Source of the DNA: Chitinophagales bacterium | Lineage (GTDB): Bacteria > Bacteroidota > Bacteroidia > Chitinophagales > Chitinophagaceae | Direction of reading: 5' to 3' | Assembly (NCBI GenBank): GCA_025353485.1 | Contig: JANXQO010000007.1 | Location: 1 to 64,000 of the forward strand | Length of the DNA stretch: 64,000 bases | Part shown: positions 1-64,000 of the stretch, one piece after another | Numbering within the stretch: the stretch's first letter is position 1 | Layout: every line of letters begins with the position of its first letter | The notes under the pieces: model-generated | The model's database searches: none | Seen by the model: only the letters and a program-made list of their open reading frames with translations | What the model was told of the DNA's origin: nothing | Translations under genes and position numbers: made by a program

Positions 1-36
1 ATGATTAATTTTAATCCATAGCTATAATTTTATGTA

Positions 37-1449
37 ATGGAAGTAAGTACAAAGCCCTCATTAAACCTGCAGCATATTAAAACTTTTAAAACTATTGTGG
101 GTGAGCAATTTGTTTTTGTTGATGAAGAAAATCTTTATAAATATTCTCATGACGAAACCGAAAATCTTCATTACCTGCCTGAAGTTGTAATAAAACCACG
201 CACTGTTGAAGAGATTAGTGAAATATTTAAAATATGCAATCAATATAAAATACCTGTTACACCACGGGGAGCCGGCACAGGGCTTAGCGGCGGCGCTTTA
301 CCGCATTTAGGCGGCGTATTAATTTCTACAGAGCGAATGAATTCAATATTAAATATTGATGAGAGAAATTTACAGGTAACTACAGAGCCGGGAGTGATAA
401 CAGAAGTATTGCAAAACGAAGTAAAAGAAAAAGGATTGTTCTATCCACCTGATCCAAGCAGCCGTGGTTCCTGTTTTATCGGTGGTAATGTTGCAGAGAA
501 CAGTGGTGGACCAAAGGCAGTAAAATATGGCGTGGTAAAAGATTATGTTATTAATCTGGAAGTTGTTTTACCGACCGGTGAAATTATCTGGACCGGTGCA
601 AATGTTTTAAAAAATTCTACCGGTTATAATTTAACACAGTTGATAACAGGTAGTGAAGGCACATTGGGCATCATTACAAAAATTGTTTTGCGGTTAATTC
701 CTTTACCAATGTACGATCTGCTGATGCTGGTACCATTTAGAAGTTTGGAAAAAGCAAGTGAAGCAGTGAGTGCCATTTTTAGAGCAGGATATACGCCAAG
801 CGGATTAGAGTTAATGGAAATTGATGCGCTTTCAATTGTTAGCAAATTTGTTGACAGCACTGCTATCCCTGTAACAGAAGGTACTGCTGCACATTTAATA
901 ATTGAAGTGGATGGAAATCACTTGGAAACATTAATGCAGGATATGGAGGCTATCAGCGAATTACTGAACCTGTATGATTGCGGCGAAATTTATTTTGCTG
1001 ATAACGCAACACAGAAGGCAGAACTATGGAAATTGAGAAGAAGGGTAGCAGAAGCAGCAAAAATTGATGGGTATACAATTGAAGAAGATACAGTGGTACC
1101 AAGGGCTGAGCTGCCTGCATTAGTGAATGGAGTAAAAGAACTGGGAAAACAATTTGGGTTTGAATCTGTTTGCTACGGACATGCAGGTGATGGAAATTTA
1201 CACATACGTATAAAAAAAGAAGGCACAGAAAACAGCCAGGATGATCCGGAGATAATACAATCTCTCAGGGCATTATTTACGCTGGTAAAAAAACTGGGTG
1301 GTACTTTAAGTGGCGAACATGGAATAGGTTTGGTACAAAAAAGTTTTATGGATATTGTATTTGATAAAACACAACTACAATTAATGAGAGGAATAAAAAA
1401 AGTTTTTGATCCGAATAATATTTTAAATGCAGGAAAGATTTTTGATTGA
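37..1449 (+). CDS. glcD: FAD-binding oxidoreductase, glycolate oxidase subunit GlcD-like
   Basis: 470 aa ORF; PRGAGTGLSGGALP FAD-binding motif, NVAENSGGPKAVKYGVVKDYV, C-terminal GEHGIGLVQ.. typical of GlcD/D-lactate dehydrogenase family. Confidence 0.88.
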   Translation: MEVSTKPSLNLQHIKTFKTIVGEQFVFVDEENLYKYSHDETENLHYLPEVVIKPRTVEEISEIFKICNQYKIPVTPRGAGTGLSGGALPHLGGVLISTERMNSILNIDERNLQVTTEPGVITEVLQNEVKEKGLFYPPDPSSRGSCFIGGNVAENSGGPKAVKYGVVKDYVINLEVVLPTGEIIWTGANVLKNSTGYNLTQLITGSEGTLGIITKIVLRLIPLPMYDLLMLVPFRSLEKASEAVSAIFRAGYTPSGLELMEIDALSIVSKFVDSTAIPVTEGTAAHLIIEVDGNHLETLMQDMEAISELLNLYDCGEIYFADNATQKAELWKLRRRVAEAAKIDGYTIEEDTVVPRAELPALVNGVKELGKQFGFESVCYGHAGDGNLHIRIKKEGTENSQDDPEIIQSLRALFTLVKKLGGTLSGEHGIGLVQKSFMDIVFDKTQLQLMRGIKKVFDPNNILNAGKIFD

Positions 1450-1535
1450 GTAATGAATTGTCAGTGACCAGTGGCGTGCCAACTATCTTCATCATTTCAG
1501 CATCTGGTATATAGTTTTATTTTTAAAAAACCGTT

Positions 1536-2138
1536 ATGAAAACATTCAAATCTATTATGCTTGCAGCTTGCAGCTTGTTGCTTACAGCCTCTCTTCATGC
1601 GCAGGATGAAAGTGAAAAACAAAAAGGTTACGACCCCACCAATTGGTTTATTGGCGGAAGCGTTTCTTTAGGTGTTGGTAACGGCTCTTTTAATGCAGGC
1701 CTGCATCCGCATTATGGATACACTGCTGCTAAATGGATAGACTTTGCGGGTGTTGTAAATTTTGAATACCAAAGCCAGCGGGATGGTTATAACAATAAAT
1801 ACAGAACAACTGTTTACGGCCTCGGGGTTTTCACAAGAATATTCCCTGTCCATTTTCTTTTTATCCAGGCGCAGCCGGAGTATAATTTTATTGCTCAAAA
1901 ATTTATCCCTTATAATTCCGGTACTGGCAGTTTCAAAACAACCCTTCATGCCCCGAGTTTATTGGTAGGCGGCGGGTACACCACTTCACGCTCTGATAAA
2001 AATTCTTTTACTTACCTGAGCATCCTGGTAGATGTAGTAAAAAATATAAACTCTCCTTATGTAGATGGTTATGGAAATTTACTTCCAATAATAAGAGCCG
2101 GAATAAATATTGGTTTGAACAGGGGCAAAAGAAAATAG
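1536..2138 (+). CDS. Outer-membrane beta-barrel-like hypothetical protein with signal peptide
   Basis: 200 aa; signal peptide MKTFKSIMLAACSLLLTASLHAQ followed by alternating aromatic/glycine strands. Confidence 0.65.
   Translation: MKTFKSIMLAACSLLLTASLHAQDESEKQKGYDPTNWFIGGSVSLGVGNGSFNAGLHPHYGYTAAKWIDFAGVVNFEYQSQRDGYNNKYRTTVYGLGVFTRIFPVHFLFIQAQPEYNFIAQKFIPYNSGTGSFKTTLHAPSLLVGGGYTTSRSDKNSFTYLSILVDVVKNINSPYVDGYGNLLPIIRAGINIGLNRGKRK
1559..1586 (+). repeat. Heptamer tandem repeat H4: GCTTGCA GCTTGCA GCTTGTT GCTTACA, inside a signal-peptide coding region
   Basis: Four consecutive period-7 units read directly from sequence. Confidence 0.7.
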
Positions 2139-2160
2139 TTTTTTGATAAGATTAATATTA

Positions 2161-4950
2161 TTAATTTTTCAAATGATCCCAGTTGATCAAAACATTCCAA
2201 ACTAAGGGTGCATCATGTAAATTAAGAAAACGATGGAGCGGATCAAAAGTAAATGCAATCACTCTTCCCAAACCCACAGGCACATTAAAGATGGCCCCAT
2301 GACCAATGATAGTCTGTTCATTTCGCACCATCCCTGAAAGAACATAAAGAATTTCTTTTTTTGGAGTGTCTTTCGTATCAGCAACAATTTCTTTTTTTTC
2401 AGGCATGCCGAGGATAGGTCCGGTATATTTTTCTTCATCTTTAAGTGGCTTTGTTCCATATTGAAGCAGCATCATATCACGGTTATATTTTGCAACCTGC
2501 AGCAAGGGTGCATTACCTCTGAAAATTGGGAAGACTTCCGGAAATCCATACACTACAGGATTGTCTGATTTTCGCACTTTTACATTCACAATTGAACCGG
2601 GATGAAAAAGTCCTGGTGCATCTGCAGTTTGCAGATCCCTGATAATGCCGGCATTTGCAAGTATCTGCGATGAATTGTCAAGACTGATTATCACACCGCC
2701 TTCTTCTGCAAATTGGCTCAACTGCGCCATACCTGCAAAGCCGGGACCTCCGGTCATGTCATTTGTAGAATCAGGAAAACCATGTGATGGAAACGCTGCC
2801 GTTTTGGTATAAGGCATAGGACCGAATTTGCTGTCTATCTCATTGATAAAGTCGCTCACTGAACCACCAGTTCGTGGAACCAATATCACATCAAATTTTT
2901 TTCGCAATCCTCCAATTTTCAAATCATCTTTATTGATAGAAGTAAAGGGTATTCCCATCTGTTCAAAAGTATATCTTGCCCAGCCTTCATCCTGTGTGCT
3001 ATACCAGGTATGGTAAATAGCAACCCTGGGTAAGTTTACAGTGTGTTGTTTTGCGGAAGAAATATTTTTAGTTGCCTGTAGATCAAGCCCAAATTTTTGT
3101 GATAATTTCTTTGCCAATTCTTCCGTAATTCCTATAAATAAAACAGACCCCGCTGCTACACTATCTTTTGTTCCGTCAACATTTATTTTTGCATCCAGTA
3201 CTGTTACAGTTACATTTTTATTTTCTGATTGTAACCAATACAATGCAGGCAATAAAAAATTTTGTGCTTTATAATTGAGCATATAGTTTGAACCAGCGCC
3301 TTTTATTTGCCCTTCATATTTTACATCATCAGTTAATAGTTTAAGACTGGCTTTGGAATACTTTACACTATCTTCTGCCCGCACATCCACCCCATATAAA
3401 TAACCGAGAGTCCATGCTATGTCATCATAAGGAGGGAACTTGGCATCTTTAGAAAAATTCTGTTTTGTCAATAGTGATACAGCCAAATTCCGGTATGGCT
3501 GATCCAGCAATACCACATAGGTAATTTTATTTTTCCCTGAATCAACATAATGTATTTCGATATTCTGTTTACGTAATTGATTAATGAGATAAGCAGCCAT
3601 TGCAGGATCATGTTGTTCAGCAGGAATAACAAATGCACGCAGCTTATCTTCTTTTCCTCTTCTAATATTGTTCAATCCTTTTTGATAAAAATTGCGCAAC
3701 AAAACTTTTGCATTATCTGATGTGTAAGAAAGCGAAGCAAGTACACCCGCTTCCATGTAGTTGATGTTATTGCGTGATGACCAGTTCACCAATTGTGTTG
3801 CAGGATCGGGACGGTACCATTCTTTATTGGTAGCTGCATCACCGGCATACTTCATATCAGAAAGATCACGCAGGTATGTATTTGCACCGGCGTTGCCGAA
3901 GGTTTCATAAAAGCGGCCAATAGAGTTGTGATTATTGGCAACCCAAATGCCATAGCCGGGATACCAGCCGTCATAGAAGGCCCATGTAAATGCACCGGGT
4001 AAACCCTGGGCAGCCAATGCAGTAATATCATGGTTAGCCATAATCTGCCATTCGCCAATTGTTATCGGGTCAATGGTTTCGTTGTAAGGGCCGGTACCTG
4101 TTGACATATAAATTAAAGGCACTGATTCATGCAAATCGAGCATAACTGTTGGGTGCCAATCGTAATAAATATTGAATATTGTTTTTGTAAGTTGTTGCGA
4201 CACCTGTATGCCATCGCGGTTGTTATCGTGAAATACATATTTGCCCCAGTAGGGTGGTGAATAACGAAAGCCATCATCAAAATTTGTTCTTGCTTTTGAA
4301 TAGCGGTAGTACCAGTCAACCTGTTTATCACGGCCATCAGGCTCTGAGACCGGGTTGATGATGACAATTATATTTTCACGGATTTTTTTAATATCATCTG
4401 TATTGTCTGTGATAAGGCGGTATGCCAGTTCCATAAGCATTTCAGGCGAGCCCATTTCTGTTGAGTGCAATCCTCCGTTCAAATAAAAAACGGGTTTTGC
4501 ATTGTTTATGATCGGGTTCATATCTGCTGTGCCCACCTTCCTTGGATCAGCCAAAAGCGCTAATTGATTTTTGAAAAACTCCGGCCGTTTCATTGCGTCT
4601 TCATTCCCTATCATCACCAGGTTTATGGCACGTCCTTCTTCTGTTGTACCAACCTGGCGAATAGATATCAGTGATGAAGACGCTGCCAGTTTTTTATAAT
4701 AATTATATATCTCTGTGGTGTGGTGCATTACTCCCGGTGCACCGATGATAGTTCCAAAAAATTTTTGTGGAGAAGGAATTTGTGGATCAGTAACAAGATT
4801 AAGAACAGAAGAAGGAAGAAATCTTTTGTCAGTTGTGTACTCTTTTATTTTTTGATTATAGGGTTCATCAATTTGTTGCGCATTCAATATCCCTGTAAAC
4901 AATACAAATAACAAAGAGAGAACACAATGCTGATGTCTGTTGAATAACAT
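2161..4950 (-). CDS. M14 family zinc carboxypeptidase, secreted
   Basis: 929 aa; signal peptide; NGGLHSTEMGSPEMLMELAYRL (HxxE Zn ligands), NPVSEPDGRD, DLHES motif. Confidence 0.85.
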   Translation of the reverse strand: MLFNRHQHCVLSLLFVLFTGILNAQQIDEPYNQKIKEYTTDKRFLPSSVLNLVTDPQIPSPQKFFGTIIGAPGVMHHTTEIYNYYKKLAASSSLISIRQVGTTEEGRAINLVMIGNEDAMKRPEFFKNQLALLADPRKVGTADMNPIINNAKPVFYLNGGLHSTEMGSPEMLMELAYRLITDNTDDIKKIRENIIVIINPVSEPDGRDKQVDWYYRYSKARTNFDDGFRYSPPYWGKYVFHDNNRDGIQVSQQLTKTIFNIYYDWHPTVMLDLHESVPLIYMSTGTGPYNETIDPITIGEWQIMANHDITALAAQGLPGAFTWAFYDGWYPGYGIWVANNHNSIGRFYETFGNAGANTYLRDLSDMKYAGDAATNKEWYRPDPATQLVNWSSRNNINYMEAGVLASLSYTSDNAKVLLRNFYQKGLNNIRRGKEDKLRAFVIPAEQHDPAMAAYLINQLRKQNIEIHYVDSGKNKITYVVLLDQPYRNLAVSLLTKQNFSKDAKFPPYDDIAWTLGYLYGVDVRAEDSVKYSKASLKLLTDDVKYEGQIKGAGSNYMLNYKAQNFLLPALYWLQSENKNVTVTVLDAKINVDGTKDSVAAGSVLFIGITEELAKKLSQKFGLDLQATKNISSAKQHTVNLPRVAIYHTWYSTQDEGWARYTFEQMGIPFTSINKDDLKIGGLRKKFDVILVPRTGGSVSDFINEIDSKFGPMPYTKTAAFPSHGFPDSTNDMTGGPGFAGMAQLSQFAEEGGVIISLDNSSQILANAGIIRDLQTADAPGLFHPGSIVNVKVRKSDNPVVYGFPEVFPIFRGNAPLLQVAKYNRDMMLLQYGTKPLKDEEKYTGPILGMPEKKEIVADTKDTPKKEILYVLSGMVRNEQTIIGHGAIFNVPVGLGRVIAFTFDPLHRFLNLHDAPLVWNVLINWDHLKN

Positions 4951-5001
4951 AAAATTTAGTTTTAGTAATACAGCCTAAAGTAACGAATAAGTTATTTTAT
5001 C
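4939..5001 (+). repeat. Direct repeat copy A (M14 peptidase start codon and upstream region)
   Basis: gttgaataacataaaatttagttttagtaatacagcctaaagtaacgaataagttattttat.. matches 5339..5400 with few mismatches and one indel. Confidence 0.9.
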
Positions 5002-5033
5002 TTTTTTATTAATTGTTCTCCAATTCCTGTAGC

Positions 5034-5158
5034 GTTGTGTAATGTCATTAAGTTAACATAAACCAAGAAGGTTTTATAATTCTTTCTCAATTTAAAATCG
5101 TGAAAAAAACCTTCTTGGTTTTGTATCGTATATTCTTAACTTAATGACATTGCCCAAC
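5034..5158. repeat. MITE-like element with perfect 16-bp inverted repeat AATGTCATTAAGTTAA/TTAACTTAATGACATT and inner 15-bp inverted repeat AACCAAGAAGGTTTT/AAAACCTTCTTGGTT
   Basis: 5041-5056 with 5136-5151; 5061-5075 with 5106-5120. Confidence 0.8.
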
Positions 5159-5329
5159 GGGGTCTTCTTTTAAATACTAAACTTAAAAATAATTTCCAGG
5201 AAACCCTGTTGTTGAAAAGAATTAGGTTCATCACAATCTATATTAAACTGCATTTATAGACTATTACATGCCGGGGTGCCACAGAAGCAATTATGTAATT
5301 CAAAAGTTTTTTGCGGTGAAGACCCCGGC
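5158..5329. repeat. Second inverted-repeat element, CGGGGTCTTC/GAAGACCCCG, with a competing GCCGGGGT/ACCCCGGC pairing
   Basis: 5158-5167 with 5318-5327; 5270-5277 with 5322-5329. Confidence 0.65.
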
Positions 5330-5338
5330 TGGAAATAA

Positions 5339-5400
5339 GTTGAATAGCATAATATTTAGTTTTAGTAACACAACCTAAAGTAACGAATAGTTATTTTATT
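5339..5400 (+). repeat. Direct repeat copy B of the M14 peptidase 5' region
   Basis: gttgaatagcataatatttagttttagtaacacaacctaaagtaacgaatagttattttat. Confidence 0.9.
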
Positions 5401-5433
5401 TTTTTTAGTCTGTCTGACTTGTTCCACGTAAGT

Positions 5434-6003
5434 TCAGCCTAATATTTTTGACATGAAGTCTGAATGCAGGCTAATTTTCATAAAAGCAGTTAAGCCTAAA
5501 ATGATCCCGACCAAACTTACTGTAGCGGCAAAATAAAGAAGCCATTTCTTTTGTGTGAGAGAACTAATGCCTAACATAGCAATTGAAATAGTTAGCAATG
5601 CTTCGGTCATGTCAAATTGATCATCAAAAAGATTTGTGTCATCATATTCTTTTTGATAACCTTCTGCCTGGGCTTTTATTTCTGTCTTTTCTTTTTCATA
5701 ACGGGAAATTTTCTCTTCATATTTTTTTATTATCTCATTGCTTTCCGGAGTGTTTTGCAATTTTAATAGTTCAACTGAATTTTCTGCAATAGCCTGTTTT
5801 GTACTTTTTGCCTGGAAATAAGACCAGGCATCAATTGCATGAGCCTGCGCCTGGGACATTGCCTGTACAATATTGCCATCCTTAACATTGCACAGCGCCA
5901 TAAATGTTGCGGTTATGGCTACCAGCAGTGCGACCATAGAATTGATCTTACTTTTGCCTGCTTCTTCAATTGGTTGTTGTATTGTTTCGCTTATGTCGGA
6001 CAT
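5434..6003 (-). CDS. DUF4337-like membrane protein
   Basis: 189 aa; N-terminal TM with ALCNVKDGNIVQAMSQAQAHAIDAWSYFQAKSTKQ, coiled coil, two C-terminal TMs. Confidence 0.7.
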   Translation of the reverse strand: MSDISETIQQPIEEAGKSKINSMVALLVAITATFMALCNVKDGNIVQAMSQAQAHAIDAWSYFQAKSTKQAIAENSVELLKLQNTPESNEIIKKYEEKISRYEKEKTEIKAQAEGYQKEYDDTNLFDDQFDMTEALLTISIAMLGISSLTQKKWLLYFAATVSLVGIILGLTAFMKISLHSDFMSKILG

Positions 6004-6064
6004 AATTTTTTATTAAGTTTAGAGAATTTTAGATTTTTGAAAAACGCAAAGGAAGTATTAGGAT

Positions 6065-6745
6065 TTATATAAACGTTGCTTCTCTTGTTAATACAGAAGA
6101 ACTCAAATACAGATCATGAATAAATAAATTTCGAATTTTATCAACAACTTCTTTTCTATTTACCGTTGCTGCATTCCTTCTGGAATTTAAGTAGTTTTCT
6201 CTTGATATTTTTTCTGTTAGCTCTCCAACTGTTTTTAAGTTGATTTCTTTTGCAACCTTATTAGCGACTTTATTACCTACAATCATAAACATAATTCCAA
6301 TTAGACCGAGTTGCCAATTGAAATAAAGTCCGATAAGTGAAGTAAGAAAAATTAAGACAAAACTGAATGTTACCCAATGCTTAGGTCTAAGTATTTTAAA
6401 TGAAAAGCCTAAATAATTTTCTACTTCCTTTATCTTTTTTCTTCGAAGGTATCTTGGAAATATAGTTTTTAAATCTGTGTCAATGTTTATCGAGTCATGA
6501 TTTATACGCTGTGTTTCACATATGGCATTACGAAGCTTATAAAATGCTTGTTGTGTCGTACAATCTTCTACATTTTCCAATTCAATTTTATCTACTATTA
6601 TATCACAGAGTTCACCAAATGTTTTTACATCTTTAAGCTCTTCTTTTCCAAAATGAATTTGAAATGACTTTTCAACTTTTCTTAAAACATCATCTATGTC
6701 GAGACTATCGACATTTTTTAATTTTATCGTGTCTGCATTTGTCAT
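6065..6745 (-). CDS. Hypothetical membrane protein with ACP-like N-terminal segment
   Basis: 226 aa; DSLDIDDVLRKVEKSFQIHFGKEELKDVKTFGELCDII followed by two TM segments. Confidence 0.55.
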   Translation of the reverse strand: MTNADTIKLKNVDSLDIDDVLRKVEKSFQIHFGKEELKDVKTFGELCDIIVDKIELENVEDCTTQQAFYKLRNAICETQRINHDSINIDTDLKTIFPRYLRRKKIKEVENYLGFSFKILRPKHWVTFSFVLIFLTSLIGLYFNWQLGLIGIMFMIVGNKVANKVAKEINLKTVGELTEKISRENYLNSRRNAATVNRKEVVDKIRNLFIHDLYLSSSVLTREATFI

Positions 6746-6781
6746 AATATTATTTTTGTGAATTGTAATTTACCAAACATT

Positions 6782-7318
6782 CTATAAATACATTTCCAAC
6801 TCTTTCGGTTCATTAATTATCGTCATCCTCTCCACAACCGTATCGTATAAAAATTTTTCTTCTTCCAGTTTTTTCATGTGGGCAATAAGATGATCATAAA
6901 ATCCATCACTGTTTAACACAAATATTTTTTTATCATGAATACTTAACTGGTTCCATGTAAGCATTTCAAAAAATTCATCAAGTGTTCCATAGCCGCCGGG
7001 TAAGATCAGTGCGGCATCACACTTTTCGTACAGCAATGCTTTGCGTACATGCATATCTGCAACTTCATGTAGTTCTGTTAATCCAAGATGCTGATGTTCC
7101 CATTCAACCAAAACCTTTGGCATTACACCAATTACTTTTCCATTTTTTTCAAGCGCTGCATTGGCAACCGCACCCATAATTCCTTTTGTACTTCCGCCAT
7201 ACACAAGCGTAATATTTTTTTGTGCAAGAATATACCCGAGTTGTTTTGCATGCTGAACATACAAAGGATTAACACCGCTTTTTGATCCGCAAAAAACGGC
7301 TAAAGATTTAATTGACAT
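6782..7318 (-). CDS. TIGR00730 / LOG family protein (cytokinin riboside 5'-monophosphate phosphoribohydrolase-like)
   Basis: 178 aa; VYGGSTKGIMGAVA and LPGGYGTLDEFFEMLTW (PGGxGTxxE) motif. Confidence 0.9.
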   Translation of the reverse strand: MSIKSLAVFCGSKSGVNPLYVQHAKQLGYILAQKNITLVYGGSTKGIMGAVANAALEKNGKVIGVMPKVLVEWEHQHLGLTELHEVADMHVRKALLYEKCDAALILPGGYGTLDEFFEMLTWNQLSIHDKKIFVLNSDGFYDHLIAHMKKLEEEKFLYDTVVERMTIINEPKELEMYL

Positions 7319-7374
7319 AATTTTATTTATCTTGTTTTTTTATCCAATATAGTATTCAAAAGTAATTAGATAAT

Positions 7375-8865
7375 ATGTCTCCATTAATGCTGTTCTCTTT
7401 TGTGATCGGTTATTTTGTTATCCTTCTTATTGTAGCCAACCGCACTTCCCGTAATTCAAATAATGAAAGTTTTTTTATTGGTAACAGAAGCTCTAACTGG
7501 ATGCTTGTTGCATTCGGAATGATAGGTACTTCACTAAGCGGCGTTACGTTTGTAAGTGTGCCTGGCGCTGTAGGAAAAGAATCATTCGCATACTTCCAGA
7601 TAACGATCGGTTATTTGATAGGGTATGCAGTAATTGCTTATGTATTGCTCCCGATATATTACAGGCTTAATGTTACTTCCATTTATAATTATTTAAGTAC
7701 AAGGTTTGGATTCAGATCTTACAAAACCGGTTCTGCATTTTTTATTCTATCCAGAACATTAGGGGCAACTGCGAGGCTATACCTGGTGGTGGAAATATTG
7801 CAATACTCAATCCTGGAATCTTTTCATGTTCCATTTTGGCTAACAACGGTTATTATTTTAATCATGATATTATTATACACTTACAAGGGTGGCGTAAAAA
7901 CAATAGTGTGGACAGATACTTTACAAACAACATGTATGCTTGCAGGGTTAATAATTTGCGTTGTTTTTATTTTAAATAAAATGGGATTAAGCTTTACTGA
8001 CAGCCTTGGGCAGATGAGAGAAAAAGGTTACAGCAAAATATTTTTCACTGATATTAACAGTAAATTATTTTTTGTAAAACAAATTGTAGCTGGTGCATTT
8101 ATTACCATTACTATGACCGGTATGGACCAGGAAATGATGCAAAAAAATCTTTCAGTAAAAACGTTAGGGAATTCTAAAAAAAATGTTCTTACCCTTTCTG
8201 TGATACTTGCTATTGTGCTAATGCTTTTTTTATTTTTAGGAGGTCTTTTATATCTCTACGCCGGTGAACAAAATGTAACTGTAACAGGCGATAAATTATT
8301 CCCCGAGATCGCACTGCATCATATGCCACCATTGATCTCTGTGATCTTTATTATAGCATTGATCTCTGCTTTGTTTCCCAGCGCTGATGGAGCGATCACG
8401 GCATTAACATCATCCTTTTGTATTGATATTCTTGGTATGAAAAGAAGAGAGGACTGGACTGAGCCGGAAAAGAAAAAAGTAAGACAAAGAATTCATCTTA
8501 CGGTTGCCTTTATATTTCTTGTATTTGTTATGATATTTAAATGGGTAAATGATCCGAGTATGATTGGTGTAATTCTAAAGGTGGCTGCCTATACCTATGG
8601 CCCATTGCTGGGTTTATTTTCTTTTGGAATACTTACCAAAAGAAAAGTAATTGACAAACTTGTTCCGGTTGTTTGTGTTCTTGCTCCGGTAATTTGTTTT
8701 TTTCTCGATAAGTTTCAAAAAGATATTTTTGGAAACTACCAGATAGGATTAGAATTGCTTATCATTAATGGGTTTCTTACGTTTATGGGTTTGTTATTTA
8801 TCTCAAAACCGGTTGCTGTTTCCGCCGAAGTAAAATCCCTATTGCACGATGGAACTGATAAATAA
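7375..8865 (+). CDS. Sodium:solute symporter (SSS family)
   Basis: 496 aa, ~13 hydrophobic segments, SSS-like GMIGTSLSGVTFVSVPG and TGMDQEMMQKNLSVK. Confidence 0.88.
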   Translation: MSPLMLFSFVIGYFVILLIVANRTSRNSNNESFFIGNRSSNWMLVAFGMIGTSLSGVTFVSVPGAVGKESFAYFQITIGYLIGYAVIAYVLLPIYYRLNVTSIYNYLSTRFGFRSYKTGSAFFILSRTLGATARLYLVVEILQYSILESFHVPFWLTTVIILIMILLYTYKGGVKTIVWTDTLQTTCMLAGLIICVVFILNKMGLSFTDSLGQMREKGYSKIFFTDINSKLFFVKQIVAGAFITITMTGMDQEMMQKNLSVKTLGNSKKNVLTLSVILAIVLMLFLFLGGLLYLYAGEQNVTVTGDKLFPEIALHHMPPLISVIFIIALISALFPSADGAITALTSSFCIDILGMKRREDWTEPEKKKVRQRIHLTVAFIFLVFVMIFKWVNDPSMIGVILKVAAYTYGPLLGLFSFGILTKRKVIDKLVPVVCVLAPVICFFLDKFQKDIFGNYQIGLELLIINGFLTFMGLLFISKPVAVSAEVKSLLHDGTDK

Positions 8866-9484
8866 AAGAGCAGAAGAATACGCACAAAACTTTTCTTCAA
8901 AAGAAGATGTGTTGCTGGCAGAGATAGCAGCATACACTAACCAACACCTGCATGCGCAAATGTTGAGCGGCCATGTGCAGGGCAAAATATTAGAAACAAT
9001 AAGCTGCCTGTTACAACCAAAAAAAATTTTAGAGATAGGAACCTTTACGGGTTACAGCACATTGTGTCTTGCAAAAGGTTTACAAAAGGATGGACAATTA
9101 CATACAATAGAATTAAGAGAGGAAGATGCAAAAACAGCAAAGGATTTTTTTAGCAATTCTTTACATAATAAAAAAATAGTTTTACACGTTGGCAATGCAT
9201 TAAATATCATTTCAACATTAGATGAAGAGTGGGATATTGTTTTTATTGATGCAGATAAAACAGGCTATATTGATTATTACGAATTAACTTTGCCGCACAT
9301 AAAACAAAATGGATTAATAATAGCGGATAATGTGTTGTTTCACGGCGATGTTTTAGAAGAAAATATTAAAGGCAAAAATGCAAAAGCAATTCATGCATTT
9401 AATGCGCATGTGGCAAAGGATAAAAGAGTGGAGCAGGTGATGCTCACCGTGAGAGACGGATTAATGCTGATTAGAAAATTATAA
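8849..9484 (+). CDS. Class I SAM-dependent O-methyltransferase
   Basis: 211 aa; KILEIGTFTGYSTLCLAKGL, VFIDADKTGYIDYYE, ADNVLFHG; overlaps the symporter 3' end by 17 nt. Confidence 0.92.
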   Translation: MELINKRAEEYAQNFSSKEDVLLAEIAAYTNQHLHAQMLSGHVQGKILETISCLLQPKKILEIGTFTGYSTLCLAKGLQKDGQLHTIELREEDAKTAKDFFSNSLHNKKIVLHVGNALNIISTLDEEWDIVFIDADKTGYIDYYELTLPHIKQNGLIIADNVLFHGDVLEENIKGKNAKAIHAFNAHVAKDKRVEQVMLTVRDGLMLIRKL

Positions 9485-9485
9485 T

Positions 9486-9627
9486 TGTCTGAATTAAGAT
9501 TTGTTGGATTAATGGATTATAGGATTGAATTATTTCTATTACTTATAAATATTAAATGTTGATTTTAAGCGTTAATATTTATTGATCTTATTAATCTGCT
9601 AATCTTCCCAAATCATGATTCAGACCA
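9486..9627. repeat. O1 inverted element: TTGTCTGAATTAAGATTT...GGATTA(n) / TAATC(n)...AAATCATGATTCAGACC filling an intergenic gap
   Basis: Left arm 9486-9525, right arm 9594-9627; same family as 37071-37178. Confidence 0.75.
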
Positions 9628-9650
9628 TAAACCCTAACCCCCGGTATAAT

Positions 9651-10808
9651 ATGAAAAAAGTTTTTGGCTTTATTGTTTCATTGTATTTTTTCTCTTCTGC
9701 TTTTTCTCAAAAAATTACTGCAGAGCAATATATTAAAACCTATAAAGAAAATGCCATACGTGAAATGAAACGTATGGGAGTGCCTGCTGCTATTACGCTT
9801 GCGCAGGGGCTGCTGGAAACTGAAAACGGCAATAGTGACCTTTTAAAAAAATCAAATAACCATTTCGGAATAAAATGTAAAAGCAGTTGGACGGCAGAAG
9901 GTGTTAGTCATGACGACGATGCTATAGGCGAATGTTTCCGTACATACAAAGATGCAGAAGGATCTTACCGGGATCATTCAAATTATTTACGCGGCAACGA
10001 TCGCTATGCTTTTTTATTTAAGCTTGATCCAAAAGATTATAAAGGCTGGGCGTATGGTTTAAAAAAAGCGGGCTATGCCACCAATCCCAGGTATCCTGAT
10101 ATTCTTATAAAAAATATTGAAGAAAATAATCTTCAGCAATATACTATGGTGGCTGTAAATGATGTTCCTTTTTTTGATGCATCAAAATACCAATCTGACC
10201 CTGAAGAAAAAGCTTTTACTGAAATAGTAAAGAGTAAAGGATCTGCAAATACTCAACCCGTAAAATTTGTTTCAAATACTCCTGAGGAAAAAATTGACAT
10301 CAATGGAAGTAAAGCCATTTATGAAACAAAGGGAAGATCGTTGCTGGCAATAGCTATAGAAAATAATATAAATCTTAATAAACTTTTGGAATATAACGAT
10401 CTGCAAAAAGATGGATTGCTGGAAGATGACCAGTTTATTTTTCTTGAAAAAAAACAGAAGGAAGGAGATAAGGATATTTACATTGTTCAAAATAATGAAA
10501 GCCTTTACGATATTGCACAAAAGAACGGCATCCGCTTACAGAATCTGTATGTGTATAATGAGCTGAAAGAAGGTGAAAAAATAGTTGCAGGAAGTAAATT
10601 AAAATTAAAATCTGCAACTAAAGAGCAAACTGTTCCTGTAAAACAAACGCTTGAAATTACCAAAGTAAAAATATACGCTGTGCAACCTAAGGAAGGGCTT
10701 TATACTATATCAAAAAAATATGGTGTTACCGTTGCGCAGTTAAAAGAATGGAATAATTTAACTGATGATAATTTAAAGGTTGGTCAGCAACTCATCGTCT
10801 CAAAATAA
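9651..10808 (+). CDS. Glucosaminidase (flagellar FlgJ-like) domain and LysM peptidoglycan-binding protein
   Basis: ORF 9615..10808; ITLAQGLLETENGNSDLLKKSNNHFGIKC, several LysM-like repeats (YTISKKYGVTVAQLKEWNNL). Start moved to the internal ATG at 9651 (MKKVFGFIVSLYFF signal peptide) because the ATG at 9615 belongs to a repeat element. Confidence 0.85.
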   Translation: MKKVFGFIVSLYFFSSAFSQKITAEQYIKTYKENAIREMKRMGVPAAITLAQGLLETENGNSDLLKKSNNHFGIKCKSSWTAEGVSHDDDAIGECFRTYKDAEGSYRDHSNYLRGNDRYAFLFKLDPKDYKGWAYGLKKAGYATNPRYPDILIKNIEENNLQQYTMVAVNDVPFFDASKYQSDPEEKAFTEIVKSKGSANTQPVKFVSNTPEEKIDINGSKAIYETKGRSLLAIAIENNINLNKLLEYNDLQKDGLLEDDQFIFLEKKQKEGDKDIYIVQNNESLYDIAQKNGIRLQNLYVYNELKEGEKIVAGSKLKLKSATKEQTVPVKQTLEITKVKIYAVQPKEGLYTISKKYGVTVAQLKEWNNLTDDNLKVGQQLIVSK

Positions 10809-10811
10809 TAT

Positions 10812-11345
10812 ATGGAACTTATCAAAGTTCATGATAAACAATTTAAACCTTACATCTCTGCTGATAAAATTAGTGAAGAAGTAAAAAGGGTTGCTTCGGA
10901 GATAAATAAAGATTATGCCGGGAGAAAACCTTTATTCATAGCCATACTCAATGGCTCTTTTATGTTTGCGGCTGATCTTTTTAAAGAAATAAATATTGAT
11001 GCCGAAATCTGTTTTATTAAACTTGCTTCTTACAAAGGAACAAAATCATCAGGGCAGGTTATTACCGCAATTGGCCTGGATGTAGACCTTGTAGGCAGAG
11101 AAATAATAGTGATTGAAGATATTGTTGATACAGGCAAAACGTTGTCAAATTTTTTGCCACAGATACATCATCATCATCCAGCCTCTTTAAAAATTGCCGC
11201 TCTTTTACATAAACCTGATGCAATGATTCACCCGATTAAAATTGATTACCTCGGCTTTAGTGTGCCCAATAAATTTTTACTGGGTTATGGGTTAGATTAT
11301 GATGGATTAGGAAGAAATATAAAAGAGATTTACCAACTGGTTTAA
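10812..11345 (+). CDS. hpt: Hypoxanthine phosphoribosyltransferase
   Basis: 177 aa; VIVIEDIVDTGKTL PRPP-binding motif, LLGYGLDYDGLGRN C-terminus. Confidence 0.9.
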   Translation: MELIKVHDKQFKPYISADKISEEVKRVASEINKDYAGRKPLFIAILNGSFMFAADLFKEINIDAEICFIKLASYKGTKSSGQVITAIGLDVDLVGREIIVIEDIVDTGKTLSNFLPQIHHHHPASLKIAALLHKPDAMIHPIKIDYLGFSVPNKFLLGYGLDYDGLGRNIKEIYQLV

Positions 11346-11351
11346 TAGAAA

Positions 11352-11421
11352 CGTGAGGCGTGAAAGGTGAAACGTCAAAAGTGAAAAATTTACTCTAACG
11401 TTTCACGTCTGCCGTTTCACG
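11352..11421. repeat. Heptamer repeat H2: cgtgagg cgtgaaa ggtgaaa cgtcaaa agtgaaa ... tttcacg tctgccg tttcacg (inverted)
   Basis: Period-7 units on the left arm, reverse complements on the right arm; occupies the hpt-to-VWA gap. Confidence 0.8.
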
Positions 11422-11436
11422 ATTTAATACCTTATC

Positions 11437-13239
11437 TTGAATGAATGTAATTTTCACAGAAGATGTAATAAAAGCAAGTTGCAAAAATTCTTTCTTACAA
11501 CTCTTTTTTTAATCCTTTGTTTTAGCCTGACTGCTCAATATTACATCAGGGGAGAAGTAAAGGATGAAAAGAACCAGCCTTTACAAAATGTAAAGATCTA
11601 CCTGCACTCTAACCGCTTACTATATTTTAGCGGTAACACGGGCGGCTTTGGAATTCTTACTTCAAAATTTTTTGACTCATTAACTTTTAATGCAGATGGC
11701 TACGAGCCAAAATCAATAAGTGTTAAAGCAGATACTTACCAGGAAATAAATTTAAAAATGTTGTTTCCCAATACAAACCTGCAAAAGCAAACACTTATTT
11801 CTATTTCAGGCAGCACAAGTAATTACAATACTCAAAATCTTTTTGGAAACGAATCATACAGTTTACTTGTTGAGAATAATTTTATTACTGCGGATAAGTT
11901 TCCTGCCACAACATTTTCTGTACGAGCTGATAAAGCATCGTATACAAATATCCGCAGGTTTATCAACCAAAAGAGTACCGTACCAATTGATGCAGTAAGG
12001 ATAGAAGAGATGCTGAACTATTTTAATCTTAACTATAAAGAGCCTGCTGAAAATAAAACTTTCAATATAGAATCTCAATTAACTTCCTGCCCATGGAATA
12101 ATGATCACCAGCTTTTATTTATTAATGTAAGTGCAAAAAAATTAAATTTTGAAAACGTTGCTCCCGGCAATTTTGTTTTCCTTATTGATGTATCAGGCAG
12201 TATGGATCTGCCTAACCGCTTACCACTTTTAAAAGCCTCTTTTCAATCCCTGGTAAAAAACTTAAGAGATAAGGATACTATATCTATTGTAACCTATGGC
12301 GGATCAGTTGGTATTTGGCTGCCGCCAACGAGTGGTGCAGAAAAACAAAAAATTATTAAGGCAATCGAAGAATTAGATGCTGCCGGAGACACACCCGGTG
12401 AAGCAGGACTAAGGGCTGCCTATAAACTTGCAAAAAGCAGTTTTATAAAAGGTGGAAATAACAGGATCATTCTTGCTACTGACGGAGATTTTAATGTGGG
12501 ACAAACGACAGAAAAGGAACTGGAAGAATTAATTACCAAAGAGAGGCAATCCGGAATTTATCTTACATGCCTTGGCGTAGGAATGGGCAATTATAAAGAT
12601 TCAAAAATTGAGGCGCTTGCAAAAAGAGGGAACGGAAATTTTGCTTACTTAGATGATATTAAAGAAGGAGAAAAAATTTTGGTTAAAGAACTTATGCAAA
12701 CATTATACACGGTTGCAAACGATGTAACAATGAACATACAGTTTAACCCTGATATGGTAAAAGAATACCGGTTAATTGGGTACGATAATAAAAAGAATGT
12801 AATTACAGATCCGGCAAGTACATTGGAAGGTGGCGAAATTGGTTCAGCTAATGGAATTACAGCAATGTTTGAAATTGTTCCAAAAGAAAATAATTTATTG
12901 GAAGAGGATCCTTTTTCAAAAGACAGTATCGCTGCTATAAAACTTAATTTTCGTTTGCCGGATGACAGTTCCCAAAACAGTTACGAATATACCTGTACCA
13001 ATAATTATAAAGATTTTCAAAAGATAAATAATGATCTAAAATTTGCAACGTCGCTAACCATGTTTGGATTACTGCTGAAAGGATCAAAATATGCTTCTTC
13101 TGCTTCGTGGAATGATGTAGAAAAAATTGCAAAGGCATCTGTTAATGCAGATGACTATCTTCAAAATGAATTTATAACTATTGTGGAAAATGCAAAGAAG
13201 ATATATTTAAAAAAAGGGAAACGAAAATCTAAATATTAA
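11437..13239 (+). CDS. VWA domain-containing protein (YfbK-like) with carboxypeptidase-regulatory-like N-terminal domain
   Basis: 600 aa; [29 protein letters not shown] motif; signal peptide. ORF-track start is TTG, so the start is uncertain. Confidence 0.85.
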
Positions 13240-14399
13240 TTAAAAGTCTCTCTTATTTTTTCCCAGAACGATTTATCATTTTTATCAGGATGCGGCTGAA
13301 AGTTTTGGCTGCTCTGCATCTGTTCCAAAATATTTTTTTCTTCTGATGATACATGTTGTGGCGTCCATACATTTACATGTATAAGCTGATCTCCTTTTTC
13401 ATGGCTGTTAATGCCGGGAAATCCCTTTCCTTTTAACCTGAATATTTTTCCACTCTGTGTGCCCGGTGGAATTTTTATTTTGGCTCTTCCATCAATCGTT
13501 GGCACTTCTATCTGTGTTCCAAATACCGCATCAGGAAATGATATGTAAAGATCGAAAGCTACATTTAATCCATCTCTCTGCAGGTATTCATGTTGCTCTT
13601 CTTCAATTAATATTATAAGATCACCGGCGGGCCCGCCACGTTCACCAATATTACCTTTGCCGCTCATGCTTAGCTGCATCCCATCCTGTACACCCGGCGG
13701 TATATCAAGAGTAACAGTTTCTTCACCAAATACTCTTCCTTCACCTTTACATACAGTGCATTTATTTGTTATTGTATTTCCTTCACCATTGCAGGCAGGG
13801 CAGGTAGTAACGGTTTGCATTTGACCTAAAAAAGTATTCTGCACTCTTCTTACCTGTCCGTTACCACCGCAGGTTCCGCATGTTTGCATACTGTTTTTAT
13901 CTTTTGCACCAGAGCCATTGCAGGTATTGCATGAAACATATTTTTTTACCTTAACGGTTTTGGTAGCACCTTTTGCAATCTCCTCAAAGTTTACTTTTAT
14001 TTTTATTCTTAAATTATTACCTCTTACTCCTTTGCTTCTTCCGCCGCGGCTTCTTCCACCACCACCAAAAAAATTACCGAACATATCATCTCCAAAAATA
14101 TCTCCAAACTGGCTAAAGATATCTTCGGTATTCATGCCGCCAAAACCACCGCCGCCACGGCCTTGTCCAAAAGCACTATGGCCAAATCTGTCGTACTGGC
14201 CCCGTTTATCCTGGTCGCTTAATATTTCATAAGCTTCTGCGGCTTCTTTAAATTTTTCTTCAGAAGGCTTATCACCAGGATTTCTGTCAGGGTGAAATTG
14301 CATGGCTACTTTTCTGTAAGCTTTTTTTATCTCATCGGCTGATGCGCTTTTGCTTACGCCCAATATTTCGTAAAAATCTTTTTTTGAAGCCATACCCAT
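13236..14399 (-). CDS. dnaJ: Molecular chaperone DnaJ
   Basis: 387 aa; J domain with HPD, G/F region, four CxxCxGxG zinc-finger repeats. Confidence 0.97.
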
Positions 14400-14497
14400 A
14401 TCCCTAAAAAGGAATTTAAATTTTTAAATTGTTTGTGTTAATTTTTATCTCTCCTATTAATAAACGTATGCAAAAGCTCCTTCAGGGGTCAGGAACT

Positions 14498-15073
14498 TTA
14501 TTTTCCCACAATTACTTTTGCAAACCGGATAAGTTTATCATTTAAATAGTATCCTTTTACAATCTCATCAATTACTTTACCTTTTTTAATATCATCTTCA
14601 ACGGGAACTTCAGCTATTGCTTCGTGTTTATGAACATCAAAATCTGTATTAATACTATCCATCGCTTTAAGCCCCTTTGATTGTAACGTTGTTCTGAGTT
14701 TATTAAAAACAAGCTGCACACCATCTTTAGTTTGTTCTATATTATCGTCCCGATAGCTATCGGGATTCATTTGCTTTTCAGCCCTGTCGCAATCATCCAA
14801 TACATCAAGCATAGAAGTAATAACTTCCTTACCTGCGGTTTGTATCAGTTCACCTCTTTCTTTTGCATTTCGCCTTTTAAAATTGTCAAATTCAGCAACG
14901 AGCCTAAGGTATTTATCTTTTTGCATTTCCAGCTCATTTGTAAGTTTAGTTTTTTCATCTTCTTCTGTTACGTTATTTTCAGCTTCAAAATTACTATCAA
15001 CTTCGTTTACTGATGTTTGATCTTTAGTGTTGATCTCCTCTGTGGATTTATCGTATTTATTTTTATTTTCCAT
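14498..15073 (-). CDS. grpE: Nucleotide exchange factor GrpE
   Basis: 191 aa; LRLVAEFDNFKRRNAKERGELI, HEAIAEVPVEDD..GKVIDEIVKGYYLNDKLIRFAKVIVGK; directly upstream of dnaJ. Confidence 0.96.
   Translation of the reverse strand: MENKNKYDKSTEEINTKDQTSVNEVDSNFEAENNVTEEDEKTKLTNELEMQKDKYLRLVAEFDNFKRRNAKERGELIQTAGKEVITSMLDVLDDCDRAEKQMNPDSYRDDNIEQTKDGVQLVFNKLRTTLQSKGLKAMDSINTDFDVHKHEAIAEVPVEDDIKKGKVIDEIVKGYYLNDKLIRFAKVIVGK
14748..14765. repeat. 18-bp perfect palindrome TCCCGATAGCTATCGGGA inside grpE
   Basis: Exact palindrome; encodes PDSYR in GrpE. Confidence 0.85.
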
Positions 15074-15169
15074 ATTTAAAAATTGGCTGCAAAGGTAGGT
15101 TAGTCAAACATTTTGCCAATAAGAAATATTAGACAAATTGACACTGGTAAGTTAGGAGGGAGGATGAGG

Positions 15170-15550
15170 TTATTTAACCACTTGAAATTTTCCGGAATCA
15201 ATGATTCTTCCGCTCTTGTCGCGAAGCTGGTAAATGTAAACACCCCTGTAAAAATCAGTAAGGGGGATATTAATTTTTGGGGTAATTGTTTTAAGGTCAA
15301 AAACTTTTTTGCCTATAAAATTATAAACCTGGAAAGAGAAGAATTTATCGTAGCCTTTTTGAAATTCGAAATTGATTACGCTTATGGCAGGATTGGGATA
15401 AAACCGAATGTATTTTATAGCAGGGTCTGTTGATCCTGCAATTATTTTACTTTGGGCGAAGCTTCCCGAAACAAATAAAATCGTAAAAATGAATATGTAA
15501 AAAATTTTCTTCAATACCCTAAAATTAGATTTTTTATTTAAAATTAGCAA
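15170..15550 (-). CDS. T9SS type A sorting domain-containing short secreted protein
   Basis: 126 aa; signal peptide and IKYIRFYPNPAISVINFEFQ..VFDLKT..GVYIYQLRDKSGRIIDSGKFQVVK C-terminal domain. Confidence 0.8.
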   Translation of the reverse strand: MLILNKKSNFRVLKKIFYIFIFTILFVSGSFAQSKIIAGSTDPAIKYIRFYPNPAISVINFEFQKGYDKFFSFQVYNFIGKKVFDLKTITPKINIPLTDFYRGVYIYQLRDKSGRIIDSGKFQVVK

Positions 15551-15624
15551 CTTTTAGTACTCGTGTAAATATTCAAAATGGTTGCTGCTATAAAATTTCA
15601 TTAAAATAACGCCTGAAAAGAGAG

Positions 15625-16113
15625 TTAATTGTATTGTGATAAAGTTTTTTGTATTTTTTCAAAATCGGGTATTTCAGTTGCATTTTCAAGTACTTCAGCA
15701 TAGCGGACCATACCTTCCTTATCTATTACAAAAGCACTACGCTTACTCACTCCCTGCATGCCATAGCCGAAACTTTGATATAATGACCCATAGGAAATGG
15801 AAACCTCCTTATTAAAATCACTCAGTAATTGAAAATTTAAATGCTGTTCTTCTTTATATTTTGCCAGCGTATAAACAGAATCAACAGAGATACCAATTAC
15901 GGCTGCATTGCTGCTATTGTATTGGCTGATATTATCTCTCACTTCGCACAATTCTTTTGTGCAGGTACCTGTAAATGCGAGTGGAAAAAATAGCAACACA
16001 ACATTCTTGTCTTTAAAATCGCTAAGGGAAACTTTATTTTTTTCTGAATTATATAAACTAAACTCCGGCGCTTTGGTTCCTGTTTCAATTTTCATTTTAA
16101 AATTTTCGGACAA
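15625..16113 (-). CDS. Peroxiredoxin (AhpC/TSA family)
   Basis: 162 aa; FFPLAFTGTCTKELCEVRD active site. Confidence 0.92.
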   Translation of the reverse strand: MSENFKMKIETGTKAPEFSLYNSEKNKVSLSDFKDKNVVLLFFPLAFTGTCTKELCEVRDNISQYNSSNAAVIGISVDSVYTLAKYKEEQHLNFQLLSDFNKEVSISYGSLYQSFGYGMQGVSKRSAFVIDKEGMVRYAEVLENATEIPDFEKIQKTLSQYN

Positions 16114-16195
16114 AGATAGAACTTCAGATTCCAGTAAGCACTGATGTATAAATTCTTTATTTTATTTTTACCCCTTTATTTTTATTATACATCTT

Positions 16196-16852
16196 ATGCG
16201 AAATTGGGTATTGATATTTCTTTCTTTTCTGCCGGTAATTTTTTCTTCCTGCAATAACCCTATGGATAAAACTTACAGCACTACAACTTACCTGCAGGAT
16301 ATTGCGGCAATAAGAGAAAGTAATAAAGTGAGTTATGATGATATTGAATTATTAACCCAATACATTGCACTTTCTAAAATTGCAGGGAATGATCTGCAGG
16401 GAAAAACATACGATGAAATTCTTGAGAAAATTAAAGATATACGAAAAACCAACACTGATAAAGGTGACCAGGTAAAAATGGAAAAGGAAGCCATGAGAGA
16501 ACGAATGAGTTCTTTTTTAACTGTTAGCTTATCTCAGAAATTCTTTTCAAAGGTTAATAACAAAGATTGTTTTACATACACTGTCACGTTCAGGAATGCT
16601 ACATCAAAAAATATTAAGCTGGTTGTTGGAAGCATAAGCCTGAACGATCTTTTAGACAGGGAAATAAAGAATATTCAAATTGTATTTGATGAAATACTGA
16701 GAGCAAATTCAAGTTTAAAAAAAACATATACAGTTACCTACGATGCAGCCAATGAAAATGACAAACGTATAAGAGCAAAAGAACTGGTTGACCTTAGGAT
16801 TCTATGGAATCCTGAAAAAATTATTTTTGAAGATGGAACTATAGCAGAATAA
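16196..16852 (+). CDS. Hypothetical lipoprotein
   Basis: 218 aa; lipobox-like VIFSSCNN near N-terminus. Confidence 0.6.
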   Translation: MRNWVLIFLSFLPVIFSSCNNPMDKTYSTTTYLQDIAAIRESNKVSYDDIELLTQYIALSKIAGNDLQGKTYDEILEKIKDIRKTNTDKGDQVKMEKEAMRERMSSFLTVSLSQKFFSKVNNKDCFTYTVTFRNATSKNIKLVVGSISLNDLLDREIKNIQIVFDEILRANSSLKKTYTVTYDAANENDKRIRAKELVDLRILWNPEKIIFEDGTIAE

Positions 16853-17137
16853 TTACCAAACTTCATAAGCAAGCGCTTCTTTATTTTTCCTGTATTCATT
16901 TCGTTTTTTATTTAGGAACAAAAACGCTGTTGAGGCTACTGCTATAAAAGCTAATGCTTTTAAAATTCTAGATGTTGTTTGTAAGTTAACACCGTGCCTG
17001 TTCTGATGAGATATTATACGTTGCGCCTTAAATTCAGTAGAAATAAAATGTGGTTTTTTTCTTTCTAAAATTAGTTCGTTACTCATGGTTATAATTTTTT
17101 GTTGCTGAATATTTATTATTTGCCCTACGTAAAGCAA
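16853..17137 (-). CDS. Small hypothetical membrane protein
   Basis: 94 aa; one C-terminal TM segment (ILKALAFIAVASTAFLFL); true start probably the internal Met MSNELILERKKPHF. Confidence 0.45.
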   Translation of the reverse strand: MLYVGQIINIQQQKIITMSNELILERKKPHFISTEFKAQRIISHQNRHGVNLQTTSRILKALAFIAVASTAFLFLNKKRNEYRKNKEALAYEVW

Positions 17138-17180
17138 TATAAAATCATGCCATAATAATAAACTTTCTCACAAGTAATAT

Positions 17181-20000
17181 CTATTGAGAGAATATATTAA
17201 CAGGTAAAATTAATTCCCACCTTGAACTGCCGGTGCCGCCAAAACGATCATTGTCTAATAAATAACTATACCGTATTCCAAAATTTACCGAAGCTTCGTT
17301 CCACCATTTTGTATCAAAATATAATTCTGCACCGGTGGATCTAAAATTGGCACTAAAGGGTCTTCCGTTTGTAAAAAAATCATTTACACGTGTATGATCG
17401 TAAAATAAATTTGCTCTTATTCTTAAAAAATAAACAATGTTGGCAAAGCCTGCATCAGGATAAAATAAGGGTAAATGATAATTGGCTCCCCACTTTATCA
17501 TTTCGTGTAAATTCTCTGCCTGGTATCCCCGGGAAAAAGGAAAGCTGCTGGAAAAATTTAGCTGGCCAATAGTATCTTTTTTTAAATAGGCAGTATTAAT
17601 AACGATGTTATGATTGGTTAAAAACCCCGGCAGGTACAGGGTTGCATTGGCAACAAATTGCGAGCCTTTAAAATTAGTTAATGCTCTTTTATAGCCAAGG
17701 GATAAGCTCTGTGCAAAGCGGGGGAATATATTTTGTTTTGCTTTTTGTATTTGATTACTAATGGTGAAAAAATTATTAATGTAGCTATAGGAGGTTTTAC
17801 CCAAAGTATCTTTATATGGCCCCTTAAAATTGGATTGATTATAAACATAATTGCTGCCCGTGTTAAGAAATGTAAGCGATCTTCCTTTGCTTAAATTCAA
17901 TACTATATTAAAACCTCCATGTGGTTCAAGTTCATTCCAGTAAACTGTTTTACCATGATATCTTCCTCTCCTGTCAATGGTATAATCAATTCCTGCTGAT
18001 AAGTGTGGGAAAAATGCGCCATATACTGCATTAAAGCCAATTCTTTTCCATTGCTCCACACGGTTATAAGTAAATGCTACTTGCGACTGAAGTGTATTTA
18101 AAATATTTTCGCTTACCAGTGTAAAGCTGTATTCAGGATCATCAGCCAATGGTTGTATACTGTGAAAATTTAGTAACCCAAATGATTTGTGATATTTTGA
18201 GACCGGTAAATTATCATGGGGAACAGAATATAAAAGATTTGAATTGGTTTTATTAAGAGAACTTATTCCGAAGCTGGAAGTAAGCGATTTTAAAGAGTTT
18301 GTATCAACCGGATTGAATGATATATCAATTTTATTTGCCTGCTGTAGTTTGTACCCATTAGCTGTAAAGCTTGTCCAGGTAATTCTATTTTCATTTACTG
18401 ATGGTTGATAATAGCCAATACCATTTTGCATTTGCTTAGATTGTAATATAAATATTTTTTTATTACTGATTGAATACGCAAATAGTTTATCATCCTCCCG
18501 GTTTGAAGCAGAAAAATATATTGTGTCATTAAATACGGTAGGGAAGCCAATTACATTGTAAGAAAAAGGAGTTAAGTATTCTGTGTTTCCATTAGCAGAA
18601 TTAATTAATGCTAAAGACATTTGTCCCGAAGTGTTTCTTACCGCAGAAATTATTTTATCAGCATAAAATTTGGGATAGGTATAAAATAAATTGTCAGGAT
18701 TTGGAATAGAAGATTTAATACTTCCATCAGCAACATTTAATAATTGCAGTGTTGATCTTCCATTTGTGGAAACCTGCACTGCAACTACAGTATTACCATC
18801 CTTACTTATATCGGGGGAAAAATATTTTGTGTGATTGGTAAGTGATCGTTGATCTCCTGTGGCAATATCTAATATCCTCAGATCACTAAAATCTCTATAT
18901 CCCCAGCGGGTATCAGGATGGTAAGATGCATAAACAATTTTACCATTGTTGTAAGAAAAATAATTGTCAAGAGATACATCTTTTACTCTTATCTTTTTTT
19001 CCGAATTGCCATTTTTGATAACGAATGCGGGGATGTGTTTGTAGTCTGATCTTACATAAACAATTGTATTGCCATCTGTGAATGAAGGGAATTCTTCATT
19101 AAGAAATTTTTTGTGAGAAGTGTTTTTTTGATCTTTTTCATCAAACCTGTTCTTAAAATAATTCAATGCATCATTTCTAAACTCTACATAATTTTTGCCG
19201 GAGTATTTTTTTATTGCCTTTTGAAAAGGATAAAACAATCCTTTATAGGCTGCTGCATCGTGAGTTACATTCTTCCAGAATTCATCCCCATATTTTTCTC
19301 TTCCATAAGCCACCAATAAATATCCTAAAGCATAATGATCAGGAACAAAATCTTTGTAAGAGCCGTTGCGCAGTTTCATCCAGTTGTAGTTTTTGCCTTC
19401 CTGCCATAAAGAGCGGTAATCTTTATAAAAAAATGGTAAACTACCGCGGCCCTGTCTGCTAACATTTGTTTCATTAAACACTGCATCTCCTTCAAAAAAC
19501 CAGTTAGGTATGGCAGCATTATTTGCAAGGGCCTGGCCTTCATCACCAAATACTATTCTTAATAGATTTGATAATCCTACATTAAAATTATTGTACTGTT
19601 GTACATGGCGGAACTCATGAATGGCAAGCTGATCAGCCCACGGCAGGCTTCCTAACTCAAAGCTGTTTTGTAAAGGGGTTAAAAAAAATTCGCTGCGAAA
19701 TGGTCCCAGGCCTACATATGCATTGGAAATTGTAGTTTGATTTTGCAACACAAGATTTATTTTTCTCTGCTTTATACCTATTGTGTTTTGTGTTGATCTG
19801 TTCAGGTAAGAAATAATATTTGAAACTCTTGTAGCAGATGAGTCCAGTTGTTGGGGAAAAATAATTCTTGCTGCCGGAGTATTTATCTGGTTCCACTTTA
19901 TAGTTGGTGGGTTGCCGCCAAATTGCTGTGAATGTGCTTCCAGGGAAATAAATAGAATTAGAAATAACAATCCTATCCTGTAGTTAAAAAACATAAACAC
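17181..20000 (-). CDS. Large secreted/outer-membrane protein with HExxH motif, TolB/PD40-like propeller and C-terminal barrel-like region
   Basis: 939 aa; signal peptide; AIHEFRHVQQYNN..NWFFEGDAVFNE; repeated beta-propeller-like blocks; aromatic C-terminal strands. Confidence 0.7.
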   Translation of the reverse strand: MFMFFNYRIGLLFLILFISLEAHSQQFGGNPPTIKWNQINTPAARIIFPQQLDSSATRVSNIISYLNRSTQNTIGIKQRKINLVLQNQTTISNAYVGLGPFRSEFFLTPLQNSFELGSLPWADQLAIHEFRHVQQYNNFNVGLSNLLRIVFGDEGQALANNAAIPNWFFEGDAVFNETNVSRQGRGSLPFFYKDYRSLWQEGKNYNWMKLRNGSYKDFVPDHYALGYLLVAYGREKYGDEFWKNVTHDAAAYKGLFYPFQKAIKKYSGKNYVEFRNDALNYFKNRFDEKDQKNTSHKKFLNEEFPSFTDGNTIVYVRSDYKHIPAFVIKNGNSEKKIRVKDVSLDNYFSYNNGKIVYASYHPDTRWGYRDFSDLRILDIATGDQRSLTNHTKYFSPDISKDGNTVVAVQVSTNGRSTLQLLNVADGSIKSSIPNPDNLFYTYPKFYADKIISAVRNTSGQMSLALINSANGNTEYLTPFSYNVIGFPTVFNDTIYFSASNREDDKLFAYSISNKKIFILQSKQMQNGIGYYQPSVNENRITWTSFTANGYKLQQANKIDISFNPVDTNSLKSLTSSFGISSLNKTNSNLLYSVPHDNLPVSKYHKSFGLLNFHSIQPLADDPEYSFTLVSENILNTLQSQVAFTYNRVEQWKRIGFNAVYGAFFPHLSAGIDYTIDRRGRYHGKTVYWNELEPHGGFNIVLNLSKGRSLTFLNTGSNYVYNQSNFKGPYKDTLGKTSYSYINNFFTISNQIQKAKQNIFPRFAQSLSLGYKRALTNFKGSQFVANATLYLPGFLTNHNIVINTAYLKKDTIGQLNFSSSFPFSRGYQAENLHEMIKWGANYHLPLFYPDAGFANIVYFLRIRANLFYDHTRVNDFFTNGRPFSANFRSTGAELYFDTKWWNEASVNFGIRYSYLLDNDRFGGTGSSRWELILPVNIFSQ

Positions 20001-20149
20001 TTTTTTTTCAAGATAAGTAATTATCTCAATCTCATATCTGCATATTATAAACGAAATTTTTATTGATATAGATGTGGTTTAAAAAAAGCAGGAATTAATT
20101 TAATGATTGCTTACTAATATAAGGTTTATTTATTCCTGCTGAATTAGAT

Positions 20150-20176
20150 ATTGCATTATTCAATGCAATTTTTTTA
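20150..20176 (+). terminator. Rho-independent terminator-like hairpin
   Basis: ATTGCATT-attc-AATGCAAT followed by a T run. Confidence 0.5.
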
Positions 20177-20252
20177 CAAATTTTCTGTTATTAATAAGTA
20201 ACGGGATTAACCTGTTGCAATCCAGGCATCATTATAAAAACCAGGCAAACCA

Positions 20253-23200
20253 ATGGTAGTCCGTAAAGCAGTTAACTGCAAATGGCTTCTGTTTATTATT
20301 TTATTTTCCCATACAATTATTTGCAGGGCACAGTTAAATGCTAATTTTTCAGCAACACCCCTATCCGGTTGTGTACCTCTTCTTGTAAATTTTACTGATC
20401 TGTCTACCGGCAATCCTACAAGCTGGCAATGGGATCTTGGAAATGGTACTATTTCTTTTTTAAAAAACCCTGCAGTTACTTATTTTGTGCCGGGTCAATA
20501 CAATATAAAGTTGATTATAACTAACGCAGGTGGTTCTAAACAGATTATAAAAAACCAATTTATTACAGTGTACGCAGTACCTGTTATAAATTTTGTTGGC
20601 ACTCCTGCAAATGGATGTTTTCCTTTGCCGGTACAATTCACTAATCAAAGCGTTGCAGGCAGCGGCAGTATAAATACATGGGAATGGGATTTTGGGGACG
20701 GTAATCTTTCATCCATTCAAAGCCCGCCACACACTTACCTTGGCGCAGGAAACTTTAATGTATCATTAAGAGTAACTAATTCGTTTGGTTGTGTTACTAC
20801 AGTTACCAAGCCCCAATATATACAGATAGGAAACGGCGCCAAAGCAGGCTTCACATTTACAGCTCCAAATTCGTGTACTGCTCCTTCTACAGTAAATTTT
20901 ACAAATACATCTACCGGAAGTGGAGGTATCCTTACCTATCAATGGGATTTTGGTGATGGTACAACATCTGTGTCAAATAATCCTATACATACTTATACAT
21001 CGGGTGGAACTTATACAGTAAAACTGATCACAATTAATCCTACAGGATGTAGTGATACGATTGTGAAAGTAAATGCAATTACCTTCGGCAATGTAAAAGC
21101 AGACTTTTCATTTCCTGCAATTATTTGCGAAAGCACTCCTATAAATATTAATAATACCAGTACGCCTGTACCTGCAAACGTTACATGGGATTTTGGTGAT
21201 GGTACCGGTTCTAACATAATTAATCCAACTAAAACATATAATACGGCAGGCAGTTTTATTATTAAGCTGGTTGCAGGCTTTGGAGCATGTGCAGACTCTG
21301 TTTTAAAACCAATAATTGTTTTGCCTAAGCCATCCATAAGTTTTGCTGCAGATAAAACAACTTCATGTGCAGCGCGATTAACTGTAAATTTTACCAGTAT
21401 AGTTACAGCAGGTAATTTTTACATTTGGGATTTTGGTGATGGCACCACTTCTACTCTGCAAAATCCTACACACACTTATACTTCATTGGGTGTTTATGAT
21501 GTAAAACTTGTGGGAACAAATGCCGGCGGATGTAAAGACTCTTTAATTAAACCGGGATACATAAGACTTCAGACACCAACAGTAAGTATTCCGGGTTTGC
21601 CATTTAAAGATTGTGCACCTCTCACTTTTGCATTTAATGCCGCAATAAATGCTGTTGATTCTGTAGTAAGCTATCAATGGGATTTTGGAGATGGCACTAC
21701 TTCAACACTTGCTAATCCTGCACATACTTTTGCTGCAGGTAGTTACACAATTAATGTAACAATAATCACATCCGGAGGATGTACAGTTACAACATCAGTA
21801 GTAAATGGAATTATTGCCGGCACCAGACTTAATGTAAACTTTACGGCAACACCAAGGAATGTATGTGCAAAAATTCCTGTAGTTTTTACAGACCTGACAA
21901 CAGGTGGAATAGCTGATAAATGGCTTTGGTTTTTTGGAGATGGTTCAAGTTCTGCCGATCAAAATCCTACACATGCTTACCAGGATACCGGCTATTTTGA
22001 TGTTACATTAATTGTTTGGAATAATGGCTGCCCTGATACTTTAAAATTTTTACAATACATACACATTAGCCCCCCTATTGCCATATTTACTGTTTTAACT
22101 GATTGTTCTATTCCAAAACAAAGAGAATTTGTTGACAATTCAATTGGTGCTGATACATGGCAATGGGATTTTGGTGATGGAACAAGTTCAACATTACAAA
22201 ATCCTCCCATACACATCTATGCAGACACAGGTACATACAATGTTACACTCACAGTAAGCAATTTTATAACCGGGTGTTCTCACAATCAAACACAAACGGT
22301 AGTTATAGTAATTGAAAAAGCAGATTTTATTGCAAGTGATACAAGTGTATGTACTGGTTCAGGCGTGGATTTTCAGGCAATAAATATAAATGCTGCAAAT
22401 GTTAGTACATACTATTGGAAATTTGGAGATGGTGTTGAAGCCTTCGACAATTCTTTAGTAAACCATGTTTATACTAAAGCAGGTAAGTATAGTGTTACGC
22501 TTGTGATTAATAATAAGATTGGCTGCAAAGACAGCGTAGTAAAAGATCTTTACATCAAGGTTGGAAACCCCATTGCATCATTTAAAAGCAGCACACCGGG
22601 CATATGTGTAAATAATGCAATAATTTTTACTGACAGTTCATCTGCTGATGGGTATCCAATACAAAATTGGGTATGGAATTTTGGTGATGGAATTACGCAA
22701 ACATATACAGCACCACCTTTTCAGCATTCGTATGCTGCGCCGGGAGTTTATTCAGTTACACTTACTGTAGTTGATAGTAAGGGATGTTCAGATAGTGTAA
22801 TGCAAACAAATGCATTAATTATTTCAAAGCCTGCAGCAGATTTTATTTCGGCAGATACCTTGTCGTGCCATTCCCAGGTAATCAGTTTTACTAATTTATC
22901 AACCGGGCCTAATCTTACTTATAATTGGGATTTTGGTGATGGAACTGTATCCGCAGCAGTAAACCCAGTACATCAATATACAACCCAGGGCACGTACACC
23001 ATTAGCCTCACCATAACTGATCAATATGGATGTACAGATAAAGTTGTAAAAAATAATTATGTAACACTGGCAGATCCTAAAGCAGATTTTTTGCTTAGCG
23101 ATTCTGTAAGTACCTGTCCGCCGCTGGTTATTACATTTACAAATCTTTCAAAAAATTTTAGTACCCGTACATGGGATTTTGGTGATGGTACATCTTCTTC

Positions 23201-25061
23201 ATTGGATAATCCTACGCATTTTTATTCAACCTCCGGAACCTATGATATTGTATTAACGGTTACGGGATACAATGGATGTATTGACACAAAAACAAAACAG
23301 GTAATAGTGAGAGGGCCAAATGGATCTTTTACTTATACAAACATTACAGGTTGCAATCCTTTAACAACAAATTTCACCGGTAAAACAAAAGATAATATAT
23401 CATTCATTTGGGATTATAATGATGGTGCAACATTATCAACTCCTGATTCTGTTGTTTCGCATACATACACAAACCCCGGATTCTATTTGCCTAAAATGAT
23501 ATTGGTAGATGCAGCCGGTTGCCAGGTACCAATTGTGGGAATAGATACTATTAAAGTGTATGGAATAAAAGCTGATTTCAGCAGTACAACAACTACATTA
23601 TGCGATTCAGGTTATATAACTTTTAATGATCAAAGCACGAGCAATGATATAATCAAAGGCTATCTTTGGAACTTTGGTGATGGTGCTACATCCACTCAAA
23701 AAAATCCTGTTCATTCTTATACTTCAACCGGAAATTATATTACCAGTTTAAAAGTTACTACCCAGGCAGGTTGTACAGATACAATACAAAATCCTGCACC
23801 AATAAAAATTGTTGCCAGTCCAAAAATTGGCATCACATCAAATAACGGAGTTTGCATTCCGGCAGCAATAACTTTTTCTGCACAAATATTAGTACCGGAT
23901 ACTTCTTCTTTTAAATGGAGCTGGAATTTTGGCAATGGCAAAATATCAACACAGCAAAATCCTCCGGCACAAATTTATTTTGGAGCAGGCACTTTTACCG
24001 TTAAAGCCATAGTAACTAACAGCAGCGGATGTAAGGATACGGCAACCAAAATAATTCAAACATTTCCTTTACCACCTATAAAAGCAAATGCCGATTCAGT
24101 TGTGTGCCTGGGGCAAACTATAAATTTAAATGTGAACGGCGCCGTGTCTTATACCTGGTTTCCTTCTACAGGTTTATCGTGTACTAATTGCGCAAACCCT
24201 GTTGCAAAGCCGGATAGTAATACGCAGTACATGGTTAAAGGAACAAGCGTTAATGGATGCATCGCATGGGATACGGTACTACTTTCAGTAAGACTTCCTT
24301 TTAAAATGCAGGTTAGCAATGGCGATAGTTTATGTAAAGGAAGATCTGCACAGCTTTTCGCCAGTGGTGCAGCAATATATTTATGGACTCCGGCAGCAGG
24401 GCTTAATAATGCAACAATTCCAAATCCTGTTGCCACCCCTTTATCAACTACAAATTATTTGGTAATTGGTAGTGATGATAAAGGATGTTTTAAAGATTCT
24501 GCATTTGTACCACTGAAAGTTTCCCCACTGCCAACGGTAGATGCAGGTAATGATAAAACAATTAATGTTGGTCAGACACTTGATCTGGATCCAATTCTTT
24601 CGTCTGATGTTATCAACACAGTATGGACGCCAACATCCGGAATTTTTAGAAACAGGTTTCCCGGAATAACCGTTAAGCCACCTCAAACGATAGAATATAC
24701 AGTGGAAGTAACAAACCAGGGAGGATGTAAAGCCCGTGATAAGGTTACGGTGTATGTGTTGTGTAATAATGCGAATGTTTTTATACCCAATACATTTTCG
24801 CCAAATAGTGATGGGGCAAATGACATTTTTTATCCAAGAGGCACCGGTGTATTCAGCATCAAAACCTTCAAAATATTTAACCGCTGGGGCGAAGTGGTTT
24901 TTGAAAGAGCAAACTTTAATGCCAATGATGCCTCTGCAGGATGGGATGGAACTTTTAAAGGAACTAAATTAAATCCTGATGTATTTGTTTATATGATTGA
25001 TATACTCTGCGAAAATAATACTGTGTTAACTTATAAAGGAAATGTAGCACTGATTAAATAA
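20253..25061 (+). CDS. PKD-domain repeat adhesin-like protein with gliding motility-associated (T9SS type B) C-terminal domain
   Basis: 1602 aa; about 15 W(D/N)FGDGT-type PKD motifs; C-terminal NVFIPNTFSPNSDGANDIFYPRGTG..FNRWGEVVFERANF..GWDGTFKGTKLNPDVFVYMI. Confidence 0.93.
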   Translation: MVVRKAVNCKWLLFIILFSHTIICRAQLNANFSATPLSGCVPLLVNFTDLSTGNPTSWQWDLGNGTISFLKNPAVTYFVPGQYNIKLIITNAGGSKQIIKNQFITVYAVPVINFVGTPANGCFPLPVQFTNQSVAGSGSINTWEWDFGDGNLSSIQSPPHTYLGAGNFNVSLRVTNSFGCVTTVTKPQYIQIGNGAKAGFTFTAPNSCTAPSTVNFTNTSTGSGGILTYQWDFGDGTTSVSNNPIHTYTSGGTYTVKLITINPTGCSDTIVKVNAITFGNVKADFSFPAIICESTPININNTSTPVPANVTWDFGDGTGSNIINPTKTYNTAGSFIIKLVAGFGACADSVLKPIIVLPKPSISFAADKTTSCAARLTVNFTSIVTAGNFYIWDFGDGTTSTLQNPTHTYTSLGVYDVKLVGTNAGGCKDSLIKPGYIRLQTPTVSIPGLPFKDCAPLTFAFNAAINAVDSVVSYQWDFGDGTTSTLANPAHTFAAGSYTINVTIITSGGCTVTTSVVNGIIAGTRLNVNFTATPRNVCAKIPVVFTDLTTGGIADKWLWFFGDGSSSADQNPTHAYQDTGYFDVTLIVWNNGCPDTLKFLQYIHISPPIAIFTVLTDCSIPKQREFVDNSIGADTWQWDFGDGTSSTLQNPPIHIYADTGTYNVTLTVSNFITGCSHNQTQTVVIVIEKADFIASDTSVCTGSGVDFQAININAANVSTYYWKFGDGVEAFDNSLVNHVYTKAGKYSVTLVINNKIGCKDSVVKDLYIKVGNPIASFKSSTPGICVNNAIIFTDSSSADGYPIQNWVWNFGDGITQTYTAPPFQHSYAAPGVYSVTLTVVDSKGCSDSVMQTNALIISKPAADFISADTLSCHSQVISFTNLSTGPNLTYNWDFGDGTVSAAVNPVHQYTTQGTYTISLTITDQYGCTDKVVKNNYVTLADPKADFLLSDSVSTCPPLVITFTNLSKNFSTRTWDFGDGTSSSLDNPTHFYSTSGTYDIVLTVTGYNGCIDTKTKQVIVRGPNGSFTYTNITGCNPLTTNFTGKTKDNISFIWDYNDGATLSTPDSVVSHTYTNPGFYLPKMILVDAAGCQVPIVGIDTIKVYGIKADFSSTTTTLCDSGYITFNDQSTSNDIIKGYLWNFGDGATSTQKNPVHSYTSTGNYITSLKVTTQAGCTDTIQNPAPIKIVASPKIGITSNNGVCIPAAITFSAQILVPDTSSFKWSWNFGNGKISTQQNPPAQIYFGAGTFTVKAIVTNSSGCKDTATKIIQTFPLPPIKANADSVVCLGQTINLNVNGAVSYTWFPSTGLSCTNCANPVAKPDSNTQYMVKGTSVNGCIAWDTVLLSVRLPFKMQVSNGDSLCKGRSAQLFASGAAIYLWTPAAGLNNATIPNPVATPLSTTNYLVIGSDDKGCFKDSAFVPLKVSPLPTVDAGNDKTINVGQTLDLDPILSSDVINTVWTPTSGIFRNRFPGITVKPPQTIEYTVEVTNQGGCKARDKVTVYVLCNNANVFIPNTFSPNSDGANDIFYPRGTGVFSIKTFKIFNRWGEVVFERANFNANDASAGWDGTFKGTKLNPDVFVYMIDILCENNTVLTYKGNVALIK

Positions 25062-25090
25062 AAGCGCTTGGTTTTATAATGATTGCAACT

Positions 25091-25116
25091 GGCTGATATT
25101 TTTCAGCCTTTTGCTT
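25091..25116 (+). terminator. Terminator after the PKD protein gene
   Basis: GGCTGA-tattttt-TCAGCC-TTTTGCTTTT. Confidence 0.65.
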
Positions 25117-25293
25117 TTGTAGCTGACGGTCTACAGTTAAATATCCAATATTTAAAATGCATTCCTAAATGGCAGTGCCTGAATATATTTATTCATAAAA
25201 AAAAATAAAAAGAAGATTTTATTTTAAAATAAAATTACTGTTACAGCGTTTACATTTTGATAACTCTTGTTGTCGCCTATCCAAATCCTGAAC

Positions 25294-26331
25294 ATGAAAA
25301 ACATTTTGCACAAAGTTTTTTTCTGCATATTTATCATCCTCCTCATTTCTTATTCAGGATTTTCGCAGGATATACATTTTTCACAATTTTTTGAAACACC
25401 ATTGCTTCGTAACCCGGCCCTGGCAGGTATTTTTTCCGGAGACCTGAGAGTACAGGGGGTTTACCGCACACAATGGGGTAGTGTTACAGTACCTTATCAA
25501 ACAGGCTCTGTTAATGCAGAATATAAATTACCGGTTGGAAAAACTAATGATTTTATAAGTATTGGCGGCGAAGTATTGTATGATAAAGCCGGAACAGTTG
25601 CACTAACCGCTACGCATGTTTTGCCCACAGTTAATTACCATAAATCTTTAAGCGAAGCAAAAAATATGTACCTCTCACTTGGCTTTATGGGTGGTATTGT
25701 TCAAAGAAGAATTGACCGTTCAAAAATAACAACCAACAGCCAATATAGTGGTACGGGGTATGATGGAACTTTAAATAATGGTGAAACTTTTCCAAATTCA
25801 GGATACACTTATTTTGATGGGAGTGTAGGAATAAGCTTTAACTCGCAGGTGGGTGAAAGTGTGGATGATAATCTTTTTATAGGTGCCGCTTACCATCACG
25901 TAAATCATTCTAATAAAATTTCTTTTTATCAAAACCCGTTAATAGAGCTAATGCCAAAATGGGTTTTTTCTGCAGGGCTTCGCATGGGAGTTACTGATTA
26001 TTCATATATCACTTTTCATGGAGATTATTCTAAACAGGGTACAAGCACAGAAACCATAGGAGGCGTATTATATTCATACAAACTGGATGACCCTGCTGAT
26101 CCAAAATATGTTTTTTCGGCAGGTGCATTTTTAAGATGGAAAGATGCAATGATTCCTGTAGCAAAAATGGAGTTTAAACCTATTACCATATCAGTTAGTT
26201 ACGATGCAAATGTTTCTCAATTAAAAGCTGCCAGCAATGGCCGTGGTGGTTTTGAGATGTCCCTATCATACCAAACTTTTTTTGACAGATATAATTCTTC
26301 ACAAGACAAAACCCGCTGTCCAAGATTTTAA
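25294..26331 (+). CDS. PorP/SprF family type IX secretion system membrane protein
   Basis: QDIHFSQFFETPLLRNPALAGIFSGDLRVQGVYRTQW start typical of PorP/SprF; ORF track 25267 starts at TTG, ATG at 25294 preferred. Confidence 0.9.
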   Translation: MKNILHKVFFCIFIILLISYSGFSQDIHFSQFFETPLLRNPALAGIFSGDLRVQGVYRTQWGSVTVPYQTGSVNAEYKLPVGKTNDFISIGGEVLYDKAGTVALTATHVLPTVNYHKSLSEAKNMYLSLGFMGGIVQRRIDRSKITTNSQYSGTGYDGTLNNGETFPNSGYTYFDGSVGISFNSQVGESVDDNLFIGAAYHHVNHSNKISFYQNPLIELMPKWVFSAGLRMGVTDYSYITFHGDYSKQGTSTETIGGVLYSYKLDDPADPKYVFSAGAFLRWKDAMIPVAKMEFKPITISVSYDANVSQLKAASNGRGGFEMSLSYQTFFDRYNSSQDKTRCPRF

Positions 26332-26404
26332 GCCTGCAATCCATGTTCTTCTAAGTGTCCAACGCATAAGAACTTTTAATTTTGGATTGTTTGGATGAGA
26401 ATAA

Positions 26405-26432
26405 CCTCTCCGTTAATCAGGAGGGGTTTTCT
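26405..26432 (+). terminator. Terminator after the PorP/SprF gene
   Basis: CCTCTCC..GGAGGGGTTTTCTT. Confidence 0.6.
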
Positions 26433-26436
26433 TAAT

Positions 26437-26464
26437 GCCCCTATCCCCTGAAGGGGGAAATAGC
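26437..26464. repeat. P-type GC hairpin repeat GCCCCTATCCCCTGAAGGGGGAA
   Basis: Near-identical to the reverse complement of 37226-37252. Confidence 0.7.
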
Positions 26465-26525
26465 ATAGATCATATAGAAGGAAAGATAGCGTATAGATAA
26501 ATTTTCTTTCTGTTATTTTTGAAGG

Positions 26526-27464
26526 ATGACAATTGATGAACTATATAAACATTTTGTTGAGCAATTAAAAATAATTTATGATGAAAGAGAATCTGCCAAT
26601 ATAGCTGACTGGGTTTTTGAAAGCATTACAAATAGTAAAAGGTTAGATAGAATTTTAGATAAACAAAAGCAATTAAGTAATTCAAAAATTAAAGAGTTGA
26701 ATACAGCGCTGCAGAAGCTTTTAGCGCACAAGCCTGTACAATATGTTTTAGGAGAAGCATGGTTTTATAAAATGAAATTGTTTGTGAATGAACACGTACT
26801 GATACCAAGACCGGAGACGGAAGAATTGGTAGAATGGGTGGTAGAAGATGTACGAGGTACGGGGTATGATATACGAAGTGTTGAAGATGTACGAGGTACG
26901 GGGTACGATGTACGAAGTAAGAAATCTATCAACATCCAACATCGTACATCTAACATCGTACATATTCTTGATATTGGAACCGGAAGCGGATGCATTGCTA
27001 TTGCATTGAAAAAAGAATTACCCGATGCAGAAATTTTTGCAATTGATGTTAGCGAAGAGGCTTTACATGTTGCAAAAAAAAATGCAGAAAATAAAAATGC
27101 ACCAATCAATTTTTTGCAAATAGATTTTCTAAATGAAGGATCATGCACATCATTACCATTATTTAATATTATAATTAGTAACCCGCCATACATTCCCGAA
27201 AATGAAAAAAGCAAGCTTGCTAAAAACGTTGTTGACCACGAACCGCATATTGCATTGTTTGTAAAAAATGACTACCCCTTTATTTTTTACAAAGAGATCG
27301 TATTTTTTGCTGAAAGGCATTTAATACAAACAGGAAAAATATTTGTTGAAGTGCATGAAAATTATGCAAAAGAAGTACAACAAATATTTGCTGATAAAAA
27401 TTTTACAACAGAAATTAGAAAAGATATTTACGGAAGAGAAAGAATGGTTTGTGCTTATAAATAA
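26526..27464 (+). CDS. prmC: Peptide chain release factor N(5)-glutamine methyltransferase
   Basis: 312 aa; LIPRPETEELVEW, ILDIGTGSGCIAIALKKELP, SNPPYIP; contains an in-frame ~40 aa repeat-derived insertion. Confidence 0.94.
   Translation: MTIDELYKHFVEQLKIIYDERESANIADWVFESITNSKRLDRILDKQKQLSNSKIKELNTALQKLLAHKPVQYVLGEAWFYKMKLFVNEHVLIPRPETEELVEWVVEDVRGTGYDIRSVEDVRGTGYDVRSKKSINIQHRTSNIVHILDIGTGSGCIAIALKKELPDAEIFAIDVSEEALHVAKKNAENKNAPINFLQIDFLNEGSCTSLPLFNIIISNPPYIPENEKSKLAKNVVDHEPHIALFVKNDYPFIFYKEIVFFAERHLIQTGKIFVEVHENYAKEVQQIFADKNFTTEIRKDIYGRERMVCAYK
26844..26963. repeat. Heptamer repeat H1 (GATGTAC family) in frame within prmC, including a 39-nt tandem duplication and an inverted arm
   Basis: VEDVRGTGYDIRS VEDVRGTGYDVRS; right arm catccaacatcgtacatctaacatcgtacat. 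Confidence 0.9.
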
Positions 27465-27476
27465 TTTATTTCCTTT

Positions 27477-27603
27477 TAATCCCAAAAATCATGGTTCAGA
27501 TAAAAGTAAAACAGAAATTAAAAAAGATATTTACCAAAGAGAAAGAATGATCAAAGCTTATAGATAAGAAATCCTCTAATCTTCAAATCCAAAAAATCAT
27601 AGT
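27477..27603. repeat. Two O1-type arms flanking a duplicated prmC 3' tail
   Basis: TTTTAATCCCAAAAATCATGGTTCAGA (27477-27500) and AAATCCTCTAATCTTCAAATCCAAAAAATCATAGT (27570-27603). Confidence 0.7.
27499..27567 (+). pseudogene. Duplicated prmC 3' tail (SDKSKTEIKKDIYQRERMIKAYR*)
   Basis: Compare prmC C-terminus ADKNFTTEIRKDIYGRERMVCAYK* at 27393-27464. Confidence 0.85.
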
Positions 27604-28008
27604 TTATTTTTGCCCTGCAACTGATGCCGATGTTGTGGCTCCTAATTTTTTTGCTATCTGCATTACTCTTACAATATCGCCCCAGCTAACTAATGAATCA
27701 GCGTTTACAACAACAGCTGGTTTTATGCTGTCACCTGCATGTATGTGGCCTCTCAGCGCAGACTCAAGTGAATCAAAAATAATTTTATGCTGGCCAACAT
27801 AAATATTTTTATTCTTATCAATACTTACAATTACGCTTTGCTTTGCTTTTGCATCGCTTTTTGCTTTTGGATTGCTTACTCTTATCACATTTGGATTAGC
27901 TAAAGTAGAAATTATCAAAAAGAAAAACATGAGGATGAATAATATATCATTCAGCGGACCGGTATCCAGTTCTGCATGTTGTTCCTTCAATCTTTTTCTT
28001 AAACTCAT
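27604..28008 (-). CDS. Biopolymer transporter ExbD/TolR-like
   Basis: 134 aa; LDTGPLNDILFILMFFFLIISTLANPNVI, typical ExbD N-terminal TM; follows exbB-like gene. Confidence 0.88.
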   Translation of the reverse strand: MSLRKRLKEQHAELDTGPLNDILFILMFFFLIISTLANPNVIRVSNPKAKSDAKAKQSVIVSIDKNKNIYVGQHKIIFDSLESALRGHIHAGDSIKPAVVVNADSLVSWGDIVRVMQIAKKLGATTSASVAGQK

Positions 28009-28013
28009 TTAAA

Positions 28014-28048
28014 GTTTGTAGTTTATAGTTGGTGGTTTGTAGTTTACT
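28014..28048. repeat. Heptamer repeat H3: gtttgta gtttata gttggtg gtttgta gtttact, 5 nt upstream of the exbD-like start codon
   Basis: Five consecutive period-7 units. Confidence 0.75.
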
Positions 28049-28078
28049 CTTTGTTATATGCCAGGATTTTTATTTTCC

Positions 28079-28105
28079 CATTAATCCCTAAAATCATGGT
28101 TCAGA
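28079..28105. repeat. O1 arm abutting the exbB-like stop codon
   Basis: ATTAATCCCTAAAATCATGGTTCAGAC directly next to the TAG (28106-28108, minus strand). Confidence 0.7.
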
Positions 28106-28777
28106 CTATTTTGTTGGTTCCTGTAAAATATCAATGAATTCTGCGCTGGCAACATCCATTTTATTTTCTACATGATTTATTTGTGCTGTGAGATAACTAT
28201 GAGCAATAAAGGTTAGTATACCAATGATCAAACCTGTTGCAGAAGTTATCATCTTTACATAAATACCATCAGCAATTGTATTAAAATTATATTCACTGCT
28301 TCCCGCTATTCCTTTAAATAATTGAAGCATACCAACGATAGTTCCCAGAAACCCGAATAAGGGAGCAATTCTTGCAATGATAGAAAGCACAGGCAGGTTT
28401 CTTTCCATTTTATACATTTCCAGCACTCCAACATTATCCATACTTTTCTCAATTGCATCAATGGGTTTGCCAATGCGCTGAATACCTTTATCAATCATCC
28501 TGGCTACAGGATGAGAATTATTTTTGGAAAAACTTCTTGCTGCAGTGATGTTGCCTGTTACAATGTTATCACGAATTATGCTCATAAAATTATCTTCTAT
28601 TTTACCTGCCTTACGGATGGCTATTAATCTTTCAATAAAAAAGAAAATGGCAGCTACAAGCAATAGTGCCAATGGTACCATGAGTACACCACCCTTGATT
28701 AAAATATCCCAGAGTGATTGCATTTGATGCGATGAAGCAACCGCAGTGGTGTCAGTTTGTAAAAAAAATAATTGCAT
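28106..28777 (-). CDS. MotA/TolQ/ExbB proton channel family protein
   Basis: 223 aa; LPVLSIIARIAPLFGFLGTIVGMLQLFKGIA motif. Confidence 0.93.
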   Translation of the reverse strand: MQLFFLQTDTTAVASSHQMQSLWDILIKGGVLMVPLALLLVAAIFFFIERLIAIRKAGKIEDNFMSIIRDNIVTGNITAARSFSKNNSHPVARMIDKGIQRIGKPIDAIEKSMDNVGVLEMYKMERNLPVLSIIARIAPLFGFLGTIVGMLQLFKGIAGSSEYNFNTIADGIYVKMITSATGLIIGILTFIAHSYLTAQINHVENKMDVASAEFIDILQEPTK

Positions 28778-28887
28778 GGAAATTTCGGTTTATGATCCCG
28801 CAGTTGCTGGACAGGCAAATGTAAACAGTAATCTATAAATGCCTTGTTGTGAAAATAATATTTACGTAATTGTTAACAGGTGATCTT

Positions 28888-28920
28888 AGGTGTCTGACAA
28901 CTGCAAGTTGTCTGACACCT
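28888..28920. repeat. Hairpin AGGTGTC-T-GACAAC-tgcaa-GTTGTC-T-GACACCT downstream of the cupin gene
   Basis: Inverted arms with a central T:T mismatch. Confidence 0.75.
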
Positions 28921-28927
28921 GATGCAC

Positions 28928-29314
28928 CTATGCTTCACGATTTACTAAATCCATTGAAAATGCTGGAAGGCAAACACTCCAGTATTCGCATTCTTCATCA
29001 AAAGGATTTGAGTAACGAACACGGCTTCCCTTTTTTATAAGAATACTTTGCCCTGCTGACACAATTATTTCTTCACCCCGTCCGAACGGGTCATCCGGGC
29101 TGGCATCTACTTCAAACTTTTTTTTGCCGCGGCTTATCAAAGTGTATTCATCAAACTCGGGGTTTTGATGAGGCTCACTCCAGCCGGGTGGCGCTACCAT
29201 ATGGGCTATACTCAAATTTGATGTTTGGGTAGTTGCCAAACCAAAATGCTCTTCTATTAATTTGCCATCGTTTGTTGGAACAACAAATGGTTTATCCTGC
29301 TTAAAATAATTCAT
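28928..29314 (-). CDS. Cupin-domain protein
   Basis: 128 aa; GWSEPHQNPEFDEYTLISRGKKKFEV..ILIKKGSRVRYSNPFDEECEYWSVCLPAF. Confidence 0.8.
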   Translation of the reverse strand: MNYFKQDKPFVVPTNDGKLIEEHFGLATTQTSNLSIAHMVAPPGWSEPHQNPEFDEYTLISRGKKKFEVDASPDDPFGRGEEIIVSAGQSILIKKGSRVRYSNPFDEECEYWSVCLPAFSMDLVNREA

Positions 29315-38124: not shown

Positions 38125-38237
38125 GCTGCAAAATTAGCTATCAGCATTCGTTTTACTTTGTTTTTATTTAGCATGTTAAGATTAATTTTATTATTTTCCC
38201 TTAGCCGTTCGGTTAAACGGTATTTAATACACTTGCT

Positions 38238-39059
38238 TTGAGAAAATTTTATTTTGCTATTATTTTTATCTTAGTTACCTGCTTTAGTTTTGGGCAGGCA
38301 GTGCGGCAGCCCATAGCGGCACGATATATCGGCTTAGGTGCTTATAGCATAAATCATGTTGACGCTTTTTCATTTACATCCAACCAGGCAGCCCTGGCGC
38401 AAATAAAATCTACAGCAGTTGGTGTGTATGGAGAAAAACGTTTTTTACTTTCTTCAACAAATCTGTATTCTGCGGTTGCAGTGTTACCAACAAAACAAGG
38501 AAATTTTGGTTTACAGGCTGATTATTTCGGATTTAAGAATTATAATGAATCACAAATAGGGGTAGCATATGCAAGAAGCCTTGGAAGCAAATTGGATATC
38601 GGTATAAAATTTAATTATTATGGATTTCGCATCCCTGCTTATGGAAATGCTTATGCAATAAATTTTGAATTGGGCGCTATTGCACATCTATCAGAAAAAT
38701 TGCATGTAGGCATTCATGCTTATAATCCTGTTGGTGGAAAGTTATCAAAAAACGAAAATGAAAAATTGAGTTCGATTTATAAGTTTGGAATTGGATACGA
38801 AGCATCAGACAAATTTTTAGTGAGTGCAGAAATTATTAAGGAAGAAGATAAGCCTGTGAATGTAGATGTTGGAGTGCAATACAATTTCATGAAACAGTTT
38901 TTTGTAAGAGCCGGTACGTCTACTGAAACAACCAACAGTTATATAGGTGCAGGTATTAGCTGGAAGAATTTTCGTTTAGACATTACAGGCAGCTACCATC
39001 CACAACTTGGCTTTACTCCCGGATTATTGTTGATCATAAATTTTAAAAAAGAAGAGTGA
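38238..39059 (+). CDS. Outer membrane barrel protein (PorV/PorQ-like hypothetical)
   Basis: 273 aa; signal peptide; RYIGLGAYSINHVDAFSFTSNQAALAQ resembles PorV-type N-terminus. Confidence 0.6.
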   Translation: MRKFYFAIIFILVTCFSFGQAVRQPIAARYIGLGAYSINHVDAFSFTSNQAALAQIKSTAVGVYGEKRFLLSSTNLYSAVAVLPTKQGNFGLQADYFGFKNYNESQIGVAYARSLGSKLDIGIKFNYYGFRIPAYGNAYAINFELGAIAHLSEKLHVGIHAYNPVGGKLSKNENEKLSSIYKFGIGYEASDKFLVSAEIIKEEDKPVNVDVGVQYNFMKQFFVRAGTSTETTNSYIGAGISWKNFRLDITGSYHPQLGFTPGLLLIINFKKEE

Positions 39060-41140
39060 AAAAATCTTTCTATATAAAACTTTTATTCACTGTGTGGGTT
39101 CTCCTGCTACAATGTATTTTTTATTCAGCAAAGGCGCAGGAAAAACCTGCAGAACCTCCGCCAATCATTGAGCAGCAATTGGAAAATCTTACTGAAAATT
39201 CAGACGATGTTGAAACTGAAGATGATTCTCATCTACAGGAAATGCAGCACTTTATTGATGATCCGATAAACCTGAATAATGCAATTGAAAGTGAACTAAA
39301 AGAATTAAAAGTGATTACGGCTTTGCAAATACAGAATTTAATTTCTTACAGAAATCTTTTTGGAAACTTTATTAATATTTATGAATTACAGGCGGTACCC
39401 GGATGGAATATATCCATGATAAGAAGGATACGGCCCTATATTACCGTTGATGATCAACCACAACTTTTTGCTTCATTAAATAGCAGATTAAAAAATGGAC
39501 AAAGAAGTTTATTGGCAAGAGTTACACAGGTGTTGGAAAAATCGAAAGGTTATTTATTAGACAGGAATACTGCAAAAAGCTTTTATCCCGGAAGTCCTCA
39601 AAAACTTTTTATTCGCTATAAATTTTCTTATAAAACCCTGCTGCAATATGGTATAACTGCTGAGAAAGATGCAGGTGAACAATTTTTTAAAGGCTCGCAA
39701 AAATCAGGATTCGATTTTTATTCAGCCCATTTTTTTGTAAAAAATATTGGAATAATAAAATCGCTGGCACTGGGAGATTTTACTGTAAATCTCGGGCAGG
39801 GTTTAACCCAATGGATGGGACTTGCTTTTAAAAAAAGCGCAGATGTTTTAAATATAAAAAGACAGGCTGATGTTCTTCGGCCCTACAATTCTGCAGGAGA
39901 AATAATTTTTCATAGAGGTATCGGCATTACACTTCAAAAAAAATATTTAGAAGCGACAGCATTTGTGAGTTATAGAAATATAGATGCAAATTTTGTTGCT
40001 GACACATTGAATAATGAGGATTTTGTTTCTTCTCTGCAAACTTCCGGCTATCATCGCACAGCTAATGAAGTGGCTGATAAAAATGTTCAGAGGCAGTTTA
40101 CTTTTGGAGGTAATATTTCTTTCACAAAAAATAAATTTCATGTAGGTGTAAATGGGGTGCATTATAATTTTAAATATCCTATTAATAAATCAGCGGATAC
40201 ATATAATAAGTATGCATTAAATGGAACCAGTTGGGGCAATTACAGCATTGATTATAGCTATACATTTAAAAACATGCATTTTTTTGGAGAAGCTGCAACC
40301 ACTGACAGATCAGACAAAGCATTTATCAATGGATTATTAATTAGTACTGATGCAAGAGTGGATTTGAGTTTTCTATATAGAAAGATTTCAAAAAGTTACC
40401 AATCACTTTATACAAATGCTTTTACAGAAAGCACTTTTCCTAATAATGAAAATGGTTTTTATGCCGGTATAAGTATTAACCCGACAGATGTTTGGAGGAT
40501 AGATGCATATGCAGATATGTATAATTTCCCCTGGTTAAAATTTAGAACAGATGCACCTACTGCAGGAAATGATTATTTATTGCAGGTAGCTTATAAACCA
40601 GATAAACAAACTGAAATTTATTCAAGATACCGGTCAGAAAGAAAAGCTATTAATTATAATCCTGATGGATTGGTATTAAACCCGGTAATAATTAAACCAA
40701 AACAAAGTTGGAGAACGCAGTTAAGCTTTAAATTAAATTCAGCTTTTACATTCCGTACAAGGGTTGAAATACTGTGGTACGATAAAAAAGGTATGGCTTC
40801 TGAACAAGGATTTTTAACTTATGCTGATATAATATATAAGCCATTGCGAAAAGCTTATTCAGGTAATATAAGATTACAATATTTTGAAACGGATAGTTAT
40901 AATAGCCGGATGTATGCTTATGAAAATGATGTGCTTTACAGTTTTTCTATTCCGGTTTTTTATGATAAAGGTTACCGGTACTATGTAAATCTAAATTATG
41001 ATGTAACCAGAAAATGGTCTGCGTGGTTACGTTTTGCGCAAACAATTTATCCCGGTAAAAATCTAATTGGAAGTGGGCTTGATGAAATAAAACGTAATAA
41101 AAAAACCGAATTGAAATTGCAATCAATTTTTATTTTTTAA
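39056..41140 (+). CDS. Helix-hairpin-helix domain protein with C-terminal outer-membrane barrel-like region
   Basis: 694 aa; PINLNNAIESELKELKVITALQIQNLISYRNLFGNFINIYELQAVPGW HhH motif; GTG start overlaps preceding TGA. Confidence 0.7.
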   Translation: MKKSFYIKLLFTVWVLLLQCIFYSAKAQEKPAEPPPIIEQQLENLTENSDDVETEDDSHLQEMQHFIDDPINLNNAIESELKELKVITALQIQNLISYRNLFGNFINIYELQAVPGWNISMIRRIRPYITVDDQPQLFASLNSRLKNGQRSLLARVTQVLEKSKGYLLDRNTAKSFYPGSPQKLFIRYKFSYKTLLQYGITAEKDAGEQFFKGSQKSGFDFYSAHFFVKNIGIIKSLALGDFTVNLGQGLTQWMGLAFKKSADVLNIKRQADVLRPYNSAGEIIFHRGIGITLQKKYLEATAFVSYRNIDANFVADTLNNEDFVSSLQTSGYHRTANEVADKNVQRQFTFGGNISFTKNKFHVGVNGVHYNFKYPINKSADTYNKYALNGTSWGNYSIDYSYTFKNMHFFGEAATTDRSDKAFINGLLISTDARVDLSFLYRKISKSYQSLYTNAFTESTFPNNENGFYAGISINPTDVWRIDAYADMYNFPWLKFRTDAPTAGNDYLLQVAYKPDKQTEIYSRYRSERKAINYNPDGLVLNPVIIKPKQSWRTQLSFKLNSAFTFRTRVEILWYDKKGMASEQGFLTYADIIYKPLRKAYSGNIRLQYFETDSYNSRMYAYENDVLYSFSIPVFYDKGYRYYVNLNYDVTRKWSAWLRFAQTIYPGKNLIGSGLDEIKRNKKTELKLQSIFIF

Positions 41141-41148
41141 TTTTTTTA

Positions 41149-41276
41149 GCGATGCAGCATTTCAATATCATTGTATGTCTTTTAAAAAGTGTTGAAAAAG
41201 TAGAATTTTAACTTTAATTTATCTTTCAAAAATTCTACTATATTTACAAATTCAAAAAAAATTAAATCACACATGA
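41149..41276 (+). promoter_or_regulatory. SusC copy 1 upstream regulatory region
   Basis: GATGCAGCATTTCAATATCATTGT..CTATATTTACAA..AAATCACACATG, shared with SusC copy 2. Confidence 0.45.
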
Positions 41277-44200
41277 GAAGATTTCTAACACTGTTTATAG
41301 TGGTAATGCTTAGTGGAATACTGGCATTTTCACAAAACCGGGTGGTGACCGGTGTTGTAACGGATGATAAAGGAATTCCTGTAGAAGGTGCAACCGTAAG
41401 GGTAAAAGGCACCAAAAATGGTGTGGCTGCCGATCTTAATGGCGCTTATTCAATCAATGTTCCTTCAAACGCAACTTTAATTATAAGTGGTGTTGGTATT
41501 ACTCCGCAAGAAATTACTGTTGGCAATCAATCTATTATTAATGCATCGGTAATCCGTAATGTAGGTGTTGAAGCTACAGTTGTAGTAACTGCATTGGGAA
41601 TAAGACGATCTGAAAAAGCACTTGGTTATGCAGTTACTAAGGTTGATCCTAATGTAGTTTTACAAAAATCAGAACCGGATTTATTAAGAGGCTTACAAGG
41701 CAAAGTACCCGGAGTTGATATTAGAACTTCACAAAGTACTCCCGGTTCTGCAACAAGAATACAAATAAGGGGGAACTCTTCCTTTGGAGGAGAAACACAA
41801 CCACTTATTGTAGTGGATGGAGTTCCCTATAGTAATACACAGCTAACAACCAGTTCTCAGTCCTCAGCTGGTGGTGCATATGGGAGTGGTATTTCTGATC
41901 TTGATCCCAATGATATAGAAAGTTTTAACGTGTTAAAGGGAGCAGCAGCTGCATCTTTATACGGATCACGGGCTTCACGAGGTGTAATAGTTATTACAAC
42001 TAAATCAGGAAGTGGCAAAAAAGGACCAAAACCTCTTAATATTAATTTAAAGAGTTCTGCTTCTTTTGAAACAATTGCCAACTTACCGGAATATCAAAAT
42101 GAATTTGGAACCGGTGCTGAACAAAGAGTTGGAGGAGGTTCAAATGGATCATGGGGGGGAAGATTTGGTTCCGGTAATGTTTATGATGCGGGCGGTAATG
42201 TTGTCCGCAAAAGTTCTTCAGGAGTTGATTCTGTTCCTGCCTGGGGACCCTATCTTGCTGCTTATCCAGGACTTTTTGATGCCAACGGAAGAACAGCATA
42301 TGTTGCATATCCAAATAATGTAAAAGATCTTTTTCATACAGGTACTCTTTTTGAGAATTCATTGGGTGTGAATGGAGGTGATGCTAATACCACATTTGGA
42401 TTAACCCTCTCAAGAGTGGATCAGAAAGGATATGTAGAAAACTCAAGCTATAAAAAAAATAATCTTAGTATAGGTGGAAAGACCCGCTATAAGGGTTTTA
42501 CTTTTGGAGGAAACTTTGCTTATACAAAATCCAAGCAGGTTGGCGGGTTTTTCGGTATTGGTCAGGCTTTTACTACTCAATTTGGAAGATCTTTAATAAT
42601 GGGTAGAAGCTGGCCTTTGCCATATTTCCCTTCTACAGATTTAGCTGGCAAACCATTGGCATTTATAGCAGGTCAATATACTAACCCTCTTTGGGGTGCT
42701 TACCATAACACGATAACCACTTTTGAAGATAGAACAGTGATTGGATTCAATATGGCATATAAAGTAAATAACTGGATAAATTTTTCTTATCAGATAGGTT
42801 CCAATACAGCGGGTACCAACAGGGATGAAATAATTGATTTGTTTTCTCCCGGAGTTGGAAACGGATTAGGACAATTAACTGAAGATGTTTACAAGCTAAC
42901 AGAACTACAATCCACCTTCGTTGCTACCTTTACTCCTAAATTAGGAAATAATTTCAGCCTGGATTTTAAGATCGGTAATGATATTAATGAAAGACAATCA
43001 AGAAGACAAGCTAATGTCGGTTCCAGTTTCATAGTACCAGGTATTTATAATTTAATAAATACTTCCACAAAAACCTTTGCAGCTGACGATAGAACTAAGA
43101 GGAGGATAGTGGGTATTTTTGCCGATGCTTCATTTGGTTATAAAAATTTCGCTTTTCTTAATGTATCAGGACGTAATGATTTTACTTCTACACTTCCTTT
43201 TGAAAACTCAAGTTACTTTTATCCGGGAGCTTCTGTTTCATTGGTATTCAGTGAGGCATTGGGTATAAAATCTAATTGGTTCGATTATGGTAAAGTAAGA
43301 GCTGCATTGGCTAAAGTTGGTAACGATGCCCCATCAAATAATGGTGAAGATATTTACTCTATCAGCACAACGAATTTCCTTGGTCAGGCATATACAACCC
43401 GTGGTGGACGTGCTATTGATCCAAATCTAAGTCCCGAGTTTACTAAAGAGTTAGAGCTTGGTTTAGAGCTTTCTTTCTTTAAACGCAGAGCTAATGTTGA
43501 CGTTACATGGTACGATAAAAAATCAACAAAACTTATTTATCCTATAGACGTTCCTGTTACAACAGGGTATACCAGTTTTAATACAAACCTTGGTGAAATA
43601 CAAAATAAAGGAGTTGAAATAGGCCTTACTTTAAACCCGATTGTAACTAAAAATTTCAGATGGGATATAAGAGGAGCATTTACTCATAATAAAAATACAG
43701 TTATAAGCCTGGTTGCTGGTCTTCAAAGATCTCTTCTCGGTTATATCAGCTATCTTGAACCCGGCTTCTCTTATGGATATCTTAGAGGCACTAAAGCTAA
43801 AAGAACTGATGATGGTCAGTTCCTGATTGACCAGGCAAGCGGATACCCTGTATTAGATGCAACCCAACAAATGATTGGTGATCCTACCCCAGATTATAAA
43901 TTGGGTATTACTAATACTTTTTCTTTTAGAGGATTTACACTTAGCGCACTTTGGGATATGACAAAAGGTGGTAGTTTGTATTCAGAAACTCTAACTTCTC
44001 TTCTTGGAAGAGGTGTTACAAAAGATACTAAGGACAGGGAAACCGGTTGGGTAATACCCGGCGTATATGCTGATGCTTCAAATGCTCAGGTTCCTCTATT
44101 GGTGGGTGGTAAAACTGTACCCAATCAAACACGGGTATCCACCAATGATCTATATTTTTCAACTTCTTCCTTATCCGGATCATTTGCCATAAATGGTATA

Positions 44201-44476
44201 AATGAATTCCAGGTTTTTGATGCTACTGTTTACAGATTAAGAGAATTGGTTTTGGGATATGAGATACCAAAGTCTATTGTTAGCAAATTAAAACTTGGCG
44301 GTATTGTATTCAGTGTTAGCGGACGAAACTTATGGTTTTATGCACCACACGTTCCAAGATATACTAATTATGATCCTGAAGTAAATTCTTTAGGATCCGG
44401 TACCCTTCAAGGGGTTGAATTATCAGCTTCTCCTTCAAGCAAAAGAATAGGTGTTAACCTGAATATTACTTTTTAA
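41273..44476 (+). CDS. SusC/RagA family TonB-linked outer membrane protein (copy 1)
   Basis: 1067 aa; carboxypeptidase-regulatory domain, VVTALGIRRSEKALGYAV, LLRGLQGKVPGVDIR, LNVLKGAAAASLYGSRASRGVIVITTK. Confidence 0.95.
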   Translation: MRRFLTLFIVVMLSGILAFSQNRVVTGVVTDDKGIPVEGATVRVKGTKNGVAADLNGAYSINVPSNATLIISGVGITPQEITVGNQSIINASVIRNVGVEATVVVTALGIRRSEKALGYAVTKVDPNVVLQKSEPDLLRGLQGKVPGVDIRTSQSTPGSATRIQIRGNSSFGGETQPLIVVDGVPYSNTQLTTSSQSSAGGAYGSGISDLDPNDIESFNVLKGAAAASLYGSRASRGVIVITTKSGSGKKGPKPLNINLKSSASFETIANLPEYQNEFGTGAEQRVGGGSNGSWGGRFGSGNVYDAGGNVVRKSSSGVDSVPAWGPYLAAYPGLFDANGRTAYVAYPNNVKDLFHTGTLFENSLGVNGGDANTTFGLTLSRVDQKGYVENSSYKKNNLSIGGKTRYKGFTFGGNFAYTKSKQVGGFFGIGQAFTTQFGRSLIMGRSWPLPYFPSTDLAGKPLAFIAGQYTNPLWGAYHNTITTFEDRTVIGFNMAYKVNNWINFSYQIGSNTAGTNRDEIIDLFSPGVGNGLGQLTEDVYKLTELQSTFVATFTPKLGNNFSLDFKIGNDINERQSRRQANVGSSFIVPGIYNLINTSTKTFAADDRTKRRIVGIFADASFGYKNFAFLNVSGRNDFTSTLPFENSSYFYPGASVSLVFSEALGIKSNWFDYGKVRAALAKVGNDAPSNNGEDIYSISTTNFLGQAYTTRGGRAIDPNLSPEFTKELELGLELSFFKRRANVDVTWYDKKSTKLIYPIDVPVTTGYTSFNTNLGEIQNKGVEIGLTLNPIVTKNFRWDIRGAFTHNKNTVISLVAGLQRSLLGYISYLEPGFSYGYLRGTKAKRTDDGQFLIDQASGYPVLDATQQMIGDPTPDYKLGITNTFSFRGFTLSALWDMTKGGSLYSETLTSLLGRGVTKDTKDRETGWVIPGVYADASNAQVPLLVGGKTVPNQTRVSTNDLYFSTSSLSGSFAINGINEFQVFDATVYRLRELVLGYEIPKSIVSKLKLGGIVFSVSGRNLWFYAPHVPRYTNYDPEVNSLGSGTLQGVELSASPSSKRIGVNLNITF

Positions 44477-44494
44477 TAATTACAAATTTCAAAT

Positions 44495-46207
44495 ATGATA
44501 CGTAATAAAAAAATCTTATTAATTTTTACATTAGCTATCTTTCTTATTGGAACAGGTTGCAAAAAATACCTGGATGTAAATAAAAATTTAAATAATCCTA
44601 CCATAGTTCCGGTTTCTACATTGCTAACTTCAGCGGAGTTATCTATAGGAACCAGTTTGTCAATGGGGTCAGGATTATCTGCAGGATTATCTGTTTATAT
44701 GCATCAGCAAACAACACGGGGAGGAGCTGACCAATATGGGATGAGGGGTGATAATGGCAATATAGAAAATCCATGGTACGGACTTTATGGTGCTATTAAA
44801 AACCTGGACGTGATTATCACCCAGGGAACAACTGAAGGACGTCTTAAGTATGTAGGTATGGCCAAAATATTAAAGGCATATTCTTTCAGCCAAATGGTGG
44901 ATGTATGGGGTGATATACCTTTTTCTGATTTTGATCAGTTTAAGACAGGGGTTATTCAGCCAAAATTTGATGGTGGCGCAACTATTTATCCTCAATTATT
45001 TACTTTGATTGATGCCGGTATTGCTGACATTAATAATTCAGCAGTAAACCCCTCTGCGCCTGGTGCAGATGATGTAATTTATAGCGGAAGCACTGCCAAG
45101 TGGATAAAAGCTGCAAATACTATAAAGCTTAAATTATATACTCAGATAAGAAAAGTACAAAATGTAACTCCGCAGGTTACTGCATTATTAGCTTCTCCGG
45201 CCACTTTAATTGCTGCTAATAATGAGATGTTTGTAATACCATTTGGACCATTGGGTGCTACGGATGATCGTAATCCGGGATTTTCAGATTATACTGCATC
45301 TCAAAGGGGACAGGTAGTAAGCCCATGGTTTTATGAAATAATGAAAGGGTATCCTAATCTTTTTGGAGCTTATCCTAATCTTTTTGCCGGACTCACTGAT
45401 CCACGTATACCTTATTATATTTACAATCAGATTAAATATTCAACAGCGATGACTACAACGCCTACTAATCAAACTGATTATAGAGATACAGCGTTCATCT
45501 CATTGATATTTGGTTCTATTGGCCCTAACCGGAATGGTGCACAACAAAATTTTCAAAGTTTATTTGGTATATATCCTGTGGGTGGCCGCTATGATGATCT
45601 GCAAGGCGGGGTCGCTTCTTCTACAAGTGGTACTGGTGCAGCTCCTTACAGAATGATAACTTATGCTGACAGGTTATATTTGGAGGCAGAATTAATCAAT
45701 ACAGGGACAGTAGCTACGGGTGATGCAAAAGCAGTATTTTCAAATGCTTTAACACAATCATTTTCACAAGTTGACTATGTAATTACTACTTATGTTAAAC
45801 CTACTCAAACTGTTCCGGTACTTGCTACGCAACCATCCGTTACGAGTTATAAAAATGCAGTTTTGGCATTATATGATGCAGGGACTACTGCAAAAAAGCT
45901 TGAGTACATTATCACAGAAAAATGGCTTTCCAGTGTAGCATCCAACGTAGATCAATATACTGATTATAGAAGAACAGGATACCCTATAATATTTGATCCT
46001 AAAGACCCTGCAATGGCACCGGGAGGATTTGTTCAACCTCCGGTTAATGGCAATCCTGATAAAGTTCCTCAAAGCAAGGTACAGGTTGCACGCTCAAATG
46101 AGTTCCCATTATCTTTGCCATGGCCACAATCAGAAATTGAATTAAACTCAAATGCTCCTAAACAAAAACCATTACCTATTGTATTTAAGGTTTTTTGGAT
46201 GCCATAA
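44495..46207 (+). CDS. SusD/RagB family lipoprotein (copy 1)
   Basis: 570 aa; GTGCKKYLDVNKN lipobox, SusD-like layout downstream of SusC. Confidence 0.9.
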   Translation: MIRNKKILLIFTLAIFLIGTGCKKYLDVNKNLNNPTIVPVSTLLTSAELSIGTSLSMGSGLSAGLSVYMHQQTTRGGADQYGMRGDNGNIENPWYGLYGAIKNLDVIITQGTTEGRLKYVGMAKILKAYSFSQMVDVWGDIPFSDFDQFKTGVIQPKFDGGATIYPQLFTLIDAGIADINNSAVNPSAPGADDVIYSGSTAKWIKAANTIKLKLYTQIRKVQNVTPQVTALLASPATLIAANNEMFVIPFGPLGATDDRNPGFSDYTASQRGQVVSPWFYEIMKGYPNLFGAYPNLFAGLTDPRIPYYIYNQIKYSTAMTTTPTNQTDYRDTAFISLIFGSIGPNRNGAQQNFQSLFGIYPVGGRYDDLQGGVASSTSGTGAAPYRMITYADRLYLEAELINTGTVATGDAKAVFSNALTQSFSQVDYVITTYVKPTQTVPVLATQPSVTSYKNAVLALYDAGTTAKKLEYIITEKWLSSVASNVDQYTDYRRTGYPIIFDPKDPAMAPGGFVQPPVNGNPDKVPQSKVQVARSNEFPLSLPWPQSEIELNSNAPKQKPLPIVFKVFWMP

Positions 46208-46239
46208 AAATAATAATAGTAATATCTAAATTTTAAAAG

Positions 46240-47127
46240 ATGAAAAAAAATATAATTAATTGCTTTTTACTTTCAGCACTATTATTTGTTGGATGTAAGA
46301 AAAACGATTCCAGATACCCTTTTGATGTTGCACTGGCAAGAGTGCCTTATGTAAATGTAACAACTGATCCTACCGGTAGTGCAGCCATTGATGTGCTTAA
46401 CCTCGCCAATTTTGCAGGTAAATACACAGTTGATGTTTTATATAAAAGTGATGCCCCACCTTCTAAAGTGGATTTAGTTGTGATAAAAAATGGCGTTAAA
46501 AGTTCTGTTAAGGTGCTTCAAACCGGTGTTACCACTTTTCCTGCTACTTTCACTATTACTACTGCACAGTTGGCAACATTATTTGGTGCTACTGTAAAAT
46601 TGGGAGACAATTATGATATTGGAGTAGATATATATACACAGGATGGTACAAAGTATGAAGCTTTCCCTAATGCATCATCAGGTTTACTTGCTTATAGTGG
46701 TACAGGCCAGGCCAACCAACCCGGCTTTAGCCCTACCACTAGGTTTTCAGCAATATGTGCTTATGATCCTAGTATTTACCAGGGAAATTTTGTGGTAGTT
46801 AGCGATGCTTTTGGTGAATTAAACCCTGGAGATGTTTTAACATTTACTAAAGTTAGTAACTCAAGTTTTTCATTTATCTATATACATCCAAACCTTACAG
46901 CTCCCTTACCTGTACTTGTTACTGTTAATACAGGTAATAATATAGTATCAATTGCAAAGCAAAAAGTTGGCACTAAGTTTTATACTTTTGATAATCTAAA
47001 CTTTACAGCAACTAGCCTAAGTAACAATTTTGTTGCTCCATGTAACCAAACAGTTACTTTAAATATCACTTATACTGTTGACCAGGGTTCGTTTGGCTCT
47101 GCTGTTTTGGTATTAAAAAAACAATAA
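46240..47127 (+). CDS. Lipoprotein following SusCD (surface glycan-binding/hypothetical)
   Basis: 295 aa; FVGCKKND lipobox; paralogous position to 52422..53351 (shared YQGNFVVV..NPGD / FQGNFVVV..NPGD). Confidence 0.65.
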   Translation: MKKNIINCFLLSALLFVGCKKNDSRYPFDVALARVPYVNVTTDPTGSAAIDVLNLANFAGKYTVDVLYKSDAPPSKVDLVVIKNGVKSSVKVLQTGVTTFPATFTITTAQLATLFGATVKLGDNYDIGVDIYTQDGTKYEAFPNASSGLLAYSGTGQANQPGFSPTTRFSAICAYDPSIYQGNFVVVSDAFGELNPGDVLTFTKVSNSSFSFIYIHPNLTAPLPVLVTVNTGNNIVSIAKQKVGTKFYTFDNLNFTATSLSNNFVAPCNQTVTLNITYTVDQGSFGSAVLVLKKQ

Positions 47128-47156
47128 GTAAATTAATATAATTTTTTAATTTATTA

Positions 47157-47192
47157 AACGGCTGTTCACTGGAGCAGTCGTTTTTTATTTTT
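47157..47192 (+). terminator. Terminator after SusCD set 1
   Basis: AACGGCTG..CAGTCGTTTTTTATTTTT. Confidence 0.75.
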
Positions 47193-47439
47193 AAAAGTAT
47201 CATAGTTATTATGTTTGTGTACTGATAATTTATTTTTGAGAAAATTTTCAAATAGATTCCAAAAGGTCATCCTAACCAATAAATATTAAAATTTTATAAA
47301 GAAGATTCGGTAAGTATATATGCTAATCTAGCAATAAAAAGTAATATTGGGTTCTGAGTTTATTATTAGTTTGTAATAGTAAATCGATATATCAAAAGAA
47401 AATGAAATAAGCAATCAACAATTTTAATTTTTTTTTTAT

Positions 47440-47573
47440 AGTGCAGCATATTCATATCCATTATTGTCCACTTATATAAGATATATACCGATGTTATATT
47501 AATTAACAATTTTTTGGGTTTTAAAAATATCCCTCTATATTTACAACTTCATAAAAACTAAAATCACACATGA
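47440..47573 (+). promoter_or_regulatory. SusC copy 2 upstream regulatory region
   Basis: AGTGCAGCATATTCATATCCATTATTGT..CTATATTTACAA..AAATCACACATG. Confidence 0.45.
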
Positions 47574-50500
47574 GAAGATTCTTAACACTGTTTACAGTGC
47601 TAATGCTCAGTGCAGCATTAGCATCTGCCCAAACCCAGGTGGTGACTGGAAAGGTTACTGATGAAAATAGTAATCCTGTTGCGAGGGCATCCGTTCAGGA
47701 AAAAAATTCAAAAAAAGGTACTATTACCGATGCCAACGGGGACTTTTCGCTCTCTACCACCAGGGGCACAACTTTAGTAATCAGCAGCGTTGGTTACGAG
47801 AAGATTGAAATTTTAGCCGGCAATTCACCAATTGTCGTGTCTTTAAGAACAAGTAATCAAAATTTAACCGAAGTGGTAGTTACTGCTTTGGGTATTAAGC
47901 GTGAAAAGAAAGCGCTTGGTTATGCTGTTTCTACAGTTGACAGCAAACAACTTGAACAACGTTCTGAAACGGACATTACCCGAATATTAAATGGTAAAAC
48001 TCCTGGGGTTGATATTGGAGCTACCAGCGGATTATCAGGTAGCGGGACGAATATTATTATTCGTGGATTGTCTACAATTTCCGGTAACTCAACTCCATTA
48101 TTTGTTGTAGACGGTGCCCCTTTTGATGCATCCACAAATGCACAGGCCGATTTTCGTTACGGTAACCAAACCTCAAGCAGGTTTTTAGATTTGGATCCAA
48201 ATAATATTGAAAGCATCAGTATTTTAAGAGGTTTAAGCGCTTCTGTATTATACGGTGAGCAAGGTAGAAATGGGGTTATACTTATCACTACCAAAAACGG
48301 CTCAACAAGAAGAATAAATAAAAAAACAGAAATAAGTTTAGCCCAATCAGTTTTTGCGAATAAGGTAATCCTTCCTGATTTTCAAAATGAATACGGAGGA
48401 GGAACTAACCAGTCAACAGGTTTTGCATTTTTCAGTAACTGGGGAGCCCATTTTACAAACCCTCCTGTAATGCTTTTGCACCCATACAGCCGTGCAGCAT
48501 ATGCAGTGGCTTTCCCGGATCTTCAGGGAAAATTAATACCTTATGAAGCGCATCCGAATAATGTTAAAGATTTCTTTAGAACCGGCTATGTCACTACAAC
48601 TTCCTTGAATGTAGCAGGTTCTCCTGGCCCTAATTCTACTGTAAGTGCAAGCTATACATTAAGTAAAGACGAAGGTTATACAAGGGGTAATGATGTATTA
48701 AAACATTCATTTGGTATAGGTGGCAATGCTAAACTATCAAATAATTTTAGTGTCTCTGCTACTGCTCATTATGTATTCACTGATTATAAAACACCACCAA
48801 ATGCAAGAAGTGCCGGTAGTGCTGCTACAAACGGACCTGGTGTTTTTGCAGATATAATGTATACTCCAAGATCAAACGATCTTTCCAATTGGCCATTTGA
48901 AGATCCGTTAACGGGAGGTTCTATTTACTATAGGGGTGATAACGGTATTCAAAATCCATACTGGACAACTAAATACGTAAAATTCAGAGAAAAAATTAAC
49001 AGGGTTTATGGCCAGGCATCTTTGAAATATGACTTTTCGAACCATTTTAATATTACTTACCGGATCGGACTGGATACTTATGGAGAAGAAAATACTTTTC
49101 AAACTCCAAAGGGTGGTATACAGTACTCTTTAGGTGCTTTTGAAACTGTTAACATCACAAATAATATATTAAACCATAATTTAATTGCTAATTATACTAC
49201 CAAATTAAATTCTGATTTAGATCTCAGTATTACAGCTGGTGGCGATTTGAGTAGCTCTGTTTATAAACAAACAGGAATTTACAGTACTACACAATTAGTA
49301 TTCAACCTGTTTAACCATAATAACTTTGTAAACCATACTAATAAAGGGCTGATAGGAGAAAACCTGGATTTTACATCTGAACAGGAATCCCTTGGTATTT
49401 TTGGGGAAGGTACAGTTGGATATAAGGACTTTTTATATGGTACCGTAGGTGCCAGGAATAGTTGGGTTTCTACTTTGGAGCCGGCTAACCGTTCATTATT
49501 TTATCCAAGTGGAAGCATATCCTTTATTCCTACATCTGCCATTGAAAGTTTAAAAGGTAATAGATGGATTAATTATACTAAATTAAGAGTAGGGTATGCA
49601 ACCAGTGCCCGTTTTCCTGATCCATATAGAACCCGCGCTGCTTTAAGTATTGGTAGTAATGTATTTATTGACAGATCAGGTACACAGGTAAATACTAACT
49701 CAATTCCAAATCGTTTACCAAATCCGGATTTGAAACCGGAACTTTTAAGTGAATTAGAAGCTGGTTTAGAAGGTAAATTTATCAAAAGCAGGGTTACTTT
49801 AGATTTTACATGGTATGATCGCAAATCAAAAAACCAGATCGTTACACAACAATTAGATCCATCAACAGGATATGATCAAAAGGAGATTAATGTGGGTACA
49901 GTAGAAAATAAAGGTATAGAAGTTGGATTAGGAATTACACCTTTAAAATCTAAAAATTTCACCTGGGATTTCTTAATAAACTTTACAAGAAACAGGAATA
50001 AAGTATTAGAATTACCTGAAGGAACAAAACAAATTCCTGTGGCCGGATTTACTGACCTGGGTGGATTTGCTATTGTTGGCAAGCCTTTAGGTATAATGCA
50101 AAGTTATTATACACAAAGAGATCCAAAAACAGGATTGAAAATTGTTGATAATCTGGGAACTTACTTAAGTTCAACCGAAATAGGAATAATTGGTGATCCT
50201 AACCCGGATTATAAAGCATCTTTAATAAATAACATTTCTTATAAAGGGCTTAGCTTCCACATGCAGTGGGATTATACAAAAGGTGGAGATATTTATTCCA
50301 CTACTATTCGTGCTTTATTTGCCAGGGGTGTAACAAAGGATGCATTATTTGATAGAAATCTTCCCTTAATTCTTCCTGCAGTAAAACAGGATGGTACGCC
50401 TAATGATATCCAGGTAAGCGCTTTTGAAGCATATTTTAACAGCATAGGCTTTGGACCTAGTGGAGAAAGTGTTTACGATGCAACATTAATAAGACTTAGA

Positions 50501-50734
50501 GAAGTATCTCTTTCTTACAGCCTTCCTGCTAAGCTATTGAATAAAACACCTTTTGGAAGTTTATCTCTTACTCTGTCTGGTCAAAATTTATGGTACAGGG
50601 CGCCTAATACACCTAAATATATGCACTTTGATCCTGAAACATCCGGTTTGGGTACAGGCTCATACAGAGGCTTTGAATTCATTGGCGGACCATCTTCACG
50701 CAGATTTGGCGGAAGCATAAGAGTAACTTTTTAA
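47570..50734 (+). CDS. SusC/RagA family TonB-linked outer membrane protein (copy 2)
   Basis: 1054 aa; EVVVTALGIKREKKALGYAVS, ILNGKTPGVDIG, ISILRGLSASVLYGEQGRNGVILITTK. Confidence 0.95.
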   Translation: MRRFLTLFTVLMLSAALASAQTQVVTGKVTDENSNPVARASVQEKNSKKGTITDANGDFSLSTTRGTTLVISSVGYEKIEILAGNSPIVVSLRTSNQNLTEVVVTALGIKREKKALGYAVSTVDSKQLEQRSETDITRILNGKTPGVDIGATSGLSGSGTNIIIRGLSTISGNSTPLFVVDGAPFDASTNAQADFRYGNQTSSRFLDLDPNNIESISILRGLSASVLYGEQGRNGVILITTKNGSTRRINKKTEISLAQSVFANKVILPDFQNEYGGGTNQSTGFAFFSNWGAHFTNPPVMLLHPYSRAAYAVAFPDLQGKLIPYEAHPNNVKDFFRTGYVTTTSLNVAGSPGPNSTVSASYTLSKDEGYTRGNDVLKHSFGIGGNAKLSNNFSVSATAHYVFTDYKTPPNARSAGSAATNGPGVFADIMYTPRSNDLSNWPFEDPLTGGSIYYRGDNGIQNPYWTTKYVKFREKINRVYGQASLKYDFSNHFNITYRIGLDTYGEENTFQTPKGGIQYSLGAFETVNITNNILNHNLIANYTTKLNSDLDLSITAGGDLSSSVYKQTGIYSTTQLVFNLFNHNNFVNHTNKGLIGENLDFTSEQESLGIFGEGTVGYKDFLYGTVGARNSWVSTLEPANRSLFYPSGSISFIPTSAIESLKGNRWINYTKLRVGYATSARFPDPYRTRAALSIGSNVFIDRSGTQVNTNSIPNRLPNPDLKPELLSELEAGLEGKFIKSRVTLDFTWYDRKSKNQIVTQQLDPSTGYDQKEINVGTVENKGIEVGLGITPLKSKNFTWDFLINFTRNRNKVLELPEGTKQIPVAGFTDLGGFAIVGKPLGIMQSYYTQRDPKTGLKIVDNLGTYLSSTEIGIIGDPNPDYKASLINNISYKGLSFHMQWDYTKGGDIYSTTIRALFARGVTKDALFDRNLPLILPAVKQDGTPNDIQVSAFEAYFNSIGFGPSGESVYDATLIRLREVSLSYSLPAKLLNKTPFGSLSLTLSGQNLWYRAPNTPKYMHFDPETSGLGTGSYRGFEFIGGPSSRRFGGSIRVTF

Positions 50735-50752
50735 ATTTTAAACGTAAACGAA

Positions 50753-52402
50753 ATGAAAAAAATAAAAAAATATATACTGATTGCATCGATCGCAATGATA
50801 GCTTTCAGTTGCAAAAAATTTGATACCCTTTTGGATAATCCAAATGCACCATCACCTACTTCGGCTGACGTGGATCTTTATTTTAACCAGGTTCAATTAA
50901 GCTATGTCAATGTTTTTAATACAGCAGAGGATTTTGGTGCACAATTAACAAGGATGTATGTGTATTACGGACCCAATTATTCCAATGGCTATTCACCTCA
51001 AAGTTTTGATGGAATTTGGGGATCAGCATATGAAGGGGTATTAAAAAATGCTAATGTTATGATACCATTAGCAAAATCGCAGGGTAAATATTTTCATGCC
51101 GCCATAACTGAAGTATTAAAGGCCCAAACTTTATTTACTTTGGTTGACCTATTTGGCGATGTACCTTACAGTGAAGCTAATTTAGGAGTGGCTAACCAAA
51201 ACCCTAAGGCGGATCCCGGTGCATCTGTTTATAAAGCGGCTTTGGATCTGTTGGATAGTGCAATTTTAGATTTAGGTAAAACAAGTTCTGTTAATCCATC
51301 TGTAATATTATTTAACCCTAGTACAAAAGCAGGATGGATTAAAGTTGCCAATACAATGAAATTAAGGGCATATGTAAATACACGATTGGTAGATAATACA
51401 GTTGGCGCTAAAATTCAGGCACTTGTTACAGGGGGTAATCTTATCACAACTGCAGCTGATGAATTCACTTTCAAATATGGTACAAACCAATCTACACCTA
51501 ATACCCGTCACCCAAGATTTAATGGAAATTATACAGGTGCCGGTGCAGCAGGTGATTATGTTGGTGTGTATTATATGTATGCATTGCAGGTTGAAAAAGG
51601 AATTATTGATCCACGTACACGTTATTATTTCTATCGTCAAACGGTCACTTCACCGGGGAATGTACAACAACAGCCTTGTGCGTACCAAACCAGGCCCGCC
51701 CACTATGCTCCTACAGATCCGTTTTGTGAAATAGGTTCAGGATACTGGGGGCGTAACCATGGAGATGCAACAGGTATTCCACCGGACGGTAGTCTTAGGA
51801 CAGAGCCCGGAGTATATCCTGCGGGAGGAAAATTTGATTGCAGTGAGGGTACTGCAGCGTCAGGGTCAACCGCTGCATTAAGTAGTGGTGCAAAAGGTGC
51901 TGGAATTTCTCCTATCTGGATGTCGTTCTTTACTGATTTCACTTTGGCAGAAGCCGCCTTAACTACTCCAGGATACACAGGGGATGCCCGTGCCTCTTTA
52001 TTAAATGGTGTTACTAATTCAATTAACAGGGTAATGAGTTTTCCTGCAGAGATTGGTACAGTAGCATGCGCCACAAGAGTTCCCACTCCAGCTGCAGTAA
52101 CGGCTTATATTAATTTTGTAATGGCTCAATATGATGCTGCTGCAACCACCAGTGCTAAACTTGATGTTGTATTAAAGGAATACTATATAGCGCTTTGGGG
52201 TAATGGATTAGAGGCTTACAATATGTATCGCAGAACAAGCAGGCCAAGAGGTTTACAACCAACAATTCTGCCTGGCCCTGGTGCGTTCATAAGAACTTTC
52301 TTATACCCATCTGTTTATGTTAACCTTAATACAAATGCAAAACAGAAAGCAGACTGGGCACAAAAAGCATTTTGGGATACTAATCCTGATCCATTATTTT
52401 AA
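50753..52402 (+). CDS. SusD/RagB family lipoprotein (copy 2)
   Basis: 549 aa; AFSCKKFDTLLDNPNAPSP lipobox; SusD-like. Confidence 0.9.
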   Translation: MKKIKKYILIASIAMIAFSCKKFDTLLDNPNAPSPTSADVDLYFNQVQLSYVNVFNTAEDFGAQLTRMYVYYGPNYSNGYSPQSFDGIWGSAYEGVLKNANVMIPLAKSQGKYFHAAITEVLKAQTLFTLVDLFGDVPYSEANLGVANQNPKADPGASVYKAALDLLDSAILDLGKTSSVNPSVILFNPSTKAGWIKVANTMKLRAYVNTRLVDNTVGAKIQALVTGGNLITTAADEFTFKYGTNQSTPNTRHPRFNGNYTGAGAAGDYVGVYYMYALQVEKGIIDPRTRYYFYRQTVTSPGNVQQQPCAYQTRPAHYAPTDPFCEIGSGYWGRNHGDATGIPPDGSLRTEPGVYPAGGKFDCSEGTAASGSTAALSSGAKGAGISPIWMSFFTDFTLAEAALTTPGYTGDARASLLNGVTNSINRVMSFPAEIGTVACATRVPTPAAVTAYINFVMAQYDAAATTSAKLDVVLKEYYIALWGNGLEAYNMYRRTSRPRGLQPTILPGPGAFIRTFLYPSVYVNLNTNAKQKADWAQKAFWDTNPDPLF

Positions 52403-52421
52403 AAATTTAAATTAAGCAATT

Positions 52422-53351
52422 ATGAAACAATATAAATTAATAATACTCGGGTTGCTTCTCTCCTTCAGCTTTATTGCTTGCAAGAAGACAAATTCCGATC
52501 GAATTACATCGGTGGATCAATTGGGTATAGGTTCTTATATATATTTAGATTCTGTAATTAATAATAATAAGGGTTTTAGTTTGTCAACTTTTAATACAGC
52601 ATCAATTGGAATAATAGTACATGGTGTAGGGGAACCCATTTCTAAAATAATAACCTATGTAAGCAGCAGTGTAGATGCTTCCGGAAATCCTAGTAACAGT
52701 ACAGTTAAAACAACCTGGAGAAAAATTAAAGAAACTACTCCGGTTGATAATAAAGCAACTATTACGGTTTCAGGAGCAGAAATACTCACAGCATTGGGGG
52801 TACCTTTAGCTTCAATAAAAGCGGGTTTCCAATATGTTTTTTACAATGAAATTGTAACAACCAGTGGTAAAACTTATAATATAAATAACACCAACACTGA
52901 GTTTGAATCAGCACCGGATTATCATATGGCATTTCGCTTTTCAGGAACTGTTGTTTGCCCCTTTGATATTACACCTTTTCAAGGCAACTTTGTTGTCGTT
53001 ATTGACAAATGGCAGGATACTAACCCTGGTGATATAATTGTTCTAACTCCGATAGATGCTACTCATTTTTCGTTTAATTATAACCCTACTAACCATCCCG
53101 GTACTCTCATAGGTTCTAAGCCTATTATAGTTACTGTTGCACCGGCTACTAATACACCCTCAATTGCATTCCAAACTGTAGGTACTAAGTGGACTTATGA
53201 CCCTCCCGGCGCTGCTCCACCAACTGCCAGAACCAGGTCAACAGATGCTAATACATTAAATGCTTGCTCAGGTACTATAACATTAGTTATGATGTGGGGT
53301 GAAGAAGGAACGGAATATCCAGGTTATACACTTACTTTAAGAAAACAGTAA
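52422..53351 (+). CDS. Lipoprotein following SusCD (copy 2)
   Basis: 309 aa; FIACKKTNSD lipobox. Confidence 0.65.
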   Translation: MKQYKLIILGLLLSFSFIACKKTNSDRITSVDQLGIGSYIYLDSVINNNKGFSLSTFNTASIGIIVHGVGEPISKIITYVSSSVDASGNPSNSTVKTTWRKIKETTPVDNKATITVSGAEILTALGVPLASIKAGFQYVFYNEIVTTSGKTYNINNTNTEFESAPDYHMAFRFSGTVVCPFDITPFQGNFVVVIDKWQDTNPGDIIVLTPIDATHFSFNYNPTNHPGTLIGSKPIIVTVAPATNTPSIAFQTVGTKWTYDPPGAAPPTARTRSTDANTLNACSGTITLVMMWGEEGTEYPGYTLTLRKQ

Positions 53352-53374
53352 TATTTTTTATTATACACGTATTA

Positions 53375-53410
53375 AAAACGGCTTTCAATTAAGAAAGCCG
53401 TTTTAATTTT
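53375..53410 (+). terminator. Terminator after SusCD set 2
   Basis: AAAACGGCTTTC-aattaa-GAAAGCCGTTTTAATTTT. Confidence 0.85.
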
Positions 53411-53457
53411 TATCTAAGTCTAATTAGGTAATTTTGAAGATCACTAATAAATAATAA

Positions 53458-53772
53458 ATGGATATTCCAAAAGATCAGCCCAACCAATTAAATATTGAAA
53501 TTTCTGAAGAAATTTCGGAAGGAGTATATGCAAACCTTGCCATCATTACACACAGTCATGCTGAGTTTATTGTTGATTTTGTAAATGTTATGCCGGGTAC
53601 ACCTAAGAGTAAAGTAAAAAGCAGGATAATTTTAACCCCAACTCATGCCAAGCGCTTTATGAAAGCTATGATAGATAATGTAAAAAAGTTTGAAACAGTA
53701 AATGGTAATATTCAGGATATTGAAGCTGTTGAACTTCCTTTTAATTTTGGAGGTCCTACTGCACAGGCATAG
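53458..53772 (+). CDS. DUF3467 domain-containing protein
   Basis: 104 aa; EGVYANLAIITHSHAEFIVDFVNVMPGTPKSKVKSRIILTPTHAKRFMKAM. Confidence 0.88.
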   Translation: MDIPKDQPNQLNIEISEEISEGVYANLAIITHSHAEFIVDFVNVMPGTPKSKVKSRIILTPTHAKRFMKAMIDNVKKFETVNGNIQDIEAVELPFNFGGPTAQA

Positions 53773-53779
53773 AAAATAA

Positions 53780-54481
53780 TTAAAGCATTCCTTCATCTGC
53801 AAAACTATAATATCCATCCTCACTTACAATAATGTGATCCATTACCCGGATGTCAAAATATTTTGCAGCTTCTTTTATTTTTAAAGTAAGTTCTTCATCA
53901 GCCTTGCTTGGTTTTAAATTACCTGAAGGATGATTATGGCATAATACAATTGCAGTGGCATCCTGTTCTAAAGCTTTTTTTAAAATTACCCGGGGATCAG
54001 CCACAGTGCCTGTTATACCGCCTTTGCTAATAATTTCAAAATGATTTATTTTATTAGCTCGGTTTAAAAATACTACTGCAAAAATTTCATATGCATAATC
54101 TTTTAAAGTTGCTTTTAAATATTCGGCAATATCGTTACTCGATTTTATACTTGCTTTTACAAGAGAAGCAGAAGCCTGTCTTCTTCTTCCCAACTCCATA
54201 GCCGCTGCTAATGTAATAGCTTTGGCTTCTCCAATTCCTTTAATTGTCATTAAATCATTTACAGAAAGTTTACCAAGCTCATTTAAATTGTTTTTTCCTA
54301 AAAGCAAAACCTCTTTCGCAATTTCAACTGCGCTTTTATTTTTACTGCCGGTACTTATTAAAATGGCCAACAATTCTGAATCACTTAAAACTATTGCTCC
54401 TTTTGTAAAAAGTTTTTCTCTTGGCCTGTCATCTAAAGCCCAGTTTTTAATAGAAGTGGAAGAGTTGTTTAAACTTTTCAT
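53780..54481 (-). CDS. radC: RadC family JAB-domain protein
   Basis: 233 aa; DDRPREKLFTKGAIVLSDSELLAILI, ALEQDATAIVLCHNHPSGNLKPSKADEELT. Confidence 0.94.
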   Translation of the reverse strand: MKSLNNSSTSIKNWALDDRPREKLFTKGAIVLSDSELLAILISTGSKNKSAVEIAKEVLLLGKNNLNELGKLSVNDLMTIKGIGEAKAITLAAAMELGRRRQASASLVKASIKSSNDIAEYLKATLKDYAYEIFAVVFLNRANKINHFEIISKGGITGTVADPRVILKKALEQDATAIVLCHNHPSGNLKPSKADEELTLKIKEAAKYFDIRVMDHIIVSEDGYYSFADEGML

Positions 54482-54552
54482 ACCTGCATGTTAATTCATC
54501 GCAATATAAATTATAATTTCGCTGCACATTTTATTGTGGCTAAAATAAATTC

Positions 54553-55509
54553 ATGATGCATACAAACGTAAAAATTTTTTCAGGCACAGGATCACTTCAA
54601 CTTTCAAATCAAATTGCATCAAAGTTTGGTGAGCCTTTGGGCAAAATAAATATTCAAAAATTCAGCGATGGAGAAATAAGTGTAGAATTTCAGGAAAGTA
54701 TTAGAGGACAATTTGTTTTTTTAGTGCAAAGTACATTTGCTCCAACAGATAACCTGATGGAATTACTTTTAATGATTGATGCTGCAAAAAGAGCTTCAGC
54801 CTATAAAGTAATTGCTGTTATTCCCTATTATGGTTATGCACGGCAGGATAGAAAGGACAGGCCAAGGGTGGCAATCGGGTCTAAACTGGTTGCAAATATG
54901 CTTACTGCAGCCGGAGCTGACAGGGTAATAACTATGGATCTGCATGCTCCGCAAATTCAGGGATATTTTGATATACCCGTTGATCATTTAGATTCATCTG
55001 CTATTTTTATTCCTTATATAGAAAATCTAAAATTAAAAAATTTAACTTTCGCAGCTCCCGACGTTGGCAGTGCTAATCGTATCAGGGAAATTGCAAGTTA
55101 TTTTGAAGTGGATATGGTTATTTGTGATAAGCATCGTAAACGAGCCAATGAAATTAGCAGCATGGTAGTAATAGGTGATGTAACTAACCGGGATATTGTT
55201 TTAATAGATGATATCTGTGACACCGGAGGTACATTATCAAAAAGTGCAGGATTACTTGTAGAAAAAGGCGCAAGAAGTGTAAGAGCGTTTTGTACACATC
55301 CGGTATTAAGTGGTAATGCTTATGAAAATATAGAAAAAAGCGATTTAATTGAACTGGTAGTTTGTGATACAATCCCTGCCCGAAAAATAATTCCTAAAAT
55401 AAAAGTTGTATCAGTTGCAGATTTATTTGCTATTGCCATACGTAACGCTGTCGAAAATAAAAGTATAAATAGTTTATTCCTTCGCAGCAAAATGATGAAT
55501 AGAAAGTAG
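54553..55509 (+). CDS. prs: Ribose-phosphate pyrophosphokinase
   Basis: 318 aa; KFSDGEISVEFQESIRG, YYGYARQDRKDRPR, VLIDDICDTGGTL. Confidence 0.95.
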   Translation: MMHTNVKIFSGTGSLQLSNQIASKFGEPLGKINIQKFSDGEISVEFQESIRGQFVFLVQSTFAPTDNLMELLLMIDAAKRASAYKVIAVIPYYGYARQDRKDRPRVAIGSKLVANMLTAAGADRVITMDLHAPQIQGYFDIPVDHLDSSAIFIPYIENLKLKNLTFAAPDVGSANRIREIASYFEVDMVICDKHRKRANEISSMVVIGDVTNRDIVLIDDICDTGGTLSKSAGLLVEKGARSVRAFCTHPVLSGNAYENIEKSDLIELVVCDTIPARKIIPKIKVVSVADLFAIAIRNAVENKSINSLFLRSKMMNRK

Positions 55510-55634
55510 AACAGCAGTATTGAGTGATTAGTAATAATTTGGGGTTGAAAATCAAAAGATTAATTTGTCTATTGACAATTGCCTGTTAGCACTTTTCCCT
55601 TACCTTTGCGCCTCAAAAATTAAATAAAAATAAA

Positions 55635-56282
55635 ATGAATACTATTACAATCGAAGGACAACTCAGGACCGAATTTGGTAAAGCAGCCACCCGCCAACTT
55701 CGCTCTGAGGAAAAAGTGCCAGGTGTAATTTACGGCGGTGCAAAAGAAATAAACTTTTCGGCCCCTGCAACTGCATTTAAAAATATCGTTTATACTCCGG
55801 ATTTTATGCTCGCAGAACTTAATATAGATGGTACTGCCTATCATTGTGTGCTAAAAGATTTACAGTTTAATAAAGTTAGTGATCACCTGATTCACGTAGA
55901 TTTTCTGGAGTTGGTTGAAGACAAAAAGGTTACAGTTACACTGCCTTTAAAGTTTAAGGGTGTTCCTGCAGGTGTAAAAGCAGGAGGAAAATTGGTAACT
56001 AAAATGAAATCCCTGAAAATAAAAACACTGCCAAAACATTTGCGTGAAAATATTGAGATAGACATAAGCCATCTTGAGCTAAATGATAATCTCCGTGTTC
56101 AGGATGTGAAAGCAGAAAATATGGAAGTGCTTAATTCACCACGTATTCCAATAGCATCTGTTACATTAACACGCCAGCTAAAACAGGAAGAGGCAACCAC
56201 CACAGTTAAGGCCCCTGTAGCTTTAGGTACAACTGTGGCATCTGCAGCTACAATAAAACCAGCGCCGGCAGCAAAAAAATAA
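55635..56282 (+). CDS. rplY: 50S ribosomal protein L25/general stress protein Ctc
   Basis: 215 aa; GQLRTEFGKAATRQLRSEEKVPGVIYGG, HLIHVDFLELVEDKKVTVTLPLKFKGVPAGVKAGGKL. Confidence 0.93.
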   Translation: MNTITIEGQLRTEFGKAATRQLRSEEKVPGVIYGGAKEINFSAPATAFKNIVYTPDFMLAELNIDGTAYHCVLKDLQFNKVSDHLIHVDFLELVEDKKVTVTLPLKFKGVPAGVKAGGKLVTKMKSLKIKTLPKHLRENIEIDISHLELNDNLRVQDVKAENMEVLNSPRIPIASVTLTRQLKQEEATTTVKAPVALGTTVASAATIKPAPAAKK

Positions 56283-56303
56283 CATAGTAAGTTTTTATTT
56301 TAA

Positions 56304-56336
56304 ATATATGCCCTTGCGAGAGGGCATATATGTTTT
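56304..56336 (+). terminator. Terminator after rplY/ctc
   Basis: ATATATGCCCTTgcgagAGGGCATATATGTTTT. Confidence 0.75.
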
Positions 56337-56389
56337 ACTTAGGGGTACTAACTACAAACTTGCTTACCTTTGCCCACTAATTTTTTAAT

Positions 56390-58234
56390 ATGGGAATGGA
56401 TAGAAATACGATAATTGGCTTTGTGTTATTAGCGCTTTTATTTTTTGGATATTTTTATTATAACAAGCAGGGACAGCAGGCTTTAGTAGACAAACAACAT
56501 ATTGAAGATTCAATTACCAAATTAAAACCTAAAACCGATTCTATAGTTGCTAAAACAGATTCTTCTAAAAAAGATTCTTCTGTAAAACAAATACCCTCTG
56601 CCTTTCAACAGGATTCAGCAGCTAATGTTGAACAATTAACAACTTTAGAAAATGATGTAATAAAAATAATTTTTACTAACAAAGGAGGTCAGCCTAAGAT
56701 TGTAGAATTAAAAAAGTTTAAAACATTTGATGGTAAACCTTTAATTCTGGAAAATGGAAATTTCAATAAAATATCTTACCCGGTAAATACAGGCACAAAT
56801 CAAACTGCCCAAACATCTGACATGTTTTTTAAACCTCAACAGGTTATTACTTCTGCTGATGGAAAAAATAGTCTCACCTATACGTTACACAATTTACAAG
56901 GTGAAACAATTGAACACCAGTTTATTTTACCAGACCATGAGTACATGCTGGATTTTAATATAGTATTTAATGGTGCCGATAAATTAATCACACAAAACAA
57001 AATTAATCTTACATGGCAGGCTCAGGCTCCGCAGGTTGAAAAAGATATTCAACATGAAAGACTTCAATCTCATGTTGATTATGTAAAAGATGGCGATTAT
57101 GATTTTGAAAATCTTGGCTCCGGCAGCGATAAAAAATTTGATAAACCTGTAGAATGGATAACATTAAAACAACAATTTTTTGCTACAGCAATTATTGCAA
57201 AAAATAAATTTGAAAGTGCAGACATACAATGGACAGTACCATCTGATACCGGCTTGCATATTATAGCGCAGGCCACTTCTAATTGCAAAATAAATATACC
57301 CAATGGTTCAGTTGCAAATGTTCCCCTGCAATTATTTTACGGGCCAAGTGATTATAAAATTTTAAAATCATATGGAAATCAAATGCATAATATAGTCCCT
57401 TTGGGTAGCGGGATTTTTGCATTTGTAAAGTATATTAACCGTGGTTTTATAATGCCGGTTTTTAATTATATGGGAAGTAAAATAGCAAGTTTTGGATTAG
57501 TGATTGCGCTTCTTACAATCATCATCAGGTTATTGATTTCACCTCTTACCTACCAAAGTTATGTAAGTGGAGCAAAGATGAAATTATTAAAACCGGAGAT
57601 AGATGCATTAAAAATAAAATTCGCAGATGATAAGCAAGCCTTTGGAATGGAGCAAATGAAATTATTTAAAAGTGCCGGTGTAAACCCGTTAGGGGGCTGT
57701 ATTCCGGCTTTATTGCAAATACCAATATTCTTTGCTTTATATAATTTCTTTAACTCAAATATTGCATTGCGTGGGCAAAGTTTTTGGTGGGCTAAAGATC
57801 TTTCAGCGTATGATTCAATTTATAACCTTCCTTTCAATATTCCGTTATATGGCAGCCATATAAGTTTGTTTACCATTTTTGCAGTAGTAACCAGTTTGCT
57901 TATCTCTTTATACGGAATGGCTAATATGCAGGACAATAGCAATCCTGTAATGAAGTATATGCCATTTATTTTCCCCGTAATTTTATTAGGCGTATTTAAT
58001 AGCCAGCCTGCTGCCTTAACCTGGTATTATACTGTTTCAAATGCAATTACATTAGTTATTCAATTTGTTATACAGAAATATATAATTAATCATGAAAAAA
58101 TATTAGCTCAGCTTGAAGCAAACAAAAAGAAACCTGTAGTAAAAAGTAAATGGCAGGAAAGGGTTCAGGCTATGCAGGCGAATAATCAAAAATTGCAATC
58201 CATGAAACAAAAAACCAATAAAGAAAAGAAATAG
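56390..58234 (+). CDS. yidC: Membrane protein insertase YidC
   Basis: 614 aa; MGMDRNTIIGFVLLALLFFGYFYYN, SPLTYQSYVSGAKMKLLKPEIDALK, NPLGGCIPALLQIPIFFALYNFF. Confidence 0.96.
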   Translation: MGMDRNTIIGFVLLALLFFGYFYYNKQGQQALVDKQHIEDSITKLKPKTDSIVAKTDSSKKDSSVKQIPSAFQQDSAANVEQLTTLENDVIKIIFTNKGGQPKIVELKKFKTFDGKPLILENGNFNKISYPVNTGTNQTAQTSDMFFKPQQVITSADGKNSLTYTLHNLQGETIEHQFILPDHEYMLDFNIVFNGADKLITQNKINLTWQAQAPQVEKDIQHERLQSHVDYVKDGDYDFENLGSGSDKKFDKPVEWITLKQQFFATAIIAKNKFESADIQWTVPSDTGLHIIAQATSNCKINIPNGSVANVPLQLFYGPSDYKILKSYGNQMHNIVPLGSGIFAFVKYINRGFIMPVFNYMGSKIASFGLVIALLTIIIRLLISPLTYQSYVSGAKMKLLKPEIDALKIKFADDKQAFGMEQMKLFKSAGVNPLGGCIPALLQIPIFFALYNFFNSNIALRGQSFWWAKDLSAYDSIYNLPFNIPLYGSHISLFTIFAVVTSLLISLYGMANMQDNSNPVMKYMPFIFPVILLGVFNSQPAALTWYYTVSNAITLVIQFVIQKYIINHEKILAQLEANKKKPVVKSKWQERVQAMQANNQKLQSMKQKTNKEKK

Positions 58235-58313
58235 CCAGACATTCTATTTGCAACCATTTATTAAATTAAGAAGTCTTTTGATTGACGTTGCAAATTGTTT
58301 ATAAAATACTATA

Positions 58314-58964
58314 ATGAAAATTTTAATAACAGGATTTATTTTAATGCTTTTCTTAAATGCTTTTACAGTAAAAGCACAGAAGATAATTTCTGAAGGCACT
58401 TTGATCTACAATATCTCAATTCAAACCGGAAGCAGCGAACCTAAAATGGCTGATATGCTGGACGGCGCTACCACTGCTATTTATATAAAAGGTAGCCAAA
58501 GCCGAAGTGAACTGGTTAGCGGATTAGGCAGTGAGGTAACCATTTATGATTCCAAAAAAGGTTCAGGAGTTATTCTAAAAGACTACAGCGGACAAAAACT
58601 TATGATAACGCTTACCAAAGAAGATTGGGATAAAAAGAACAGTAAATATGAAGGCATAACTTTTGAATCAACTAATGAAACCCTTACTATTGCAGGTTAT
58701 AATTGCAGAAAAACTGTTGCCAAATTAAAAGATGGAAGTTCTTTTGTGGTTTATTATTCTCCTGAAATTGAAATGGCTGATAAAGATTATGATTCCCAAT
58801 TTAAAAACCTACCCGGGCTTGCTTTACAATATGAATGGCAATCTGGTAAAATGAAATTTAAATATACTTTATCAAAAATAAACTTTGATGTTATTGCTGT
58901 ATCAAAATTTGATATTCCGAAATCCGGCTATCGGGTTATGACATATAGTGAAACAAAAAAATAA
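58314..58964 (+). CDS. Secreted GLPGLI/DUF4412-like hypothetical protein
   Basis: 216 aa; signal peptide; GSQSRSELVSGLGSEVTIYDSKKGSGVILKDYSGQKLMI. Confidence 0.6.
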   Translation: MKILITGFILMLFLNAFTVKAQKIISEGTLIYNISIQTGSSEPKMADMLDGATTAIYIKGSQSRSELVSGLGSEVTIYDSKKGSGVILKDYSGQKLMITLTKEDWDKKNSKYEGITFESTNETLTIAGYNCRKTVAKLKDGSSFVVYYSPEIEMADKDYDSQFKNLPGLALQYEWQSGKMKFKYTLSKINFDVIAVSKFDIPKSGYRVMTYSETKK

Positions 58965-58990
58965 GATTATTGGGGAAAGCGTCTAATAAA

Positions 58991-59019
58991 AAATCCCGGA
59001 AATTTCCGGGTTTTTTTAT
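58991..59019 (+). terminator. Terminator after 58314..58964
   Basis: AATCCCGGAAATTTCCGGGTTTTTTT. Confidence 0.8.
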
Positions 59020-59035
59020 TTATGAAGAGTTGTAA

Positions 59036-59380
59036 TTATTTCGATCTGATTATTAGTTTATATCCGGAAGCCGGAGAATAAGATTGAATTAAAACTTTTT
59101 GTTTGTATGGCAGAATATAAATAGTATTTCCTTTTTGATAACTAACTATACTGTTAGTAAAAATAGAATTACCAACCTGTTGCTGGCTCATTATTGAATT
59201 ACCTCTATAGGTAAGACCTGATTTTAAATTAAAACCAATAGAACTTTTTAAAGTAGCTAGAGTTATTATATTAAAATGGATTTTATTCCTTCTTCCAAAG
59301 CCGCCTCTATCCGCTATTGCAACAAAAGTTACAAAGCAAACAAGCAATACAAGTGCAGCTATTTTGGATTTTTTGATCAT
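59036..59380 (-). CDS. Small secreted hypothetical protein
   Basis: ORF track 59036..59413; Met at 59380 gives a signal-peptide-like MIKKSKIAALVLLVCFVTFVAIA. Confidence 0.5.
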   Translation of the reverse strand: MIKKSKIAALVLLVCFVTFVAIADRGGFGRRNKIHFNIITLATLKSSIGFNLKSGLTYRGNSIMSQQQVGNSIFTNSIVSYQKGNTIYILPYKQKVLIQSYSPASGYKLIIRSK

Positions 59381-59529
59381 TAATAATTTTAATTTAATTA
59401 ACAAATTTAACAAAAAAAACTGAACTTCCTACATGTAATGTTATTTTTTTATACCCATTTTTTAGCGAAGAAGCTCAGGAAATCGTATGCGCCTTTTAAA
59501 ATAGATTAATTTTATATAACATTTATTAA

Positions 59530-64000: not shown

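Follow-up and report, generated by a model that had tools for sequence, protein, structure and literature searches.

A probable copied heptamer-hairpin element read in frame within the prmC gene of a Chitinophagales bacterium

How does the gene of a conserved methyltransferase come to carry, in frame, a block of 7-nt repeats that runs first in one orientation and then in the other? The question is raised by a 64,000-nt stretch of DNA from a Chitinophagales bacterium (hereafter the window), in which the plus-strand ORF at 26526–27464 encodes PrmC, the release factor N5-glutamine methyltransferase (312 aa). This assignment is carried by an equivalog score of 240.8 bits for NCBIfam TIGR03534 (cut-off 199.1), by an NPPY motif and by the fold, the best structural match of the AlphaFold model being E. 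coli PrmC (2b3t, TM 0.82/0.92). Between LVEWVV and ILDIGTGSG, residues 107–146 (26844–26963, plus strand) form a run of 40 extra amino acids, EDVRGTGYDIRSVEDVRGTGYDVRSKKSINIQHRTSNIVH, identical to the sequence given by the first-pass annotation. They are encoded, as that annotation claimed, by GATGTAC-family heptamers: the units follow GAWGTNN, the left arm is GATGTAC-like, and three or more units stand in tandem, above chance. The 39-nt (13-aa) tandem duplication that it described is best placed on the plus strand at 26841–26879 and 26880–26918 (36 of 39 positions identical) and, starting from 26841, takes in flanking host sequence too; the first copy, a left arm, is private to this genome and the second is the left heptamer arm proper. 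TRF shows the 39-nt period with 94% matches together with periods of 7, 14 and 21 nt. After a short spacer the same family follows on the opposite strand (26930–26963, by unit search), which is the inverted arm also seen at first pass. Just 3' of prmC, at 27507–27567, lies a second copy of the 3' end of the gene (TEIKKDIYQRERMIKAYR, then a stop), which also adjoins prmC in G008, a sister species.

Mean pLDDT in the AlphaFold model is 90.6, and values are about 95 in most of the core; over residues 111–140, in the loop between helix 96–111 and strand 146–150, block means are 43–57. The model thus places the insert in a disordered loop, in agreement with the surface loop for which a structure prediction had been proposed as a check, and, together with the open frame and the housekeeping role of the gene, supports the view that the insert is tolerated in an essential-type gene. 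This tolerance would be explained by units that are stop-free on both strands, a length that is a multiple of three, and the disorder of the loop; freedom from stops on both strands is a property that GATGTAC shares with about half of all heptamers. In the insert, dN/dS is 0.45–1.03 against 0.18–0.23 in the PrmC core, values that are based on few codons.

The same insert is present in the orthologues of two sister species, G015 and G010 (EDVRGTMYDVRSKKSLNISHPTSHIVH and EDVRSTIYDVRGKSPVNIIHQTSDIVY), and therefore is not an assembly error, the possibility raised at first pass; for the same reason we reject the idea that it is unique to this genome or has only just jumped in. Neither orthologue has the 13-residue duplication, and the 39-nt duplication is missing from G008, the third sister species, as well. 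At exactly the same spot, G008 has another heptamer family, GAAATWA on the left and GCAACTC-like units on the right; in the tree this species groups with G010, weakly (83/78). In a further genus (G033), prmC contains a near-perfect hairpin of GGTTACA-type units. Most other orthologues have the short linker said to be normal for PrmC, so that conservation of the insert in distant genera lacking the repeat, which would argue against a repeat origin, is not what the alignment of orthologues reveals. We saw no empty site in a close strain and no target-site duplication, the nearest genomes being only ~75–92% DNA-identical over the compared stretches.

The PrmC linker is recurrently filled with differing heptamer families across Bacteroidota. 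In 104 Bacteroidota prmC genes, which are not phylogenetically independent, so that the counts serve as a description and carry no p-value, 27 period-7 arrays lie in the linker (23 genes; 7,509 bases) and only five in the other 83,720 bases read from these regions; that is, 8% of the bases hold 27 of the 32 arrays. The linker arrays represent about 20 different units, and their named hosts include Muricauda, Flavobacterium and Mucilaginibacter. Other periods in the same linkers give counts of zero (period 5), two (period 6), three (period 8) and zero (period 9). The majority of arrays fall short of two 21-nt protein-level repeats, suggesting that it is the DNA, not the protein, on which the period acts.

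Within the window, a second element at 36245–36434 belongs, as previously proposed, to the same family, both consisting of GATGTAC-like units and then inverted units; its left arm encodes the signal peptide of a TPR-type gene on the minus strand, its right arm lies upstream of the start, and both G008 and G010 have the element at this place. This signal peptide is hydrophobic (MKKTFLTSYILHRTSYILFFLLLTSYIATAQ, 36246–36311), conserved in the same two species and itself spelled in GATGTAC heptamers. An intergenic hairpin of another family, CGTGAAA (11352–11430), is in place in G015 and G008, and a GTTTGTA array (28013–28045), just upstream of the minus-strand gene at 27604–28008, is conserved in G008 and G010. 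An array at 1559–1583 lies in a signal peptide and has the same length in G008, perhaps by chance. Period-7 arrays of the insert's strength number six in the window, compared with a total of one in 20 first-order Markov copies, and there are almost no arrays with periods of 5, 6 or 8–11.

In contigs of this genome that were chosen arbitrarily, the density of period-7 arrays is 33 per Mb, whereas a third-order Markov copy has none, and a 21-mer pattern has 45 matches genome-wide against none for its reversed control. GATGTAC arrays fall into 33 clusters within 0.66 Mb of sampled stretches, about half of this length having been picked for such matches. Families including GATGTAC, GTTTGTA, GGCAATT, GGCAACC and CGTGAAA coexist, and in the two-armed elements of GATGTAC, GTTTGTA and CGTGAAA the unit search gives one order, unit and then inverted unit. 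In-frame arrays are found in LpxB, SucB, an RsmB-like protein, TilS, glutaminyl-tRNA synthetase (GlnRS, by NCBIfam), PdxJ, a carbamoyltransferase of the N-acetylornithine type (score just below the family cut-off) and urocanate hydratase (HutU); many coding cases are one-armed, and intergenic heptamer hairpins occur as well. GATGTAC itself is patchy (9 of 41 genomes, one of them in another genus), and the excess of period 7 recurs in named Bacteroidota contigs, where 1.37 Mb holds 43 period-7, 16 period-8 and six period-6 arrays. A degenerate signature shared by all heptamer families was considered and rejected as too weak (PWM 3.95 bits; shuffled 3.62 +/- 0.13, top control 3.89). In G022, from another genus, a 14-nt composite unit (TACGATGTGGGATG) makes up many arrays (contigs C16, C78 and others). 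Other short interspersed repeats have many copies in the genus (L083 18401–18446, 12690–12780 and 14015–14145; L105 7845–7891; L089 2319–2366), some of them strong hairpins.

The repeat class to which the prmC insert belongs is widespread, is accepted by essential genes and is repeatedly replaced in place. Arrays in the tilS loop differ among the species compared, and nearly all lpxB units are GGCAACC in this genome (G000) and GGCAACG in G008. In the tilS of G008 (L170), the loop that elsewhere holds heptamers has an 8-nt unit (CCAATCAA, CTAATCAA). The heptamer stretch of TsaD (L083 6989) has an unchanged length in orthologues and is therefore not counted as an insertion; for this stretch and for the one-armed cases, local overwriting fits better than insertion of units. 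Between rpsK and rpsD, a stable hairpin directly follows the rpsK stop in most relatives, being absent from G007, G017, G006 and G004. Its sequence is unrelated between the sister species G000 and G015 (53% identity; 50% when letter-shuffled), while the 74 bases downstream are 96% identical, a pattern that could be due to selection for any hairpin, to a preferred site, or to refilling after breakage. There are no Rfam matches in this region or in the window. Adjoining the heptamer hairpin is a strongly conserved hairpin, GGGTRCATCATTAATTTTTGATTTTTAATGATGATGYACC (L079 2302–2375, minus strand, before rpsD; also L288 and L291–L312), in which relatives show changes on both sides and GATTTTT may form a pseudoknot with AAAAAATC; we regard it as a candidate S4 leader, one with no Rfam match in its own genome.

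Taken together, we think it probable that the prmC insert is a copied heptamer-arm hairpin element that keeps the reading frame open and that PrmC tolerates in a flexible loop. In such elements a small number of tandem 7-nt units would be followed by a short spacer and then by the inverted form of these units; they would exist in many sequence families in Bacteroidota and would multiply within a genome by copying. At prmC, the insertion lies in the stretch coding for the loop from the helix after the PRPETEE motif to the first strand of the methyltransferase domain, and it would be transcribed and, in vivo, translated as part of PrmC, presumably without benefit to the host. After insertion, coding constraint would have been relaxed, with duplication of the left arm here, decay of hairpin pairing in relatives and, in one relative, a swap of the units for those of another heptamer family. 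Because families are common to many loci and the order of unit and inverted unit is constant, copying is likelier than independent slippage alone, and we infer that new sites arise in this way. Of the earlier proposal of a mobile or copied repeat, the copied part is upheld by the families shared among many loci; transposition is not, with no target-site duplication seen, no linked transposase and no reverse transcriptase (zero PF00078 matches in this genome, where controls matched). The heptamer-hairpin repeat is best read as selfish or neutral in nature.

A possible, if doubtful, alternative is local microsatellite birth, in which seeds present by chance in tolerant loops grow by replication slippage, preferably in 7-nt steps, without any movement between loci. 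It would account for the excess of period 7 over other periods here, for the finding of different heptamers at the same site in different species, and for the LpxB arrays, which have switched unit together from GGCAACC to GGCAACG; moreover, heptamers are the most frequent long SSR class in many bacteria, as stated in a passage of PMC4679880 that cites Mrazek 2007. At the same time, eight of 33 arrays in this genome share one unit and five another, which is unexpected under independent births among ~1,170 distinct heptamer classes, and slippage cannot make inverted arms in a constant order.

We consider it unlikely, though worth stating, that a process in Bacteroidota that is independent of reverse transcriptase writes hairpins with a 7-nt period and, at fixed sites, overwrites those already there with another family. 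One example of such a route would be breakage at the hairpin and refilling from a different array; position and shape would then persist and sequence would not. Mobilisation by a Y1/RAYT transposase, the insert being a non-autonomous MITE or REP-like transposon, is in our judgement quite improbable. The palindromic architecture and ten Y1 transposase matches in this genome would suit it, but none of the ten genes adjoins a heptamer hairpin, the loop is not conserved, and the elements show no common termini or target-site duplication, the relatives compared being too distant for a firm MITE test.

Very little speaks for a conserved regulatory hairpin in prmC mRNA, acting for instance by slowing translation between domains. 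The insert region folds at -35.8 kcal/mol in this genome (z -2.0), and z is -2.0 to -2.3 over G000 and G015 and -5.0 in G033; however, the fold is not unusual in G010 and G008 (z -0.4 and +1.1), those of G000 and G015 are weak against synonymous controls, and most orthologues lack the insert. The comparison across these five genomes does not support a conserved RNA role at prmC, and a hairpin very stable in G033 but not in G010 or G008 is as decay would predict. Finally, removal of the insert before PrmC is complete, as an intron, intein or bypass element, has nothing in its favour but insertion in a gene and can practically be set aside, as the insert has no stop codon and no Rfam match, and in four species the frame is intact and indel lengths are multiples of three.

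If the prmC insert is indeed a copied hairpin element, its wider meaning lies in the class: in-frame 7-nt repeats in conserved enzymes, later swapped for unrelated ones, suggest a phylum-wide source of new protein loop sequence. They also present a case in which hairpin position is kept and sequence replaced, testable against both selection and recurrent insertion, and the repeat-derived origin of such loops is worth knowing for the annotators and structure modellers who meet them. In the literature searched, which leaves out most subscription journals, we met no account of heptamer hairpins recurring in frame in Bacteroidota; the nearest is a paper on TAACTGA arrays in a few Bacteroidetes, one set of them within the purC gene (PMC4679880).

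Several known systems share part of this plan. REP/REPIN elements with their RAYT transposase are likewise short interspersed palindromes (PMC2817692, PMC3116915), but they are extragenic, RAYT-linked and without tandem heptamers, whereas here there is no RAYT/Y1 link at ten Y1 genes. In the P6b hairpin of the Nostoc tRNA-Leu intron, degenerate heptamers pair at a fixed position, their motif classes varying from lineage to lineage (PMC3488679), and degenerate heptamers also form the STRRs of cyanobacterial rnpB (Vioque 1997, as cited in PMC2858038); both resemble the prmC insert in this respect and differ in being non-coding RNA, the insert being coding sequence. Like the elements here, the heptameric SSRs known from Xanthomonas (GGGAATC) and from Nostoc (GGGGATT) consist of tandem 7-nt units, sometimes inverted, that stay at the same positions in relatives but vary in length and sequence (PMC4692102). 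They and the TAACTGA repeats are found mainly between genes, and each description concerns a single unit, whereas here many units coexist and recur in frame in conserved enzymes. Rickettsia palindromic elements are short palindromic repeats that have been inserted, without loss of frame, into unrelated housekeeping genes, where they persist as an extra peptide (PMC10969869), and the heptamer element is, like them, a palindromic repeat in frame in protein genes. However, their families are ~100–150 bp long with a conserved encoded peptide, while the arms here are made of 7-nt units in tandem and the family varies between genomes, between genes and at the same site, being replaced in place. By this analogy, the heptamer element is best read as acting like the Rickettsia palindromic elements while being built like the heptameric SSRs.
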